A stretch of 64,000 nt of DNA, from contig NZ_FNRX01000003.1 in assembly GCF_900105195.1 (NCBI RefSeq), positions 1 through 64,000 of the forward strand, given 5' to 3'. Shown here piece by piece: positions 1 to 64,000 of the stretch. The notes beneath the pieces are model-generated. The model had not been told where the DNA came from. It did no database searches and was given only the letters and a program-made list of their open reading frames with translations. The position numbers and the translations under genes are program-made. Numbering within the stretch: the stretch's first letter is position 1; every line of letters starts with the position of its first letter. The stretch comes from Rhodococcus pyridinivorans. GTDB lineage: Bacteria > Actinomycetota > Actinomycetes > Mycobacteriales > Mycobacteriaceae.

Positions 1-285
1 GCGGTGGGTCAGACGCTCGTTGTGGTCGTGGTGGGCGTCGGTGCCGTCGCGGAGGGTGGTGTCGATGTCGGTTTCGACGTCGTGTCCGGCGGCGCGCAGG
101 GCGGCGGCGGTGTGTTCGATGCGGGCGAGGTGGGGGGCGCGGTCGCGGCTGTGGGGGATGTACCAGGCGGTGATGCTGCGTCCCCATTTCCAACCTGCGG
201 TTTTGAGGATCGGGGCGGTGCCGTCGCCTTTGCTGGTGCCGTCGATGATCGTGCCCGCTGTGGGGGTGTGCGTGATGGTGAGCAT
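1..285 (-). CDS. DUF3560-type protein, 5' part only
   Basis: Reading the minus strand from the ATG at 285 gives an open frame to the left edge with no stop. It starts MLTITHTPTAGTIIDGTSKG and continues through GWKWGRSITAWYIPHSRDR and a segment on pairing IEHTAAALRAAG. This is the recognisable N-terminus of the actinobacterial plasmid DUF3560 family (a small domain with conserved Trp residues and a YIP-S-RDRA segment). An AGGAAA ribosome site precedes the start by about 9 bases. The biochemical role is not known; such genes are common on conjugative actinobacterial plasmids. It is the last of a run of small minus-strand genes that begins at the structured repeat at 799-1370. The C-terminus is outside the window. 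Confidence 0.75.
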   Translation of the reverse strand, partial: MLTITHTPTAGTIIDGTSKGDGTAPILKTAGWKWGRSITAWYIPHSRDRAPHLARIEHTAAALRAAGHDVETDIDTTLRDGTDAHHDHNERLTHR

Positions 286-361
286 GTGCGCGTTTCCTGT
301 TCGGGTCGGTAGTGCGCGCCGGTGGGGAGTCGCGGTGACTCCCACCGGCGCGGAGGGTGGA

Positions 362-577
362 TCAGTACTCGGCGATGAAGACAGGCCAGTGGGGGTCTGG
401 GCGGGTGGTCCAGCGGAGGATCGTCCGCCAGTAGGTGGTGGTCCGGTAGGCGCGTTCCTCGTGGTGGGGGCACATGACCCACTCGCCGTCGGTGTGGGTG
501 GCTTTGGTGGTGCAGCCGTTGTAGTCGCACCACTGGTCGGGAAGCTCGAGTGTCTGGACGGGGGCGGGAGTGGTCAT
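362..577 (-). CDS. Small Cys/His protein, 71 aa, unknown function
   Basis: The frame starts at an ATG with a good GGAAGGA ribosome site 6-7 bases upstream and ends in PVFIAEY. Cys17, Cys22, Cys36 and His39 (WCDYNGC and MCPHH) have the spacing of a small zinc-binding site; this is an inference from pattern only. The same frame is open further upstream to 796, but that upstream part reads as Arg-rich out-of-frame sequence, so the ribosome site at 577 marks the real start. I do not recognise the family. It lies between the DUF3560 gene and the small ORF at 604-796, probably in one transcript. Confidence 0.55.
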   Translation of the reverse strand: MTTPAPVQTLELPDQWCDYNGCTTKATHTDGEWVMCPHHEERAYRTTTYWRTILRWTTRPDPHWPVFIAEY

Positions 578-603
578 CGCGTCTTTCCTTCCGGGGTGGT
601 CGG

Positions 604-796
604 TCAGCTGAGGCCGGATTCGATTGCGGCGCTGATTTCGTCCTCGGTCATGCCTGCGGCACGGGCGGCGGCCTTGGTGTCGCGGGACTCGGCCAGGACT
701 ACGGAGATGCCCTTGCCGGTCGAGATGTTTCTCGAGCAGGGCATCGATGTCGCGGCCGAGGTTGTGGAGCTTCGCGATGATCTCTTCCTTGGTCAT
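604..796 (-). pseudogene. Small gene with a frame break or two overlapping micro-ORFs
   Basis: From the ATG at 796 the protein begins MTKEEIIAKLHNLGRDIDAL, a convincing helical start, then turns Arg-rich. A second frame, with an ATG at 744 and a stop at 604, reads ISVVLAESRDTKAAARAAGM followed by TEDEISAAIESGLS, also protein-like. Together they would make one ~64-residue helical protein if the frame shifted around 715-740. Either the gene carries a frameshift, or two overlapping reading frames are translationally coupled. It directly follows the repeat and promoter region at 799-1370, so it is the first gene of the minus-strand run. Confidence 0.4.
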
Positions 797-798
797 GA

Positions 799-1370
799 CT
801 CTAGTTTACATCTGTTTTGATGCTTTTTCGATGTTTTGTTGCTAATTTTTTGGTGCTTTTCTGGTGATGCCGGTCACACGTTTTTAGGCTATGACCTGCG
901 GTTTTGCGGGTGTATCGGGGGTTCGGTGGCGGTGGTGGAGCGGGTACCTCGGTCGGTCGGTGCTGCGCTGGTGAACCGGGCGCGGTGACTGCCGGGCAAG
1001 GGCGGGTTTTCCCTTGCTCGGTGGTCGGCGGGTCCGGTAGGGCCGTGCGGGGTGACCGGGCGCGGTGCACGCGGAGCGCGGGAACCTTGGGAGGGAGGGA
1101 CAGGGGTCCGGGGGCGGAGCCCCTGGGGATCGGTAGAGCCGATGCTCACGGCAGACGAGCCGGGGCACACTCCTAGCCAGCGCGAGGCGGCACCGTCCGC
1201 CGGCCGCGGAGCATACGTTTACCGGCCCCGAGACCAACGAGGCAAAGATCCGCCTGCCACACCGACCCTCGAAGCACACTGCTCGTCGACACCCGAGACG
1301 ACCCGAAGGGGGTCCGGGGGCGAATCGCCCCTGGTCAACGCCGCAAATGCGGCTCGGCGCACCGATCCGG
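799..1370. repeat. Structured ~570 bp repeat, copy A (other copy 39044-39609)
   Basis: This non-coding stretch is closely matched, base for base over long runs, by 39044-39609 in the same orientation. Both copies begin a few bases upstream of the ATG of a minus-strand gene (796 and 39041) with CTCTAGTTTACATCTGTTTT, then a tandem 11-bp array, then GC-rich DNA rich in hairpins. One hairpin has arms at 992-1002 and 1011-1021. A second is the GGGGGCGGAGCCCC type near 1110-1130. The stem base that differs between copies (G here, A in copy B) faces T, so pairing survives. It looks like a long promoter or leader, or a replication/transfer signal, rather than a gene. Confidence 0.85.
812..866. promoter_or_regulatory. 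Five tandem 11-bp T-rich units (array A)
   Basis: Five consecutive 11-bp units occupy 812-822, 823-833, 834-844, 845-855 and 856-866. The typical unit is CTTTTCTGGTG or CTGTTTTGATG. A period of 11 bp puts every unit on the same DNA face. The array sits 16-70 bp upstream of the minus-strand start at 796, so it may be an operator array or iterons. The same five-unit layout recurs at 39057-39111. Confidence 0.75.
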
Positions 1371-1505
1371 GGACGATTCCCGAGTTCGATACGCCGAGGT
1401 GAGGCTGGCAGGCATCAGACGTGGACATTTTTTGATGTCGGCCTGATCTTTTATTGATTCAGATTTGAAGCTGAAAAGTTGTTTTTTTCGATGGTCTTGT
1501 GATGC
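1371..1505. other. Intergenic DNA, T-rich, no gene
   Basis: No coding frame is supported. The part near 1428-1505 is T-rich and holds degenerate TTTTTTGATG and TTTCGATG words that resemble the 11-bp units of 812-866. It ends at the stop codon of the DUF2637 gene. Confidence 0.5.
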
Positions 1506-2378
1506 TCAGATGGTGACGGAGGTGTCGGCCTCGGAGAGCCATCGGTAGACGGTGGCGACGGAGCGGTCGACTTCTTGGGCGATGACGGGCACGTCCACTC
1601 CGGCCTGGCGTCGAGTCAGTGCCCACTCGCGACGTTCCTCGTGGGAGTGGAAGGTCGGGATGCGGGTGGCGTCGAGGTGCGCGCCGGGTAGGTGGGGCAG
1701 TGGCACCTCGAGCTGTCGAGTGAGAGCGTCAGAGGTCGCGGTGCGAGTCGGTTGCGCGGCTGGGGTCTCGTTCGCAGTCCTGGCTGCGGCACGGTTCTCA
1801 GTGATGGTCGTGACGTGAGTCTTGGATGCGGTCGCGTTCTCGTTCGCGGTCTCACGGCGCGGCTGTGTCGCGGGCACGGATTCGATGTGAGTCTCGGCGG
1901 GGCTCTCGGTGGGCGCGGCGGTGCGACGGCCGAGAACGGTCAGCGCGTGGGTGGACGCGAGCAGTGAGATCGGCGGGAGTGTGGCGATCACGGCAGCGAG
2001 AACGGAGTTGAAGCCCGGCGTCGTGGTGAGAACGGCGTGGATCGCGTTTCCTGCGATCGAGACGGTGGCGGCGCCGATGAGAATCTTCCAGAAGAATCGT
2101 CGCGCCCGGTGGTCGTGACGTCGGGAGACGACTCCCATCGTTGCTTGCAGGATCGTTCCGTCGACGATGACGGGGAACAGGAAGGCGATCTCTCTCGGTT
2201 GGCCGGCCTGGATGCACAGGTCTCGCAGTGCGAGGAAGCTGAGAATGAACGCGGCCGCCCCGATTCCTACGGTGATGGTCACGCCTGCGAACCACATGGA
2301 TCCGCTGACGGCGGTCACGGTGGCAGGTTCCGAGTTCTTCTCGTTCTTATGGCACTTCGTCGCTATCATAGCGTCCAT
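1506..2378 (-). CDS. DUF2637 membrane protein with C-terminal HTH-like segment
   Basis: A 290-residue protein. The N-terminal half has four predicted membrane helices (about residues 26-50, 60-80, 92-115 and 122-145) in the pattern of DUF2637, a family found on actinobacterial plasmids and mobile elements and related by context to plasmid-spread (Spd) proteins. A Thr/Ala-rich linker (about 150-235) leads to a C-terminal segment, WALTRRQAGVDVPVIAQEVD followed by RSVATVYRWL, which reads as a helix-turn-helix. This fits a membrane-anchored plasmid transfer or partition accessory; the exact role is unknown. Starts at 2378 or 2369 are both possible, with no strong ribosome site at either. Confidence 0.7.
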   Translation of the reverse strand: MDAMIATKCHKNEKNSEPATVTAVSGSMWFAGVTITVGIGAAAFILSFLALRDLCIQAGQPREIAFLFPVIVDGTILQATMGVVSRRHDHRARRFFWKILIGAATVSIAGNAIHAVLTTTPGFNSVLAAVIATLPPISLLASTHALTVLGRRTAAPTESPAETHIESVPATQPRRETANENATASKTHVTTITENRAAARTANETPAAQPTRTATSDALTRQLEVPLPHLPGAHLDATRIPTFHSHEERREWALTRRQAGVDVPVIAQEVDRSVATVYRWLSEADTSVTI

Positions 2379-2783
2379 AATAACAATGGGAACTATGAAA
2401 TGAGAAGTGGTTTCTTATGTGAGAGTTTCAGGTCACGGTGAGTTCTTGTCTTGAGAATTGCGGCCGAGGTAACTGGTCGCGACCGCGAGATTGGAGCAAG
2501 TCGAGACTCACACAGCGAGCAGGACTGGCCTTCCTTCCCTGTTGGCCCGTCTCTTGCGTAACGGTGGTGGCGAGGTCCCCGAGGCCCGGCGGTAGGTATG
2601 CCGGTCGGTCGATGTCGCGTTCTTTGAGGTCGACGGTCCGGTTAGCTGGGCGGCCCGATCGGGCTCACGTCAGGTAGTCCTTCAAAGCGGTGGGTAGGTT
2701 TCGTCGCGACGGAAACACTCCACGATCAAAACACGGTATTCCAAGGATGCGCGATGATCACCGCACAGTGACCGGAGGACTAC
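2379..2783. other. Intergenic region, no gene seen
   Basis: About 400 bp between the divergent DUF2637 gene and the membrane-protein gene at 2784. AT-rich DNA just upstream of 2378 probably holds the DUF2637 promoter. A GGAGG ribosome site at the right end serves the 2784 gene. The short frames inside have no family-like features. Confidence 0.5.
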
Positions 2784-3434
2784 ATGACTGAATCAGCATC
2801 GCCCGCAACCGCGATGTCCACATTGAACACACCCGCGTATGTCGTGGCCGGAATGGCGAGCATCGCCGTGATCGTCGGAAGTCTCGGACCGTGGGGGATA
2901 CTGCAGAATCCGCTGGCCTCGGCCACTTTCAGTGGCACTGACAGCTCGGACGGAAAGCTCACCCTCATCGCTGCGGGAATTGCCGGAACGGGCTTGCTGG
3001 TGCGTGCATCGTGGAATTCTTCGGTGCCGCTGATCGTGGCGCTTCTCGCTGGAGCCTTATGCGCGCTGGTCGGATTCACCGACTTGTTCAGAGGTAACGC
3101 AATGTTCGCCGAGTCCGGTGACGTGTTCGCCTCGATTGGGTGGGGCCTGTGGTTGGTGTGCATTGGATCGGTTGCGTTGCTACTGGGGCTTATCTTGTGT
3201 TTGCTCCCGCAGATCGCAGAGGCATTCGGATCCTCGGCACAGACCACAGACGTACGGAACCCTTCGGCGCAGGAGCCATCGATGCGGAAAGGCCAGGTCA
3301 AGGCCACCAGATCAGCTTGGTACAGCCGTGTCGAGGCTTCGGACCGATGGGGGTACGTGATTGTTGCAACGTGCTGCCTGACGACAGTGGCCCTTCTCAT
3401 TTGGGCATTCAGTGTCAGAGCACCGTGGGAGTGA
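2784..3434 (+). CDS. Four-helix membrane protein, unknown function
   Basis: The ATG at 2784 has a GGAGGAC ribosome site 6-8 bases upstream. The 216-residue protein has hydrophobic stretches at about 18-40, 62-80, 82-103 and 120-145, then a soluble tail and a last hydrophobic stretch near 190-210. The pattern is that of the small actinobacterial proteins with four to five membrane helices that often accompany envelope or secretion genes. I cannot assign a function. It stands alone between the divergent DUF2637 gene and the converging ParB-like pair. Confidence 0.6.
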   Translation: MTESASPATAMSTLNTPAYVVAGMASIAVIVGSLGPWGILQNPLASATFSGTDSSDGKLTLIAAGIAGTGLLVRASWNSSVPLIVALLAGALCALVGFTDLFRGNAMFAESGDVFASIGWGLWLVCIGSVALLLGLILCLLPQIAEAFGSSAQTTDVRNPSAQEPSMRKGQVKATRSAWYSRVEASDRWGYVIVATCCLTTVALLIWAFSVRAPWE

Positions 3435-3521
3435 ATTATCGCCAGCGCAAGGCGTCAATTGAGTTCCGTCGCGTCGACAGGGCCAGCTCTCAAGGGTTCG
3501 GGAGACTACGGTCCCGTCGCT

Positions 3522-3779
3522 TCAAGCACGGTTCCATCGACCGACGCCGGTCTGGGAAGTGGATTTGATCTCTCCGGCGGACGGGACGTCCCAGGGGCGG
3601 CCGTTGTTGTGTTCGGTTTCGAGCCGTTCGATTGTCTCGAGGACGGCTGCCTCGAGAAATTCGCTCAAGGTGCTCGGCGGAAGGATGGCGCGGGTGCCGA
3701 GGTAGGCGGCGCGGATGCGTTCGGCTTGGTCGGTGTGGAACCCGAGTTTGAGTCGCGGTGTGCGTGACGCCTCGGTCAT
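3522..3779 (-). CDS. ParB-like centromere-binding protein, copy 2
   Basis: An 85-residue protein with the core AERIRAAYLGTRAILPPSTL followed by SEFLEAAVLETIERLETEHN and NGRPW. This is the signature of the actinobacterial plasmid ParB C-terminal family: a small, ribbon-helix-helix-like DNA-binding partition protein in which the HN-GxPF/W tail follows the second helix. Its start codon overlaps the stop of the upstream paralogue by four bases (ATGA), so the two are translationally coupled. No ParA gene is adjacent; the MinD/ParA-like protein at 16676 belongs to the T4SS operon. The pair may act as a partition or replication-control unit for the neighbouring rep genes. Confidence 0.65.
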   Translation of the reverse strand: MTEASRTPRLKLGFHTDQAERIRAAYLGTRAILPPSTLSEFLEAAVLETIERLETEHNNGRPWDVPSAGEIKSTSQTGVGRWNRA

Positions 3780-4060
3780 TGCTGCTGGTCCTGTTTTCCT
3801 GGGTGGCCGGGGGCGTTGCGTCCGACGCCGGTCTGGGAGAGGGATTTGAGTTCGCTGCGGCTGGGGGTGCGCCAGGGTCGGCCGTCGTTGTGTTCGGCTT
3901 CGAGGCGTTCGATGGCCTCGACCAGCAAGGTGGTGATGAACTCGCTGAGGGTGGCCGGGGGCAGGATGGCGCGGGTGCCGACGTAGGCGGCGCGGATCCG
4001 GTCGGCGTCGGCTTCGCTGATGTCGAAGGCCATGCGCTTCTTCCCGGTCATGGTTCTCAT
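3776..4060 (-). CDS. ParB-like centromere-binding protein, copy 1
   Basis: The protein reads MRTMTGKKRMAFDISEADAD, then RIRAAYVGTRAILPPATLSE and a tail with EHNDGRPW. It shares roughly 60% of core residues with its downstream neighbour (3522-3779), so the two are a tandem duplication. The frame stays open far upstream (to 5143), but that part is antisense to repA, and the family start is the ATG at 4060 or 4051. It diverges from repA. The 4061-4237 gap between them holds direct repeats at 4147-4208 that are natural candidates for its binding site. Confidence 0.65.
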   Translation of the reverse strand: MRTMTGKKRMAFDISEADADRIRAAYVGTRAILPPATLSEFITTLLVEAIERLEAEHNDGRPWRTPSRSELKSLSQTGVGRNAPGHPGKQDQQQ

Positions 4061-4146
4061 CGTAACTTCGGTACGTGTGTCGTCGACTCTGTCATGAGGG
4101 GAGAGGTTCGAGGTGTGGAAGGGAGCTGCCGGGGCGGATACCTGAT

Positions 4147-4208
4147 ATGGCTTGGCATGACCTACCCGAATAATCTCTGTATATGGCTCGGCGTGTCCTA
4201 CCCGAATA
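4147..4208. repeat. Two direct 26-bp repeats, period 36, between par and rep
   Basis: Copies lie at 4147-4172 and 4183-4208 and match at 23 of 26 bases. Each ends in the shared CCTACCCGAATA. They lie in the divergent gap between the ParB-like gene and repA, about 30 bp before the repA start. That position suits Rep-binding iterons of a pAL5000-type origin, a partition site, or an operator; sequence alone does not decide among them. Confidence 0.7.
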
Positions 4209-4237
4209 GTCGATCTTGGTAGTGCACAGTACTCGGC

Positions 4238-5125
4238 ATGGAAACCGTGGGGGAGTCCCTTCTCACTGACGAGCAGTGGGGAAACGAGGTGCTCCTGCCG
4301 CATCGGCCGTTCGCGACGAACCAACTCGAGCACGGTCAGTACCGAATGAGCCGTGACCAGGCATTGATGATGCGCTACATCCAGCACTCTCCACACGCGT
4401 TGCTCGGATCGATCGTCATCGACTGTGACCACCCCGATGCGGCGATGCGGGCGTTCGAGAAACCGTCGGATCATCCGACGCCGAGCTGGGTCGCGCAGTC
4501 TCCCTCCGGGCGGGCGCACCTGGGTTGGTGGCTGGGCGATCATCGAGTCTGCCGTACCGACTCGGCGCGGTTGACTCCGCTGCGCTACGCCCATCGCATC
4601 GAGCGAGGTCTGTGTATCTCCGTCGGTGGGGACTTCTCCTACGGTGGGCAGCTGACCAAGAACCCGATCCACCCTGAATGGGAAACCATTTACGGTCCAG
4701 CGGATCCCTACTCGTTGCGGGATCTGGCGACCATCTACACACCTCGTCAGGCCCCGCGCCGGCCCGACCGCTCCGTGGGTCTGGGCCGCAATGTGACGAT
4801 GTTCGACACTGCCCGTAAGTGGGCGTACCCACAGTGGTGGCACCATCGTCATGACACCGTCGACCAGTGGCTTCAACTGGTTCTTCAGCGTTGTCACGGA
4901 ATCAACAGCGAGTTCGCCGACCCTCTTCCTTTCATCGAGGTCCGTGCCACGGCGTACTCCATCGGCAAGTGGATCTGGCGTAACTTCGACGAGGGGACGT
5001 TCCGGGCGCGCCAGGCAGCACGTGGCAGCAAGGGGGGCAAGGTCATGAGCTCCGCCAAACGGGAAGCAAACAGGAAGCGGGCCACCAAGTTCGATTTGGC
5101 GACAGCATTGGAGTTTGCGCAATGA
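4238..5125 (+). CDS. repA: Theta-type plasmid replication initiator RepA
   Basis: A 295-residue protein of the pAL5000-type RepA family used by circular Rhodococcus, Gordonia and Mycobacterium plasmids. It opens with family-like segments (LLPHRPFATNQLEHGQYRMS, then SIVIDCDHPDAAMRAF) that form the primase-like N-terminal region. Next come WVAQSPSGRAHLGWWL and a PriCT-1-like part around residues 190-260 (RNVTMFDTARKWAYP, FIEVRATAYSIGKWIWRNF). The C-terminus is basic (AARGSKGGKVMSSAKREANR). RepA acts with RepB to open the origin, usually located just upstream of repA in this family. The ATGA overlap with repB shows coupled translation. Confidence 0.88.
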   Translation: METVGESLLTDEQWGNEVLLPHRPFATNQLEHGQYRMSRDQALMMRYIQHSPHALLGSIVIDCDHPDAAMRAFEKPSDHPTPSWVAQSPSGRAHLGWWLGDHRVCRTDSARLTPLRYAHRIERGLCISVGGDFSYGGQLTKNPIHPEWETIYGPADPYSLRDLATIYTPRQAPRRPDRSVGLGRNVTMFDTARKWAYPQWWHHRHDTVDQWLQLVLQRCHGINSEFADPLPFIEVRATAYSIGKWIWRNFDEGTFRARQAARGSKGGKVMSSAKREANRKRATKFDLATALEFAQ

Positions 5126-5385
5126 GTGGCAGCGCCCAGGCACAACAACGTCGGTCGATCACCGCAAAGGAACTGGCACGCCGGCTCGGCTCGTCGGAGC
5201 GCACTGCACGTCGTCTGATTGCCGAACCCCGAGACCAATTCCTCGAACGCGCAGAACGTCGACGCAAGCAGGTGGTCGAACTTCGCGAGCAGGGGATGAA
5301 GTACCGCGAGATCGCCGAGGAACTGAAGATATCGATCGGAGCGGTGGGTCGGATATTGCATGATGCCCGCAAGCTCGAGGGGTAG
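5122..5385 (+). CDS. repB: Replication protein RepB, HTH DNA-binding
   Basis: An 87-residue basic protein. Residues 12-35 (ITAKELARRLGSSERTARRL) form one helix-turn-helix. Residues 52-85 (REQGMKYREIAEELKISIGA) form a second, of the sigma-70 region 4-like kind seen in RepB of pAL5000-type plasmids, which binds the origin and helps RepA load. It begins inside the last codon of repA (ATGA), the standard arrangement of the family. The end of this gene converges with the minus-strand gene at 5455. Confidence 0.85.
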   Translation: MSGSAQAQQRRSITAKELARRLGSSERTARRLIAEPRDQFLERAERRRKQVVELREQGMKYREIAEELKISIGAVGRILHDARKLEG

Positions 5386-5454
5386 GAGCGGCTTCCGCGT
5401 GAAACGATTCGATTCCCCTTCGCCGCTGCGGTGCTGACCGGAGCGAGCATTTCT

Positions 5455-6651
5455 TCAGTAGTGGTTCCGGTCGAAGCGGTCCCCGCGGGTCCGGGTGCGC
5501 ATGCCCAAGCGCTGGAACAGTATCTGCCGGATCTCGGCGAGAGCGGTGGCACGGGTGTCGTCGCTGGCCGGAGGGTGAGCAGCACGCCGGTCGAGTTCGG
5601 CGCGACGTTCGGCGGCGCGGCGGTCCTGGATCTCAGTGCGGCGCTCGGTGGGGGTAGGCCCTGACCACACGTCGGCGAGGGCGCGGAGCTGCCAGCGCAG
5701 GAAGGCGGTCGGGGACGTCAGGTGTGGAAGGGTGCGGTCGCGGCGGAACTCGGTGATCTGGTCGGCGATGTCGTCGCCGGTCCATCGGGTGGTGTCGATG
5801 CCTGCGGCGGTCAGGGCGTCGGCGATCGCTCCGACGTGGTGATGGGTGGTTCCGGGGACGTAGTGGCCATTCCGGTCCACGCCGCGGTATTCGGGCATCG
5901 TGGGACCGAGTCGGTCGGCCAGGCGCGCTGCGGCGATCTGAGCGTGTAGGGGTCGTGGGCCGCCCGGGGTTTTCGAGGAAGCTCGGGCGCGGCGCGTAGC
6001 GCGCGCGTTGGTGATTACTTGAGAACGAGAGATACCTGTAGAACCCAAAGGGTTCTCCGGTAGATCCGCATGATTCGGAAACTGGGGATAAACAGAAGAG
6101 GTGGCAGTGAACTTGCTGGTCAAGGCCCACACGGAAGCTGCGCGAAGTTGCTTTCCGCCGTGGGTGAGGCTGGCTTCGATGCGTTCGGCGATGGTGAGGT
6201 AGCGGCCGCGGACGAGTTCGACGGCGGCTCCGATGCGGCGAAGGATCTGGCGGGCTCGGTCGAGGACGTCGGTGCTGATGCCGGCGTATTCGGCGAGGGT
6301 GTCGCGGGCGGCGGTGAGGCTGCGGCCGGTGGATTCGTCGGCGTAAGCGGCGTGAGCGTTGGCGGCGGCGATGAACTTGTCCGGGGCGATGCGGTGCTCG
6401 TGGCAGATCTTGATGCCGGTCTCGCTGCGGGCGAAGGTGATGATCTGGCGCATCCATCCGGCGCGGGAGTCCCAGACGGGGATGGGGGAGTAGGCACCAT
6501 CGGAAACATGCAGGTTGTAGCTGCCGCGACGGCGACCACGGCGGGTCTTGGGAGTAGCGCGAGCGGCGTGTGCGCTCCGTTGAGGGCGACACGCGGGTGT
6601 GTGATTTGAGGCGGAAGTTGGCCCAAACGAGCAGCGCTCGCTAATATGCAT
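5455..6651 (-). CDS. Plasmid protein with winged-helix-like region, possible replication accessory
   Basis: A protein of up to 398 residues. After a poor-looking N-terminus, the body reads WMRQIITFARSETGIKICHE, then RTLAEYAGISTD-type text (residues about 115-130, TLAEYAGISTDVLDRARQIL) that looks like a winged-helix recognition region, followed by ELVRGRYLTIAERI. The C-terminal third (residues 300-380) is Arg/Glu-rich and helical. Proteins of this kind sit near rep genes on large actinobacterial plasmids, and a replication-linked or regulatory role is an inference. The start is uncertain: 6651 is the first ATG, with no ribosome site but with TATGCATATTAG, which could be a leaderless promoter element. 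It converges with repB. Confidence 0.55.
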   Translation of the reverse strand: MHISERCSFGPTSASNHTPACRPQRSAHAARATPKTRRGRRRGSYNLHVSDGAYSPIPVWDSRAGWMRQIITFARSETGIKICHEHRIAPDKFIAAANAHAAYADESTGRSLTAARDTLAEYAGISTDVLDRARQILRRIGAAVELVRGRYLTIAERIEASLTHGGKQLRAASVWALTSKFTATSSVYPQFPNHADLPENPLGSTGISRSQVITNARATRRARASSKTPGGPRPLHAQIAAARLADRLGPTMPEYRGVDRNGHYVPGTTHHHVGAIADALTAAGIDTTRWTGDDIADQITEFRRDRTLPHLTSPTAFLRWQLRALADVWSGPTPTERRTEIQDRRAAERRAELDRRAAHPPASDDTRATALAEIRQILFQRLGMRTRTRGDRFDRNHY

Positions 6652-6730
6652 AACGAAGACTTTCTGGTGAGAAAGTTCGAGTGGCCCGAGAGAGTTTGGC
6701 GACTGGCTCGGTCACATATTCGGTTTGGAA

Positions 6731-6758
6731 GACCCCTCGCTTGGCAGGCGGGGGGTTT
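6731..6758 (+). terminator. Candidate rho-independent terminator
   Basis: ACCCCTCGC and GCGGGGGGT pair around a short loop and are followed by a TTTT run on the + strand. No annotated + gene ends close by, so it could end a small untranslated transcript or RepAB read-through. Confidence 0.45.
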
Positions 6759-6811
6759 TCTGCATCTGAGGGCGGTCTAGTTGGCGGCTAGCGGCCCCTC
6801 GCTGGTGACGT

Positions 6812-6997
6812 TTACACGGCCACCGCCTTGATCTCGCGGGCAAGGTCCGGTCGACCGGCTTGCAGTGCGAGCAGGTCGGCGACGTACTGAGACAGCGCGA
6901 CCTTGGCGTCCTTGGCATCGTTGCGGAGCTGTTCGTGCAGCTCAGCGGGGATACGTAGAGTCATCGCAGCGCGGTCGCCTTTGTGCGGCTGTGCCAT
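6812..6997 (-). CDS. Ribbon-helix-helix (HicB/CopG-like) regulator
   Basis: A 61-residue protein: MAQPHKGDRAAMTLRIPAEL, then HEQLRNDAKDAKVALSQYVA and a short tail. The strand MTLRIP followed by two helices, with the SQYV turn, is the ribbon-helix-helix fold of CopG and HicB-C type antitoxin or regulator proteins. The start at 6997 is preferred over 7018 because GGGGG lies about 8 bases upstream. No toxin partner is visible next to it, so it is more likely a plasmid regulator than half of a toxin-antitoxin pair. Confidence 0.65.
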   Translation of the reverse strand: MAQPHKGDRAAMTLRIPAELHEQLRNDAKDAKVALSQYVADLLALQAGRPDLAREIKAVAV

Positions 6998-7319
6998 GCG
7001 TAAACCCCCGTTCTTCAAGATCGGCCCGTTGAATCTGACTCAGGTTAGCGGCTGAGAGGGCGGATGTCAGTTACCCCCGTAAATCGGCGTGGCGCGTGTC
7101 GACTCGTGGGACGACAGCATAGGTCTGAGCCGGGACCCCCAGCTGCGTTGTGTACTGCGGATGGTGGGTGCTGCAGCTGTGGTCGCTCCGTCCGGGGTTA
7201 TTGCGGGACGAGCCACGGGTGGAGGGGCCAGCGCTTGCTTCGAAGAAAGGAGTAGTCGGCAGGTAGGTTCCCTGGGGCAGCTGCACTGTGCCTACGGCTG
7301 GGGAGGTTATAAGTTAATC

Positions 7320-8372
7320 GTGATTCTCAACGAGTGGCATCTGGTCGAGACGTTGGTAGACGGTGAGATGTCCGTTGTCAGCTGCGGCGGCACGGTCAAG
7401 GATTGGGCGTCGGTGACCCGGCATGTTCAGCCGGCTCCGGACCTTCCGGTCACGCCGATCGTCGACGAAGTGGTTCGCACTCGTCGTCCGGTCACGATCG
7501 ATCTGTGCTCACGTAAGGAAGCGCAGAAGGCGTTCCACATCAAAGCGCTGCCCGTTCTCGGCCCGAGTGGGGAGGCACACGGCGTCCAGGTGTGGGTGGG
7601 AGAGTCCGGCCGGGTCCCCGGCCCGCCTCGGATCGCAGCCGGGATTGCGTGGAATCTCGAGCGGATGGTGATCGGTCAGACGATCGAAGCATCGATGATG
7701 TCCGGGGTGCTCCCTGAGGAGCACGTGCCGGAGCGAACTCCGGCGGAGTACATCGCCAATGCGGTGAAATTCGATGATTCGGCGTCGTTGTTCGAGCTGA
7801 GCATCGAGCCGGTGCATGGTCGTCGGTGGGCGGCTCCCGTATCGGTTCTGCACGCGGACGGTCGGGTGATGCGTTGGTACTGCTGGGGCAAGGGGTGCAC
7901 TGATCCGGGCAACGTGGGATTGCGGCTGCTGTGGCACGACGTCTCCGATACGACGTCACCGGAGTTGCCGACACTGAGCGAGCTGGGAATGCAGGAGATG
8001 CTGCGGTCTGCGGAGGTCTACACCGGTGTCTTTGTCGCCGACCTCGCGGTTCTGGTGATGTGGCTACCGGACGCTCCGCCATGGGTGTTCTGGCGAAATA
8101 TCAAGAGTGGAAACGAGATCGTGCATCCCGACGACCGGCATGTACTGGCCGACGCGCTGGCAACGTTCCGTTCGGGTAATACCGCTTCTCGGTGCGTCCG
8201 CGCCCGTCTGCGTTCGGAATCAGGTTGGCAAGCAGCGCATTTGTCGATCAGCCCGTATCCCGGTCCACTCAGTGACCGTCTCGTGCTCGTTCGAGTTTCA
8301 ACGATTCCGGACGAATTCGATTTGCTCACAGAGGATTTGCAGGGTTCTGATCGGGGCATGTCGGGCAGGTAG
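7320..8372 (+). CDS. Rv3651-like PAS/GAF-fold protein
   Basis: A 350-residue protein from a GTG at 7320, with GGGAGG about 13 bases upstream. The N-terminus, VILNEWHLVETLVDGEMSVV, and then GEAHGVQVWVGESG match the Rv3651-like N-terminal domain of mycobacteria, where a WxLVETL strand opens a PAS/GAF-like sensor fold. A second domain (about residues 130-210, KFDDSASLFELSIEPVHGRR) and a third (residues 240-330, with a PPWVFWRNIKSG-NEIVHPDD PAS-like loop) follow. In this family the domains are thought to sense a ligand and make protein contacts; the ligand is unknown. An upstream in-frame ATG at 7089 exists, but the intervening text is not family-like. Confidence 0.6.
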   Translation: MILNEWHLVETLVDGEMSVVSCGGTVKDWASVTRHVQPAPDLPVTPIVDEVVRTRRPVTIDLCSRKEAQKAFHIKALPVLGPSGEAHGVQVWVGESGRVPGPPRIAAGIAWNLERMVIGQTIEASMMSGVLPEEHVPERTPAEYIANAVKFDDSASLFELSIEPVHGRRWAAPVSVLHADGRVMRWYCWGKGCTDPGNVGLRLLWHDVSDTTSPELPTLSELGMQEMLRSAEVYTGVFVADLAVLVMWLPDAPPWVFWRNIKSGNEIVHPDDRHVLADALATFRSGNTASRCVRARLRSESGWQAAHLSISPYPGPLSDRLVLVRVSTIPDEFDLLTEDLQGSDRGMSGR

Positions 8373-8590
8373 GTTGGCCCCGGACTATCTGCCGTGGTCT
8401 GGTAATTTGTCTTCCGCGTCCCCTTCTGTGGGGATTTCCCGGGGCTTGTCCACTCGGTCCTGGATGTAGCACAGCCGGTTTCGGCCGCCTCCGCATGCCC
8501 GCGCGAGGCGGGCTGCTATCTCTGCGGGGGGAGAGATTAGACGTGGTGATCCGTATTTGTCGTGCGTCGACACACAGCGTGTCGCGCGTG

Positions 8591-9037
8591 TCAGACGGGT
8601 GCGCCCGGCGGCCGGGTTCGGGTCCGTTCGTAGGCGGCGCGGACCTCGGCTGTGTCCACTTCCAGAGCTTGGGCCAGTCGTTCGGCCACCGGCTCTCGCA
8701 GTACGGTTTCCCCCAGCTCGAGGCTGCTGAGCGAGGCTGTGGAAATGCCTGCTTGCAGCGCCAGCTGGGGCTGGGTCAGGCCGGCCTGGACGCGCAGATC
8801 GCCCAGATACCGGTCGTGCGGGGGTATCCGCACCAGCTCGGACATCGGAACGTCGAGGGCGGCAGCGACACGGGCCAGACGGTCCACCTGCGGGGTCGCC
8901 TGCCCGGATTCCCAGGCACGCACGGCCGCCACGCTCACTTCGGCAAATCTCGCCAGGTCACCACGGGTGTAACCCTTCTCCGTCCGCAGATCGATCAGCC
9001 TCTCGCGGTCGAATCCCCGAAGAGGCCGTCTCGTCAT
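8591..9037 (-). CDS. Transcriptional regulator with two XRE-type HTH domains
   Basis: A 148-residue protein. The first XRE helix-turn-helix covers residues ~9-62 (RLIDLRTEKGYTRGDLARFA, EVSVAAVRAWESGQATP). The second covers ~78-130 (LRVQAGLTQPQLALQAGIST, ASLSSLELGETVLREP). The ATG at 9037 is chosen over 9061 because GGAAAGG lies 8 bases upstream of it. Two XRE domains in one chain suggest it binds two half-sites as a monomer. It is divergent from the T4SS operon at 9573, so it is a candidate regulator of transfer; that is inference from position. Confidence 0.8.
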   Translation of the reverse strand: MTRRPLRGFDRERLIDLRTEKGYTRGDLARFAEVSVAAVRAWESGQATPQVDRLARVAAALDVPMSELVRIPPHDRYLGDLRVQAGLTQPQLALQAGISTASLSSLELGETVLREPVAERLAQALEVDTAEVRAAYERTRTRPPGAPV

Positions 9038-9572
9038 GCCCGAAACCTTTCCACGAGCCATAACACTGCCCTACAGGAATGGCTTGCGTCATCTTCCACT
9101 GTAATAGATTTTGCTGTAGTATTCCGGAATAGAGTTTCAATGAAGGGTTTTGTGGGGAAGGGGGTAACGATCAGCTGAGCCGAGGAGCGTCTGGCCCGGC
9201 AATCAGCGCGAGCCACGGTGAGGCCACCGGCAAAGGGAAACCCCCGGACACGTGTCAGTGATTGGCGTCGGTGTCACGTATCCGGGGTTGAACCACCTAC
9301 GTAACAACCCATCCGGGCTGACTACGCAAGCTCGGGCACCAGGTCACTACGGACGAGAGCCCACTTCCTTGTCGGGCGCTGCTGCTCTGGCGTTACTCGA
9401 CTGTGCGCGCCGGGCAGCAGCGTTCCCGCACCTAGCCGGCGCTGCCGACACGTGCACAAGCGGACTACCTCTCTGTGGTGACCACCCGATCTTCTCGGCC
9501 CTGACGGATCCCTGTCTCGCTCAGGTCCTTCACGCATTCGGGATTCGATTCATTCGCAGAAAGGCGATGTAC
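9038..9572. other. Intergenic region ahead of the transfer operon, with an inverted repeat
   Basis: No gene is supported. Its main feature is an inverted repeat: CCCCCGGACACGTGTCA at 9241-9257 and TGTCACGTATCCGGGG at 9272-9287, with a 14-base loop. Lying between the divergent XRE gene and the first transfer gene, it is a plausible operator or attenuator. It has no T run, so it is not a standard terminator. AAGG at 9561-9564 is the ribosome site of the 9573 gene. Confidence 0.55.
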
Positions 9573-10856
9573 ATGTCCGTATCCAACGAAGATCAGCTGG
9601 TTTCCGGCACCGGCAGACACCGGCGCCGCCGAACGACCAGTGCGGTGCTCAGCACCGCGACTCTGGCACCGGCGGCAGCCGGGTTGCTCATTGCTTTTGC
9701 GCCGACGGCAGCAGCAGCGCCGACCGGCGACTCCGGCGGCGGGCAGGCGGGCATCACGTCCCCGCCGCAGTCCGGTGGTGGGCAGGCGGGCATCACCTCC
9801 ACGCCCCCCTCGACTTCTGCTCCTGCACCCTCGGCTCCTGATCCACAGCCCGCCGAGAACTTCTGGGTAGCGCCTCCGGCCGAGTACAACCGCGGCACCC
9901 GCGCCTACAACCCGCAGACCGGCGGCGGTGTGTCGATGGCGCAGTACAACGGCTATTCGGGCGGCGACAACTCCGTCTACTCCGGCTACTCCGGTTACAG
10001 CGTTCCTGCTCCGCAGGCGCCGGTCGTGGTCGAAGGCCCGACCCTGCCGATCGAGGCTCCGGTCAACAAGATGCGTTTCGGCCGGGTGATCTTCGACCAG
10101 CCGAACTGGGTCTCGGACGTCGATGCCGAAAAGACCAATCGCACGACCGCAGTGGTCGAGGCGATGGTCACCGACTACCACCGGTCGACCGGCGTGGAGA
10201 CCGAAGAGGCCGAAAAGATCGCCTCGGCCCAGGTCGCAGGCACGGCTGTAGGTGCAGCGACCGGATTCGGCACCGGCTGCCTCGCGGCTGGTGTCCCGAC
10301 CGCACTGGCAGTGGGCACGGTCGCGGGCATCGTCGGGGCGGGAGCAGGCACGATGGTGCCCCTGCCGATTCCGGGGGTTGCTCCCGTGACCTCGGGCGTT
10401 GCCGCTACCGCCGCTGGTGCGGCGGCCGGATTCGGCGTCGGATGCGCGGTCGGTGGCGGACTCGGCGCACTCGGCGGCGGTCTGGCCGGGTACGGGGTCG
10501 GCACGGCTTACGGCGCGGGCGAGGATGCCACGCCGATCGAGACCGAGGTGCCCGATATCGAGGCCGAACAGGTCACCGAACAGGTCGACACCACGCTCGC
10601 GCAGTGGTCGGAGGATCCCATCGGTGCGGCTGCTGCCGACGCTGTGCAGACCTTCGCCACCGAGACCGCACCTGCGATCGATGAGCAGGTCCGCGACTTC
10701 GTTCAGGCACAGCCCGGCGGCGAGCAGGTCATCGAACAGGTCGACCAGGCACTCGACTCGTTCTTCACCGACGCGACGCCGGGGCTGGCATCGCGCCTGG
10801 TCAGCGAGGCGGTCGGTCTGGGTCTCGGCACGCCCGCACCCGCAGTCGACGCCTGA
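9573..10856 (+). CDS. Secreted glycine-zipper protein of the T4SS locus
   Basis: The protein starts at the ATG at 9573, chosen for AAGG 8 bases upstream. It has a long signal sequence (basic N-terminus, hydrophobic stretch ending in PTAAAAPTG near residue 53). A low-complexity region with repeated GGQAGITS and Tyr/Gly/Ser-rich text (residues ~60-145) follows. Next is a conserved stretch (VEGPTLPIEAPVNKMRFGRV) and two very Gly/Ala-rich hydrophobic stretches (residues ~230-310) of the glycine-zipper kind, with paired Cys residues (GTGCLA, GVGCAV). The tail is acidic. As the first gene of the transfer operon it may form a channel or surface component. Confidence 0.65.
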   Translation: MSVSNEDQLVSGTGRHRRRRTTSAVLSTATLAPAAAGLLIAFAPTAAAAPTGDSGGGQAGITSPPQSGGGQAGITSTPPSTSAPAPSAPDPQPAENFWVAPPAEYNRGTRAYNPQTGGGVSMAQYNGYSGGDNSVYSGYSGYSVPAPQAPVVVEGPTLPIEAPVNKMRFGRVIFDQPNWVSDVDAEKTNRTTAVVEAMVTDYHRSTGVETEEAEKIASAQVAGTAVGAATGFGTGCLAAGVPTALAVGTVAGIVGAGAGTMVPLPIPGVAPVTSGVAATAAGAAAGFGVGCAVGGGLGALGGGLAGYGVGTAYGAGEDATPIETEVPDIEAEQVTEQVDTTLAQWSEDPIGAAAADAVQTFATETAPAIDEQVRDFVQAQPGGEQVIEQVDQALDSFFTDATPGLASRLVSEAVGLGLGTPAPAVDA

Positions 10857-10882
10857 GTCCAGTCGAAGAGGGAGACGAACCG

Positions 10883-11623
10883 ATGAAGCGGAACGACCGA
10901 GCGGGCTCACCTCGGGTGCTCGATGCGACCGCACCTCGCACCCGGATGGTTCGGGAGTCGGTGCCGGTGTCGGTACCGGTGGCCGAAGAGCGCTTTTCCT
11001 CCGGGAGAACCGCGTCTACCCGTGAGTCGGCGTCTCGAGTGGTCGCGGCGGCCGATGCCGGTCGCCGCGCCACTCACCCGACCACGCAGGTGACCACGCG
11101 CCGCCCTGCCGGGAAGGGACTGACCTATGCCGGCCTCGGCCTCGCGGCCGTGGCCGTCGTGGGACTGGCCGGCTGGAGCATCACCGCTTTCGTCGGCGGC
11201 GGTGACGACGACGCGGACTTCGGTGGCCTGGTCCCGGACACCGCAACCGCTGCGCCGACCGCGGCCGCGGCAGCGGCAGATGATCCGTGCTCGCCTGGCG
11301 AGGGTGACCAACTCTCCGGCGAAGGGGTGATCGCGGCGCTCGAACACCGCTATTACCTGCTGCGTTCGGGTGAGTCGGTGCGGGAGTTGATGGCCCCTGA
11401 TGCGCCGTTGCCCGAAGCGGCAATGATCCAGCAGGGCATCGACACCGTGCCGCTGGGGACCACGCACTGCCTCGAGGTCACGGCCATCGGGCCGAACACC
11501 TACAGCGCGCAGATCACCGAGGTCCGCCCGGATCGGCGCAACGAGTTCAAACAGCGCATCACAACGACCACGGCCGAGGACGGCCGAGTGATGATCCGCT
11601 CCATCGAAGAGGTCGGGGCATGA
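10883..11623 (+). CDS. Bitopic T4SS-locus protein with VirB8-like outline
   Basis: A 246-residue protein. It has a basic cytoplasmic N-terminus (1-75), one membrane helix (about 78-98, GLTYAGLGLAAVAVVGLAGW), an Ala/Thr-rich linker and an outer domain of ~115 residues (EGVIAALEHRYYLLRSGESV and onwards). One TM plus an NTF2-sized extracytoplasmic domain is the outline of VirB8/TcpC and of DUF8176-type actinobacterial proteins. Two Cys residues in the outer domain (DDPCSP and THCLEV) could form a disulfide. It overlaps the next gene by four bases. Confidence 0.6.
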   Translation: MKRNDRAGSPRVLDATAPRTRMVRESVPVSVPVAEERFSSGRTASTRESASRVVAAADAGRRATHPTTQVTTRRPAGKGLTYAGLGLAAVAVVGLAGWSITAFVGGGDDDADFGGLVPDTATAAPTAAAAAADDPCSPGEGDQLSGEGVIAALEHRYYLLRSGESVRELMAPDAPLPEAAMIQQGIDTVPLGTTHCLEVTAIGPNTYSAQITEVRPDRRNEFKQRITTTTAEDGRVMIRSIEEVGA

Positions 11624-13599
11624 GGAAAGCAAGTCTCGCTCTGGCAGCGGCAGCAGTGACCACCGCGGCCGCGGTGAGCACACCGACAGTTGCTCACGCA
11701 GCGGAGACGAACGGGTGTGCGCGCACGATCGCGCTGATGATTCCCGGCACGACGGAAACGTCCGCTCATGCTGATCCGACCGTGCCGACGGGCATGCTCG
11801 CGGCGGTCGGTGACGCACTCGAGCAACGGTTCGGCAAGAACCTCGACGTGGTGTACGTGCCGTATCCGGGCGAGGCGTTCTTCAACGGCACGTCCTATGC
11901 CGAATCGAAGTCGCGGGGCGACAAAGCGGCAGCGGAGTTGATGGAACGGTGCCCGTCGTCGAAGTACCTCATCGCCGGGTACAGCCAGGGCGCGCAGATC
12001 GGCAACGATCTGGCCGTCAACATCGGCCACGGTCTCGGCCCCGTCACTCCGCAGCAGGTCAAGGCGGTGATTCTGCTCGCTAATCCGAAGCGGGGCACCG
12101 AGGGCGCAACGTTGATCGGCCCGCCCCTGAGCGGTCAGGGCATCGCTGGGCCGGCCCCAGAAGGGTTCGGCAAGCTCGCGGGCAAGGTGTTCGACATCTG
12201 CCACCCGGACGATGCGTACTGCAACACCGATGGCCAGTCGACGCCGTTCCTGGCGTCTCTGGGCCGGATCATCGCCAATCCGCCGGGAGCGGTCGACGTT
12301 TCTGCCGAACTCGCCTCGACTGCATCACCCCAGACTCCGACGATCACCGGCACGTCGACAGTGGCGCAATCCTCCCTGGTCGATGAGCTGTCCTCGCCGG
12401 GGACCTGGCGCAACGCGGATCTGTCGGCGGTGTTCGGGGCAGCCTCGCAGCTGGCCGAGTCGGTGTCGTCGCTCGATGCCGCTGGTCCGACGTCGACCAC
12501 CTCAGCGGCGAACATCGCCCGCATGACGCAGCAGGCGCGGCTGGTGTCGGAGACTTTGACGCCGATCGACCAGGCGCGAGAGTGGATCGACAGCAATCCG
12601 GGCGCGCGTGAGACGTTCACCTCGGCTCCCGAGGGATCGCCGGAGGCGACCACGGCGGGCGTGCTCGACATGCTCGAGCAGGTCGATGTCCCGGCAGTGT
12701 TGTCGGCCGCCGAAGCGGTGACCGGCGTGAGCACGGCCTTGCTCAAGTCACGGGCCTCGGGCGAGTCGATCGATGTGTCGACGCTGGCAGAGTCGGCAGA
12801 TGCGCTGGTCGCGGGCCTGTCGCCGTTGGCGGCCTCGGGTCCGGTGGAGTTGCGGACGGCAACGCAGGTGCTTTCGGTGGCCAAGCCGACGACGATCATC
12901 AATCAACTGCTGGGCGTCGTCTCCGGCGTGACCTCGGTCGACTATCCGGCGGTGGCGGCCGGGTTGCAGCAGCTTCCGATCAAGATTGCCACCGGCGATG
13001 TGCACGGAGCGCACGCGGTCGCGGGGGATCTGAACAATCAGCTCTCCCCGCTGGTGAAGATGGCTGCCGGGGTGGATTTCAAGACACTCTCGCGGCTGGT
13101 GGCGATGGTTCCGGACCCGTCCGGCACGGCCGCGATCGCCGCGCTGGTGCTCGATCTGCTCGGCAACGTCGATGTGATTCGCTTGGCCCGCAATGTCGGT
13201 GAGATTCAGGAAATCGCCTGGTCGGTGGCCGAAAGCGGGAACGTGCTCGAGCTGTCTCGGCTGATGCCGGTGGCGGTGGAGCTGGCGCAGGTGGCTCTCG
13301 GCGTGCTCACCCCGGGCCAGAAGATGAGTCCCGATCAACTGCACGATCCGGGCGATCCGATCGGCTCGCTGATGGCGGTGCAGGCACAGGACAGTGATCT
13401 GGCCGGCCTGGGCCAATCGGTGATGACGCTGGCGAGTAGTGACGGTGCGGCAGAGCTGGGGCAGCTGGTGGCCGAAGGATTCACCGCGGCGAGTTTCTAC
13501 GCCTCGAACTCGCACATTGCGTATCCGAGCTGGTCCCCGGATGGGAAGGACAACGCGATCGACACGATGGTGAACGTTTTCGCCAAGGCGATCGGCTGA
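11620..13599 (+). CDS. Cutinase-family serine hydrolase with a large insertion
   Basis: A 659-residue secreted protein with a signal peptide (residues 1-27). Residues ~30-205 are a cutinase fold: IALMIPGTTET opens it, GYSQGAQ holds the nucleophile Ser122, and CHPDDAYC (194-201) holds the Asp loop. The catalytic His normally follows soon after. Here it is not within the next 15 residues, but NSHIAYPSW at the extreme C-terminus (His632) matches that family element. About 430 residues of helical, Ala/Val/Leu-rich sequence are therefore inserted between Asp and His. Cutinases cleave esters of lipids; in mycolic-acid bacteria such a protein in a transfer locus may remodel the outer lipid layer, which is inference. 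It begins at an ATGA overlap with the gene upstream. Confidence 0.8.
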   Translation: MRKASLALAAAAVTTAAAVSTPTVAHAAETNGCARTIALMIPGTTETSAHADPTVPTGMLAAVGDALEQRFGKNLDVVYVPYPGEAFFNGTSYAESKSRGDKAAAELMERCPSSKYLIAGYSQGAQIGNDLAVNIGHGLGPVTPQQVKAVILLANPKRGTEGATLIGPPLSGQGIAGPAPEGFGKLAGKVFDICHPDDAYCNTDGQSTPFLASLGRIIANPPGAVDVSAELASTASPQTPTITGTSTVAQSSLVDELSSPGTWRNADLSAVFGAASQLAESVSSLDAAGPTSTTSAANIARMTQQARLVSETLTPIDQAREWIDSNPGARETFTSAPEGSPEATTAGVLDMLEQVDVPAVLSAAEAVTGVSTALLKSRASGESIDVSTLAESADALVAGLSPLAASGPVELRTATQVLSVAKPTTIINQLLGVVSGVTSVDYPAVAAGLQQLPIKIATGDVHGAHAVAGDLNNQLSPLVKMAAGVDFKTLSRLVAMVPDPSGTAAIAALVLDLLGNVDVIRLARNVGEIQEIAWSVAESGNVLELSRLMPVAVELAQVALGVLTPGQKMSPDQLHDPGDPIGSLMAVQAQDSDLAGLGQSVMTLASSDGAAELGQLVAEGFTAASFYASNSHIAYPSWSPDGKDNAIDTMVNVFAKAIG

Positions 13600-13753
13600 C
13601 GCCGGGCGGTCCTGGTCAGCGGGTGGTGCCGCTGCCAGGACCGGGAGCCTTCCACTAACGCGACATCCGACCTCGGGCGGGCGGATGCGAAGTCACTCAC
13701 GTGCATGGCCTGGGCGGGCTAGCGACAAGCACTCATGCAAAGGGGGTGAGAAC

Positions 13754-15358
13754 GTGGCTTCTTCGACGACGAAAATTTCGCTAGCAGCCAGCGTCGTGGC
13801 CCTGATGGGTGCGCTGGTGATGTGCGGCAGCGACAATCCCGATCCGGACAACTGCCTGCCGACGCAGGGACCGTCCCGGTCACCGAACAACCTGCGTGCT
13901 GCCACCGGCAAGAAGGTGCAGCCGATGGTCACCGGCACCTACACGTTCACCTCCGGTTTCGGCCCGCGCTGGGGTACCTCGCACAACGGCATCGACCTGG
14001 CAGCACCGATCGGTACGCCCTTCTATGCACCGATCGACGGAATCGTTGTTGCAGCAGGAGATTCCGGCGCGAGCGATGAGAACGGTTTCGACAACTGGAT
14101 CATCGTCGACTCGGCCACCGCGGACGGGTCGACCATCTCGATGGTCTACGGGCACATGTTCCCGGACGGTGTTCTCGTCTCTGTCGGTGACGAGGTGCGC
14201 GCCGGGGATCTGATCGGCCTGGTCGGCAACGCCGGAGGTTCGACCGGACCGCACCTGCATTTCGAGGTCTGGCCCGGGGGCCGACTCGACGGCGGATCTC
14301 CGATCGACCCGATGCCGTGGCTGGCCGATGCGGCTGAACTCGACGCCCTGCAACAGCGTCCGACCTCGCCGAATGTGCAGCTGGTCGCGGCCGAGACTTC
14401 GCTCGGTGCCGGCTGCACCGGCCTGACGCGCCCCGGCGGACGCTCCCTCGCGCCGGGATCGGTCCCCGAGGAGTTCCGGGAGTGGATCGTCAAGGCGGCT
14501 CAGACCTGCGAGGCGATCGACGCTCCTCTACTGGCCTCCCAGCTCTACGCCGAGAACCAGTTCCGCTACGGCCCCTCCTCGCCGGTGTCTCCGGCGGGGG
14601 CACGCGGGCCGGGACAGTTCATGCCCGCGACCTGGGCCTCGATCGGTCAGGACTACGACGGTGACGGCGTGGCCGACGTGAATTCCATCGGTGACTCGGT
14701 GATGGCCATGGCCGACTACGACTGCCAGATGTGGGAGCAGACGCAGCAGTGGCTCCGCGAGGGGAAAGTCTCAGGTGACGGCACCGAGTTGATGCTCTCG
14801 GCCTACAACTGCGGGCCGGGCAACACACTCGCTTCCGGCGGGGTGTGCGGCAACGCGGAGACCACGAGCTACGTCCGCACCATCCTGGCTGGCCGCGCTG
14901 ACTTCGCCGGTGTCGACCAGCCTCGGCCGCCGTCGGTGAGCGGTTCGCGGGTGGTCGATGCAGCACTCGGATGGCTGGGCACCGATTACGCCTGGGGCGG
15001 CGGGGATGCCACCGGCCCGACTCGCGGCATCGCCGATGGCGGTGTCGCCGATGAGCACGGCGACCACAACAAGGTCGGCTTCGACTGCTCGGGCCTGGTC
15101 GTGTACGCGGTGGCGCAGGCTACGGACGGAAAAATTGTTCTGCCACACCAGGACTCCGCTCAGGTCAACGATCCCCGAGGGACGCCCGTAACCAAGGCGA
15201 CGGACTTGCAACCCGGAGACATCGTGCAGCCCTACCCCGGCCACGTGTGGATCTGGATGGGGGACAACAAAGTCGTCGAAGCACCCCAGTCCGGCGAGAA
15301 GGTCCGGATCACCGAATGGACGCCCCCGAAGCAGGTCAGAGCCATTCGATTTGGTTGA
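13754..15358 (+). CDS. Three-domain peptidoglycan hydrolase (M23 + SLT + NlpC/P60)
   Basis: A 534-residue secreted protein from a GTG at 13754, with AGGGGG 7 bases upstream and a hydrophobic N-terminus. Domain 1 (about 60-180) is an M23 metallopeptidase: HNGIDLAAP gives His77 and Asp81, and GPHLHFEVW gives His167 and His169. Domain 2 (about 235-385) is a lytic transglycosylase, with AENQFRYG holding Glu267 and GARGPGQFMPATWASIG. Domain 3 (about 400-534) is NlpC/P60: FDCSGLV holds Cys445 and GHVWIWMG holds His497. All catalytic residues are present. It would cut peptidoglycan cross-links and glycan strands to make room for the transfer channel, the VirB1/TcpG job. Confidence 0.88.
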   Translation: MASSTTKISLAASVVALMGALVMCGSDNPDPDNCLPTQGPSRSPNNLRAATGKKVQPMVTGTYTFTSGFGPRWGTSHNGIDLAAPIGTPFYAPIDGIVVAAGDSGASDENGFDNWIIVDSATADGSTISMVYGHMFPDGVLVSVGDEVRAGDLIGLVGNAGGSTGPHLHFEVWPGGRLDGGSPIDPMPWLADAAELDALQQRPTSPNVQLVAAETSLGAGCTGLTRPGGRSLAPGSVPEEFREWIVKAAQTCEAIDAPLLASQLYAENQFRYGPSSPVSPAGARGPGQFMPATWASIGQDYDGDGVADVNSIGDSVMAMADYDCQMWEQTQQWLREGKVSGDGTELMLSAYNCGPGNTLASGGVCGNAETTSYVRTILAGRADFAGVDQPRPPSVSGSRVVDAALGWLGTDYAWGGGDATGPTRGIADGGVADEHGDHNKVGFDCSGLVVYAVAQATDGKIVLPHQDSAQVNDPRGTPVTKATDLQPGDIVQPYPGHVWIWMGDNKVVEAPQSGEKVRITEWTPPKQVRAIRFG

Positions 15359-15424
15359 TGCACAACGGATTTCATACGCCAGAACATCGGAAACGATGAC
15401 ACACCAGGAAGGAAACATCACACC

Positions 15425-16069
15425 GTGAGCGAAGAGTGGGACAAGGCGGAATCGGCCGTCCGCACCCTCGGATCGACCCGGACAGTCCAGGCGATGACGG
15501 CCTCGGACCTGCGGGCTTGGGCTGCGGAGAACAACCTGATGACGCGCACCCAGTGGCCGAAGATCAAGCGCGAGCTCTACAAGCAGTTCGATGTGGACTA
15601 CGACGTCCTGCGAGAACGCGAGCAGCGTGAACGGGCCGAGAAGCTGGCCGCGGCCGCCGCGTCGGCTCCGGTGGTGTCCTTGGCCTCGGCCGGCGACGAA
15701 CGTGGCTCGTTCGCCGTCGTCGGCGATGCCGACACCAGCGATGTCGCCTGGTACGGCTCGTTCCACAAGGACGATCGGATCTTCCGGCCCGGCGATCAGG
15801 ACTCGGCGGATGAGGCCAGCGCCGGTAAAGCCGTGTTCCTCGCTGCGAAAGTCCGCGACCACCTCGAGGTCGAGGCGGTTCGGTTGCGTCTGCGGGTGAG
15901 CAGTGAACGCATCGACGGGGTGAAACTGGCCGATCTCGCGGCAAAAAAGCAGGTCATCCTCGATCTTGAGGTGACGCCGACGGGCAATCCGGCCGAGCAG
16001 TGGTGCCTCGAACCGGGCTACGGCGAATGGCGGGCGATCCGCCTGTCGGATCTGGTGGTGGCCGAATGA
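15425..16069 (+). CDS. Cytoplasmic protein of the T4SS locus, unknown
   Basis: A 214-residue protein from a GTG at 15425 with GGAAGGAAA nearby. The N-terminal third is helical and charged (MTASDLRAWAAENNLMTRTQ, then KIKRELYKQFDVDYDVLRER). The C-terminal part is a mixed domain. There is no signal peptide or membrane helix. It overlaps the lipoprotein gene by four bases (ATGA). I do not recognise a family; its place in the operon suggests a transfer role. Confidence 0.55.
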   Translation: MSEEWDKAESAVRTLGSTRTVQAMTASDLRAWAAENNLMTRTQWPKIKRELYKQFDVDYDVLREREQRERAEKLAAAAASAPVVSLASAGDERGSFAVVGDADTSDVAWYGSFHKDDRIFRPGDQDSADEASAGKAVFLAAKVRDHLEVEAVRLRLRVSSERIDGVKLADLAAKKQVILDLEVTPTGNPAEQWCLEPGYGEWRAIRLSDLVVAE

Positions 16070-16665
16070 TCCGCCGACTGGCACTGATCGGTGTCCTCGC
16101 CGGAGCCCTAACGGTGGCCGGATGCAGCTCCGAGACCGACCAGGATCAGACCACTACGAACTCGTCGGCACAGCCGTCGTCGACGGAGGCATGGCCTCCC
16201 ACCGAACCGGCTGCACCCACCGAGCAGTCCACCCCCGCTCCGGCGGCACCGAGTGTGGACACCTCCGATCCGGGCGAGCTCGGCGGCACGGTCGTTGGGA
16301 CCTGGTTCTCCTATGACACCCGTACCGACACCAATCGCAACGACGCGCCGGTGCGGGCCGCCGATCTGGGCGTGCTGACCAGCGAACTCGACGCGCAGGT
16401 CCGCGCCGATGTGCAGATCCCGGTCAAGGCCAGCGGTGAGTGGGCACAGTGGGCGTCGCAGGGCGCGACGGTCACCGCCGTGGCGGTGGAGGTCCCCAAC
16501 CAGGGACAGGCCAATACCGCGACGAAGTATCACGGCATGTACGAGGTGACCAGCACGGTCACCGATTCCAGCGGCACCGAGATCGGCACAGACGTGCAGT
16601 ACGTCGCCGTGGTGCTGACCGACAACGGCGACGGATGGCGCGTTTCGTCCGTCACCACCCTGTGA
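16066..16665 (+). CDS. Lipoprotein of the T4SS locus
   Basis: A 199-residue protein. MIRRLALIGVLAGALTVAGC is a classic lipoprotein signal, with the lipidated Cys at position 20. A Thr/Ser/Pro-rich linker (20-65) leads to an outer domain of ~130 residues (GTVVGTWFSYDTRTDTNRND and on), with a possible VirB8/NTF2-like fold judging by size. The start is the ATG overlapping the previous stop. It may be a surface-exposed channel partner. Confidence 0.7.
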   Translation: MIRRLALIGVLAGALTVAGCSSETDQDQTTTNSSAQPSSTEAWPPTEPAAPTEQSTPAPAAPSVDTSDPGELGGTVVGTWFSYDTRTDTNRNDAPVRAADLGVLTSELDAQVRADVQIPVKASGEWAQWASQGATVTAVAVEVPNQGQANTATKYHGMYEVTSTVTDSSGTEIGTDVQYVAVVLTDNGDGWRVSSVTTL

Positions 16666-16675
16666 GGTGAGCGTG

Positions 16676-18190
16676 ATGGCTGACATCGCTGACTACAACC
16701 ACGAACCGACCATCGACCCGCGTCGGCTGCGGCTACGCCCGAACCGTCCCGCTGTCGAACCCGAACCGGCCCCGGCTCCCGAGCCTGTAACCGAGGACAT
16801 CGCCGATCCGTACGGGGTCGGAGTAGATGCTCTCGCGGCCGTCGACGAGCCGATCACGCCGACAACAATGCCGTCCACCGGGCACGGCGCACTGTTCGAC
16901 GAGGCCGCCTCACCGGCACTTTCCCAGCCTGCTCAGTGGGGTTGGCGGGGTCGGATCAATGCAGCTCTGGGAACGAAACTGGCCCCGAAGGCGGCATCGG
17001 CAGAGACCGGCCACCGGGCGGCGGTCGAAGCGATCCAGCGAACGCTGCCGGGTTCGGGCACGGTCGCTGTGGTCAACACCAAGGGCGGAGCCGGCAAAAC
17101 TCCGACGTCGATTGCGCTGGCAGCGATGCTCGGTAAGCATCGCGGCCGCGGGGTCGTGGCGGTGGATATGAGCGAGGCCGGCGGCACCCTCGGCATTCGC
17201 GCAGCGCGCACCGCACCCATCGAACGCACGGTGTGGGATGTCCTCGACAACGCATCGCGGCTGATGTCGGCCGACGTCGAGGCGGGGGAGCTGGCGGCGT
17301 ATCTGCGGCTCCAGCCCACCCACGACGAGATCCTGGCCGGGGACACCGATTCTTCCTACGACGACATGCTCGGCGAGGACGAGTGCGCGGCGTTGGGCGC
17401 GGTGCTTCGTCGCCATCGCGACCTGCTGATCATCGACACAGCCACCACTCCGCAGGCCGGGGCATGGCAGTGGGCGGTGCGCCACGCCGACGTGCTGGTG
17501 GTGCCGCTGCCGATGCGCCGGGACATGGCGCAGCACGCCTACGCGATGCTCGACGGCCTCCGTAAGCGAGGGTTCGAGCATCTGCTGCGCTCTGCGATCG
17601 TGCTGCTGTGCGCGACGCCGGGGTCCGATCCGAACCTCGAAACTGCGATTGTCGACGAGTTCGACTCTCTCGGTGTGCAGACCTACGTTCGGGTCCCGTT
17701 CGAGCCGGTCTTCGCCACCGGTGAGCGGATCACGCTCGAGGCGTTGTCGCAGAGTTCGATCATCGCGTGGACGAATGTCGCGGCGATGGTGACCGATGCG
17801 CTGGCCGAGGCCATCGTCGAGCGGCAGGCCGGATTCCGGCAGCAGGGGGTACCGGCTCCGGCGGTCGCCCCGGAGCCGAATCCGCCGACGTTCGCGGCGG
17901 ACGTTCCGAGCTTCGTAGCGCCCCGGCCGGCCCCGGCTCCCGAGTCGGTTCCCGCAGCTGAGCCGCCCCTGGCCCCGGTAGTGGAACCCGCTGCCGCTCC
18001 TGCTGTCCGGGTGCCTGAGACGGACCCGGCCAGGGACCTGCCCCTGGACTACCGGCCCACCGCCGAGGCGGCGGAAGCGGTCCCCGAACCGGACGCCTCG
18101 AGCGAATCCGCTGCTGAGGTGCACCAACCGCCGGCCCCGGCCCGACGGCCGCAACCACCGAAGCCGTCGAGCTTCGATCCCTACGCCTGA
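16676..18190 (+). CDS. MinD/ParA-like ATPase of the T4SS locus
   Basis: A 504-residue protein from the ATG at 16676 (GAGG 8 bases upstream). Residues ~1-115 are a Pro/Ala-rich tail. The ATPase domain follows, with the deviant Walker A KGGAGKT (residues ~138-144), a switch segment VVAVDMSEAGGTLGIRAA and a Walker B-like LLIIDTATTPQAGAW. The C-terminal ~110 residues are Pro/Ala-rich. The MinD/ParA architecture between disordered tails resembles the accessory ATPases of actinobacterial secretion loci rather than a plasmid partition ParA. It may position the transfer machine at the membrane or pole. An IS110 element lies 23 bp past the stop. Confidence 0.7.
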   Translation: MADIADYNHEPTIDPRRLRLRPNRPAVEPEPAPAPEPVTEDIADPYGVGVDALAAVDEPITPTTMPSTGHGALFDEAASPALSQPAQWGWRGRINAALGTKLAPKAASAETGHRAAVEAIQRTLPGSGTVAVVNTKGGAGKTPTSIALAAMLGKHRGRGVVAVDMSEAGGTLGIRAARTAPIERTVWDVLDNASRLMSADVEAGELAAYLRLQPTHDEILAGDTDSSYDDMLGEDECAALGAVLRRHRDLLIIDTATTPQAGAWQWAVRHADVLVVPLPMRRDMAQHAYAMLDGLRKRGFEHLLRSAIVLLCATPGSDPNLETAIVDEFDSLGVQTYVRVPFEPVFATGERITLEALSQSSIIAWTNVAAMVTDALAEAIVERQAGFRQQGVPAPAVAPEPNPPTFAADVPSFVAPRPAPAPESVPAAEPPLAPVVEPAAAPAVRVPETDPARDLPLDYRPTAEAAEAVPEPDASSESAAEVHQPPAPARRPQPPKPSSFDPYA

Positions 18191-18222
18191 CCTTCTGTGT
18201 GAAAGGACTCTCAATGATCCTG

Positions 18223-19425
18223 TCAAGCCGCCCCCGCGGTGACCGGCACGGTCGGTTGCCAGGTGCGGTGGTCGCGGAGCAGAGCGTAGAGAACGTCCAC
18301 GCGCCGCCGAGCCAGGCAGATCGTGGCCTGGACGGGACGCTTACCTTCGGCACGTTTGCGCTGATAGTAGGCGCGGGATCGAGGATCGCAACGGACCGCG
18401 GTCAACGCCGACATGTACATCACCCGGCGCAGGCGCCTGCTGTAGCGCTGAGGGGTGTGCAGACGCCCGGTGCGTTTACCCGAATCCCTGGGTCGCGGCG
18501 CCAACCCGGTCCAGGCAGCGAGCTGATCGGCCGATCCGATCAGGGCGGGGTCACCGACTGCGGCAAGGAATTCGGCGCCGAGCCGGAATCCCATACCCGG
18601 CAAGCTCAGGATCACTTCGGCCAGAGGGTGACGGCGAAATCGGGCCTCGATCTCCGCGTCCACGGCCCTGATACGTGCGTCGAGATCGATCACCGCCTGC
18701 GCCAATTCGGCGACCAGTTCGGCAGCGACATCTTCCCCCGGCAACCGCACGGTCTGCGCCTTCGCAGCGGTGACCGCGGCCCGGGCGATCGATTCGGCGT
18801 GGCGCACCCCGGCCCCGGTGAGCATCGTGGCCAGTCGGGCCGCACCGACACGGCGGATCGCTTTCGGTCGCTGGTAGCGGGCCAGCAGCACCACCCAGCC
18901 CCGGTCCGAGGAGATCTGCGCGAGGCGTTCGAGGCCGGGGCAGATCGCGACGAGTTGCTGACGCAGCCGGTTGATGGTCCGGGTACGGTCGGCGACCAGA
19001 TCGGTGCGGTGGCCGGTGAGCATCTGCAGCTCACGGATCAACTCGTCGTCGGGACGCAGAACGGGCAGGTCCGACCGCATCCGGGACTGATCGGCGATCA
19101 CCCGGGCGTCGCGGGCGTCGGTCTTGGCTTCGCCGCCGCGGTAGACCGACGATGCCTGCCACACCGAACGTCCGGACAGGTAGCGCACCGGTTTCCCGGC
19201 GTCGGCCAGCACAGTCAGCAACAAGGTGACGTAGGCGGTGGTCAGATCCACCGTCCACGACACCGTCTCGGCGAGTGCGTCGATCTCGGTGATCACCGCA
19301 CGGATCGTTGCTTCGTCGTTGTCGCATCGCCGCGAGAGCACCACCGTCCCGGAGGTGTCGAGTACGCATATCCAGTGGTGTTCTTTGCCGACGTCGACTC
19401 CTGCCCACAGTTGCGAACCGGTCAT
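18223..19425 (-). CDS. IS110-family transposase (DEDD/serine recombinase type)
   Basis: A 400-residue protein from the ATG at 19425, with GAGGAAA 5-8 bases upstream. The N-terminal DEDD RuvC-like domain opens with LWAGVDVGKEHHWICVL and has KTDARDARVIADQ. The C-terminal transposase-20 domain has SLPGMGFRLGAEFLAAVGDP and AAWTGLAPRPRDSGKRTG, with the conserved Ser in the DSGKR segment. Family enzymes work with an RNA made from the element's non-coding end (established for IS621-like IS110 members). Nothing is missing, so the element may be active. Confidence 0.9.
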   Translation of the reverse strand: MTGSQLWAGVDVGKEHHWICVLDTSGTVVLSRRCDNDEATIRAVITEIDALAETVSWTVDLTTAYVTLLLTVLADAGKPVRYLSGRSVWQASSVYRGGEAKTDARDARVIADQSRMRSDLPVLRPDDELIRELQMLTGHRTDLVADRTRTINRLRQQLVAICPGLERLAQISSDRGWVVLLARYQRPKAIRRVGAARLATMLTGAGVRHAESIARAAVTAAKAQTVRLPGEDVAAELVAELAQAVIDLDARIRAVDAEIEARFRRHPLAEVILSLPGMGFRLGAEFLAAVGDPALIGSADQLAAWTGLAPRPRDSGKRTGRLHTPQRYSRRLRRVMYMSALTAVRCDPRSRAYYQRKRAEGKRPVQATICLARRRVDVLYALLRDHRTWQPTVPVTAGAA

Positions 19426-19632
19426 CGGATTTCCTCGTTTTCGCTTGTGTTCCGGCCTGGCCCCGATGGACGCCTCCGCCGGCATTTCCTTAAACAAGCG
19501 ATCATGCGCAGATCTCAATCAGCGGTCCGAGGTGTCCAGACAGGTCGGGTGGCCAGTCCTTTCAAGCCCCACTCGAGAGTGGGCAAACCTTATGCAGCCT
19601 CGCCCGGCCCGCCCGGGTTACAGCTCAACGTA
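19426..19632 (-). ncRNA. Candidate bridge RNA region of the IS110 element
   Basis: This 207 bp non-coding end lies upstream of the transposase, where IS110-group elements encode their bridge RNA. It contains strong hairpins, such as CCCACTCGAGAGTGGG at ~19569-19584. The word AGTCCTTTCA at 19555-19564 is the reverse complement of the target flank TGAAAGGACT at 18200-18209, a 10-of-10 match, as expected of a target guide loop. A second possible donor-side guide, ATTGAGA, is present but short. No clear guide for the other target half was found. Confidence 0.55.
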
Positions 19633-19676
19633 ACTCTCACGAAGTAACTGCACCTACGAACTTAAGGACCCCTGTG

Positions 19677-20075
19677 ATGTCTCGCAATACCTCGATGCGG
19701 TCGCTACCTCGTAGCGTGGCCCGTGCTGCGTCCCTGCTGTCGGCCACGATCGGCACGGTGTTGCTCACCGCCGGTACCGCCTCGGCTCAGACCGACAATC
19801 CACTCGACGGAATCTCCCCTGATCTGGGGGTGTTCGGTCCTACGTTCCAGAGCACCTGGTCGCGGATTGCGGGCGGTATCTGGGGTGCGGTCCTGGCGGT
19901 ATCCGCAGTCAACCTGATCATTTCGCTCTACAAGATCCGTAAGGCTCGCGCCGGGGGCTACCAGAGCGAATTGAGCGATTCGATGGATTCGGCCAAGACC
20001 GCTGGCGTGGCGTTCGGTTGCGTGGCCGGAGCCGGGATCATCGTCGGCGCCATCTTGTTCGTCGTCAACGGCTAA
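19677..20075 (+). CDS. Small pilin-like (VirB2/TrbC-type) membrane protein
   Basis: A 132-residue protein from the ATG at 19677 (AAGGA 8 bases upstream). It has a signal peptide ending near TAGTASAQT (residues ~37-40), then two hydrophobic stretches (about 60-80 and 108-130) joined by a charged loop. A signal sequence plus two helices in ~90 mature residues is the outline of T4SS pilin or core-channel subunits of the VirB2/TrbC kind. It lies first in the second block of transfer genes, ahead of VirB8-, VirB6-, VirB4- and VirD4-like genes. Confidence 0.6.
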   Translation: MSRNTSMRSLPRSVARAASLLSATIGTVLLTAGTASAQTDNPLDGISPDLGVFGPTFQSTWSRIAGGIWGAVLAVSAVNLIISLYKIRKARAGGYQSELSDSMDSAKTAGVAFGCVAGAGIIVGAILFVVNG

Positions 20076-20108
20076 TAGCCGATCTACCAGCACTGTTAGG
20101 AGAATCAG

Positions 20109-20861
20109 ATGGCACCCGATTTCAGCTCGATCAAGCCGGGCTCCCAGCAATCGCCCCCGGCAACAGCAGTACCGACGCCGACATCCTCGGCGAAGACGGC
20201 AGAGACCAAAGGATGGAAGGCGGCGTTCGGCAGACTGCCCTCATGGTTCAAGTACGGCCTGGTGATCCTGCTCGTGGTGACGATCCTCGGGATCATTCTC
20301 GCGGGGTTGAGCGGCGGTAGCTCGGAGTCCGACACGGTGCGGACCGGGCACGGCCCCAACTCGATCACCAACGGTGTTCCGCATGGCTACGACCACACCG
20401 AGGCCGGAGCACAGACCGCGGCCGCCAACTTCGTGCAGGCAGTGAGCCAGATCGCCCTCGGCCGGGTGACCGCCGCCGACCTGAAAAACAACCTTGTCGG
20501 GGACGGCGCCAGCGATGCTTTGATTGCCATTGTCGAGGACAACGTCTCGCACTCCGAAGACACCGTGATGAACAACATCCCGGTCCTGGTCAACGTCACG
20601 GACTACTCGGATGACCGTGCGGTGGTGTCGGTGTGGGCAGTCTCGGCGAGCCAGAGCGATCTGAGCGGCACGGGCAAGATCAGCGTCCTCACGGTTTGGT
20701 CCACGACCACGGTGACCTTGGAGTGGGAGAACGGGGATTGGAAGGCCGTCGATTGGGCGTTCCGGTCCGGACCCGAGCCTGAAGAGGTCTCGTTCCCCGA
20801 AGGGGACTCCACTCTCGCCGAATTCGGCGCGAACGGCCTCTACACCTTCTTCGTGGAGTAA
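20109..20861 (+). CDS. VirB8/TcpC-like bitopic conjugation protein
   Basis: A 250-residue protein with a Pro/Ser-rich cytoplasmic tail (1-45), one membrane helix (about 48-68, WFKYGLVILLVVTILGIILA) and an outer domain of ~170 residues (AANFVQAVSQIALGRV, then DAVVS-type strands and WENGDWKAVDWAFRSG). This is the TcpC/VirB8 arrangement, in which NTF2-like outer domains form the scaffold of the channel. AGGAGA precedes the start. Confidence 0.65.
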   Translation: MAPDFSSIKPGSQQSPPATAVPTPTSSAKTAETKGWKAAFGRLPSWFKYGLVILLVVTILGIILAGLSGGSSESDTVRTGHGPNSITNGVPHGYDHTEAGAQTAAANFVQAVSQIALGRVTAADLKNNLVGDGASDALIAIVEDNVSHSEDTVMNNIPVLVNVTDYSDDRAVVSVWAVSASQSDLSGTGKISVLTVWSTTTVTLEWENGDWKAVDWAFRSGPEPEEVSFPEGDSTLAEFGANGLYTFFVE

Positions 20862-20863
20862 TC

Positions 20864-22993
20864 ATGCGACCCCTTGTCCGTACTTTTCTTGCGGTGCTGC
20901 TGGCAGTGCTCGCGTTGGCCTCGAGTGCGATTCCCGCGTGGGCGCAGCAGCTCAGTGGCGCTGCCGAAGGGTGGCCTGCCGGGATGCCAGACGAGCTCAA
21001 GGAGTTCTTTCCCGGTCACCCGGAGTTCGAGGCGGCCGGGTGGTCGACCGATCCGGCGTGCGCGGACAAGGGTGGCGACTTCGGGCAGTACCTCGCGCAG
21101 TACCTCCGCTTCGACCAGCAAATTCTCTACTGGGCGTCCCCGGTGACGCAGCGCATCGCGCAGTACGCCGAGCTGATGGGCGTCTCGGAGGATGAAGCGA
21201 AGCAAGCGGTGCTCGACGGCAAGGCTCCGACCACCTGGCCGGCATCCTTCCCCGGTGGCGACCCGGAGTTCTCGCCCTCGGCCAAGGTGTGCGCTGCGGA
21301 TCTGGCGAAGTGGTCCGAGCCGGGCGGGAACCACTGGGGATTTACCTGGGCGGCAGCACCCGACGCCGGTTCGATCGCAGTGATGAAGCAACAGAAATGG
21401 GTCGACAACCTGCCGGACGACATCTTTGAGAATCCGTGCAGCGACCACGAGATGCTGTGCAACAGGGCCTATTTCCTCGACTGTGACAAGACTTCAGGGC
21501 CGGATGAACTCGTACAGTGCCGCGCCTGGAACACGCGGGTGGGGGCGATGTTCGGCGGCATCTGGAACTGGAAAGAGCAGAACAAGGACTTCGCTGACCG
21601 GTTCCTCGATCTCGCCAGAGTCGGTGGTGTGGTCCTCAAGGCCGCCACGCCGCTTCAGATCCAGCTCGGCGTCGGCCTCGGTATGGCGGCCGTCGACAAG
21701 GCCAGTGATGTGGTCGCGTTCATCGCTGATCCGGGCAGCGTGATCGACGACTGGGCCAACAGCACCAAGGAAAGCGCGGTATCGCTGACCACCTCGGTCC
21801 TTGAGGGCTTGGCGAACATCCACGAGTTCAACCCGCGGGATGAAGGTTTCCTGCGGTGGTACGCGGTCAGTTGCGGAATCGGGGTGTTCGTCATGTCGAT
21901 CACCGCACTGTTCACGATCTACCGAACCTCCGCACAGAAATCGACACGAATGGAACTGGCGCACAGCCTGATTGGATACGCCCCGTTGGGTGTGCTGTCG
22001 ATGATGTTCGCCCCGGCCGCCGCCGAAATGCTGGTCCAGCTCTCGCACGCGCTGACCACCTCCCTGTCTGGACTGCTCAAGCAGGACTTGGAGCAGGCGG
22101 TGGTGTCCGTATCGGCAATGCTCGGAGGCATCACGAACGACACCGTCGTCGGCGGCTCTCTGACCGGCATCGTGTTCTTCGGGTTGTTGTTTCTCGGGTC
22201 GCTGGCGTTGTTCTTCGGCATGTTGATGCACGCCGCTGCCTTGCCGATCCTCGCTGGCCTGACAGGTGTCGCGTTCGGATTGTGGGTGCATCCGAACCTG
22301 CGGAAGAAGGCGATGCGCCCGATCTTCGTGTTCATCTCGATCGTGTTTTCCAAGCCGGTGATCTTCCTCGGTCTGGGGTTCTTGGCCACGGTGCTGATCG
22401 ACAGCAGCGCGGGGGCTTACGTCGACGGTGACCTCGCATCGCTTGGCGCCTTGGCGATGTCGGCGGTGTGCATCGGACTGGTCGGACTCGCTCCGTGGTC
22501 GCTGCTCAAGTACGCCCCGTTCATGCCGTCCAGTGAAGATTCGGAAGGCTTCGGCGATACCGGATCGGCGACCGGACAAGGGCTGGGCGGCACTTTGCAG
22601 ACCGCGCAGATGGCAATGATGGCCCGCGGCGGTGGTGGCGGGGGTGAGGTCGCTGCGGCCCGTTCCGCAGGGGCGGCTCACTCCCATCCTGTCGGCGGCG
22701 GGGCGTTGGTGGGGGGAGGGGCCTCCACCTCGAACGGGTCGACGTCCCATAGTTCCGCCGGGTCGACCTCCCACCAGCACTCGGGTGTTACCGCAGGTCA
22801 TAGCGGTGGGTGGCACGGTGGGGCGAGCACTCGCAAGCTCATGGGGGCAGCCAAGGGCATCTCCGGCACGGTCGCCTCGGCCGGGGTGGGAGCGGCTGTC
22901 GTGGCCGGGACCGTGGGCGGCGCAGCGCTGAACAAGGCGGCCCAGGCGGCACAGAACGCTCCTGAACGAGCCGACAACATGGGAGATCAGTGA
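20864..22993 (+). CDS. Large polytopic T4SS channel protein (VirB6/TrbL-like)
   Basis: A 709-residue protein with a signal peptide (1-27, ending IPAWAQQ). A soluble outer region (30-300) with several Cys residues is followed by 6-7 membrane helices between about 330 and 560 (GFLRWYAVSCGIGVFVMSIT, then VFFGLLFLGSLALFF and PVIFLGLGFLATVLI). A Gly/Ser/His-rich cytoplasmic tail (570-709) includes HSHP and HQHSG, which could bind metal. The layout matches VirB6/TrbL inner-membrane channel proteins of actinobacterial T4SS. Start and stop overlap with the next gene. Confidence 0.65.
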   Translation: MRPLVRTFLAVLLAVLALASSAIPAWAQQLSGAAEGWPAGMPDELKEFFPGHPEFEAAGWSTDPACADKGGDFGQYLAQYLRFDQQILYWASPVTQRIAQYAELMGVSEDEAKQAVLDGKAPTTWPASFPGGDPEFSPSAKVCAADLAKWSEPGGNHWGFTWAAAPDAGSIAVMKQQKWVDNLPDDIFENPCSDHEMLCNRAYFLDCDKTSGPDELVQCRAWNTRVGAMFGGIWNWKEQNKDFADRFLDLARVGGVVLKAATPLQIQLGVGLGMAAVDKASDVVAFIADPGSVIDDWANSTKESAVSLTTSVLEGLANIHEFNPRDEGFLRWYAVSCGIGVFVMSITALFTIYRTSAQKSTRMELAHSLIGYAPLGVLSMMFAPAAAEMLVQLSHALTTSLSGLLKQDLEQAVVSVSAMLGGITNDTVVGGSLTGIVFFGLLFLGSLALFFGMLMHAAALPILAGLTGVAFGLWVHPNLRKKAMRPIFVFISIVFSKPVIFLGLGFLATVLIDSSAGAYVDGDLASLGALAMSAVCIGLVGLAPWSLLKYAPFMPSSEDSEGFGDTGSATGQGLGGTLQTAQMAMMARGGGGGGEVAAARSAGAAHSHPVGGGALVGGGASTSNGSTSHSSAGSTSHQHSGVTAGHSGGWHGGASTRKLMGAAKGISGTVASAGVGAAVVAGTVGGAALNKAAQAAQNAPERADNMGDQ

Positions 22994-24585
22994 TGAGTGA
23001 CAGTGAGCAGCGCACCTCGATCCTCGGCTCGGAAATCGCTCGCCGAGGACTGATCCCCGTTCCCGAACCGGTGCTGTTCGCCTATGCAGCGGCGCTGATG
23101 GTCTCGATGTTCCTGTTCGTCTTCTTCGGATCGACGATCTGGACACTGGCCGGTGTCCTTGCGGTGGTGGGCGGCACGCTGTGGGCGACGACCGACATCA
23201 ACGGTCGCCGGTCTTGGGCGGGGGAGAAACTGCACCGGATCCGGGATCGGCGGCGGCGAAAGCACGGTGAACACGTCTATCGGGCACCCGGTGATGAGTT
23301 GTACGGGGTGCTCGGAGCCGATCCGGGCTGGGAGTTCCCGGTGCCGCTCGGAGATGTCGCTCCGCTGGATCTGACCGATACAGGTCTCGATGACATGTTC
23401 ATCCTCGAGCACCGGACGCCTGGTGACAACAACTACTACTCGGTGGTGCTGTCGATTCAAGGGCTCGCCGAAGGACTCCGCGGCGCGGAGGAATGGGCAG
23501 TGACCTCGCAGGCGTTCTCGCGCACGCTGGCCTCGTTCGCGCGCCGATCCTCGCTGCTTCGAGGGCTGGAGATGGTGCACCGCTCGGTGCCGGCCGATCT
23601 GACTCCGCACGTGGCGTGGATGGAATCGGTGGTGCGTGCGAATCCTCATGCACACCGGGTGATGCCTGCGGTCGAGTCCTACGGCCAGCTCATCGACGGT
23701 CTGGCCCCGGAGTCGGAAGAGCATCGTTGCTACGCCACGCTGATCTTCCCGAAGTCGGTCGAGTTGCTGTCGGCGGCCGGAGCGGTCGCCAAGCGTAAGG
23801 GCGTAGAGACGAAGGCCGGTATCGGCCAGGTCATCGTCGAGGAGACCATGCGGGCGGTCGGCGCGCTGACCTCGGCCCGGCTCGGACAGGTGCAGGTGCT
23901 CGGCCAACAACGTGCCTGTGCGGTGTTCCGCTCGATGCTCGATCCGTCCTATGCGCTCGATGCCCATCGTGGCGCGAACTGGGGCAACTGCTGGCCGTCG
24001 TATGTCGGCGGAGACCTGTCGACACGGGTGTCCGACCGATGGGATACCCGAGTCGGGTTGATCCGGCCCGGTTCGATCGAACCGATCCCGCTGCACGCTG
24101 AATGGCTCTCGCCGCTGTTGACCGGCGTCGACCCGGACCCCGGCGATCCTGTTGAGGGGATTCCGGCCCAGCCAACAATCCGCACGGTGAAGGTGCGGAT
24201 GGATTTCGTCGATGCGGTCAAAGCGCGCCAGGTGGCACGCAAGGACGCGACCGAGGATGCAGCACGCCAGTACAAGGAGCGAAAGAAGGGCCAGGTCACC
24301 GACGGTGCATCGGAGGTCATGGCGTCGGCATCACTGCGTCGCCGCGAAGACCTCAAGCCGGGCTCGGGACACCACGGGGTGATCTGGTCGATGGCAGTGT
24401 CGGTCACCGCACCGGATGAGGATGCGGTGATGCGAGCGTGTGCGCGGCTCGAGCAGGCCGCCGACCAAGCCGCCATCAAAGAGTTCACCTGGTTCGACGA
24501 CAGCCACGATGTCGCGCAATTCCTCACTCTGCCGCTCGGCCGCGGACTCGCGGCCACCAAGTACACCCGGGCCAAGGGGGTCTGA
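22993..24585 (+). CDS. SCO6880-family T4SS protein
   Basis: A 530-residue protein. The N-terminus has two membrane helices (about 27-66, LFAYAAALMVSMFLFVFFGS and LAGVLAVVGGTLWATTD), like VirB3/PrgI. A VirB4 N-terminal-like region follows (LDDMFILEHRTPGDNNYYSV, EEWAVTSQAFSRTLASFARR). No Walker motif is present, so the ATPase function lies in the next gene; in other systems the two are one VirB3-VirB4 chain. The ATG overlaps the preceding stop, and the gene ends at a TGATG junction. Confidence 0.8.
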   Translation: MSDSEQRTSILGSEIARRGLIPVPEPVLFAYAAALMVSMFLFVFFGSTIWTLAGVLAVVGGTLWATTDINGRRSWAGEKLHRIRDRRRRKHGEHVYRAPGDELYGVLGADPGWEFPVPLGDVAPLDLTDTGLDDMFILEHRTPGDNNYYSVVLSIQGLAEGLRGAEEWAVTSQAFSRTLASFARRSSLLRGLEMVHRSVPADLTPHVAWMESVVRANPHAHRVMPAVESYGQLIDGLAPESEEHRCYATLIFPKSVELLSAAGAVAKRKGVETKAGIGQVIVEETMRAVGALTSARLGQVQVLGQQRACAVFRSMLDPSYALDAHRGANWGNCWPSYVGGDLSTRVSDRWDTRVGLIRPGSIEPIPLHAEWLSPLLTGVDPDPGDPVEGIPAQPTIRTVKVRMDFVDAVKARQVARKDATEDAARQYKERKKGQVTDGASEVMASASLRRREDLKPGSGHHGVIWSMAVSVTAPDEDAVMRACARLEQAADQAAIKEFTWFDDSHDVAQFLTLPLGRGLAATKYTRAKGV

Positions 24586-26084
24586 TGCCGTCACTACGCA
24601 GCCGCAAAAAGGACGCTGCGCCTGCGCCGACCGCTCCGGAGATAGATCAGGCGGACACGCCGACGGTTCCTCGTCGACATCCGCCGAAGCGCAACAAATG
24701 GCTCGACCGGTGGGGATGGTACGAGCCGCGCCCGGAAGGGGTGTGGTCGACGACCCGCCAGGCCGAAGCGCTGAATCTGGCGACCACCCGCAAGAACGTA
24801 CGGCACGAAGGTCTCGTGTCCGGGCGGAACCTGATGTCGAATGCGCTGGTCATCACCGATCCGTTCGCGTTGTACGGAAGTGAGATCGAGAACATCAACG
24901 TCGCGGTGGTCGGTGACATCGGCAAGGCGAAGTCCTCACTGATCAAGACCACCCTGGGATTGCGGCAGATCGCGGCCGGCCGCCAGGTCGTGGTGATCGA
25001 CAAGAAGCGCCAAGGTGATCGCGGTGGTGAGTACACCGAGCTCGCCAAGTCGCTGGGGGTGCCGTCGATCAGGTTCAAGACCGGCGGTGACGGTGCGCGG
25101 TTGAACATCATGGACCCGGCGATTTCGTCGTCGGTGACCACTTCTGGTGGCATCGTGCCGGCCGGTCAAGAAGTGCTGATTGCCGCGGTACTCGAGGACA
25201 CCATGCAGCGGACGTTGGTGCAGACGGAGATCGCGGCGCTGAACCTGGCGCTGAGACTGGTCAACGAACGTGCCCGCAGCGAGGGCACCGAACCGATCCT
25301 GCGTGATGTCGCCGATCTGCTGCTGTCGACGCCGGAGGAAGCGACGGTCACCTTCGGTGAGGTGTGGGAGAAGGAAGCGTGCCGGTGGGGTCGTGATCCG
25401 GGCCTGGCGCTGCGGCAGCTCTGCGAAGGGGATCTGCGAGGGTTGGTCGATCAGCCGACCTCGGTCGATGTCCGTCATGCGCTCAACCATCCGCTCGTGC
25501 ACTTCGACGTGTCCGAACTGCCCAACAAGGGACCGGCGCTGCGGGTGGTGATGACGGTCATCAATACGTGGCTGTCGAATGTTCTCGCCGCTCGCGCATC
25601 CGAGCATAAGCAGACCATTCTCATCGTCGAGGAAGGCTGGCACATCGCGGAAGGCTCGACCGGGAGGGTTTTCCGCGACAACATGAAGCTCTCTCGCGGC
25701 CTGGGCCTGTCCACGGTCTCAGCGTTCCATCACATCGCCGATCTACCTGCGGATTCTCCGGCTCGAGCGTTGATGCAGGAAGCCGGGATCGTGTTCCTGT
25801 ACGGACAGGATCGGGTGGACGATGCCGAGCAGACGGTTCGCATGTACCACCTGCCCGAATACTGCGTCGATCTGCTGATGTCGATGCACAAGGGACAGTG
25901 TCTCGTGGTGATGGGCAAGTCCGATCCGGTGCTGATGAAGCACGAGCGGTCCCCGCTCGAGATCACCCTCACCGACACCGATGAGGTCATTCGAGGTGAG
26001 GCGAGCACGCTGGTCGGGCAGACCCGGCTCCCGGACACTCTCGATGCCGAGGAATTGGCCGAGCTGGTGGGGGCGGTGCAGTGA
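24585..26084 (+). CDS. VirB4-like T4SS ATPase with an altered Walker A
   Basis: A 499-residue cytoplasmic ATPase starting at the TGATG junction (24585), despite a longer open frame upstream. Residues ~105-125 read VAVVGDIGKAKSSLIKTTLG. The P-loop is GDIGKAKSS, where the usual Gly before Lys-Ser is Ala. Walker B is TILIVEEGWH (residues ~345-354). The sensor and C-terminal parts (SRGLGLSTVSAFHHIADLPA, IVFLYGQDRVDDAEQ) are VirB4-like. It powers pilus or substrate movement together with the SCO6880 partner. Confidence 0.8.
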   Translation: MPSLRSRKKDAAPAPTAPEIDQADTPTVPRRHPPKRNKWLDRWGWYEPRPEGVWSTTRQAEALNLATTRKNVRHEGLVSGRNLMSNALVITDPFALYGSEIENINVAVVGDIGKAKSSLIKTTLGLRQIAAGRQVVVIDKKRQGDRGGEYTELAKSLGVPSIRFKTGGDGARLNIMDPAISSSVTTSGGIVPAGQEVLIAAVLEDTMQRTLVQTEIAALNLALRLVNERARSEGTEPILRDVADLLLSTPEEATVTFGEVWEKEACRWGRDPGLALRQLCEGDLRGLVDQPTSVDVRHALNHPLVHFDVSELPNKGPALRVVMTVINTWLSNVLAARASEHKQTILIVEEGWHIAEGSTGRVFRDNMKLSRGLGLSTVSAFHHIADLPADSPARALMQEAGIVFLYGQDRVDDAEQTVRMYHLPEYCVDLLMSMHKGQCLVVMGKSDPVLMKHERSPLEITLTDTDEVIRGEASTLVGQTRLPDTLDAEELAELVGAVQ

Positions 26085-27892
26085 ACGAGCGGGGTCAGCA
26101 GCGGCCGACACAGCCGGTGATTCCGGTCGGTACCGGCCTGGTGGTCGTGGTGATCGGCGGGGTCCTGTGGACGGTGTACGCCGGGGGCGCGGTTGCCGGC
26201 CTGGTGACCGGGGCGGGTCCGGTGTTCCCGGAAGGGCTGCACGGCACGTTGTCGGTGTTGCGGGCGTTGGTGCTCACGCCGGGTGACCCGACGGTGGGTT
26301 GGTCCGAGGACTCGCGGCCGGGCTCGGCGGTCGCGGTGTGGGTGTGCCTGATCGCAGCGATGCTGGTCTATATCGCCGTCGTCCTCGTGATCGACGGGAA
26401 GGTTTCGGCACGTCAGCGCGCTAAGCGCACGCGCCAGGAAGGGTTCGCGGACCGGACGGAGCTGCGTCAGCGCGGCCTCGATCGCAAGAGCGCAGTGAAA
26501 GCCGCGAAGACGAACCGGGCGAGCCTGGGTGATACTCCGGCCCGCAAGATCGACGCGCACCAGGTGGCGACCCGGATCGGCACGCTCTACGGCGAGCACG
26601 GCAAAGATGCCGAGGTGTTCGTCCAGTACCGGGACGGCACGCTGGTCGAGGGTCCGACCGGATCGGGCAAGAGCTGGCGGTTGGCCTGGCAGCGGATCGT
26701 CGAATCGGTCGGGTTCGTGCTGGCCACGACCACCAAACCTGATCTGCTGTGGTCGACGGTAGGGCAACGGTTGGTCTCCGGCCCGGTCGAGGTGTTCGAC
26801 CCCGAGGGCATCACGCGGTGGCCGACGCCGATGCGATGGTCCCTGCTGGCCGGCTGCGATGACCCGGATACGGCGATCCGGCGTGCCGATGCGCTGGTTC
26901 AGGCTGTTCCCCTCGGCGATACCAAGAACAGTGGGTACTTCTCGACGAACGCAGCGAAGTACCTGCGGTGCTGTCTGTATGCGGCGGCGGTGTCCGGTGG
27001 GGATGTGACCACCTTCTATCGCTGGGCAATGCAGCGGCAGGTGCCGAAGGTCAAGGAGATTCTGGACCGGGACCTGCCGACGTGGAGCGTGGAGTATTCG
27101 CAGCTCGGCGGCTCGGGATCGGATTCGGTCGACGATGTGATGTCGACGGTCTCGACGCTGCTCGATCCCCTCGCCTCACCGAAGCTGATGGCGGCAGTCA
27201 ACGTCACCGCCGACGAGTCGGTGAACCTCGCGCAGCTCATCCGCGACGGCGGGACGCTGTATCTGATCTCCGAAGGCTCCTACGGCTCGAGCGCACCGAT
27301 CGTCACGGCGTTGGCGGCGGAGGCGTATTACCTGGCCAAAGAGATTTCGCGGGAGTACCCAGAGGAGCGAATCGACCCTCCGGTGCGGTTCATTCTCGAT
27401 GAGGTCAACAATGTCGCGCCCATCCCGGATCTGCCCGACAAGGTATCCGACAGCGCCGGGCGAGGAATCTCGATCTGGGCGTTCTGCCACGGTCAGGAGC
27501 AGAACATCCGGCGATGGGGTCCGAGCGCGGGGAAGATGTTCACGACGAACTCGCCAGTGCGGATCATCCTGCCCGGCCTCGGTGATGTGAACGAGCTCGA
27601 GCAGATCTCCCGATTGACCGGCGAGCGCGAACAGTGGTGGTCTCCGACCCAGGCTCCTCGGCAGACGAAGGTGATGACCGCCCCGGAGATTCGCGGAATG
27701 CCCGCTGACCAGGCATTGATGATCTACCGGGGTGCGGCTCCGGCGCGGATCCATCTCCCGCTGGTGTGGGACATTCCGCACTGGAAAAAGCGGGTGCTCG
27801 ACTCTCAAGAGGTCTACAACTGGGTCTGCGAGACGGGGGAGCTGCCCGATTGGGCCTGGTCCCGCACGGGCGGGGAAGTGGTGCTCGGATGA
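26081..27892 (+). CDS. Type IV coupling protein (VirD4/TraG-like)
   Basis: A 603-residue inner-membrane ATPase with two membrane helices (about 17-37 and 85-105), Walker A GPTGSGKS (191-198), Walker B VRFILDEVNNVAPIPDLP (residues ~440-455) and the TraM-recognition-like C-terminal part (WSPTQAPRQTKVMTAPEIRG). The coupling protein carries the relaxase-DNA complex to the channel. It starts with GTG overlapping the previous stop (GTGA) and hands over to the next gene by ATGA. Confidence 0.88.
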   Translation: MNERGQQRPTQPVIPVGTGLVVVVIGGVLWTVYAGGAVAGLVTGAGPVFPEGLHGTLSVLRALVLTPGDPTVGWSEDSRPGSAVAVWVCLIAAMLVYIAVVLVIDGKVSARQRAKRTRQEGFADRTELRQRGLDRKSAVKAAKTNRASLGDTPARKIDAHQVATRIGTLYGEHGKDAEVFVQYRDGTLVEGPTGSGKSWRLAWQRIVESVGFVLATTTKPDLLWSTVGQRLVSGPVEVFDPEGITRWPTPMRWSLLAGCDDPDTAIRRADALVQAVPLGDTKNSGYFSTNAAKYLRCCLYAAAVSGGDVTTFYRWAMQRQVPKVKEILDRDLPTWSVEYSQLGGSGSDSVDDVMSTVSTLLDPLASPKLMAAVNVTADESVNLAQLIRDGGTLYLISEGSYGSSAPIVTALAAEAYYLAKEISREYPEERIDPPVRFILDEVNNVAPIPDLPDKVSDSAGRGISIWAFCHGQEQNIRRWGPSAGKMFTTNSPVRIILPGLGDVNELEQISRLTGEREQWWSPTQAPRQTKVMTAPEIRGMPADQALMIYRGAAPARIHLPLVWDIPHWKKRVLDSQEVYNWVCETGELPDWAWSRTGGEVVLG

Positions 27893-28509
27893 GCGGGTAC
27901 ACGCCCGGCCGGCTGTCGTGGCGGCATCTCGACCAGGAACAAGCCCAACAGTTGTGGGACGAGTTGATCGACTGGGTGGAGTGGTTTCGCAGCTGCTACC
28001 GGCTCACCGATCGAATCAAGGGCTGCTGGTATCGGCACCCGAAGATGGTCGAGGAACTGACGGCGGCGATGTCGGCGCACAAGGTCGCCTACGAACAACT
28101 CGGCGACGGTCAGGTGCATTCGTGGTCGCCGGGAAGCTGGCACTACCAGGTCTATCAACCGCTTCTGCAACGGCTGGCGGCCAACTCCGACGAGTTCGGC
28201 GACTGTATCGACGGGCGCTGCGAACCGCCGACCGTGCAGGTCACGCTGCTCGAGGGGGCGCGGGAATGGATCGCGGCCGACATCGCGGCGCGACCGACCC
28301 CTATCGCAGCAGGGGTCGCTGTGACCGTGTCACTCCCGGACTCGAGCAACGGGGCGGGGCCGGCGGTGATCGACGCTGCGCGGATGGTCGATCTGGTCGA
28401 CTCGGGCGATGCCGAACCTGTCGATCCTGACGACGAGTTCGGGCCGGTCTCGTATGACGGTCACGTTTGGGAGTGGTCCGACGATACAGAGGGGTACGCG
28501 CGGACTTAG
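27889..28509 (+). CDS. DUF4913-like protein
   Basis: A 206-residue protein. Residues ~15-105 (LWDELIDWVEWFRSCYRLTD, CWYRHPKMVEELTAAMSAHK, PGSWHYQVYQPLLQRL) match the Trp-rich DUF4913 pattern often found at the end of actinobacterial transfer operons. The C-terminal 35 residues are acidic (DSGDAEPVDPDDEFGPVSYD). The gene ends inside the 111-bp target duplication of the IS1634-type element, which kept its stop codon. It starts in the last codon of the coupling-protein gene. Confidence 0.65.
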   Translation: MSGYTPGRLSWRHLDQEQAQQLWDELIDWVEWFRSCYRLTDRIKGCWYRHPKMVEELTAAMSAHKVAYEQLGDGQVHSWSPGSWHYQVYQPLLQRLAANSDEFGDCIDGRCEPPTVQVTLLEGAREWIAADIAARPTPIAAGVAVTVSLPDSSNGAGPAVIDAARMVDLVDSGDAEPVDPDDEFGPVSYDGHVWEWSDDTEGYART

Positions 28510-28510
28510 A
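28400..28510. repeat. 111-bp target duplication of IS1634-type copy 1, left copy
   Basis: 28400-28510 and 30270-30380 are identical along their whole 111 bp, and the IS lies between them. A target duplication this long and well defined is unusual for an IS. The right copy (30270-30380) re-creates the 3' end of the DUF4913-like gene. Confidence 0.9.
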
Positions 28511-30269
28511 CCTGAGTTAGGACATTTGGCTTAGTGTCCCGATTCGAACCCGAGACGGGTGAGAATCTCCAGCTCGGGGGGTGGGATCTGCGGCGGAAAG
28601 TCCTGGACGGCACCGTTGATGGCGATGGTGGAGGTCCGCAGCGGCCGCAGTTGCTTGACCAGCCTCGCGATCGCCACCCCGGTCTGGTCTTGGGCGCAAC
28701 GAGCGACGGCCAGGGCGGCGAACACGATGGTCAGGTGCGCCTCGATGGCGTCGCGGGTGCGGTGGAACATCGGCCGTGCCCGCAGATCGGTCTTCGACAT
28801 GCGGAACGACTGCTCGACATGCCACAGGTCGTGGTACTTGCCGATCACCTCGCCCGGTTCCATGAGCGTGAGCGGGATGTTGGTGACATAGCCCTTGAGT
28901 CCGACGAGGGACCGGGCTCGTGCCAGCGCGACATCATCGACCTGCTGACCTGCGGTGGTGGTCTTGACGAAGCGGGTGGCCTTGGCCTTCCGGGTGCCGT
29001 CGACCACCGACCGGGCCCGCGCTTCCTGCGCATTCAATGTTTGGTTGTCGCGGACAGCACGTTTGCGGGTGTACTGCCAGATCGCCCGCCACGAGGTGGT
29101 GTCCCGGGTCGGGTTCCAGATCGGTTCGGCTCGTCTCTTCACGGTGTTGACCGTGCTGCGGGCGTGCCGGGGCGTGACGGTGTCGATGATCTGACCATCG
29201 GTGAATACATCACCGTTCCAATGGAAATGGGACGTCAGATCACCCGGTGCTTTCGTCACCCGGGAGCCGACGATGAACTTCAGGCCCGCGTCGTCCAGGG
29301 CGGTCAGGTTCGATGCGGAGAGCATGCCGGCATCGGCGGCGATGACCATCTCCACACCCTCGAGGCCGTGGCGGGCCTGGAACTGACGCACCATCGGGAC
29401 CAGGGTGTGGGTTTCGGCCTTGTTGCCCTCGAAACACCCGATCTCCAGCGGGAAGCCGGTGCGGTCGACGAGCAGCCCGACCACGATCTGCGGATCGACC
29501 CGGCGCTCCTTGGAGTATCCGACCTTGCGCAGGTCGTCTTCCTTCTCGGCCTCGAAGTACAAGGTGGTCACGTCGAACAGCAGCAACCCCAATCCGCCGG
29601 TGGTGGCCGCGTATTCGAAGCAGCGGCGGGCGATCCGGTCGCGGTAGTCACCGGTGATGACCTGCGCCAGGTGGCGTTGAATCGTTTTGTAGGACACCGG
29701 ATTCGAACCGAGGTCATCGAGGACGCGCAGGGCATCGATCTTCGAGGTCGGTTCGACGATCCGGGCGATCACCAGATCCTGGAACACTGCATCGTCGATG
29801 ATGTCGAGGCCGAGCCGGTCGTAGACGAAGGTGAGCACGTCATAGAGCAACCGGGCGCTGGTGCGCACGGTTCGTCCCGCGCCGGCGAGTTCGCCGCCGT
29901 TGCTCGTGGTCGGACCGGGTAGTTGACCGGTTCGCCAGTCGGCAACATCGGCGATCTGCTCGACGGGCGTCGGCACATCCAGATCGAGCATGCCTTGATC
30001 GCCGTGCAGGAACTGGCGGGCTCGTTCGAGCAGAATGCCCAGCTCGACGTCGGTGTGCGCGGACCCGACGTGGGCGAGGATCTCGTGTCCACCGCGGTGT
30101 TTGCGCACGACCTGCACCGCTACCGCCCCGGATGCGGTGCGCACTTTCCGCACGAATGCCACCGCCCGAACCTACCTGCTTAGTGTCCCGATCCGCCTCG
30201 GCAACGCCGTGAATGCGCAGGTGGAAGCCTCGGCAAAGGGTCTACCCGTCAGTAATGTCCTAACTCAGG
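28511..30269 (-). mobile_element. IS1634-type insertion sequence, copy 1 (1759 bp)
   Basis: The element has 16-bp perfect terminal inverted repeats (CCTGAGTTAGGACATT at 28511 and its complement ending at 30269). It encodes one transposase. It is identical in length and, in the translated part, in sequence to copy 2 (40243-42001), which lies in the opposite orientation. The flanks are the 111-bp duplication. Confidence 0.9.
28531..30162 (-). CDS. IS1634-family transposase
   Basis: A 543-residue DDE transposase of the IS4-related IS1634 family (IS1549-like). The N-terminal start is MAFVRKVRTASGAVAVQVVR. The catalytic domain contains LLLFDVTTLYFEAEKEDDLR, GFPLEIGCFEGNKAETHTL (GNKAE is family-like), and VEMVIAADAGMLSASNL. 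The C-terminal part (QSFRMSKTDLRARPMFHRTR) carries the catalytic Glu region. Intact in both copies, so the enzyme may be active. Confidence 0.9.
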   Translation of the reverse strand: MAFVRKVRTASGAVAVQVVRKHRGGHEILAHVGSAHTDVELGILLERARQFLHGDQGMLDLDVPTPVEQIADVADWRTGQLPGPTTSNGGELAGAGRTVRTSARLLYDVLTFVYDRLGLDIIDDAVFQDLVIARIVEPTSKIDALRVLDDLGSNPVSYKTIQRHLAQVITGDYRDRIARRCFEYAATTGGLGLLLFDVTTLYFEAEKEDDLRKVGYSKERRVDPQIVVGLLVDRTGFPLEIGCFEGNKAETHTLVPMVRQFQARHGLEGVEMVIAADAGMLSASNLTALDDAGLKFIVGSRVTKAPGDLTSHFHWNGDVFTDGQIIDTVTPRHARSTVNTVKRRAEPIWNPTRDTTSWRAIWQYTRKRAVRDNQTLNAQEARARSVVDGTRKAKATRFVKTTTAGQQVDDVALARARSLVGLKGYVTNIPLTLMEPGEVIGKYHDLWHVEQSFRMSKTDLRARPMFHRTRDAIEAHLTIVFAALAVARCAQDQTGVAIARLVKQLRPLRTSTIAINGAVQDFPPQIPPPELEILTRLGFESGH

Positions 30270-30380
30270 ACTCGGGCGATGCCGAACCTGTCGATCCTGA
30301 CGACGAGTTCGGGCCGGTCTCGTATGACGGTCACGTTTGGGAGTGGTCCGACGATACAGAGGGGTACGCGCGGACTTAGA
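30270..30380. repeat. 111-bp target duplication of IS1634-type copy 1, right copy
   Basis: Identical to 28400-28510. It starts directly after the IS end (30269) and carries a second copy of the last ~36 codons of the DUF4913-like gene, in frame behind IS sequence but not a gene by itself. Confidence 0.9.
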
Positions 30381-30485
30381 GACTACCGAGGAGCACCAGG
30401 CCGGACTCACCACCCGCCTGTCCTCGGTGTGGTGGCCGGGCGTCGGAAGTGCCCGCCCAGGCGCCGTAGCCGGTCACCACAACGA

Positions 30486-30532
30486 GACACGGTCTCGGCC
30501 TAGCATTCACGTATGCAGGTCGAGACCGTGTC
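30486..30532. terminator. Inverted repeat between convergent genes
   Basis: GACACGGTCTCG (30486-30497) and CGAGACCGTGTC (30521-30532) are perfect 12-bp arms with a 23-base loop, followed by TTGTTG. It lies between the end of the transfer operon and the end of the PIN-like gene, so it can terminate from both sides. Confidence 0.6.
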
Positions 30533-30543
30533 TTGTTGAATTT

Positions 30544-31878
30544 CTACTGCTCGGGGTCCACTTCATCGTCCTCGCTGAGAACCTCCATGGACGATAGATC
30601 AGACTCTGTGTCCGCAGCGTTCTGTGCATCATGCACAGCCTTCGCTACTTCCGGATTCTCCAAAGCAGACTGCGAACGCCTGAGAGCCTCCAGGAAACCC
30701 GAGGAGAACTTCACGTCCTGAGACTTCCTGAGCTCCTCCAGGAAACCCGAGGAGAACTTCACGTCCTGAGACTTCCTGAGCTCCTCCAGGAAACCCGAGG
30801 AGAGTTCCACGTCCTGAGACTTCCTGAGCTCCTCCAGGAAACCCGACAGCACCCCAGAAACGTACGTGGCCACTTTTTGTTCATTATCATTCATCTCACT
30901 GACAGCCTCTGGAGTAACATGCTGCTTGAGATACTTACTCGCCCCACTCAAAAGGTCGCTAATAGAGAGCAACAGGAGTTCCGCTCCCGCCTCGTCCCGC
31001 ATCTCACAGATCAGTTCTTCCCGGGGGCGCAACAGTTTGCCTCCCCCTCCAAGAACCCACCAATCCCGTTTAAAATCGTTTGTAACGAGGATTACAAGCT
31101 TCTCATCGCAATCCTCAATTTTAGCCATATAATCAAGGATTTGGCGCCATACTAAATAGTCGCCGGCTTGCCGAACATCCTCCCCTTTACCCCGATCTTC
31201 GTGCCCCGGAGGGATCTCGTTCGGGTACCTGAAGTTAATTGCATGCTCGACGTGTTTCTGCAGTTCGAAGGAGGAGTACGGCTCTCCAATTCTCCCCTCA
31301 AGTAGCTCATCCAACTCCCTAAGGATGCTGTCACCACCTGGATCCGCCGATATCGGATCGACCTCCCCTGAAATTTCTTCGATCTCTTTCAGAAATTCCT
31401 TTCGGAATACCTTTATGGATTCTCCAATAGACTTTTCATCTATTCCGTACTTCTGCGGGTCCCACTCCCGTGCCGTCCGATGCTTCTCGCGAAATTTAGC
31501 AAATTTCTTACTTGCCTCTCTGAATTCATTTATTGCACTCTCCTCAGATTTTAGAAGAGTATCTTTTATCGTTCTTACATTTTTAGCACTGTCCCGAGTA
31601 GCATCTTCGCGGTTTCTAGCGTATTCAAGCGCCGTCTGATGAGGAATCCAAATTCTTTCCTTGACCACCGAAAGAACATCAAGTACCTCTCTTCGGGTGG
31701 ACGAAGAGATTCGATAGAGTTCGAGCAACACGTTCGCGTCGAGTGCAATCACTGCGTTCTTGAAGAACTGCGCCTCATCGGGCGACGAGGAACTAAGCCA
31801 CGGAGCAAACTGATCACTGAGTCGCTGGGGTACTGGTCTGGAAACCTCTTCTGCCACAGCGGAAGAGTACCTGGTCAA
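30544..31878 (-). CDS. PIN-like domain (DUF4935/PIN_8-type) protein with helical repeats
   Basis: A 444-residue protein. Residues ~35-110 (AVIALDANVLLELYRISSST, RREVLDVLSVVKERIWIPHQ, TALEYARN) open a PIN-like nuclease domain; the ALDAN Asp is the first metal ligand. A long charged helical insert follows, and the domain resumes at KLVILVTNDFKRDWW near residue 275. The tail holds four 16-residue units of the SGFLEELRKSQDVKFS kind (residues ~350-410) and an acidic end. The first codon, TTG at 31878, overlaps the traA stop (TTGA); GTG at 31857 is an alternative. The gene is AT-rich compared with its neighbours, so it was acquired. PIN_8-type proteins occur in defence gene neighbourhoods; an RNase or defence role here is inference. 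Confidence 0.65.
   Translation of the reverse strand: MTRYSSAVAEEVSRPVPQRLSDQFAPWLSSSSPDEAQFFKNAVIALDANVLLELYRISSSTRREVLDVLSVVKERIWIPHQTALEYARNREDATRDSAKNVRTIKDTLLKSEESAINEFREASKKFAKFREKHRTAREWDPQKYGIDEKSIGESIKVFRKEFLKEIEEISGEVDPISADPGGDSILRELDELLEGRIGEPYSSFELQKHVEHAINFRYPNEIPPGHEDRGKGEDVRQAGDYLVWRQILDYMAKIEDCDEKLVILVTNDFKRDWWVLGGGGKLLRPREELICEMRDEAGAELLLLSISDLLSGASKYLKQHVTPEAVSEMNDNEQKVATYVSGVLSGFLEELRKSQDVELSSGFLEELRKSQDVKFSSGFLEELRKSQDVKFSSGFLEALRRSQSALENPEVAKAVHDAQNAADTESDLSSMEVLSEDDEVDPEQ
30666..30850. repeat. 48-bp tandem repeats inside the PIN-like gene
   Basis: Copies start at 30690, 30738, 30786 and 30834, exactly 48 bp (16 codons) apart, and include the word AGGAAACCCGAGGAGAA on the + strand. 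The units encode amphipathic helical turns. The first copies are nearly identical; the outermost one is degenerate. This is recent, in-frame expansion. Confidence 0.9.
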
Positions 31879-34800
31879 ATACGCCGATAGCGTTGCTCAG
31901 TACGCGGAGCCTCGTACGGGCGTCTGGAGTGTTCCGGAACTGGGCACGGCGCCTGATCATGATGCTGTTGTCGCAGAAGTAGTTGGGCGCGTTGACTTTC
32001 GACATTCTTCCAGTCGAGTTCGGCACGGCGATCCTTCGGCCGGACTCCGGCCAGGGTCTCCAGGTCAGCAACCTGATGAGTGCTGCGGTAGGCGGCCGCG
32101 TCGGCGATGATAGTCCGCCACAAAGCAGCGTGCTCCGGATCATCGGGGCAGGTGCCGAGAGTGTCGTGTGCCCAGGTCGGGGCGGTGTCGTCGGTGAGCT
32201 GGTCGCGGTAGTCGCGGTGGAGCTCGGCGATGGCCTTGTAGTCCTCGCGGATCGTGGCGGCGAGTTCGGGGTCGATGGTGTCGGCGTCGGATACGGGCGC
32301 GACGACCCATTCGGGTGTGTCTGGGTTAGTGAGGTCTCTGCCGTCGGCGGCGATGCGGTCGAGTTCGGCGAGCAGCACGGTCGCTGGGGCGGTGGCTCCG
32401 GCCCGCTCCGCCAGATCGGCCACGACCTCCTCAATGCTCGCTCCGCTGAGGCGGTGGAGATGTTCGATGCGTCCGGCGATGGCCTGGGCTCGTTCGTCGT
32501 CGGTCTGCAACGCGAGCGTAGGTAGGTGCTCGGCGATGGTCTCTTCGTGCTCGGTGAGCCATGCGGTGTTGCGGCGGGCGATCAACTCGGTCAGGGGCTT
32601 GGCCATGTCGGAGCGCAGCGCGGCCGCGGTGGTCTCGACGCCGTTTTCGGCCAGGCGTTCGTGGTGCCAGGTGAGCAGGTTGATCGGGTCGACGCCGGCT
32701 TGGGCGGCGCGGTGGAGCTGGCGGGCGAGCAGTCGTGCGGAGGATTCTCCGGCGATGCGGGCACCGAGTTCTTCTCCGAGTGCAGCGGTGGCAAGGGTGC
32801 GAACTCTCTGTGTTTCGAGCAGTGCGGAGGTGTCGCGGTAGCGGCGGATGACCTCGCCGATGCCGGTGTCTGCGGCCGCGGCGCGGTCGGTGGTCTCGGT
32901 GTAGCGGCGGGCGCATTCGACCGCGAAGTCGTACAATTCCGCGTCGGTGTGTAGCGGGTCGCGGATCGGTAGCGGCGGCAATGTCGAGTGTTCGGTGAAC
33001 TGGCCGACGATGGCGCGGGTGCGATGGGCGAGGACCGCTCCGATGTCTTTCGCTCCGGCGAGGGGGCCTTCGGCGAGGGCGTGTCCGAGGAGTGTGCGGG
33101 TGCTGTAGCCGTGGTCATGGGCATCGGCGAGGACCTGGCGAAGCTGTGCCCATCCTTCGGTGCCTTCGATTGTGGCGGCAATCTGTTCGGGCAGGGTGCG
33201 GCGCATCTCGGTCTCGAGTGCGTCGTCGCGGAGGCGGCGTTGGGCGGCCAGATATGCCTCGCGCAGCCGCTCCGGGTCGGTGGCGTGGGCGGCTTGTTCG
33301 GCGAGTTCTTCGGTGGCGGTGCGGTGGCCGTTGTCGGTGGCGACGACGGTTTCGAGGATCATCCGGCCGGTGGAGACGTTCTTGTCTTCGAGGTGCGGAC
33401 GCTCGGTGTCGAGGTTGATCGGCACGTCGACCGGGACGTAGATCCGGTTGTCGGTGCGGGCGCGGGTGACGGCCACATACAGCCCGGAGCGGTCCATCTC
33501 GGGGGTGATGATGGCGTGGGCGGTGTCGACGGTGACGCCCTGGGCGCGGTGCACGGTGGAGGCGTAGCCGAGTTGCACGTGGGTGCTGATGTAGTCGGCC
33601 GGCAGGGTGATGACGCCGCCGTGTTCGAGGTGCCGGACGGTCAGTGCGCCGCGTTCGGAGACGACATCGAGCACTTCCCACAGGTCGCCGTTTCGCACGA
33701 ACGCTCCGGCTTTCTTTCCGCCTGAGGGGTTCAGATCGCGGCGGTTGCTGCGGGTGAGCACGATGTCGCCGCGGCCTGCGGTGAGTTCGTCGGCGAGGGC
33801 GACGGTGGTGGATTCGTCGCTGGTTCCGTCGTGGCGGCGTACGGCCTGGACTTGGATGTTCGCTGCCGTGACGTCCTCGCGGGTGGGCAGCATGACGATG
33901 GATTCTTTGCCGTCGGCGAGGTCGTGGAGGTAGTTCTCGACGGCCTGGCCGATCACTTCTTTGCGCGTTCCTTCGCGCACGAGATCGCGTTCGTAGATCA
34001 GGTCCAGGCCGGTGGAGTCACCGGATCGCAGCAGCATCGAGTTTTCGGCTTGGGCGGTGTCGTTGCCGAATCGGACCACGGTGTCGAGTTCGGGAGCGTC
34101 GGTGTTCTGCGCCAGATAGCGCAGCATTCCGCCGGTCTCCACAGCGTCGAGCTGGGCCGGGTCACCGAGCAGGCGGACGACTGCGCCATGTTCCTTGGCG
34201 ATCTCGACGACGGCGGCGAGGTCGAGGGTGGAGGCAAGGGAGGCTTCGTCGACGAGCAGCATCGTGCCCGGTGCGATGTCGATGCCGGCCGGAAGTGTGC
34301 CGGGGCGACTGCCGATGAGACCGCGCCAGGGGTAGGTCAGGGAGGCCAGGGTCAGGCCGGTGACGCCGACTTCGTCGCCGAGTGTTTCGGCGGCGACTGC
34401 GGAGGGTGCGAGGGCTATGACGCGACGGCCTTCGTTCTGCCATGCCTGCACGACGGCCTTCATGCTGGTGGTCTTGCCGGTTCCTGCGGGTCCGACACCG
34501 ACGGCCAGCAGTGCCCCGGATTGCAGGAAGTGCTCGGTCAAGGTGCGCTGGCCGGCGTTGAGGTTGCGTCCGGTTTCGGCGCGCATCGTCTCGTACACCT
34601 CGTGGATCGAGGCGGTGCGAGCGGTGAAGACGGTGGGTTCGCTGGTGGCCGATACCAGCATCGTTTCGGCGTCGAGGATGCGCTGGGAGCTGTGTTTGTG
34701 GCTGCCGTGGTGGGACAGAACGAAGTCGCCGTTACGTCGGCGCAGACGCCTCGGGATCGTGGGCAGCTCGACTCGTGGGGTGGTTATCGACAACTCCACG

Positions 34801-36302
34801 ACCCGGTTGGTGAGTCGATCGACTGCCGTCCGGTAGGTGTCGAGGTCGGGGAACGTCTCACCGCCGAGGTGGGCCTGGACTGCGGAGACGATGTGTGGCA
34901 GTTGCCAGCGCGAGCGCTTGGACTCAAGCTTGGTGATCACGGCTCGGGCGTCGTCGTCGAGGCTGCGGCGCTGTGGCCTCGGGGCGTGATCGGCGGCGAA
35001 GGCGTCGCGGACGAGCTGGTCGACGGCCTCGTTGCCGCCGAGGATTTCGGCGGCCTTCTCGCGCCATTCTGCGCGCATCTCGGCGAGTGATTTCGCGTCG
35101 GCCTTGCCTTCGCGGGTGTCGAGGGTTGCTTGTTGATAGAGCTGATACATCGTCTTGGCGTCAGGCATCCGCTGGTACTTGGTGCGGTACTCGGCCACGA
35201 GTTCGTCGCGGCGGGCCTCGATTGCGCTGCGGCGGGAGCTGAACATCTCGAGCATGTCGCGGGGAATGGCGGCCAGTTCGACCACGGGTTGCTTGCCCTG
35301 CTCGATCTCGCGGTGGGTCAGCTCGAGGCCGAGTTCGGTGCTCAGGCGCTGCATCACTTCGGCGTTGAATCGCTGCGAGGCGGCGACGGCGAAGCGGAAC
35401 ATGGTCGATCCGTCGACGGCTCGCCACTTGCCGTCTTCGGCGGCCTGGGTCTTGATCGACACGACGGCATGGGTGTGCAGATTGGGGTCCCCGCAGCGGG
35501 AATCGAAATGCTTGTAGAGGGTCGCGACGAAACCGTTGGTGTCGATCTGTTCCTCGCCGTTGCGGCCAACGCGAGTGAAGCAGGCGTTCTCTTCGAGCCA
35601 CCGGAGGGTGTCTTTCACCGTGGCATCGACGATGCGCTCGATCTCGATGCGCGTCTCGTTCGGTGCCAGTGCCCACAGGCTCGACACACTCTTGGGTGGT
35701 GTGAAAACCAGGTCGTGGCCGGCCACCGGGTGGCGGACTTTGCCCTTCTCGTGGGCGATCCAGTTCCGCAATTCGGCCTCGTTCGCGACCGGCCGGCCAT
35801 GCTTGTCCTGGAACATTCCTCCGGCGATACGGTCGAGGATAGCAGCAGATTCGTCCGGGCTCGGGGCGTGTCCGTGGGTGTCGGTGTACTCGGCGATTTC
35901 GGCCGCGTGTCGGTCGAACAGTTCGACGTTGTTCTTGAAGGTCGGGAACTTCCGTCCGAGTCGAGCGAGCCGGATCGCGTCCTCGGAGGGGACGTCCCGG
36001 TCGATGAGTTCTGCGATCAGGGCGTCGGCATTCGGGTGGAGTCCTTCGCCGAACAGGGCCTTCATCTGCACCTCGGTGACGACATCTCCGACGGAGATCC
36101 GGTCGGCGTTCTCGACGTGGATGTCATCCAGAAGCTCGTTCAAACCGTCGACTCCTGAGCCGAACCATTCGCCGGGCGGTGTGCCGTGCGCGGTGTAGTA
36201 ATCGGTCAGTTCTGCTCCACGTTCGCGCTCGCGGTCGGCTGTGGCGACCTGACGCGTCAGGTACTCATAGCCGTCCGCTGCGTGCAGGACGTGGAGGGTC
36301 AT
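31875..36302 (-). CDS. traA: MobF-type conjugative relaxase-helicase TraA
   Basis: A 1475-residue protein of the TrwC/TraI (MobF) type. The relaxase domain (1-~310) has N-terminal Tyr residues (GYEYLTRQVA, LTDYYTAHGTPPGEWFGSG) and the three-His metal motif HFDSRCGDPNLHTHA (about 266-280). A RecD-like helicase domain has Walker A VGPAGTGKTTSM (about 605-615), Walker B TMLLVDEASL and the helicase end motif GYASTVHRAQGVTVD. The C-terminal ~400 residues are helical. The protein nicks oriT and unwinds the transferred strand. The start is the ATG at 36302 (GTG 36305 also possible). oriT should lie in the divergent gap 36303-36530. Confidence 0.92.
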   Translation of the reverse strand: MTLHVLHAADGYEYLTRQVATADRERERGAELTDYYTAHGTPPGEWFGSGVDGLNELLDDIHVENADRISVGDVVTEVQMKALFGEGLHPNADALIAELIDRDVPSEDAIRLARLGRKFPTFKNNVELFDRHAAEIAEYTDTHGHAPSPDESAAILDRIAGGMFQDKHGRPVANEAELRNWIAHEKGKVRHPVAGHDLVFTPPKSVSSLWALAPNETRIEIERIVDATVKDTLRWLEENACFTRVGRNGEEQIDTNGFVATLYKHFDSRCGDPNLHTHAVVSIKTQAAEDGKWRAVDGSTMFRFAVAASQRFNAEVMQRLSTELGLELTHREIEQGKQPVVELAAIPRDMLEMFSSRRSAIEARRDELVAEYRTKYQRMPDAKTMYQLYQQATLDTREGKADAKSLAEMRAEWREKAAEILGGNEAVDQLVRDAFAADHAPRPQRRSLDDDARAVITKLESKRSRWQLPHIVSAVQAHLGGETFPDLDTYRTAVDRLTNRVVELSITTPRVELPTIPRRLRRRNGDFVLSHHGSHKHSSQRILDAETMLVSATSEPTVFTARTASIHEVYETMRAETGRNLNAGQRTLTEHFLQSGALLAVGVGPAGTGKTTSMKAVVQAWQNEGRRVIALAPSAVAAETLGDEVGVTGLTLASLTYPWRGLIGSRPGTLPAGIDIAPGTMLLVDEASLASTLDLAAVVEIAKEHGAVVRLLGDPAQLDAVETGGMLRYLAQNTDAPELDTVVRFGNDTAQAENSMLLRSGDSTGLDLIYERDLVREGTRKEVIGQAVENYLHDLADGKESIVMLPTREDVTAANIQVQAVRRHDGTSDESTTVALADELTAGRGDIVLTRSNRRDLNPSGGKKAGAFVRNGDLWEVLDVVSERGALTVRHLEHGGVITLPADYISTHVQLGYASTVHRAQGVTVDTAHAIITPEMDRSGLYVAVTRARTDNRIYVPVDVPINLDTERPHLEDKNVSTGRMILETVVATDNGHRTATEELAEQAAHATDPERLREAYLAAQRRLRDDALETEMRRTLPEQIAATIEGTEGWAQLRQVLADAHDHGYSTRTLLGHALAEGPLAGAKDIGAVLAHRTRAIVGQFTEHSTLPPLPIRDPLHTDAELYDFAVECARRYTETTDRAAAADTGIGEVIRRYRDTSALLETQRVRTLATAALGEELGARIAGESSARLLARQLHRAAQAGVDPINLLTWHHERLAENGVETTAAALRSDMAKPLTELIARRNTAWLTEHEETIAEHLPTLALQTDDERAQAIAGRIEHLHRLSGASIEEVVADLAERAGATAPATVLLAELDRIAADGRDLTNPDTPEWVVAPVSDADTIDPELAATIREDYKAIAELHRDYRDQLTDDTAPTWAHDTLGTCPDDPEHAALWRTIIADAAAYRSTHQVADLETLAGVRPKDRRAELDWKNVESQRAQLLLRQQHHDQAPCPVPEHSRRPYEAPRTEQRYRRI

Positions 36303-36530
36303 CACGGGCTCGATCTTAGCGATACGAACGTGCAGGTTGGGAGCGGGATTCCCGAATGTCAGTAAAACTGCAAGAGGTGTGTCCCTTTCCTTCTGTTGCT
36401 GGTGCCCGGATACGGTGCGATGTAGATCGGTGTGGCCGGCGGTCGCAGACCGCTCCGGCGAAGCGACGAGGTTGGTCGGGCTGCTGGTTTAGACTCGGCG
36501 TGAGTTGTTGTAGACGGGAAGGGTGTCGCA
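36303..36530. other. Divergent gap between relaxase and coiled-coil gene: candidate oriT
   Basis: This 228 bp gap has no gene. It holds a short palindrome CGGGATTCCCG (about 36345-36355) and an imperfect inverted repeat GCCGGCGGTC/GACCGCTCCGGC (about 36435-36459). For MobF plasmids the origin of transfer usually lies next to traA, so this is the first place to look, but no nick site is proven. Confidence 0.45.
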
Positions 36531-36986
36531 GTGAGTGGTTCGGGGGATGCGGTGCACAACGAGACCAAGGTGATCTCGGCACGCAGTCAGGCGCGGTCGA
36601 AGCTGTCGGAACGGCGCGCTGAATTGCTCAAGCGGATAAGCGACAACCAACGCGACCTCGAGCGCGCGTTGGCGTCGCTGGAGAAGGTGGACAAGGCCGC
36701 TGTTCGTCGTGATGCAGCGATCGCCAAGGCGAACGAGGAGTTCGAAAAGAAGAAGGCTGCGGCCGAACTCGCGGCGGGCAGGTCGCTGGCGCAGGTTGCT
36801 GGACGTGGCGAGACCGCGACCTCGATCTCCGAACTCGTCGATCTGGACGTGGCGATGGTGCGCCGGTTGGTGAAGCTGGCCGAAGAGAACAACGACTCGA
36901 CGCCTCCCGCACAAGGATCGAGCGAGGGCGGCAGTGAGGCGAACGAACCGATGCCCGAGGTGCCTGTAGCTGCTTCCGGCTCCTGA
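36531..36986 (+). CDS. Coiled-coil mobilisation accessory protein, likely
   Basis: A 151-residue protein from a GTG at 36531 with GAAGGG upstream. Residues ~10-85 are a charged coiled coil (RSKLSERRAELLKRISDNQR, DLERALASLEKVDKAAVRR), followed by a short domain (TATSISELVDLDVAMVRRLV) and a disordered tail. It is divergent from traA across the putative oriT, where relaxosome accessory proteins are normally found. The DNA-binding part is not obvious. Confidence 0.6.
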   Translation: MSGSGDAVHNETKVISARSQARSKLSERRAELLKRISDNQRDLERALASLEKVDKAAVRRDAAIAKANEEFEKKKAAAELAAGRSLAQVAGRGETATSISELVDLDVAMVRRLVKLAEENNDSTPPAQGSSEGGSEANEPMPEVPVAASGS

Positions 36987-37080
36987 TCGGGCAGCAAGCA
37001 GCGGCGCGAGGTCAGAGACGGAGCCACTGTGCGGTGGGCGCCAGAAGACGAGATCGAACGGGACTCGCTTCTTCCAACGC

Positions 37081-37521
37081 GTGGTGTACGGACCGGACTT
37101 AGATTCCTGTCACCTCTGGGTCGGTGCACTCGGTGACGACGGCTACGGACGATTCTGGATAGCTCGAGACGGTCATCAGATCGTGGTCCGACCGCACCGT
37201 TACGCGCTCGCTGTGGAGCTGGAACGTGGCCTCGAGGACAACGAAGTGGCGATGCACCGGCGTTGTGACAACCCGCTGTGCGTCAACACGGGCGATGGTG
37301 ATGCCTTCGCTGCCCATGTGGTGCTCGCGTCGGCCGCTGAGAACATGGCGGACATGGGGCGTAAGGGTCGCGGCGGGGGCCGGCGGTTGTGGTTCGGCGC
37401 CGACCGTGCTGAACGTGCTCGACGCTCACGAGCGGTGCGCGAGGCGGTCTTGCGATATGGCTGGGATCAGCACGCGATCGAGACAGCCCTGTACGACGGG
37501 GCGCAAGGAACGCTGTGGTAG
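37081..37521 (+). CDS. HNH/zinc-loop nuclease-like protein
   Basis: A 146-residue protein. The core is SCHLWVGALGDDGYGRFWIA, then RPHRYALAVELERGLEDNEV, AMHRRCDNPLCVN. The CHLW-YGRF-HRYA-HRCDNPLCVN pattern is that of zinc-binding HNH or homing-endonuclease-like small proteins of phages and plasmids. The C-terminal part is basic and helical. Starts are GTG at 37081 or the next GTG. The role is unknown; it follows the relaxase accessory gene. Confidence 0.55.
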   Translation: MVYGPDLDSCHLWVGALGDDGYGRFWIARDGHQIVVRPHRYALAVELERGLEDNEVAMHRRCDNPLCVNTGDGDAFAAHVVLASAAENMADMGRKGRGGGRRLWFGADRAERARRSRAVREAVLRYGWDQHAIETALYDGAQGTLW

Positions 37522-38036
37522 TTGGCAGGCGATCGTCTTCTGATGTGTCGAGGCGGTTGGTTCGGCCACGGTGGATATTCGATGATGAGAGTTGACCGTT
37601 GCACGCGAGTCGGGGCGGTTTCGGAGACGTTAGGGGTTCTTATGCAGCGAAGTGAAGCGGAAGCGGCCTTGCTCGGTGCCGTGCTCGAGGTGATGCCGAT
37701 TTCGGACCTGGCCCTCGATGCGGCGGTCGCTGGCATACCGGTGTTGGACGTACCCCGTACTCGCAGCATCGACATCTGCTTCTCGGATAAGCCGGACATT
37801 CTCTGACGGCTCGCCTGAATCGCACCGTGACGATGCACGGTTGTTGCACTGCGGTTGGGTGTTGTCCCGGCGCCGTGGCGCGGATCCGTGCGCGAGCTGC
37901 GGGAGAAGTCGGGCGAAGGGGCTCGATGCCCTGAGCTCGGCCCTGCGCGCTGCGGAAGGTGCGGGCGGGTTCGTTGGTGAGTTGGAGATAGGGCGAGGCC
38001 CCGCACCGGTCGGTGCGGGGCCTCGTGGTGTGTTTG
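37522..38036. other. Intergenic region, no supported gene; terminator near the end
   Basis: No open frame here has family-like features. The only clear structure is a perfect 15-bp hairpin at 37994-38025 (CGAGGCCCCGCACCG, loop GT, complement), which should end transcription of the DUF4192 gene. Confidence 0.6.
37994..38025 (-). terminator. Perfect GC-rich hairpin terminator of the DUF4192 gene
   Basis: Arms 37994-38008 and 38011-38025, each 15 bases, no mismatch, loop of two bases. It lies 12 bases past the stop of the minus-strand DUF4192 gene. Confidence 0.8.
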
Positions 38037-39041
38037 TCAGTCCTTGGGGGTGAATCCGAATTCGGGGAGGACGTTTCGACCGGCCTTGAGGACTTCTTGC
38101 ACTCCCTTGGCGTGCAGGCCGTGGTCGACGACTTGGCGGATGAGAAGCGCGAGCTTGGGGATCTGGGTCTCGTGGGCTACTCCGTTCTCGATGGCGTCGA
38201 GGGCGACGGCGGCGCGGACTCCGTAGCCGTGTGCGTAGGCGACGGCGGCGAGGACGGACAGGATCGTAAAGCGGGCGTAGCCGGAGGTCTTGCGGGCGGC
38301 GTCGGTCAGGATGGCGACGGCGGCGACGTTGCGGGAGAAGTACAGGGCCACGTCGCGGGCGCGGGGGTTGTCGGTGAGGGTGATCGCGACGGCGACGGCT
38401 TCGGGATAGGTCAGCTCGCGGGGTGCTTCGATCGCGTCGCGCAGCGTCTCGAGGTTCGCGGCGTCGGTGATTTCGGGAGCCTGGGCGCGGGCCTGGCGCG
38501 CGTCCCACTGGCGCTCGAACAACACTCCGAGGTCTTCGGCGGGTGCGAGTTCGGCGGCGAGCGCGTCGCGGCTGGGGGCAATGGGTGCGCGGCCGTCGAT
38601 GACTCCGAGGACAGCAACGGTGCTCGCGAGGATGTCGCCGAGTTCGCCGGATTCGGCGCTGGGGAAGTTGAAGAAGGTCTCACCGGCGATGTACTCGGGC
38701 AGGACGGCGGCGATGGGCACGGCCAGACCGAGCGTGTAGGCGTGGCGGGTGGCGGCGAGAAGGGTTTCCTCTGCGGTGTCGCCGTTGGGGTGGATGCTGA
38801 CGAGTGCGGCGATGGTGGCGTTGAAGTCGGCGGACTCGGCGGCGGCCATGAGCTTGTCGAGAGCGACAACGGCGGTGGCGTTGTCGTGGTCGAGGCGGGC
38901 GAAGGGGCCGGTCGTTCCCTGGGGATCGAACAGGGCGATGACGAGGGATTCGTTCGGGACCATGCCGAGGAAGGCGGGGATGCCTTCGATGAACTGGGCG
39001 GTGTTGAGGCGGGTAACGGGGCCGTTCTCGTTGTTGTTCAT
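38037..39041 (-). CDS. DUF4192 domain protein
   Basis: A 334-residue protein beginning MNNNENGPVTRLNTAQFIEG, then IPAFLGMVPNESLVIALFDP and LDHDNATAVVALDKLMAAAE. This is the standard opening of the actinobacterial DUF4192 family (an N-terminal alpha/beta domain and a C-terminal helical part). The C-terminal part (DNPRARDVALYFSRNVAAVA) is also typical. Function unknown. It sits directly downstream of repeat copy B, the same context as the small genes behind copy A. Confidence 0.8.
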   Translation of the reverse strand: MNNNENGPVTRLNTAQFIEGIPAFLGMVPNESLVIALFDPQGTTGPFARLDHDNATAVVALDKLMAAAESADFNATIAALVSIHPNGDTAEETLLAATRHAYTLGLAVPIAAVLPEYIAGETFFNFPSAESGELGDILASTVAVLGVIDGRAPIAPSRDALAAELAPAEDLGVLFERQWDARQARAQAPEITDAANLETLRDAIEAPRELTYPEAVAVAITLTDNPRARDVALYFSRNVAAVAILTDAARKTSGYARFTILSVLAAVAYAHGYGVRAAVALDAIENGVAHETQIPKLALLIRQVVDHGLHAKGVQEVLKAGRNVLPEFGFTPKD

Positions 39042-39043
39042 GC

Positions 39044-39609
39044 CTCTAGTTTACATCTGTTTTGATGATTTTCCGATGTTTTTCTGGTGTTTGTTCGGTG
39101 CTTTTCTGGTGATGCTGGTCACACGTTTATAGGCTATGACCTGCGGTTTTGCGGGTGTAGCGGGGGTTCGGTGGTGGAGCGGGTACCTCGGTCGGTCGGT
39201 GCAGCCCTGGTGAACCGGGCGCGGTGACTGCCGAGCAAGGGCGGGTTTTCCCTTGCTCGGTGGTCGGCGGGTCCGGTAGGGCCGTGCGGGGTGACCGGGC
39301 GCGGTACCCGCGGAGCAGCGGGAACCTTGGGAGGGAGGGACAGGGGTCCGGGGGCGGAGCCCCCCGGGGATCGGTAGAGCCGACACACCGCAGACGAGCC
39401 GGGCACACTCCTAGCCAGCGCGAGGCGGCACCGTCCGCCGGCCGCGGGAGCATACGTTTACCGGCCCCGAGACCAACGAGGCAAAGATCCGCCTGCCACA
39501 CCAGCCCTCGAACACACTGCTCGTCGACACCCGACACGACCCCAAAAGGGGTCCGGGGGCGGATCGCCCCTGGTCAACACCGAGAACGCGACTCGGCGCA
39601 CCGAACCGG
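39044..39609. repeat. Structured ~570 bp repeat, copy B (other copy 799-1370)
   Basis: A near-identical copy of 799-1370 in the same orientation, 38.2 kb away. It starts in the promoter region of the DUF4192 gene and runs through the same hairpins: arms 39231-39241 and 39250-39260 (CCGAGCAAGGG, perfect here) and the GGGGGCGGAGCCCC-type hairpin near 39350-39366. Differences between copies mostly keep pairing. No gene is supported inside. Confidence 0.85.
39057..39111. promoter_or_regulatory. Five tandem 11-bp units (array B)
   Basis: Units at 39057-39067, 39068-39078, 39079-39089, 39090-39100 and 39101-39111, typified by CTGTTTTGATG and CTTTTCTGGTG. Internal units differ from those in array A, but the number, length and phase are the same. 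Confidence 0.75.
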
Positions 39610-39766
39610 ACAGGGCAGGAATCGTGCCAAAGGCTTCTCGCAATCTTCTCCAGCGTGACCGCCGCCCCGGAGACGTTGCATCACTACATGACAGCGGCGG
39701 ATTTGACGAGAACCTTTGAACTTCGCGATCCTGTTCCGGGGACGGCAGACCGATGCAATCTAATTG

Positions 39767-40114
39767 CTACTCCCATTTGGCCCAATGAGCTGGACGGGTT
39801 AAACCTGGCGGGAAGATGGTTTTATCGTCATAACTGTGCCCTCCGGTTGGAAGGGTTCTCGCGCCCGACAAGTCGCATCCACTGAAGTCTGCCGTCGAAT
39901 TCTTAAACCTCATTCCATTGAGTAACACATTCTTGGCGGTAAATTTAGCACCCCTGAACAGAATGAAAGAATTATCCCGGAAGTGACTTGCGATGTGGGC
40001 AAAGTTTCCAATGAACTTTGCCCCACTGAACTCTACATTCACACAGTTGGTGAACTTTGCTGCACCAAATATTACGCCGCCGCCAGAAAATGTCGCGTTG
40101 GGGAACTCGACCAT
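39767..40114 (-). pseudogene. Pentapeptide-repeat protein, 3' fragment
   Basis: A protein-like frame of ~115 residues reads FPNATFSGGGVIFGAAKFTN, then CVNVEFSGAKFIGNFAHIAS, FRGAKFTAKNVLLNGMRFKN, FSGCDLSGARTL. The A(N/K)F/L five-residue pattern is a pentapeptide-repeat helix. No start codon with a ribosome site is present; the fragment begins where IS21-type sequence ends. It is AT-rich compared with its surroundings, so it is a foreign remnant. Confidence 0.65.
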
Positions 40115-40230
40115 GTCGCCGGGGTGAGGTACTTGCGGATGGTTTTGCGGTCGAGTCCCAGGGCTGTCGAGATCTGCACCTGGGAGCGGCCGGCATGCCA
40201 ATGCCGGAACAACTCCATCAGATCGGTCAT
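40115..40230 (-). pseudogene. istA: IS21-family istA, 5' fragment
   Basis: From the ATG at 40230 the frame reads MTDLMELFRHWHAGRSQVQI, STALGLDRKTIRKYLTPA and then leaves the family. This is the N-terminal helix-turn-helix of IS21 IstA. The rest of the element is missing. The first 27 bases are also part of the 39-bp target duplication of the IS1634-type copy 2, so that IS jumped into the istA start. Confidence 0.7.
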
Positions 40231-40242
40231 CGTCCACGTTCT
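40204..40242. repeat. 39-bp target duplication of IS1634-type copy 2, left copy
   Basis: 40204-40242 and 42002-42040 are identical over 39 bp. The same element at 28511 made a 111-bp duplication, so the length varies between insertions. Confidence 0.9.
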
Positions 40243-42001
40243 CCTGAGTTAGGACATTACTGACGGGTAGACCCTTTGCCGAGGCTTCCACCTGCGCATT
40301 CACGGCGTTGCCGAGGCGGATCGGGACACTAAGCAGGTAGGTTCGGGCGGTGGCATTCGTGCGGAAAGTGCGCACCGCATCCGGGGCGGTAGCGGTGCAG
40401 GTCGTGCGCAAACACCGCGGTGGACACGAGATCCTCGCCCACGTCGGGTCCGCGCACACCGACGTCGAGCTGGGCATTCTGCTCGAACGAGCCCGCCAGT
40501 TCCTGCACGGCGATCAAGGCATGCTCGATCTGGATGTGCCGACGCCCGTCGAGCAGATCGCCGATGTTGCCGACTGGCGAACCGGTCAACTACCCGGTCC
40601 GACCACGAGCAACGGCGGCGAACTCGCCGGCGCGGGACGAACCGTGCGCACCAGCGCCCGGTTGCTCTATGACGTGCTCACCTTCGTCTACGACCGGCTC
40701 GGCCTCGACATCATCGACGATGCAGTGTTCCAGGATCTGGTGATCGCCCGGATCGTCGAACCGACCTCGAAGATCGATGCCCTGCGCGTCCTCGATGACC
40801 TCGGTTCGAATCCGGTGTCCTACAAAACGATTCAACGCCACCTGGCGCAGGTCATCACCGGTGACTACCGCGACCGGATCGCCCGCCGCTGCTTCGAATA
40901 CGCGGCCACCACCGGCGGATTGGGGTTGCTGCTGTTCGACGTGACCACCTTGTACTTCGAGGCCGAGAAGGAAGACGACCTGCGCAAGGTCGGATACTCC
41001 AAGGAGCGCCGGGTCGATCCGCAGATCGTGGTCGGGCTGCTCGTCGACCGCACCGGCTTCCCGCTGGAGATCGGGTGTTTCGAGGGCAACAAGGCCGAAA
41101 CCCACACCCTGGTCCCGATGGTGCGTCAGTTCCAGGCCCGCCACGGCCTCGAGGGTGTGGAGATGGTCATCGCCGCCGATGCCGGCATGCTCTCCGCATC
41201 GAACCTGACCGCCCTGGACGACGCGGGCCTGAAGTTCATCGTCGGCTCCCGGGTGACGAAAGCACCGGGTGATCTGACGTCCCATTTCCATTGGAACGGT
41301 GATGTATTCACCGATGGTCAGATCATCGACACCGTCACGCCCCGGCACGCCCGCAGCACGGTCAACACCGTGAAGAGACGAGCCGAACCGATCTGGAACC
41401 CGACCCGGGACACCACCTCGTGGCGGGCGATCTGGCAGTACACCCGCAAACGTGCTGTCCGCGACAACCAAACATTGAATGCGCAGGAAGCGCGGGCCCG
41501 GTCGGTGGTCGACGGCACCCGGAAGGCCAAGGCCACCCGCTTCGTCAAGACCACCACCGCAGGTCAGCAGGTCGATGATGTCGCGCTGGCACGAGCCCGG
41601 TCCCTCGTCGGACTCAAGGGCTATGTCACCAACATCCCGCTCACGCTCATGGAACCGGGCGAGGTGATCGGCAAGTACCACGACCTGTGGCATGTCGAGC
41701 AGTCGTTCCGCATGTCGAAGACCGATCTGCGGGCACGGCCGATGTTCCACCGCACCCGCGACGCCATCGAGGCGCACCTGACCATCGTGTTCGCCGCCCT
41801 GGCCGTCGCTCGTTGCGCCCAAGACCAGACCGGGGTGGCGATCGCGAGGCTGGTCAAGCAACTGCGGCCGCTGCGGACCTCCACCATCGCCATCAACGGT
41901 GCCGTCCAGGACTTTCCGCCGCAGATCCCACCCCCCGAGCTGGAGATTCTCACCCGTCTCGGGTTCGAATCGGGACACTAAGCCAAATGTCCTAACTCAG
42001 G
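40243..42001 (+). mobile_element. IS1634-type insertion sequence, copy 2 (1759 bp)
   Basis: The inverse copy of the element at 28511-30269, same length, same 16-bp ends, identical transposase. It sits in the 5' end of the istA relic. Confidence 0.9.
40350..41981 (+). CDS. IS1634-family transposase, copy 2
   Basis: A 543-residue protein identical in sequence to that at 28531-30162, on the opposite strand. The identity means recent duplication or ongoing gene conversion. Start, stop and DDE-type segments are intact. Confidence 0.9.
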   Translation: MAFVRKVRTASGAVAVQVVRKHRGGHEILAHVGSAHTDVELGILLERARQFLHGDQGMLDLDVPTPVEQIADVADWRTGQLPGPTTSNGGELAGAGRTVRTSARLLYDVLTFVYDRLGLDIIDDAVFQDLVIARIVEPTSKIDALRVLDDLGSNPVSYKTIQRHLAQVITGDYRDRIARRCFEYAATTGGLGLLLFDVTTLYFEAEKEDDLRKVGYSKERRVDPQIVVGLLVDRTGFPLEIGCFEGNKAETHTLVPMVRQFQARHGLEGVEMVIAADAGMLSASNLTALDDAGLKFIVGSRVTKAPGDLTSHFHWNGDVFTDGQIIDTVTPRHARSTVNTVKRRAEPIWNPTRDTTSWRAIWQYTRKRAVRDNQTLNAQEARARSVVDGTRKAKATRFVKTTTAGQQVDDVALARARSLVGLKGYVTNIPLTLMEPGEVIGKYHDLWHVEQSFRMSKTDLRARPMFHRTRDAIEAHLTIVFAALAVARCAQDQTGVAIARLVKQLRPLRTSTIAINGAVQDFPPQIPPPELEILTRLGFESGH

Positions 42002-42040
42002 CCGGAACAACTCCATCAGATCGGTCATCGTCCACGTTCT
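42002..42040. repeat. 39-bp target duplication of IS1634-type copy 2, right copy
   Basis: Identical to 40204-40242. It again contains the start of istA, followed by the rest of the IS21 left end. Confidence 0.9.
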
Positions 42041-42219
42041 CCTTGCCACCGTCGGGCCCCTTCCCAGGCCCCCTTGGTGGACCTTGGGAAGAAGCGAACC
42101 TGCAGCAGCACCCACACCCCGGCCGACACGCCCCAGGGGTGGGGAATTACGTGACGGCCGGGTGGGGAATTACGTAACGGACCAACCCCTCAACCTGGGG
42201 AATTACGTGACCGCTGACA
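42041..42219 (-). mobile_element. IS21-type left end (relic) with three terminal repeats
   Basis: Read on the minus strand, the end starts TGTCAGCGGTCACGTAATTC and leads to the istA start. TGGGGAATTACGT occurs three times (about 42137, 42160 and 42196), the multiple terminal repeats typical of IS21. With the 40115-40230 fragment this is what remains of one IS21-type element, split by the IS1634-type insertion. Confidence 0.7.
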
Positions 42220-42529
42220 GAGATCCAGGCGGTCGGTCTGGAAGGAGGCGGTCTTCGGCTCGGATGGTGTTCGTCGTACGGCGCTGTCCACGTCGTTCGG
42301 CCTCTGTTAGCCCGCCCCATATTCCATGTACGTCGCCGAGACGGTAGGCGGATTCTCTACACGGGATGAGAACTGGGCAGTTGGCGCAGATCTGTTTGGC
42401 GGCACGTTCACGGCGAGCCTTCATTTCGCCGCTCTCGTCAGCGGGAGCGAAGAACAGATAATCACCCAGTGATCGGCATGCTGCGTGTCGGCGCCACTGC
42501 AGGCTGACTGCGGATCCTTTGTGTGCCAT
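42203..42529 (-). CDS. WhiB-family [Fe-S] regulator with an altered C-terminus
   Basis: A 108-residue protein (start ATG at 42529; earlier starts are possible). The four cluster Cys are present in HAACRSLG, ANCPVLIPC and its partner, followed by the WhiB turn GIWGGLTEAERRGQRR. The family's basic DNA-binding tail is short here. The last ~6 residues (SLSAVT and stop) are encoded by the IS21 end, so the gene's 3' end was replaced by the insertion. WhiB proteins bind an Fe-S cluster and sense redox or interact with sigma factor. Confidence 0.75.
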   Translation of the reverse strand: MAHKGSAVSLQWRRHAACRSLGDYLFFAPADESGEMKARRERAAKQICANCPVLIPCRESAYRLGDVHGIWGGLTEAERRGQRRTTNTIRAEDRLLPDRPPGSLSAVT

Positions 42530-42570
42530 TGCGGTCTGCGGTGGGGGTCGATGCATTGCTATTTCGAAGG

Positions 42571-43497
42571 TCAAACTCTGTGAGGCCTATGATGACTTTT
42601 CCGGTCTGCGTCCCTACATGCCTTTTTGTTTCCGGATTCGGCCACGAAACGCTGGCGCAGTTCGCCGATTCCTTCGATCCAGCTGTCGAGCGACTCGCCC
42701 GGTTGCAGGAATCGCTGTGGGCTCTGGCCGACACCAACGCCGGCAGGGGTACCAGTGAAAATCACATCGCCCGGGTAGAGAGTGACTGTCTGAGAAAGAG
42801 CTGCAATCAGACTGGGGACAGGGAAGATCAGCTCGCACGTGCGTCCCTTCTGGACCTCTTCACCGTCGATCATGCAACCGAGTTCGAGATCGTCCGGGTT
42901 GTCGAACTCGTCCGGGGTGACCAGCCAAGGGCCTTGCGGGGTGAAACCGGGAAATGACTTGCCAAGTCCGAATTGTGGTGCTGGACCCCGCAGCTGGGAA
43001 ATGCGTTCGGAAATGTCCTGCCCTACGGTCAGTCCAGCGACGTGGGACCATGCATCGGCTTCGTCGATCCGGTGCGCTTCACGTCCTATGATCACGACCA
43101 ATTCGACCTCCCAGTCGACGTTGCCGTCCGCCGGGATGGTCACCTCGGTGTCGGGGCCGGAGAACGACGAGACGTATTTGGTGAACACCGGCGGCAGGTG
43201 GGTGGGTGATTCGAAGCCGGATTCGGCGGCATGATCGTGGTAGTTCAGACCTACCGCGAACACCTGCCGAGGTACCGGGGAGGGAGCGCCGAGCCGCGCG
43301 CGGTCGATCGCGGTCGCAGGCAGGCTTGCCACGACCACCTCGGCTGCCCACACCCGCACCTCATCCCACGACGAGTAGAGGGCGGACAGGCCAGGGCCGA
43401 AACGACCGTCGGACAAGGTGGCGATGTCGACGGCACGTTCGTCGCCGGGCTCTCCGACGACGAGAGCGGCACGATTATCAATGTTGGCAATACGCAT
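42571..43497 (-). CDS. Fumarylacetoacetate hydrolase (FAH)-family protein
   Basis: A 308-residue protein from the ATG at 43497 (GGGGAA 8 bases upstream). The core contains QVFAVGLNYHDHAAESGFES, the metal-binding DWEVELVVIIGREAHRIDEA, GYTVGQDISER-type text (AGLTVGQDISERISQLRG) and VIFTGTPAGVGVG. The family hydrolyses C-C bonds in diketo acids or acts as isomerase or decarboxylase. In the catabolic island a role in cleaving a 2,4-diketo acid is possible. The tail is basic and unusual (NKKACRDADRKSHH). Confidence 0.8.
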   Translation of the reverse strand: MRIANIDNRAALVVGEPGDERAVDIATLSDGRFGPGLSALYSSWDEVRVWAAEVVVASLPATAIDRARLGAPSPVPRQVFAVGLNYHDHAAESGFESPTHLPPVFTKYVSSFSGPDTEVTIPADGNVDWEVELVVIIGREAHRIDEADAWSHVAGLTVGQDISERISQLRGPAPQFGLGKSFPGFTPQGPWLVTPDEFDNPDDLELGCMIDGEEVQKGRTCELIFPVPSLIAALSQTVTLYPGDVIFTGTPAGVGVGQSPQRFLQPGESLDSWIEGIGELRQRFVAESGNKKACRDADRKSHHRPHRV

Positions 43498-44277
43498 GAA
43501 CGCGGTTCCCCTTTGTGCAGTGAGGTCATTCGATTCTCCCGTCAGGGCTGCAGGCGGTCGGCGAACCCGCACCCGACGAATGCATGCTTCCCCGAGGCGT
43601 CGATGCAGTGGTCACTACCTGGACACCTGTTCCAGGTGGCTCCCTTATGTGCAGCGCCGCTGGAGGCGCACATGTTTCTACCAGGAAGGCCCAGACCCGG
43701 AGTGCCGTGCAACACCAGCGGCAAGCACCCGGCTGTGAGGAATCGGCACCGCCGACCGTGGGGTTCGCCGACTGCCCTCACCGGCGATACCGGACTGTGC
43801 GTGAAATCCTTCTGATGAACCGCGGCGTCGTTCGGGCAGTCCCATGTCGAACGTCACCACAGTCCCCCAGCCCCAGCACGATGCGATGTGCGGTTCCACG
43901 CGGCGAGGCTGTCGCCTCTCGCGGTGCAATCGATCGGTCCCTGTTCCCTGACCACCGGACACCTCGGCATTGATGTCCAGGGTTCCGCATCGACCCACGA
44001 GCAACGTCAAGGTCCACGAGCTCGACCGACGCATATCCGGAATCGTCCTCGTGTGGGCCCGTGCACAGCCTGCGCTCGATCAGTTGGATCGAGCGCAGGC
44101 TCGCCAGATGACCAGCACGTTTCCTGATCTGAATCCGGCCACGCTCAAGTGCATCTGCTCCGGCCCCTCACCACCGTGTCAGCTGGAAGCGGGTGAGCAG
44201 ATCAACCGCTTCCTCGGTCGCATTGATCGCTGCCCTCAGCCATCCTCCGGACGTTCCCCGCCTCCGCCCCTACGTCG
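43498..44277. other. 780-bp region without a supported gene
   Basis: Open frames here have no family features. The one clear structure is a perfect hairpin, CCTGCGCTCGATC (44069-44081) and GATCGAGCGCAGG (44087-44099), a good terminator for the oxidase gene on the minus strand. Confidence 0.55.
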
Positions 44278-45531
44278 TCATGCAGGGACTATGGAGTGGT
44301 TCGAGTATCCCCGTGGTACCTCGCGCAGTACTGCCATATCTGACCGCAAGTCGTCCACCTTGGTGGCGCCGAGCAGCTGCATCGTGCTACGGAATTCCTT
44401 GTGGAGCAGCTCGAGTGTGCGATCGACACCCGCTTCGCCTCCGGCCATCAAACCGTACAGGTAGGCCCGTCCGATCCAGGCTCCGCGAGCACCCAGTGCT
44501 ACTGCCGCGGCGATGTCGGCGCCCGATCGCACTCCCCCGTCGATATAGACCTCGGCCCGGTCACCGACTCGAGCTACCGTCTCTTGCAGCTGTTCCAATG
44601 GTGTGGTCGCTCTGTCGAGTTGACGGCCGCCATGGTTGGACAGAACCACCGCATCGGCCCCGGCGTCGACCACCATTTCGGCGTCATCGGGATGTTGGAC
44701 GCCCTTGATGACGAGGGAGCCCGGCCACATCTCTCGCAGCCATGCCACGTCTTTCACCGTGGAGGACGGATCGAAGATCAGGTTGGTCAGCTCGGCCGGA
44801 GATCCATCGAAGTGCTTCAGGGAGGCGAACTCCAGCGGTTCGGTGGTCAGGAAATTCATCCACCAGTTCGGATGCCGTGCACCGTCGATCACCGTCCGCA
44901 TCGTCAACGAGGGGGGGATTGTCATCCCATTTCGCAGATCGCGCAGTCGTGCGCCGCCGACGGGCGTATCAACGGTCAAGATCAGCGTGTCGCAGCCGGT
45001 CCGTGCAGCCTGATGGACAAACTCCGTGCTCGCAGCCCTGTCACGCCATAAGAACAACTGGAACCAGCGCCGTGTCTCTCTCGCCTCGGCCTCCAAACGT
45101 TCCAGGCTCGTGGTGCCCATGGTCGACAGCGCATATGGGACTCCAGCGCGTCCTGCGGCTCTGGCTACCGCCGGCTCGCCACTGTGATGCATCATTCGCG
45201 TGTATCCCGTCGGGCCCATCACGAGTGGGAAGTTCGCCTGTTGGCCGAGAATCGTTGTCGTCGTGTCGATGGCGGAGACGTCTCTCAGCACGTTTGGCCG
45301 AAACTCGACGCGTTCGAAGGCGGACACGCTGCGGGCGAGTGAGATTTCGTTCTCGGCGGCACCGTCGGTGTAGTCGAACACTGCGCGAGGTGACCGGCGT
45401 TTGGCGATCGATCGGAGGTCGTGTACGGAATTGGCCTTGCGCAAACGCCGACTCGTTGCCGACCACTCGATTGGTGGCGCCTGAAGAAGTGGTTTGAACT
45501 CGGACCACCGGGGAATGCGTCTCTTGACCAT
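44278..45531 (-). CDS. FMN-dependent alpha-hydroxyacid oxidase/dehydrogenase
   Basis: A 417-residue protein of the LldD/glycolate oxidase family. It contains FDYTDGAAENEISLARS, FPLVMGPTGYTRMMHHSGEP, LQLFLWRDR-type text, ILTVDTPVGG and the active-site SNHGGRQLDRATTPLEQL with DGGVRSGADIAAAVALGARG. It oxidises 2-hydroxy acids such as lactate, glycolate or mandelate to 2-oxo acids. The ATG at 45531 is preferred because a TTGACA (45560-45565) to GAATAC promoter ends 5 bases before it, giving a leaderless mRNA, and no ribosome site exists. Confidence 0.85.
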   Translation of the reverse strand: MVKRRIPRWSEFKPLLQAPPIEWSATSRRLRKANSVHDLRSIAKRRSPRAVFDYTDGAAENEISLARSVSAFERVEFRPNVLRDVSAIDTTTTILGQQANFPLVMGPTGYTRMMHHSGEPAVARAAGRAGVPYALSTMGTTSLERLEAEARETRRWFQLFLWRDRAASTEFVHQAARTGCDTLILTVDTPVGGARLRDLRNGMTIPPSLTMRTVIDGARHPNWWMNFLTTEPLEFASLKHFDGSPAELTNLIFDPSSTVKDVAWLREMWPGSLVIKGVQHPDDAEMVVDAGADAVVLSNHGGRQLDRATTPLEQLQETVARVGDRAEVYIDGGVRSGADIAAAVALGARGAWIGRAYLYGLMAGGEAGVDRTLELLHKEFRSTMQLLGATKVDDLRSDMAVLREVPRGYSNHSIVPA

Positions 45532-45535
45532 ACCT

Positions 45536-45565
45536 GTATTCTGCATGCAGGATGCAGCTTGTCAA
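45536..45565 (-). promoter_or_regulatory. Promoter of the oxidase gene with a GntR-type operator in the spacer
   Basis: TTGACA (minus, 45565-45560), 18 bases, GAATAC (45541-45536). The spacer holds GCTGCATCCTGCATGCAGAA (45558-45539), which matches the site at 49237-49256 in all but the two spacer bases. The neighbouring GntR gene (45617) is divergent, so the site can also control it. Confidence 0.7.
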
Positions 45566-45616
45566 TACATAGCAGGGCTTAGGTAGTGTTTCGCCCTCTG
45601 GAGAAAGGTGGTAAAG

Positions 45617-46273
45617 ATGCCCATCGCGCCGATCGAGCATCCGCTGTCGTTGTCGGACTTGGCATACGATCAGGTCCGCTCCAGCCTGCTGCGGGGCGAG
45701 TTCCCGGCCGGACAGACGATGAGCGTTGTCAAACTGTCCAACGCACTCAACATGAGCAGAAGCCCTGTCGCCGCAGCCGTCGCCCGACTGGTCAGCGAGG
45801 GGTTACTCATCCAGAATCCCAACGGCAGCGCCGCTGTCCGCACGCTCGAGAAGCAGGAACTGCTCGCCGCCCTACAGGTTCGAGCCAACCTGGAAGGCTT
45901 GGCTGCCGAACTCGCTTGTTCACTCATGACTTCAGCTGACCTGCAGGAACTGAGCGACAGCCACAACCAGTTCAAGGCCTCGGTTGAGAGCGATGACCCC
46001 CATGCGGCCCGCCTAGCCGATCTCCGATTCCATCAGCTCATACAACAATCATGCGGCAACACCATTCTCGACGAGCACCTCTCGCGCCTCCAAGCGCAAG
46101 TCCTACTGACTACCTACACCGAGTCGTGGGAGGTCAGCGGCCGGCCGGCTTTGGCTGAGCATGCCGCAATTCTGGACGCGCTGCATCACGGCCGAAGCGC
46201 CGATGCGGCCCGCCTGGCACGCGAACACATCCTCGCGACCCGTTCCCGCGTCGGCCGGACCTGGCACACCTGA
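45617..46273 (+). CDS. GntR-family regulator, FCD type
   Basis: A 218-residue protein from the ATG at 45617 (GAGAAAGG 8 bases upstream). A GntR winged helix (residues ~10-75: DLAYDQVRSSLLRGEFPAGQ, LSNALNMSRSPVAAAVARLV) is followed by a helical FCD ligand domain (RANLEGLAAELACSLMTSAD, HNQF, RFHQLIQQSCGN, HAAILDAL). Divergent from the oxidase; the CTGCATGCAG operator lies between them. It probably represses the oxidase, GMC and hydroxyacid dehydrogenase promoters. Confidence 0.8.
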   Translation: MPIAPIEHPLSLSDLAYDQVRSSLLRGEFPAGQTMSVVKLSNALNMSRSPVAAAVARLVSEGLLIQNPNGSAAVRTLEKQELLAALQVRANLEGLAAELACSLMTSADLQELSDSHNQFKASVESDDPHAARLADLRFHQLIQQSCGNTILDEHLSRLQAQVLLTTYTESWEVSGRPALAEHAAILDALHHGRSADAARLAREHILATRSRVGRTWHT

Positions 46274-46384
46274 CTGTCCGTAACACCGCGGGCACAAAGC
46301 ACTTTGAGGACCGAGGAGCAGCAACGAGCGGCTGAACTCCCAGTGGTGTTCCAACAACTGAAAGCCTAGCTGAGCGCACTCGTG

Positions 46385-46591
46385 CTATACACCTGTGTCG
46401 ATGGCATCTGCGTTTCGACCCTGCACCAGCGGGTTCCAGTCCGGGCGGACCTGCTCGCGCCATACCGCCAGGTCGACACCGGTTTTCACCCGGTCCCGGA
46501 GGGATGCGTACACCGCGATTCTCGGGCCGAGGCCGCTCATGCTGGCCTCGGCCGCAAGTTTCTCAACGGGCGGAGCATCGCCAGCGGCCAT
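46385..46591 (-). CDS. Small conserved-looking protein, 68 aa, unknown
   Basis: ATG at 46591 with AGGGG upstream. It reads MAAGDAPPVEKLAAEASMSG, LGPRIAVYASLRDRVKTGVD, LAVWREQVRPDWNPLV. It follows the DUF3263-like gene with a 26-bp gap, so they may share a transcript. No family recognised. Confidence 0.4.
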   Translation of the reverse strand: MAAGDAPPVEKLAAEASMSGLGPRIAVYASLRDRVKTGVDLAVWREQVRPDWNPLVQGRNADAIDTGV

Positions 46592-46617
46592 GGCCGCCCC
46601 TGGCAGTGCACAAACAC

Positions 46618-46953
46618 TCACGGAACAGGCGCGGTGCCGCTCGCCTGCCCACGCGGGTAGACGCTTGCAAGACGACGTATCTCGTCCTCGACACAGTTCG
46701 ATTCCGAGAGTGCCTGCCATAATCGCTCGAGGAACCGGCCCGTTGTCATTCCGAAACGCACAAGGATTTCCTCTTGGGCAGGTCCGCCGTACGGCGCCCA
46801 CCTGTGGGCGAACTCAATGAGGAACTCCGCCTCAGGGTCAGGATGAGTGCGAGCGCGGCGAGCGCCAATCGGAGCCGGGCGAGGGCTCCGGCGCTGCGGC
46901 GACATCCGAGGCGGTTCCATCCGGCGCGGACGGTGGTATTGGTGCGAGTTCAT
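46618..46953 (-). CDS. DUF3263-like small protein
   Basis: Residues ~40-90 read AEFLIEFAHRWAPYGGPAQE, EILVRFGMTTGRFLERLWQA, like the DUF3263 outline of small actinobacterial proteins with an FG(M/L)(T/S) turn. The Arg/Pro-rich first 35 residues may be untranslated, so the start is uncertain. Function unknown. Confidence 0.45.
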   Translation of the reverse strand: MNSHQYHRPRRMEPPRMSPQRRSPRPAPIGARRARTHPDPEAEFLIEFAHRWAPYGGPAQEEILVRFGMTTGRFLERLWQALSESNCVEDEIRRLASVYPRGQASGTAPVP

Positions 46954-46989
46954 GGGGTTTCACGCAAACTAGTCGAGGTAGGGCGCACA

Positions 46990-47023
46990 ACCGGCCCTGT
47001 GGCGTTCTCGCCGCAGGGCCGGT
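46990..47023 (-). terminator. Terminator of the GMC operon
   Basis: ACCGGCCCTGTGGCG and CGCCGCAGGGCCGGT pair with one G-T wobble and a four-base loop. It lies just after the stop of the small-subunit gene at 47030. Confidence 0.75.
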
Positions 47024-47029
47024 CGGGAC

Positions 47030-47443
47030 TCACGGCGTCGGGATGTAGACGGGACCTCTCGCAATGACACGGTCGGTGACCTCTGCTATCTCGTCGTAGT
47101 CCGGTTCATCGCGCATGGCCTGTTGGCCGGGGTATCCCAGCTTCGCGGTCACGCCGGCATCGAGAAAGTAGGCACCGGCAATCATCCGGCTCACGAGGTC
47201 GAAGCGAGGTGGGTCGAGACTGCGAATGCAGCCCATTGCGTCGGCCGGCCTGTCGGCCGGCAGGGTCGCCAAAGCCTCAATGAACAAGGCAGCTTGATCA
47301 TCACGTGCTCGCAACGCCCGCGGGATCAAGATCGTGGAGATACCGACTTCGGTGGCCGAGGGCATGTCCAGTGACGAGTCTGCCGGAATGAGGGTGTCGG
47401 CCACCCATTCGAGTTGAGTCTGGACGTCGTCCAGCGTGAGCAT
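47030..47443 (-). CDS. Gluconate 2-dehydrogenase subunit 3-like small subunit
   Basis: A 137-residue protein with AAGGGTGA 5-8 bases before the ATG at 47443. VADTLIPADSSLDMPSATEV and RMIAGAYFLDAGVTAKLGYP, followed by PGQQAMRDEPDYDE, are the family outline of the small subunit that partners a GMC-type flavoprotein. It lies 35 bp downstream of the GMC gene in the same operon. Confidence 0.65.
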   Translation of the reverse strand: MLTLDDVQTQLEWVADTLIPADSSLDMPSATEVGISTILIPRALRARDDQAALFIEALATLPADRPADAMGCIRSLDPPRFDLVSRMIAGAYFLDAGVTAKLGYPGQQAMRDEPDYDEIAEVTDRVIARGPVYIPTP

Positions 47444-47478
47444 TGTTTCACCCTTCGCACAGGGCCTGAGGTGATCCC

Positions 47479-49116
47479 TCAGACGTTGATACTGACCTTC
47501 TGAGCGCGCGCGTGCTCGATCGCTGCCTCGGTGTTCCGTAGCGCCAGAGCGGCAACGGTCCCGGTCGGATTGACAGCTCCTGACGTGGGCATCACGCTTC
47601 CATCCATCACGAAAAGATTCGGTACATCGTGTGCCCGGCCGAAGCCGTCGACGACTGACGTTGCGGGGTCATCACCCATGCGCACAGTTCCGAGCAGGTG
47701 CCAGCCCGTCTCCCGCACAATCGGCGAAACCAGTGTCTCGTATGCGCCGGCCTCTCTCATCGATTGCTCAGCGAGTGCATGGTTGAACTCGAGCAGAGCA
47801 TGCGTGTTAGCGGACGCACTGTAGGTCACCTTCGGCGCCGGCATGCCGTTGCTGTCGACGAGGGTGTCATCCAATGTCACGGCGTTGGATTCGTCGGGCA
47901 GGTCTTCGGCGAGGATCGCCCAATAGGCCGAATGACCGAATCGCCGATGCACCTCATGGTGAAAGTCCGGGCCCCATGCACCACTACCACCCCAGGGGAA
48001 AGACCCTGTCGTGTTGAGGGGTCCACCGGTTCCCATCAACTGCCACTTGGCTCCGCGGTAGAACCCTCGATCCGCCCGCGTTTCGGCGAACTCGAGCGAA
48101 TAGGCGCGCTGGCCGAATGGCCCCTGCCAGCTTTCGAACGCGTCTTCGAACAGTCCCACTACGGTGCTGTAGGGGTGCATCATCAGATTCTTGCCCACCA
48201 GGCCCGACGAGTTCGCCAACCCGTGGGGATGAGCGTTACTGGCGGACGCCAATAGGATCCGCGGCGTCCCGATCCCGTTCGCCGACAGGACTACGGTACG
48301 CCCGGCCTGGAAGTGGGTCTTTCCGGTCGCACGGTCCACGTAGGTCACACCTGTCGCCAGTCCGGCGGAGTCCGTCTCCACACGCAGCACTCTGGCACGC
48401 TGGCGCAGCGTAACCCCGAGTTCGACCGCCTTGGGCCAGTGGGTGCGGTCGACCGAGGCTTTCGCTCCGTCGAAACACCCCCACATGCAGCTGGCCCGTC
48501 TCACGCATGGCTCCAAGGCGCCGTGACGAACAGTGGCGATCGCATTCGATCCCGGCCACCAATGCCAGCCGAGTCGATCATGTGCAGCGGCGAAACGTCG
48601 TTCGAGATCGCCCAGGGGGAACGGGGGAAGTGGGATGTCGAACCCCTCCGGATATGCCGGATCCCCCGGAACTCCCGACACCGAGAAGTCCGTCTCGACG
48701 CGCGCATAGAACGGCGCGAGGTCTTCGTAGGAGAGCGGCCAGTCCGCCGCTACGCCATCTAGTGTCTTGACCCGAAAGTCACTGGGCTTGAGGCGATGCC
48801 ATGCTGCAGCGTAGAGGATCGAGCTCCCTCCGACTCCGTTCCACATCAGCGGAGCAACTTCCGAGTCTGCATCGTTGATCGGATAGTCGGAGTCGGCTTG
48901 ACGCGTGTTCGGGTTCCACGAGAAGTGCTTGTCCTTAGTAAGCTCGAACTCCGGGTCTGCGCTCCGGATCGACGTGTAGTCCGGGTACTCGCCCTGTTCG
49001 AGACAGAGAACCGAGAAACCGCTCTCTGCGAACCTCTTGGCCGCGACCGCCCCGCTCGGGCCTGAACCGACGACGATGACGTCGTACACTTCTGCCGATG
49101 AATCAAGTAGGTCCAT
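47479..49116 (-). CDS. GMC-family FAD oxidoreductase
   Basis: A 545-residue protein from the ATG at 49116 (GGAGG 4 bases upstream). The N-terminal FAD motif VYDVIVVGSGPSGAVAAKRF is followed by MWNGVGGSSILYAAAWHRLK, a GMC signature (GRTVVLSANGIGTPRILLAS) and a C-terminal NLFVMDGSVMPTSGAVNPTG with the active-site HxxG (GWHLLGTVRMGDDP). It oxidises alcohol or sugar groups; paired with the small subunit it resembles gluconate/2-keto sugar dehydrogenases. Confidence 0.88.
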   Translation of the reverse strand: MDLLDSSAEVYDVIVVGSGPSGAVAAKRFAESGFSVLCLEQGEYPDYTSIRSADPEFELTKDKHFSWNPNTRQADSDYPINDADSEVAPLMWNGVGGSSILYAAAWHRLKPSDFRVKTLDGVAADWPLSYEDLAPFYARVETDFSVSGVPGDPAYPEGFDIPLPPFPLGDLERRFAAAHDRLGWHWWPGSNAIATVRHGALEPCVRRASCMWGCFDGAKASVDRTHWPKAVELGVTLRQRARVLRVETDSAGLATGVTYVDRATGKTHFQAGRTVVLSANGIGTPRILLASASNAHPHGLANSSGLVGKNLMMHPYSTVVGLFEDAFESWQGPFGQRAYSLEFAETRADRGFYRGAKWQLMGTGGPLNTTGSFPWGGSGAWGPDFHHEVHRRFGHSAYWAILAEDLPDESNAVTLDDTLVDSNGMPAPKVTYSASANTHALLEFNHALAEQSMREAGAYETLVSPIVRETGWHLLGTVRMGDDPATSVVDGFGRAHDVPNLFVMDGSVMPTSGAVNPTGTVAALALRNTEAAIEHARAQKVSINV

Positions 49117-49236
49117 GGAGCCTCCAGGGTAAGTGTCTGTAAGCCGCGGCCGGCTTCGAGGTTCTGACCGCGATGCTGGATATACGCGAGCGGTGCACCG
49201 AGACGGGTGACCATCGGACGGATCGCCAAAGCGTCT

Positions 49237-49271
49237 GCTGCATTGTGCATGCAGAAAGAGAACTATGTCAA
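49237..49271 (-). promoter_or_regulatory. Promoter of the GMC operon with operator
   Basis: TTGACA (minus, 49271-49266), 18 bases, CACAAT (49247-49242). GCTGCATTGTGCATGCAGAA (49237-49256 on +) covers the -10 and the spacer. It is the same 20-base motif as in the oxidase promoter, except the two middle bases. Confidence 0.65.
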
Positions 49272-49377
49272 ACGTCACCTTTTCCGTGCAGGTACCGCGC
49301 TCATCACCGCTTCGAGGGTGAAACATCCACTCGAACTGGCCCGGCAACTCGCCCGGGAAGCGCCGAGAAAGTTCCAC

Positions 49378-49413
49378 TCGACCAAAACCTGCATGCAGCA
49401 TACGATCCTGGGG
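49378..49413 (+). promoter_or_regulatory. Promoter of the hydroxyacid dehydrogenase gene with operator, leaderless start
   Basis: TCGACC (49378-49383), 17 bases, TACGAT (49401-49406), then the GTG start at 49413, seven bases later. CTGCATGCAG (49389-49398) is in the spacer. This gives a leaderless mRNA, as at the oxidase gene. Confidence 0.6.
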
Positions 49414-50393
49414 TGACTCCCAGAACCGACAACCCTCAACATCCCGTGGTCGTTGTCCTCGACCACGCCTTCGGATCCTTGACCGCCGAACGCGCCACCG
49501 CCGCTGACCACAACGCCGACTTCCGAGAGCATCAGTGCCGGACAGAGCAAGACGTCGCGTCGGCCGCCCAGGGCGCCCTCGTCGTACTCGTCAACCAAGC
49601 TCCGGTCAACGAAGCCGCCCTCGCGTCGATGCAGCGGGGCGGCGCGGTGATTCGCTATGGCGTCGGCTATGACAACGTGGACCTCGACGCTGCGGCCCAC
49701 CATGGAATCGCCGTCGCGAACATCCCCGATTACGGAAGCCGAACTGTCGCAGATCATGCTGCTTCACTCATCGTGACTCTACTGCGCAGAATACCCGAGT
49801 ACGATTCGGCGGTGCGCCAGATGGGCTGGTTGCCCCCGGCTGGACTCGGCCCGATCCACGACTTCGCGTCGACCACCATCGGCCTGGTGGGCGTCGGCCG
49901 CATCGGCCGAGAACTGCATACGCGGTTGGCGCCGTTCGGGTTCAGCGTTATCGCCCATGACCCATTCGCAGATGTCGCCGCTATGGCGGCGATCGGTATC
50001 GAGATGGTCGACCTGGATGTGTTGCTGGCCCGCAGCAACGCAATATCTCTCCACCTTCCCTTGACCTCCGAGACTCACCACATCATCAATGCTCGGACGC
50101 TTGACCTGATGCGTGACGACGCGGTCCTGGTCAATACCTCACGAGGGCCGCTTGTCGACGCGCGGGCTCTCTGTGAGGCTCTGGAATCCGGGCATTTGAG
50201 GGGTGCCGGCCTGGACGTGTTCGAAGAAGAGCCCTTACCCGAAGACTCTCCGCTACGTCGGGCGCCTCGTCTCGTGTTGACCCCACATACAGCCTTCTAT
50301 TCGGAGCAGTCCCTGGCACGCCTACAGCAACTCGCGGCCGAGGAGGCAGGGCGCGCGATCCGCGGAGAAGAACTTCGATGCAAGGTCGTCTGA
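49413..50393 (+). CDS. D-isomer-specific 2-hydroxyacid dehydrogenase
   Basis: A 326-residue NAD(P)-dependent protein. GVGYDNVDLDAAAHHGIAVA opens the dimer region, TTIGLVGVGRIGRELHTRLA is the nucleotide-binding GxGxxG loop, NTSRGPLVDARALCEALES holds the catalytic Arg and RLVLTPHTAFYSEQSL the catalytic His. It interconverts 2-oxo acids and D-2-hydroxy acids. The GTG start is taken from the leaderless promoter at 49378-49413; upstream text is not protein-like. Confidence 0.85.
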   Translation: MTPRTDNPQHPVVVVLDHAFGSLTAERATAADHNADFREHQCRTEQDVASAAQGALVVLVNQAPVNEAALASMQRGGAVIRYGVGYDNVDLDAAAHHGIAVANIPDYGSRTVADHAASLIVTLLRRIPEYDSAVRQMGWLPPAGLGPIHDFASTTIGLVGVGRIGRELHTRLAPFGFSVIAHDPFADVAAMAAIGIEMVDLDVLLARSNAISLHLPLTSETHHIINARTLDLMRDDAVLVNTSRGPLVDARALCEALESGHLRGAGLDVFEEEPLPEDSPLRRAPRLVLTPHTAFYSEQSLARLQQLAAEEAGRAIRGEELRCKVV

Positions 50394-50430
50394 CCAGCTC
50401 ATTCGGTCCGATTCCGGCATCACACGAGGC

Positions 50431-50478
50431 TTGACTCATGGCACAGATCACCCTAGCCTGTGATTGTTAATCCTTGAC
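50431..50478 (+). promoter_or_regulatory. Promoter of the aldehyde dehydrogenase gene with GTTAA-N3-TTRAC operator
   Basis: TTGACT (50431-50436), 17 bases, TAGCCT (50454-50459). The operator-like GTTAATCCTTGAC (50466-50478) sits at the expected start of transcription. The wider word GATTGTTAATCCTTGAC is nearly the same as that at the alcohol dehydrogenase. Confidence 0.6.
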
Positions 50479-50559
50479 ACGGATTTCTCTGAATGCCCGC
50501 GGCCGGTGGCCGGGGACCTTACCCAATCCGATCGGCGAGAGACCACGAAGGGCAACGAC

Positions 50560-51984
50560 ATGTTTGACGAACGCCAATTTTACATCAACGGAAAATGGGT
50601 TGATTCCCACTCGAATCGGACGCTGGACGTTGTCAACCCGGCGACAACGAAGCCGTTCGCCACCATCACATTAGGTGACGAGCGCGATGTCGACGCCGCA
50701 GTCGCCGCCGCTCGTTCCGCGTTCACGGACTTCGCGGAAACCTCGCGAGACGAGCGAATCGCACTTCTCGAAGCAGTAATCCACGCCTATGAGCAGCGCA
50801 GCGATGAGCTCGCCGATGTTCTCCGGCAGGAGATGGGCGCTCCTGTCCAGCTGTGCAAGAACGCACAGGTTCCATCCGGTCGAGGTCACCTCGAGGCTGC
50901 GCTGCGCGCCCTGAAAGAGTTCGATTTCGAAGAACGCGTGGGTTCGACGACCGTCTATCACGAACCCATCGGTGTCTGCGCCCTGATCACGCCATGGAAT
51001 TGGCCACTGAACCAGATTGCCGCCAAGGTTGCACCGGCGCTGGCGGCAGGCTGCAGCATGATCTTGAAACCGTCCGAGATTGCGCCGCTCAGCGCCATGG
51101 TGTTCGCGCGAGTCATGGAAGATGCAGGGGTCCCCGCCGGTGTCTTCAATCTCGTCAACGGTGATGGCCCCGTTGTCGGAAATGCCCTGTCCAGCCACCC
51201 TGACGTCGATATGGTGTCGTTCACCGGGTCCACGCGTGCCGGCATTGAAGTCGCACGCAATGCCGCCGCTACGGTCAAGCGAGTGTCCCAGGAGCTCGGC
51301 GGTAAATCGGCGAACATCGTACTCGACGACGCCGACCTGGAAACCACAATTCGCCGGGATGTCCAAGCGATGTACAGCAATTCCGGGCAATCATGCAATG
51401 CCGGTTCTCGAATGCTCGTACCGTCTGCGCTCCTGAACGAGGTAGTGACGATTGCGCGAACAGCCACCGATGAAGTGATCGTGGGAGACCCGGCAGATCC
51501 CGACACGATGGTCGGCCCGGTCGTGTCCGCCCAACAGTTCGACAAGGTGAACGATCTCATCAGGTCCGGGATCGAAGAGGGAGCGACGGTGATCGCGGGC
51601 GGGCCAGGCCGCCAGGAGGGACTCGACACAGGGTATTACGTGAAACCGACGGTGTTCAGTGATGTCACTCCAGCGATGCGCATCGCACGTGAGGAAATCT
51701 TCGGCCCTGTGCTCGTGATCATGCCTTACGACACCGTTGACGAAGCTGTTGCGATCGCGAATGATTCAGAGTACGGACTCTCGGGGATGGTCTCGTCCCG
51801 AAACCACGACCGCGCACGTAACGTGGCCCGACGACTACGGACGGGAATGGTTCACATCAATGGCGCCCCGCTCGACCAGAACGCTCCCTTCGGAGGCTAC
51901 AAGCAGTCGGGGAACGGTCGAGAGTTCGGGAAGTTCGGCATGCACGAGTTCCTGGAGATGAAATCCGTCTTCGACGAGGGCTGA
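50560..51984 (+). CDS. NAD(P)-dependent aldehyde dehydrogenase
   Basis: A 474-residue protein from the ATG at 50560 (AAGGG 7 bases upstream). LITPWNWPLNQIAAKVAPAL, FTGSTRAGIEV, the catalytic Glu in QELGGKSANIVLDDADLE and the nucleophile Cys in NSGQSCNAGSRM are all present, as is EEIFGPVLVIMPY. It oxidises an aldehyde to an acid, probably the product of the alcohol dehydrogenase at 56690 in the same regulon. Confidence 0.88.
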   Translation: MFDERQFYINGKWVDSHSNRTLDVVNPATTKPFATITLGDERDVDAAVAAARSAFTDFAETSRDERIALLEAVIHAYEQRSDELADVLRQEMGAPVQLCKNAQVPSGRGHLEAALRALKEFDFEERVGSTTVYHEPIGVCALITPWNWPLNQIAAKVAPALAAGCSMILKPSEIAPLSAMVFARVMEDAGVPAGVFNLVNGDGPVVGNALSSHPDVDMVSFTGSTRAGIEVARNAAATVKRVSQELGGKSANIVLDDADLETTIRRDVQAMYSNSGQSCNAGSRMLVPSALLNEVVTIARTATDEVIVGDPADPDTMVGPVVSAQQFDKVNDLIRSGIEEGATVIAGGPGRQEGLDTGYYVKPTVFSDVTPAMRIAREEIFGPVLVIMPYDTVDEAVAIANDSEYGLSGMVSSRNHDRARNVARRLRTGMVHINGAPLDQNAPFGGYKQSGNGREFGKFGMHEFLEMKSVFDEG

Positions 51985-52095
51985 TCGAACTCTCGCGGGA
52001 GGCGGCGCAGTCACACGGACATTACTGCGCGCTTCACATTTGATCAAGGAGTCATCCCCGGCTGGACCTGCCGTTTGACGCGTCATCGGGGCGGT

Positions 52096-52138
52096 CCGAG
52101 GGTGGCAGGTTGCTTGCTCGGACGCCTGCCACCCTCGG
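52096..52138 (+). terminator. Terminator behind the aldehyde dehydrogenase gene
   Basis: CCGAGGGTGGCAGG (52096-52109) and CCTGCCACCCTCGG (52125-52138) are perfect 14-bp arms, loop 15 bases. Confidence 0.75.
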
Positions 52139-53136
52139 TCACCATCCGAGTTCATGTGGCAATGACGGGACCGCTGGGCAGGGTCTCCCACTGGATGTGC
52201 AGTGAGCCACCGACTTCAACGACCTACGCCATGCGAGGTACCGCCAGCGCACTCGGAGCGCCCGTCACGACTTCCTTCCGAAGCAGACGAGCCGAAGCCC
52301 TTCGCAACGGCAGCCTTCCGACAACTGGGGGTCGCAACGTGCCCGCAATCACCACATTCACCCAGACGTCCTGCCCATCAACGCCTCCGTCATCGGGTGT
52401 TACGGCTACCGGTTGAATCCGCCCTGTACGTCGGAGTCTGCATGAGGCACGCATCCAGCAAGCGGATCGCGTCCGGCAGCCGAACACTGTGTGACCTGAT
52501 ACGTATCGGGAGCCGGCCGCGCGCGCAGCCGGTAGCTACCACGAGTGAGCGATCTTTGGCTACCCCGCGCATCATGGCCACCGGAATCGGGTCCGCAGTA
52601 GAGCTCGCCCGCGAGCGGGGGTCTTCCCGGAACATGCCCTCGCGCACAACTACCCCGCAGATCGGAGGCCCGGTCCTCATTCTTCGGCTCGACCCACCGG
52701 ACCTTGGCGCATGAAAGAGGGTTTGATGCTGTCCTGGAAATCGGCTACCGCTTTCCAGGACAGCAAGCAAAATTCACTGGGCGAAACAATCCGCGGCTAC
52801 CTGCTCCAGATGCCGGCCTGGTTCGCGGGCGCGGGTCACTCGAACGACGTCGCGGTACTCGGTGGATAAGGCTGCGCCATGGTGCACATCCTTCGCGGCG
52901 CCCAGGACACCACAGATCGGCTGCTACGTACCCTGCAGCGGTCCCGAACTTCGCGAGGGCCGCTGCCCCATAGACGACGAGGACCTCGAAGTCGTTGTCC
53001 CGATGCGCAATTCGTCGGCGACTACTCGACGCAAGCGATAGCGGATCGTTTTACTCTCCACGCCAGGAAGGCCTCGTCGGGCGCGACACCATTTGCCTCG
53101 ATAGCTGCAAGCGACCGAATATCAAGGCCTCGGACG
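52139..53136. other. ~1 kb region without a supported gene
   Basis: Open frames exist but look like chance reading of GC-rich DNA. One perfect 13-bp inverted repeat is present, GCTGTCCTGGAAA (52728-52740) and its complement (52752-52764). It may be decayed coding DNA. Confidence 0.5.
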
Positions 53137-53841
53137 CTACAGCTCTGTCTCCGGCGCGCGAGCAAGCTCTTGCGCCAACTGTTCGCCGTGGTCGAGCACA
53201 TGCCGGATTGCGAGCTGCTCGGCAAGGTCCGGGTCACCTGCTGCGATGGCATCGAAGATTGCAGCGTGTTCGCTGATTATCGTTTCGGAGGAGGCCATGA
53301 GATTGGTTGCACGAACGTACCGAAGGACCACGCTTTTGAGTCGGTCATACTCGCCCTCGAGTCGCGCGTTGCCGGACATCCGTACCACCTGACAATGGAA
53401 AGCCATGTCCATGTCCGCGAGCCTGCGCACGTCTGTCCTCTCCCTCGCGGCGAGCACGAGGTCCAACAGGGCCGCCTTCAACGCCACTACACCGTCGTCT
53501 GTGACGTTCAGTGCAGCGTGACGAGCAGCAAGACCATCGAGTGCGCTACGCAGGTTGTACACGTCACGTGCATCCGCCGCGGACAACTCGGCGACACGCC
53601 AGCCGGAGTATGCCTCTCGTACGACGAGTCCCTCAGACGCAAGGTGCAGGAGCGCGGTGCGCATTGTCGAGCGGGACAGTTCAGTGCCCTCGGCCAGGGC
53701 GTTTTCGGTCAATCGAGCACCCGGTGTATATCCCCCGTCGACGATGGCGTCGCGGAGCCAGTCTGCCGCCTGCCGGTCGGAGCTCTTACGTCGCGGCATG
53801 CTCTTCGTAGGGATCGATCCCGCGCGGTCGACCTGCGTCAT
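53137..53841 (-). CDS. GntR-family regulator, FCD type (second)
   Basis: A 234-residue protein from the ATG at 53841 (GAAGG 7 bases upstream). GntR winged helix (ADWLRDAIVDGGYTPGARLT, ENALAEGTELSRSTMRTALL) plus FCD domain (DVYNLRSALDGLAARHAALN, DMAFHCQVVRMSGN, SEHAAIFDAIAAGD). It lies 16 bases downstream of the MFS gene in the same transcript. It is the best candidate to bind the GTTAA-N3-TTAAC sites at 50466, 57829 and 58175; that is inference. Confidence 0.8.
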   Translation of the reverse strand: MTQVDRAGSIPTKSMPRRKSSDRQAADWLRDAIVDGGYTPGARLTENALAEGTELSRSTMRTALLHLASEGLVVREAYSGWRVAELSAADARDVYNLRSALDGLAARHAALNVTDDGVVALKAALLDLVLAARERTDVRRLADMDMAFHCQVVRMSGNARLEGEYDRLKSVVLRYVRATNLMASSETIISEHAAIFDAIAAGDPDLAEQLAIRHVLDHGEQLAQELARAPETEL

Positions 53842-53857
53842 CGTGCACCTTCCGCTG

Positions 53858-55123
53858 TTAATTCTCGAGTATAAGATTATCAGCCGGGGTCTCCCGGACA
53901 CCAGAGTGCGATCGGGTGTCGGCACCCCGGATTCTCCGAAGTATGAGCATGGCCGGCGCACCGACTATCGGCCCAAGGGCAAGTATCAGGAATGCAAACC
54001 TCCAGCCGACAGCGTCGGCTATCACCGGCACGAGCTGAATAGAGCCCACGGTAAGCATGAAGCCGATCGCTGTTTGTGTTGTCAAGGCCGTGCCCACATA
54101 ACGAGGGTCGACCTGTTCGCTGAGACTTGTCGAGAAGACACCGGAATCCGCGATGACCGACGATCCCCAGACGAGAAGAAAGATCACCAGGACAATCCAC
54201 GGAGCACCGAAGACAACAGGCGAGAGCAGACAACACAGGCCGCTGATCGCCAGTGCCGTGAATGCCGAGATGGGTCTGCCGAACCGGTCCGACGCCCAGC
54301 CACCTAAGAGACAGCCTGCGATTCCGGCGATACCGATGGATACGAATGCGGTGATACTGGACATCGGACTTGCCCCTGCAGAAGTGTGCTGCTGGCTGGC
54401 GAGGATGAATGCCGGCATCCAGGTCCACAGTGCGTACAGCTCCCACATATGGCCGAAGTAGCCGATGTTTGCCAGCCGTGGCCCTCGTTCCAAGAACATG
54501 GCCAGGGCGTATCGGGGATTGGGACGCGGCATCGTGCTGTTGACGTATGGACCCGATTTGATCAAGGTGATGGCGAGCAGTCCGCCGGCTGCGCAGAGCA
54601 GGGCGGCGATTGTCATCACCGATCGCCAGGGTATGGAGCCGAGACCACCGATCAGGTGCGGTAGTGCGGTACCTAGTGTCAAGGCACCCAGCAGAATTCC
54701 GAACGCACGACCGCGCTCCGACGGTCGTGCCCATGAGGCTGTGACCTTCATGCCGACCGGGTACACACCCGCCAGACATACCCCGGTCGCGAACCGTAGC
54801 GGGATCGCGGCACTGAGACTGTCGACCGTGACCGCGAACAGCAGCGTGATCCCGGCGGCCAGGAACGCGCTTGCCCCGAGAACCAATTGCGGGCGAACCC
54901 GGTCGGCAAGATTGAGAAGTGTCGAGCCGATCGCGCCGACGACGAATCCGACCTGCACAGATGCGGTCAACCAGACCGCCTCTCCCGAACCGATACCCCA
55001 CTCGCTGCGAAGACTCGGCACAACTGCTGTCGCCGAGAACCAGACACTCAAACTCAAGACCTGGATCACTGCGATGAGCGCGCGCTGGCGTACACCTTGA
55101 TTCCATCGTCGTATTGACCTCAT
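53858..55123 (-). CDS. MFS transporter
   Basis: A 421-residue protein with twelve hydrophobic segments. Motifs include the cytoplasmic loop WARPSERGRAFGILLGALTL and the second-half WASDRFGRPISAF (the MFS DRxGR motif). It lies in the middle of the catabolic island, so a carboxylate or sugar-acid substrate is likely. Co-transcribed with the GntR gene. Confidence 0.8.
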   Translation of the reverse strand: MRSIRRWNQGVRQRALIAVIQVLSLSVWFSATAVVPSLRSEWGIGSGEAVWLTASVQVGFVVGAIGSTLLNLADRVRPQLVLGASAFLAAGITLLFAVTVDSLSAAIPLRFATGVCLAGVYPVGMKVTASWARPSERGRAFGILLGALTLGTALPHLIGGLGSIPWRSVMTIAALLCAAGGLLAITLIKSGPYVNSTMPRPNPRYALAMFLERGPRLANIGYFGHMWELYALWTWMPAFILASQQHTSAGASPMSSITAFVSIGIAGIAGCLLGGWASDRFGRPISAFTALAISGLCCLLSPVVFGAPWIVLVIFLLVWGSSVIADSGVFSTSLSEQVDPRYVGTALTTQTAIGFMLTVGSIQLVPVIADAVGWRFAFLILALGPIVGAPAMLILRRIRGADTRSHSGVRETPADNLILEN

Positions 55124-55150
55124 CGTGGCTTAAGACCTCTCGACATCCGT

Positions 55151-55182
55151 CAGTCCCGGCGACCGACCGGTCGCCGGGACTG
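55151..55182 (-). terminator. Terminator between the two MFS genes
   Basis: CAGTCCCGGCGACCG (55151-55165), loop AC, and the perfect complement (55168-55182). It ends the alcohol dehydrogenase-MFS transcript. Confidence 0.8.
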
Positions 55183-55215
55183 AGGTACAGCTGTGGGGCG
55201 GCATGGTGTGTTGCC

Positions 55216-56616
55216 CTAGTGGACTGGTGTCGGAACGAGGTCCTCGCTTGTGTCGTCGGCCTCCAGATCCTTCTCCGGATCCCAGCGAATGAGGGTTGCC
55301 ACTGCAAGACCAACCAAGGGGACAAGTGCCGTCGCCAGGATGGCACCGCCTTCACCCAACGTCTCCTGCAGGAACGGGAATACGAACAGCCCCGTTGCAG
55401 CGCCGATGTTGCATGCTGTCGTGGCGAATCCCATTCCGAGCCCCCGCAAGTGGCTGGGGAAAGCCAACGCCGAGAAGGCAGCCCCACCGGATGCTGCCAG
55501 CGTGGAGTGAAACAGGATGAACATCGTCGGGAGTCCGATTGCTGCCCACAGTGGCAGATTATCGAAGGCCAATCCAAAGACGATGAGGACCGCTGCACAG
55601 CAAGCGAAACCGATGCGAACGGCACGACGAATGCCCAGTACTTTGTAGCAACCGGCGGCGGCGAAACCACCGGCAATACCGACGGCATTGAACACTGCAG
55701 CGCCAAGTGTTGCTGCTTCGAAACTTTCGCCGAACAACCGGAAGGCGATGATGGGCAGGTACCACCCGACCGCATAGTACTGCAACGCCTGAGCCGCAAA
55801 GGTGACCGTCGAGAGAGTCGTTCGTCCCAAATAGGGTGGGCTGAACAGCTCGCGGGTACCGCGAATGAACCCGGGAGCCTGAATGGCAGGACCGTCCCCT
55901 GCAGATTTTCCCTCCACCGCGACTGCATCGGTGTGGTACACGATCTTGAGTGCTTTCACGGACTCGACATATCTGCCCTTGGAGGCTAGCCACCGTGGGG
56001 ATTCGGGCAGAAGTAGGAACTGCAGCACGGCCAACAGTGCAGCGATGATTGCGCCGGTTCCAAGTAGGTAGCGCCAAATATCGAGCCCGACGTCCATCTG
56101 GTAGATCAGGAAAGCGATGAGGAGATTGGCAGTCGTCGCGACGTACCATACCCCTTGCCAGCGGCTGAGTTTACGTTGATGGCGACGCGGTAGGAACTCA
56201 GCGATGTAGGCCAGAACGACTCCGAAGTCCATTGCCCAGGCGATGCCGGCGAGAAGTCGGCTGGCGAGGAGTATCTCGAAGTTGGGCGCGGCGAGCCCTA
56301 TCACCATGGATGCGCAGGCGATGACCTTCGCGCTGATCAAGATGGGAATGCGGCCGAAACGATCCGCAAGCGAGCCGGCGAGCGGGCACAGCAGGACTGC
56401 AAGCACCATGTAGGTGCTGGTGATGATGGAGACCTCGGTGGTCGACAATTGGAGCTGCTCGGTCAACGGCGCAAGCCCCGTGGCCAGGGCAGCTCCCGAG
56501 TACGCCTCGAAGAAGACGCCGCCCAGGCCGAGGATCCAGATCCACTTCATTCTGCTCGTGCTGCGACCATTGTCGATTGCACGGTACACATCATTTTCGG
56601 ATGCGATTGATTGCAT
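55216..56616 (-). CDS. MFS transporter (sugar porter/aromatic acid porter-like)
   Basis: A 466-residue protein with twelve membrane segments. The first-half loop has GSLADRFGRIPILISAKV, and the middle loop LLLPESPRWLASKGRYVESV holds the PESPRWL motif of the sugar-porter-like MFS. It lies 73 bp after the alcohol dehydrogenase gene on the same strand, so it is probably co-transcribed and imports the same substrate. Confidence 0.82.
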   Translation of the reverse strand: MQSIASENDVYRAIDNGRSTSRMKWIWILGLGGVFFEAYSGAALATGLAPLTEQLQLSTTEVSIITSTYMVLAVLLCPLAGSLADRFGRIPILISAKVIACASMVIGLAAPNFEILLASRLLAGIAWAMDFGVVLAYIAEFLPRRHQRKLSRWQGVWYVATTANLLIAFLIYQMDVGLDIWRYLLGTGAIIAALLAVLQFLLLPESPRWLASKGRYVESVKALKIVYHTDAVAVEGKSAGDGPAIQAPGFIRGTRELFSPPYLGRTTLSTVTFAAQALQYYAVGWYLPIIAFRLFGESFEAATLGAAVFNAVGIAGGFAAAGCYKVLGIRRAVRIGFACCAAVLIVFGLAFDNLPLWAAIGLPTMFILFHSTLAASGGAAFSALAFPSHLRGLGMGFATTACNIGAATGLFVFPFLQETLGEGGAILATALVPLVGLAVATLIRWDPEKDLEADDTSEDLVPTPVH

Positions 56617-56689
56617 GGTTTACCCGTTGCTTCCGGTGAGATTGCCGCCAGCCGCCACCGGGAAGGTGTGGTCGACGTGGGGAGGCGTA

Positions 56690-57814
56690 TCAGAGGTCGT
56701 ACTTGATGATTCCGCGAATGACCTTGCCCGCGTGCATATCCGCATAGGCCTCGTTGATTTCATCCAACGAGTACGTGTTGGTGACGAGCTCATCGAGCTT
56801 GAGCGTGCCGTCCATGTAGTAGTCAAGAAGCTTGGGAATGGCCGTCCGCGCATTGGATGATCCGAACAAGGTACCTACCAGCCGCTTTTCGTAGGTGCCG
56901 AAGGTGAACAGATCCAAGGTCACCTCAGTCTGGCTTGCTGGCGCCACGGCGGTCTCTACCAGGGTCCCCCGCTTGCCGACCAGGCCCATCGCCGCATTGA
57001 TGATGCCGCCTTCAGCGAGTCCCGTGGTCAAGATGACCTTCTCGGCCATCAGGCCCCACGTCAGCTCGTTCACCAGCGAGTATGCTTCTTCGATGCTCGA
57101 TGCGGTGTGGGTCGCCCCGAACTGATACGCGTGCTCCAACTTCCACGACACTGTGTCGACCGCAATGATCCGCCTCGCACCTGCCATGCGGGCACCCTGG
57201 ACTGCATTCATTCCGACACCCCCGACACCGATGACAACCACAGTGTCGCCGGCCTGGGTCTGCGCCGCATTGACAGCCGAACCCCAACCGGTCGTGACGC
57301 CGCAGCCCACCAACGCAGCTACCTCGAGTGGAACGTCGTCGCGAATCTTGACTGCCGATGCTTCGTGGACAAGGGCGTAGGGACTGAACGTTCCCAGCAT
57401 GCACATGGTGCCGATGCCCACGCCGCGGGCGTGGATGTGCGGCTTGAGGTCGCTGAGCTCGACTCCCGTCAGATTGTGTTGTCCCATCTCGCACAGGTTC
57501 GAATGGCCGTCCACGCACGGAGCGCATCGTCCGCATGCGGGGATGAAAGCCAAGACCACATGGTCGCCCGGTTTGAGATGTGTCACCGCTGAACCGACCT
57601 TCTCCACGACACCAGCACCTTCGTGGCCGCCGAGAGTGGGTCCGAGACCCTCGTGGTAGACCGGCCCGTCAATGTGGTCGTCCGAGTGACACAGGCCTGA
57701 CGCGGCGAGCTTGACGAGCACTTCCGTAGATTGAGGATCGTCGATCTCGATCTCCTCGACGCTCCATCCTTCGCGGGCGCCCGGCTTCCAGCAGATTGCA
57801 CCTTGAGTTTTCAT
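56690..57814 (-). CDS. NDMA-dependent-type zinc alcohol dehydrogenase
   Basis: A 374-residue protein of the long Zn-ADH family seen in actinobacteria. The catalytic zinc segment is LAASGLCHSDDHIDGPV with GGHEGAGVVEKVG, and the structural zinc has CGRCAPCVDGHSNLC. The Rossmann loop is VVVIGVGGVGMNAVQGARMA. The enzyme oxidises primary alcohols with a tightly bound NAD. The start follows the family start MKTQGAICWKPG. The promoter has the GTTAA-N3-ATAAC site at 57829. Confidence 0.82.
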   Translation of the reverse strand: MKTQGAICWKPGAREGWSVEEIEIDDPQSTEVLVKLAASGLCHSDDHIDGPVYHEGLGPTLGGHEGAGVVEKVGSAVTHLKPGDHVVLAFIPACGRCAPCVDGHSNLCEMGQHNLTGVELSDLKPHIHARGVGIGTMCMLGTFSPYALVHEASAVKIRDDVPLEVAALVGCGVTTGWGSAVNAAQTQAGDTVVVIGVGGVGMNAVQGARMAGARRIIAVDTVSWKLEHAYQFGATHTASSIEEAYSLVNELTWGLMAEKVILTTGLAEGGIINAAMGLVGKRGTLVETAVAPASQTEVTLDLFTFGTYEKRLVGTLFGSSNARTAIPKLLDYYMDGTLKLDELVTNTYSLDEINEAYADMHAGKVIRGIIKYDL

Positions 57815-57828
57815 GAGGCCTCCACCTA

Positions 57829-57878
57829 GTTAAGGAATAACAATCGGTAGTGTTGCGTGACTCACATCTAGTTGTCAA
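57829..57878 (-). promoter_or_regulatory. Promoter of the alcohol dehydrogenase gene with GTTAW-N3-TTAAC operator
   Basis: TTGACA (minus, 57878-57873) is followed by 17-18 bases and an AACACT-like -10, then the operator GATTGTTATTCCTTAAC (minus, about 57845-57829) at the start of transcription. The same order is seen at the aldehyde dehydrogenase. Confidence 0.6.
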
Positions 57879-58174
57879 CGTCTGGACTCACTCGCACGCG
57901 GAGACAGCCCTTGGTAGCGCAGTCACTCTCAGTCCGCGCGCCCCAGGAGCGCCAAGAGTTCACGACCGTGCCAATCGGCGCTCCATGGAGCATTTCCTGC
58001 TATTACGTTGCGCTTCAACGTTGTACGGCCTCTTCATGTGCCAGTGGCTCGTGCTTCGCCCGGCTGGAATGCATCAACACGGGGAGAGAGCGCGCCTCGC
58101 GTGTTGCTCATGGAGCACCTGTCGAAGATCTCGACGAAATGCTTGCCTTCCCGCTGCGCATACGGCAGGGTGAT
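57879..58174. other. Intergenic gap between divergent catabolic genes, no gene seen
   Basis: About 300 bp between the alcohol dehydrogenase promoter and the enolase operator. The open frames here are shadows without family features. Confidence 0.5.
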
Positions 58175-58187
58175 GTTAACAATTAAC
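58175..58187 (+). promoter_or_regulatory. GTTAACAATTAAC operator upstream of the enolase-family gene
   Basis: A perfect palindrome, GTTAA-CAA-TTAAC, 13 bases upstream of the ATG at 58200 and overlapping the region of the GGAGG ribosome site. It is the most symmetric of the three related sites. Confidence 0.6.
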
Positions 58188-58199
58188 TCGGAGGTCACG

Positions 58200-59399
58200 A
58201 TGAAGATTCAGAATGTCGAGACACTGGCTTGTGATGCGGGCTGGCGCAACTACCACTTCCTGAAGATCACCACTGACGACGGCCTTGTCGGTTGGGCAGA
58301 ATTCGACGAGGCCTACGGTCCGCCCGGTTTGTCGACGGTGATCGAGCATTACGGGCGCCGTCTCGTCGGCAAAGACGCACTCTCGCACGAACAACACTAC
58401 GTGACTCTGGCGTCGACAGCCCGACCCGCGCCTCACGGCCTTACTGCAGAGGCGTTCGGTGCGATCGAGAATGCACTGCTCGATCTGAAGGCCCGCTCCC
58501 TCGGTGTGCCTGTCTACGAATTGCTCGGCGGTAAAGTGCGCGACAGCATTCCCATCTACTGGTCACACTGTGCTAGTTGGCGAATCAACCACCCCCAGTA
58601 CTATGAGCCGGCCATCACCGATCTGTCCGGTGTCCGCGCCGCTGGACAGGAAGCCCGAGATCGCGGCTTCAAGGCAGTCAAGACCAACCTGTTCTCCTAT
58701 CGTGAAGGCGCACCGAAGGCCTGGATGGCAGGATTCGGCGCGCCCTTCGAGCCCGGACTGAATATCGACGCGCCCTTGATCAGGGATGTGGTCAATCACT
58801 TGGAGGCGCTCAGGGATGGTGCCGGGCCAGATGTCGAAGTGCTCGTGGACTTCAACTTCAATGCACGGACCGAAGGATACCTGAAACTTCTTCGCGCCCT
58901 CGAAGACTTCGACCTCTTCTGGGTCGAACTCGATCTGTACAACCCGGAGGCGCTCGCACACATCCGGCAACAGTGCGGCCAGCCGGTGGCTTCATGCGAG
59001 ACACTGTTCGGCGTCCGGCAGTTCCTTCCGTATCTGCAACAGCAGTCGATCGATGTCGGAATCGTGGACGCGATCTGGAATGGAGCGTGGCAATCGATGA
59101 AGATCGCCTCGACTGCCGAGGCTTTCGACGTCAATGTTGCTCCGCATAATTTCTACAGCCATATGGCGACGATGATGAATGTGCACTTTGCGGCAGCAGT
59201 GCCCAATCTTCGGGTGATGGAGCACGATGTTGATCGGCTCGCCTGGGACGATGAAATCTTCGACTCGGCACCAAAGATTGTCGACTCGTCGATCGTGGTG
59301 TCGGACGCTCCGGGGTGGGGAATCGTACCCAATGAAGAAGCCATTCGCGCCCGTCCAGCGAAGGTCCAGACCGACTACCTCGGATTCAGCACAGACTAA
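58200..59399 (+). CDS. Enolase-superfamily (mandelate racemase/muconate lactonising-like) enzyme
   Basis: A 399-residue protein from the ATG at 58200 (GGAGG 5-7 bases upstream). The capping domain starts MKIQNVETLACDAGW. The barrel has FKAVKTNLF (Lys), VLVDFNFNARTEGYLKLLRA (Asp), DLFWVELDLYNPEALAHIRQ (Glu), PVASCETLFG (Glu) and NVAPHNFYSHMATMM (His). This set fits acid-sugar dehydratases or racemases of the superfamily. In this island it may dehydrate a hydroxy or sugar acid; the exact substrate is unknown. Confidence 0.82.
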   Translation: MKIQNVETLACDAGWRNYHFLKITTDDGLVGWAEFDEAYGPPGLSTVIEHYGRRLVGKDALSHEQHYVTLASTARPAPHGLTAEAFGAIENALLDLKARSLGVPVYELLGGKVRDSIPIYWSHCASWRINHPQYYEPAITDLSGVRAAGQEARDRGFKAVKTNLFSYREGAPKAWMAGFGAPFEPGLNIDAPLIRDVVNHLEALRDGAGPDVEVLVDFNFNARTEGYLKLLRALEDFDLFWVELDLYNPEALAHIRQQCGQPVASCETLFGVRQFLPYLQQQSIDVGIVDAIWNGAWQSMKIASTAEAFDVNVAPHNFYSHMATMMNVHFAAAVPNLRVMEHDVDRLAWDDEIFDSAPKIVDSSIVVSDAPGWGIVPNEEAIRARPAKVQTDYLGFSTD

Positions 59400-60058
59400 C
59401 GGCGCAGCAGACCAGATGCCGTGCACGATGCGCCATGTAGGTTCTCAGTCAATGTGGCCCTCAATGCGCTGACCCGTGGTTATCTATAGCCCGTTCCGGC
59501 CATTATCGACGTCGTCTCCCTCCGTTCAGACACGTGCGGCGGGACACTATTGCCTCGACCGGAGTGCATGTCGATTCGGCGGGTGACGGACTCAGGCATG
59601 GCTTTGGGGAAAACGACACGTTCGCTGAGACCGAAACGGAAGCGCACCAGCCCTACATCGATACCAGTATCGATGTAGGGCTTCTCGGCGTATGTGGCAC
59701 AGGCGGGACGAGACTGCTGCACGGATACGTGATGGTGAGCTGTCCACCGGCGATCATTTCACGACGGGGCGGACCCGCAATCGGGCATTTGCGTCCGGGC
59801 GAGCCCTGCCAGCGATTCCGACTGTTGGTCGGCATGAGGCGAAAACGTTCGTCCACCGGAATCGGCGCAGCACACGTACTGGTGATGCGGGCGAGGATGT
59901 TGTGGTCGCTTTGCGTTTCGAGGAGCGATACCGGGCAATCACGCTGCCGGGGAAACCACTTCGCGCCCTGGTCAGCGGTAGGGCTGGTGATGCGTGCCTC
60001 GTACATTCGGGTCCGCCGACCATCGGGAAGCCGAGCGGGACGCCTTCGACGACCCCTG
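59400..60058. other. Region without a supported gene; perfect hairpin at 59649-59682
   Basis: AGCCCTACATCGAT (59649-59662) and ATCGATGTAGGGCT (59669-59682) are perfect 14-bp arms with a six-base loop. It may terminate the enolase transcript, 250 bp downstream, or be a protein site. Nothing else is supported. Confidence 0.5.
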
Positions 60059-60175
60059 TCAGCCGATCACTACGGGCACCTCGGAATGCTCGCGACCTCG
60101 GTCCCGGTAGTCCCGCGGCGACATGCCGTGGACAGCGCGGAACTGCCGATACAGATGGCTGGCATCGAAGAAGCC
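60059..60175 (-). pseudogene. AraC-family regulator, C-terminal fragment
   Basis: The frame reads GFFDASHLYRQFRAVHGMSP, RDYRDRGREHSE and stops. This is the second AraC helix-turn-helix (GFxDxSHLxRxFRxxxGMSPxxYR). The N-terminal part is absent; the fragment is joined directly to the end of the pRiA4b ORF-3-like relic. Confidence 0.65.
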
Positions 60176-61002
60176 CCGGCACCACCCGCCCGGCCAGCGA
60201 CTCACCGCGCAGACACGCGAGCAAGTCCTCGGCCAGCACCTCGTCACCCGGGCCGGCGCGCCACGTCAGCCGGTTGATGACCGACACCGCCACGGATTCG
60301 GCCTGCTTCCGTCGCTGCTTTAGTGCCATCGGTATGCCGGCCCCCACCTGTTGCAGCACGTCGTCGACGTCATGCCCGAGCACCGCGGCGAGGAACCGGG
60401 CGGCATCTGCTGCAGAGATAGCGGCGCGCAGCTCGGACATATCGAGTGCGGGCACCTGGTCCTGTGCGGGCCACGCGTGCAGCAGCATCGGATGCGGCCG
60501 GCTCGGTCGGCCCACCGGCGGGCTCTGCCCGTCGTCGGCCCACCGGCGCCCGTACTGGTCCGGGATGGTGCCCCAACCCCAATACGGCACGGGAACATCG
60601 GAGCGGATACCTACCACCTCTATGGGGTCGACCTTGGCGCCGCCGATCACAGCGGTGGGTCCAGTCATCGCCCAGGTCGAAGGTGAACTGGAACTCCGCC
60701 CCGAGCCCCAGCAGCCGAGCGACTTTGGCCGACTCGATGTCCACCGCCTCGGTGATCGGTCCGCCGAGCGACTCCACCATCTCGGCGCCGGTCTCGGTGT
60801 CGGTGACTACGCGTCCGTCGGCGAGGGTGAACATCGACAGGTGCGAGCGGTCCCACCGGGCGAAGGCGTCGTTCATCGCGTTCGCGAGGTCGCTGAGGGT
60901 GTGCGACGGTCCGACCGCGAAGACGCGGCCGGGCCATGGCCACAGCTCCTCTCCGCGTCCGCCGAGCAGTTCCACGGTCACCGACAACCGCGTTCGTGCC
61001 AT
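60176..61002 (-). pseudogene. Plasmid pRiA4b ORF-3-like gene, frameshifted
   Basis: From the ATG at 61002 the frame reads MARTRLSVTVELLGGRGEEL, later FQFTFDLGDDWTH. The continuation AVIGGAKVDPIEVVGIRSDV, VPYWGWGTIPDQYG lies in a second frame. One reading-frame shift near 60660-60675 breaks the gene. The end (LLACLRGESLAGRVVPG) runs into the AraC fragment. Confidence 0.7.
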
Positions 61003-61466
61003 TGTTCGAGGATGGCATGCAGGCGGTGGCGCCGCCTGGTCACAGCCACAGACCTGACCTCATCCTCGCTGGTCCGGGGCACTTTTCAGGGTCCACACCA
61101 GCACGGTGCCGACCGACACGAAATGTGGAAACCGACAAGCCACCGACACGGAATCTGGAAACTGACACGGAAACGTGTGTGAAGTTCCGTTGAAGTTGGC
61201 CAATCGGACCAGGTACTTGTCCACCGCGTTGCTGCTGGAATACCGGGCCGGTGTGTCACTTATCTTGGCCAACGATCGAGGAGCGTCGGCCACGCGCGTG
61301 GCGTGTCATTGAAGTTGTCCACCGCCGGGGGACCGGTCGACGCCGTCCTTGTGGGGTGACGGGCCCCGGACCTGTGGCGATGCGAGACCCGGAAGGTCGA
61401 TCAGTCTCCGTACGCCGTGACCAACCGGTGTTCACAGGCGTCTCGGGATCGCCTTGATACCTCCCA
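61003..61466. other. Region without a supported gene, with a short direct repeat
   Basis: Two similar words with GGAAAC-GACA lie near 61110-61135 and 61145-61170. They may be remains of a mobile-element end. No gene seen. Confidence 0.4.
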
Positions 61467-61967
61467 TTAGTCGTCGGGAAGCCTGCTCACCGGCGACGTC
61501 ACCGGCTTGCCGAAGATCAACTGAGTCTTGCAATGCGCGACCTGAGGAAGCGGCAGCAGACGGTCGATGATCAACGACTGCAAAGCCGTGCTGTCCCGCA
61601 CCGCCACGTGCAGCAGGTAATCCTCCTCACCACTGACGTTGTAGAGCGCAACAGTCTCAGGAAAGCCCACAGCACGAGAGACGAAATCGTCGGCCGATTG
61701 ACGGGAATGCGGACGGATCTGAATTGCGAGCAACGCTTGCTCACCTCGACCCACGCACGACGGATCGACCACGGCGCGGATACCCGAGATGACACCGCTG
61801 GCCTTGAGTCTCCTGACCCGCTCGAGGCATGTACTCGGGGCCAGATGCACCTGCCGGGCCAGTTCCTTGTTCGGCACCGTCGCATCGACCTGCAACCAAT
61901 GGAGAATCGCCCAGTCAACCGAATCCAATTCGGTAGAGTCACGCTTTCGCTGTCTCGATTCGGCCAT
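61467..61967 (-). CDS. Lrp/AsnC-family regulator
   Basis: A 166-residue protein. A winged-helix head (DSVDWAILHWLQVDATVPNK, ELARQVHLAPSTCLERVRRL) is followed by a RAM ligand domain (RAVVDPSCVGRGEQALLAIQ, SGEEDYLLHVAVRD). Divergent from a LysE exporter, the normal pairing for amino-acid-sensing control of export. Confidence 0.85.
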   Translation of the reverse strand: MAESRQRKRDSTELDSVDWAILHWLQVDATVPNKELARQVHLAPSTCLERVRRLKASGVISGIRAVVDPSCVGRGEQALLAIQIRPHSRQSADDFVSRAVGFPETVALYNVSGEEDYLLHVAVRDSTALQSLIIDRLLPLPQVAHCKTQLIFGKPVTSPVSRLPDD

Positions 61968-62030
61968 CGTTTCATCCTATCGAATCAGCCAGTACCTTCA
62001 GCGTGCGTTGTCGAATTGTTGGAGGAACTC

Positions 62031-62651
62031 GTGTCGCTAGGAAGTTGGGCAGCTTTTGCTGCGGCGCTGGTCATCGCGCTGGTCGTGCCAGGGCCGGATC
62101 TCGTGGTAGTTGCGCACGCCGCCACTCACAGCATCCGGCGCGGGGTACTCACGGCAATGGGAGTGGTACTCGGACTCGGTTTTCATGCAGCCTTGGCCGC
62201 CGGCGGGTTGACGGCGTTGGTGGTCTCGCTCCCGGCAGCACTGACCGCACTCCAGGTGGTAGGTGCGTGCATCCTGTTCTGGTTCGGCATATCCATGGCA
62301 CGTAACACTGGCATCGACTCTGCTGCCGCAGCGCAACCGGGCACAGGGGTACTCACAGGATTCGTGACGAACGCGACCAACCCGAAGGCACTGCTCTTCT
62401 TTGCCGCGGTACTCCCCCAGTTCATCGGTGATGGACCCGATCGGTTCATGCGCACAGTCGCGATGGGTGTCACCGTTGTCGTCGGTGCGGCGATCTGGTG
62501 GGCCGTGATGATCGCATTGACGAGGACGGTGCAGACCGGCGGGAACGGGCGGTTCGAGCGGGCACTCCCGAAGGCGGGTGGACTGATCCTCGTGTGTCTG
62601 GCGGGCGGGTTGCTGTGGTCCGCAGTCTGCGCTGGAATCAGTGTGAATTGA
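62031..62651 (+). CDS. LysE-family exporter
   Basis: A 206-residue protein from a GTG at 62031 with GGAGGAAC directly upstream. Six hydrophobic segments; LVIALVVPGPDLVVVAHAAT carries the family PGP motif, and GFVTNATNPKALLFFAAVLP the second conserved part. It exports amino acids or related compounds, probably under the divergent Lrp. Confidence 0.82.
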   Translation: MSLGSWAAFAAALVIALVVPGPDLVVVAHAATHSIRRGVLTAMGVVLGLGFHAALAAGGLTALVVSLPAALTALQVVGACILFWFGISMARNTGIDSAAAAQPGTGVLTGFVTNATNPKALLFFAAVLPQFIGDGPDRFMRTVAMGVTVVVGAAIWWAVMIALTRTVQTGGNGRFERALPKAGGLILVCLAGGLLWSAVCAGISVN

Positions 62652-62804
62652 ACGCCGTCTCCACTTGGGTGCACACAGTTGCACGAACCACTTTCAAGAC
62701 TCTGCCCGCCCGCGACTGCCGAGAAGGAAATCGGGTATGAAATTCCCGTGGTCAAGTCCCGGCAGGTGGTGTGCGACCTTGTCGCGTGATTCCTCATCGT
62801 TGGT
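62652..62804. other. Short gap, possible IS256 right end
   Basis: 153 bp between the LysE stop and the IS256 transposase stop. No inverted-repeat partner can be checked because the left end is outside the window. Confidence 0.35.
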
Positions 62805-64000
62805 TCAGGCGGTCAACGCCGGTGTCACCTCCTCGGCAGGCTCGGTGACGGTCTCAGCAGACTGGCTGTTGCTGCGGGAACGGGCAAGGACGTCGAGCCC
62901 TAGATAGCGACGCCCTTCGATCCACTCGTCGTGCTGCTCTGCAAGAACCGCACCGACCAGCCGGATCAATGCCGTCCGATCGGGGAAGATCCCGACCACA
63001 TCGGTGCGACGCCGGATCTCCTTGTTCAGTCGTTCCTGCGGATTGTTGGACCAGATCTGCCGCCAGATCTGCTTCGGAAACGCGGTGAACGCCAGCAGGT
63101 CCGCTCGCGCTGTGTCGAGATGCTGCGCGACCTTGGGTAGTTTCGACTCAAGTGCGTCGATCACCCGGTCGTACTGCGCGTGAACCGAATCGGCGTCGGG
63201 TTGGTCGTAGACCGAATGCAGCAGGGTTTTCACCCAGGGCCACGAGGCCTTCGGTGTCACCGTCATCAAGTTGATTGCATAGTGCGTCCTGCATCGCTGC
63301 CACGAGGCGCCCGGCAGGGTCGCGCCGATCGCGGACACCAGGCCGGTATGCGCGTCGGAGGTCACCAAGCGCACCCCGGACAGGCCTCGGGCGACCAGTC
63401 CGCGGAAAAAGGCCAGCCAGCCGGCGCCGTCCTCGGCGGAGGTGACATCGACACCGAGTACCTCGCGGTAGCCCTCGGCGTTGACCCCGACTGCGACCAG
63501 GGTGTGGACGTTGACCACCCGCCCGTTCTCGCGGACTTTGAGTACCAGCGCATCGGCCGCGACGAACGTGTAGGGACCGGCATCGAGGGGCCGGTTCCGG
63601 AACGCCTCGACCTGCTCGTCCAACTCTTTCGCCATGACGCTGACCTGCGACTTCGACAACGAGGTGATGCCGAGAGTGTCGACGAGTTTCTCCATCCGGC
63701 GGGTGGAGACCCCGAGTAGATAGCAGGTGGCCACCACGGTGGTCAGCGCCCGTTCGGCGCGTTTGCGCCGCTGCAGCAGCCAGTCCGGAAAGTACGAACC
63801 CTGCCGCAACTTGGGGATCGCGACGTCGAGGGTGCCGACCCGGGTATCGAAGTCTCGATGCCGGTAGCCGTTACGGACGTTGACGCGTTCGTCGGAACGC
63901 TGGCCGTAGTCGGCACCGCACAACACGTCGGCTTCGGCGCTCATCAGGGCGTCGATGAACATCGACAACAACTCGCGCAGCAGGTCGGGGCTGGCGCCGG
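62805..64000 (-). CDS. IS256-family transposase, cut by the window edge
   Basis: The frame runs to the right edge (…GASPDLLRELLSMFIDAL). It includes YGQRSDERVNVRNGYRHRDF, GTLDVAIPKLRQGSYFPDWL, the Asp-containing ADALVLKVRENGRVVN and the IS256 mutator signature RLVTSDAHTGLVSAIGATLP, WQRCRTHYAINL. The catalytic Glu region is SNNPQERLNKEIRRRTDVVG. Only the extreme N-terminus is missing. The element bounds the region on the right. Confidence 0.88.
   Translation of the reverse strand, partial: GASPDLLRELLSMFIDALMSAEADVLCGADYGQRSDERVNVRNGYRHRDFDTRVGTLDVAIPKLRQGSYFPDWLLQRRKRAERALTTVVATCYLLGVSTRRMEKLVDTLGITSLSKSQVSVMAKELDEQVEAFRNRPLDAGPYTFVAADALVLKVRENGRVVNVHTLVAVGVNAEGYREVLGVDVTSAEDGAGWLAFFRGLVARGLSGVRLVTSDAHTGLVSAIGATLPGASWQRCRTHYAINLMTVTPKASWPWVKTLLHSVYDQPDADSVHAQYDRVIDALESKLPKVAQHLDTARADLLAFTAFPKQIWRQIWSNNPQERLNKEIRRRTDVVGIFPDRTALIRLVGAVLAEQHDEWIEGRRYLGLDVLARSRSNSQSAETVTEPAEEVTPALTA

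Follow-up and report, generated by a model that had tools for sequence, protein, structure and literature searches.

A 64,000-nucleotide stretch of Rhodococcus pyridinivorans DNA (contig NZ_FNRX01000003.1; hereafter the window) harbors an IS110-group element that very probably moves as a circle and carries a bridge RNA programmed to a translation-initiation region. We consider the class of target a more interesting point than the match between guide and target itself.

The assignment of the element is based on its transposase (recombinase), which contains the Pfam domains DEDD_Tnp_IS110 (PF01548; E 2.9e-48) and Transposase_20 (PF02371; E 1.1e-22) and reaches 243 bits with the NCBIfam model "IS110 family RNA-guided transposase" (cut-off 140). 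The PDB sequences that it matched were those of ISCro4 and IS621, and no others. Upstream of the gene lies a non-coding left end of about 244 nt, and the right end measures about 20 nt; this is the layout of the IS110 group. The host genome has one copy of the element, while near-identical copies occupy different places in other Rhodococcus plasmids and genomes. Transposases that are 72 to 85% identical were found in, among other carriers, Rhodococcus zopfii, mycobacteria, and Tsukamurella. A search of viral contigs gave no relative, and among phages there was one weak match, to a single phage present as two records. At two loci, L010 (pMchErm55) and L008 (p1-JPH1), the transposase lacks a listed coding gene and may be decayed; the plasmid gene table leaves out pseudogenes.

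The ends of the element could be read from four sister plasmids (L184, L185, L192, and L194) that carry the natural empty site, CTTCTGTGTGAAAGGACCCCTGTGATG, with the target stretch TGTGTGAAAGGACCCCTGTGATG. Compared to these empty sites, the window reads CTTCTGTGTGAAAGGAC, element, CTTAAGGACCCCTGTGATG, showing that the ends are two copies of AAGGAC (GTCCTT on the element strand), one on each side. Insertion at this short common core was precise, with zero bases lost relative to all four empty sites. Bases 18200 to 18208 pre-existed in the target, while base 18209 is the element's own. In copies elsewhere, the element extends to CCTTAAG (CATTAAG in L010; both as read on the element strand), which lies at about 19661 to 19669 in the window. 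The initial annotation had placed the boundaries at 18200 and 19639, with a repeat of ACTCTCA as the junction. We dropped these boundaries in favor of the AAGGAC pair: the inner ACTCTCA (19633 to 19639) falls inside the element, and this inner copy (TGAGAGT) is present in just 7 of 23 related copies. At L152 and L010, one base of GTC[C]TT is not the same at the left and the right junction, and the direction of the difference is opposite in the two loci; a heteroduplex core would produce such a pattern. The features of the element and its target are listed in the table.

Table. Positions in the window of the element, its predicted RNA, and its target.
Feature	Position	Strand	Basis or remark
IS110-family element	18203..19669	-	Empty sites compared with the window; 1461 bp plus repeated AAGGAC, both ends
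Right-end AAGGAC copy	18203..18208	.	Belonged to the original Shine-Dalgarno target
Left-end AAGGAC copy	19664..19669	.	Serves the downstream gene as Shine-Dalgarno after insertion
IS110 transposase (recombinase), 400 aa	18223..19425	-	Pfam and NCBIfam
Target gene (GTG 19674 or ATG 19677)	19674..20075	+	Element lies inside its Shine-Dalgarno
Structured part of predicted bridge RNA (target and donor loops)	19467..19613	-	Alignment A2, 38 relatives
Target-loop closing stem, 5' arm	19596..19613	-	Helix 1 mapped on the window
Left target guide (LTG) GCATAAGGTTT	19585..19595	-	Guide-flank test, mapping
Hairpin between the two target guides, in target loop	19566..19584	-	Fold, mapping
Right target guide (RTG) TTGAAAGGACT	19555..19565	-	Pairs with AGTCCTTTCA, the match of the initial annotation; matching, mapping
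Target-loop closing stem, 3' arm	19539..19554	-	Helix 1 mapped on the window
Donor loop	19484..19521	-	Mapped from alignment
Probable left donor guide TGATTGAGATC	19511..19521	-	Resembles right-end CATTGAGAGTC; TGATTGAGA in 23/23 copies
Probable right donor guide TTTAAGGA	19487..19494	-	Pairs with left-end TCCTTAAG, one G-U; 23/23 copies
Right-end donor motif CATTGAGA	18209..18216	-	23/23 copies
TTGACA, -35-like	18221..18226	-	17 nt from TAAGTT in the would-be excised circle
TAAGTT, -10-like, left end	19659..19664	-	Sequence
Antisense open frame, 477 codons	18214..19647	+	Downstream of the host Shine-Dalgarno; not conserved

An alignment of 38 left ends (alignment A2) yielded a consensus fold with a stem and a first loop containing an inner hairpin, followed by a second stem and a second loop; this predicted layout is that of a bridge RNA. 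Changes on both sides were observed in 20 of the 31 base pairs. Paired cells amounted to 96.3%, compared to 86.8% in shuffled controls and 36 to 55% in slid controls, in a set that had been hand-picked from 62 left ends after the guide matches were known and from which divergent ones were mostly excluded. When the 24 unpicked left ends were aligned afterwards, they formed 0.58 to 0.97 of the consensus pairs, with 20 of the 24 at 0.81 or higher. The four loci that formed 0.58 to 0.65 of the pairs (L058, L070, L085, and L091) may be misaligned. Folded as a single sequence, the window RNA displayed no excess stability over shuffles (z -1.06), and the alignment was therefore needed to obtain the fold. 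The curated families of Rfam 15 gave no match in the window or in the region 19420 to 19680.

The initial annotation had reported that bases 18200 to 18209 (TGAAAGGACT) match a segment of the non-coding end. The complementarity is exact, the 10 bases being the reverse complement of 19555 to 19564, and the hairpin described next to them is present (19568 to 19583). Of 2000 shuffles, performed by a home-made segment swap intended to preserve dinucleotides, 7 attained a 10-nt match when the 214-nt non-coding end was compared with 24 nt of flank. The match is thus improbable by chance, as had been claimed, but on its own it is suggestive and not conclusive. The proposals that a bridge RNA is encoded in this end and that the match is one of its target guides are supported: the end folds into the predicted two-loop RNA with covariation, in which the match occupies the position of the right guide and has the right side of the target as its partner. 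It had also been stated that no guide for the other half of the target was obvious, and here a left guide was found in addition to the match. Finally, the comparison with other insertions that had been suggested turned out in favor of this interpretation: same or altered guides fit their own targets, and a same guide unrelated to its flanks was not seen among 23 copies.

This comparison was performed on a near set of 23 distinct insertions, corresponding to 23 of 25 rows. The two excluded rows, both from L021, had a contig end containing N and lacked the right flank; L180 and L181 were supplied as well and yielded no row. The RTG paired with its target at 9 of 9 positions in 19 of the 23 copies, with one mismatch in three copies and three mismatches in L010, which has an additional guide base. 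In one fixed register, the best of six tried, the LTG formed 6.43 Watson-Crick pairs out of 13 with its own left flank compared to 4.19 with the flanks of the other copies, and none of 100,000 permutations reached this own-flank fit (n = 23). Similarly, with one copy per LTG type (n = 14), the own-flank value was 6.64, the mean of the permutations being 4.36 (0 of 50,000 permutations). The LTG of the window fits its own site partially, with 7 Watson-Crick and 2 wobble pairs out of 13. In 21 of 23 copies, the final base of the LTG and the first C of the core region make a U-G wobble. Furthermore, five of the 23 LTGs (L158, L154, L007, L151, and L179) pair with CAT, and those of the window and L149 have a CAU positioned opposite CAC, which complements a GTG start, with one wobble. 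The window and L156 may represent one old insertion before orthologous genes, and the sites are thus not fully independent.

Both guides also matched their own flanks in a wider set, comprising 122 of the 149 loci with a transposase match (27 were dropped due to contig ends, partial genes, or the lack of an anchor). Among its 80 distinct guide pairs, the own match was 7.30 nt versus 5.44 for the RTG and 7.05 nt versus 5.83 for the LTG; none of 20,000 permutations reached either the RTG-right flank or the LTG-left flank value. These longest matches were unanchored and some lie off the junction, the LTG match of the window among them. At the junction itself, exact guide-flank stretches of up to 11 nt occur, as in L054, where the RTG (AAGCATCTCGA, target strand) matches its own flank, and in L025, where the LTG does (CGTAGGCGGCT). 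The LTG and the RTG therefore covary with the target both in the 23 near insertions and in the 80 wider guide pairs. A pattern-based parse of the guides (109 parsed, 40 not) had misplaced the LTG and was dropped.

In the near clade, RTG and right target hardly vary. This could also be reconciled with recognition of a Shine-Dalgarno-like site by the protein alone, the RNA match being a by-product of sequence shared by the ends of the element and its target. However, the LTGs vary and track their own left flanks, the RNA fold covaries, and in the wider set the RTG of L054 and the LTG of L025, among others, are exact matches to their own flanks. Changes of the RTG are also matched: an altered RTG fits an altered target in L008 (GAGAGGACT/AGTCCTCTC) and in L152 (GAAATGACT/AGTCATTTC). 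A further matched change, AAAGGATT/AATCCTTT, was found in five copies and sits in bases kept by the element, so that target-side covariation of the RTG in the near set comes down to two copies. Recognition by the protein alone is in our opinion highly improbable. We give just as little credence to the idea that the guides do not choose the site but are copied from it, the target loop being rewritten from the flank after insertion. Several distant relatives do agree with the one site known for them across spacer bases without obvious function, with 11 of 11 matches in, for example, L025, L035, L039, and L066, as rewriting would produce. On the other hand, the window-type element is found in six different sites with its LTG unchanged, which is predicted by selection of sites with a tolerant guide and not by rewriting at each insertion. 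Site choice by the guides of a bridge RNA is hence the reading that we retain.

The RTG reads as a Shine-Dalgarno sequence (GAAAGGAC). In the near clade, an ATG or GTG start that heads an open frame of 40 codons or more was found 3 to 12 nt past the core in 16 of 23 sites, compared to 16.3% in the control; for ATG alone, the values were 12 of 23 and 7.0%. The other 7 of the 23 sites had no qualifying start codon. After insertion, GGA directly follows the CTTAA of the element in 21 of 23 sites, and the gene therefore retains a Shine-Dalgarno. The host genome contains 52 occurrences of GAAAGGA-N4-9-ATG (one being the element's own end) versus 11 of the reversed pattern and 10 of a GTA variant, and this excess indicates that it is a real Shine-Dalgarno form here. 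A count of GAAAGGA-N-TGA (37 matches) was contaminated by ATGA and GTGA and left unused. We regard the targeting of translation starts in the near clade, with an IS900-type placement in constant orientation between the start codon and the Shine-Dalgarno, as firm.

Targeting of translation starts is likely for part of the wider clade as well. There, RTGs were called Shine-Dalgarno-like if they contained AGGA, GGAG, GAGG, or AAGG, a loose rule that admits doubtful guides (e.g., L040, L038, and L061). With such an RTG, a start codon was found in 17 of 20 rows of alignment A2 against 23.4% in the control, whereas the rows first left out gave 3 of 9, near their control of 20.8% (pooled, 20 of 29). 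When the RTG was not Shine-Dalgarno-like, the counts were 4 of 7 (control, 18.4%) and 5 of 14 (control, 22.4%), pooled 9 of 21. The start codon lies exactly 8 or 9 nt off, under the LTG, in 15 of the 27 far A2 rows. The test is partly dependent in the wider clade, the left junction having been placed there by the LTG match. Eleven near-clade A2 rows, for which the free junction search mostly landed inside the element or off the junction, were excluded here and are dealt with by the fixed-junction tests; the near-clade row L029 was omitted from the count of the 24 added rows. In L046, L163, and L165 the junction seems misplaced, and these loci were counted as misses. An earlier version of this test relied on a second pattern-based parse in which the LTG was misplaced. 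It gave, at an LTG score of at least 9, 11 of 36 with a Shine-Dalgarno-like RTG (control, 22.7%) and 5 of 24 for the others (control, 21.4%), and was set aside and redone with alignment columns.

The following sequence of events would account for these observations. The complete element would excise as a circle, whose junction would create the promoter TTGACA-17-TAAGTT and thereby drive transcription of the bridge RNA. In the first loop, the LTG would bind the bottom strand of the target's left side and the RTG the top strand of its right side, while the second loop would pair with the joined ends of the element itself. These joined ends and the target would then be recombined by the transposase at the short core inside GTCCTT, tentatively at its CT. 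Since the RTG has the Shine-Dalgarno sequence, it would bind the Shine-Dalgarno complement, with the LTG over the spacer and, in some copies, also over the bases complementary to the start codon. AAGGA would be left at both ends, and the gene would keep its Shine-Dalgarno. A guide complementary to the ribosome-binding and start region would thus explain how the element lands before a gene without breaking it. With respect to the second loop, the donor-guide segments match the element ends in 23 of 23 copies and are invariant, so that the match can give no covariation signal. The putative promoter has the form TTGA[CT]N at a spacing of 17 in 23 of 23 copies, and it resembles the promoter across joined ends described for IS110 elements in the relevant parts of PMC11208160.

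The choice of site could also serve the antisense frame, the host Shine-Dalgarno expressing a hed-like protein as proposed for IS900. The arrangement in the window does resemble the one reported for hed: GAAAGGACTCTCAATG makes a Shine-Dalgarno and an ATG at the right end, and the antisense frame is open over its 477 codons. However, 13 of the 23 copies have a frame of more than 470 codons, and in the other 10 it is closed after 10 to 23 codons (for L152, the script used an earlier ATG). Moreover, the ATG lies within CATTGAGA and is also explained by recognition of the donor. An antisense protein would account for a benefit to the element and not for its targeting, and it is compatible with a bridge RNA. 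We therefore consider it unlikely that the frame explains the choice of site, and a general function of a hed-like frame that is closed early in 10 of 23 copies is unsupported. Guidance by the bridge RNA remains our preferred explanation.

IS900 of M. avium subsp. paratuberculosis reportedly targets translation initiation signals, as the title of a 1997 paper by Doran has it. The targeting by IS900 is thus already in print; the bridge-RNA basis is what we propose here. The target motif printed for IS900, CATGNNNNNNTCTCCTT, has the same layout as the target described above, namely, the complement of a start codon, a spacer, and the complement of a Shine-Dalgarno (as given in the passage of PMC8141618 that prints the motif). 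IS900 also has a similar size (1451 bp) and an antisense open frame; the likeness of the targets was drawn from the printed motif. We think it reasonably probable that part of a large actinobacterial IS110 clade (Rhodococcus, Mycobacterium, Pseudonocardia, Amycolatopsis, Streptomyces, and other relatives) carries bridge RNAs that are naturally programmed to translation-initiation regions, the RTG being equal to the Shine-Dalgarno and the LTG covering the spacer and the start-codon complement, and that this is the cause of the targeting noted in 1997. Our confidence was lowered to this level because the 24 added left ends gave a weaker start-codon result. By analogy, the targeting by IS900 may thus have a guide-RNA mechanism. 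No paper linking the translation-start targeting of IS900 to a bridge RNA was found in a search that left out preprints and most subscription journals, and the matching passages of the literature, including those of PMC7823733 and PMC3706429, did not draw such a link. Among the matched passages of PMC11208160, the phrase "translation initiation" occurs only in a reference.

If this reading is true, many near-gene, non-coding sites would be available to such elements, and a Shine-Dalgarno would be rebuilt at both ends, which suggests how they may settle beside genes and leave them unbroken. An old descriptive finding, the insertion of IS900-like elements at translation starts, would become a guide-encoded mechanism that is directly testable. 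It would also provide bridge RNAs from nature whose right guide measures about 9 to 10 nt, and a case of a guide RNA aimed at a functional motif common to many genes and not at a repeat.

As far as the system is described in the relevant parts of PMC11208160 (Durrant 2024), IS621 shares with our element the PF01548 and PF02371 transposase, a long left end upstream of the gene, a two-loop RNA with the same roles and strands for the LTG and RTG, scarless insertion, and a promoter across the joined ends, the RNA and the promoter both being predicted in our case. However, IS621 targets a REP element instead of a translation-initiation region, and its RTG pairs over 4 to 7 nt instead of about 9 to 10, some orthologues having longer RTGs (same parts of PMC11208160). 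The transposase is also longer, with 400 aa compared to 328 in the solved IS621 chain. The seekRNA of IS1111 is likewise made from a non-coding region and has two target-matching segments but, unlike here, the RNA is usually downstream of the gene, the guide order is reversed, and there are subterminal inverted repeats (sections of PMC11187229 on this RNA). ISMav6 on the M. avium plasmid pMAH135 (L181) has a transposase that is 45% identical. Its RTG, GAAAGGAAT, is complementary to its own right junction, ATTCCTTTC, and AAGGAAC and an ATG lie across on the other side. Its LTG differs, and the match of this LTG to the left flank is weak by eye.

A Streptomyces group (L025, L027, L035, L038 to L041, L044, L049, L054, and L067), with LTGs such as TTCATGCGGCT, has RTGs that end in GCTT and are mostly not Shine-Dalgarno-like. 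This group seems to have other targets, and another target class may thus exist within the same family. Six copies of one IS110 element with the LTG TTTCAGGCCGCT are present in Streptomyces sp. SM10 (L028, L030 to L033, and L037) and provide natural material for testing the use of the guides; the left junction reads TCAGGCCGCTCTACC in L028, L030, and L032, the copies for which flank sequence is available.
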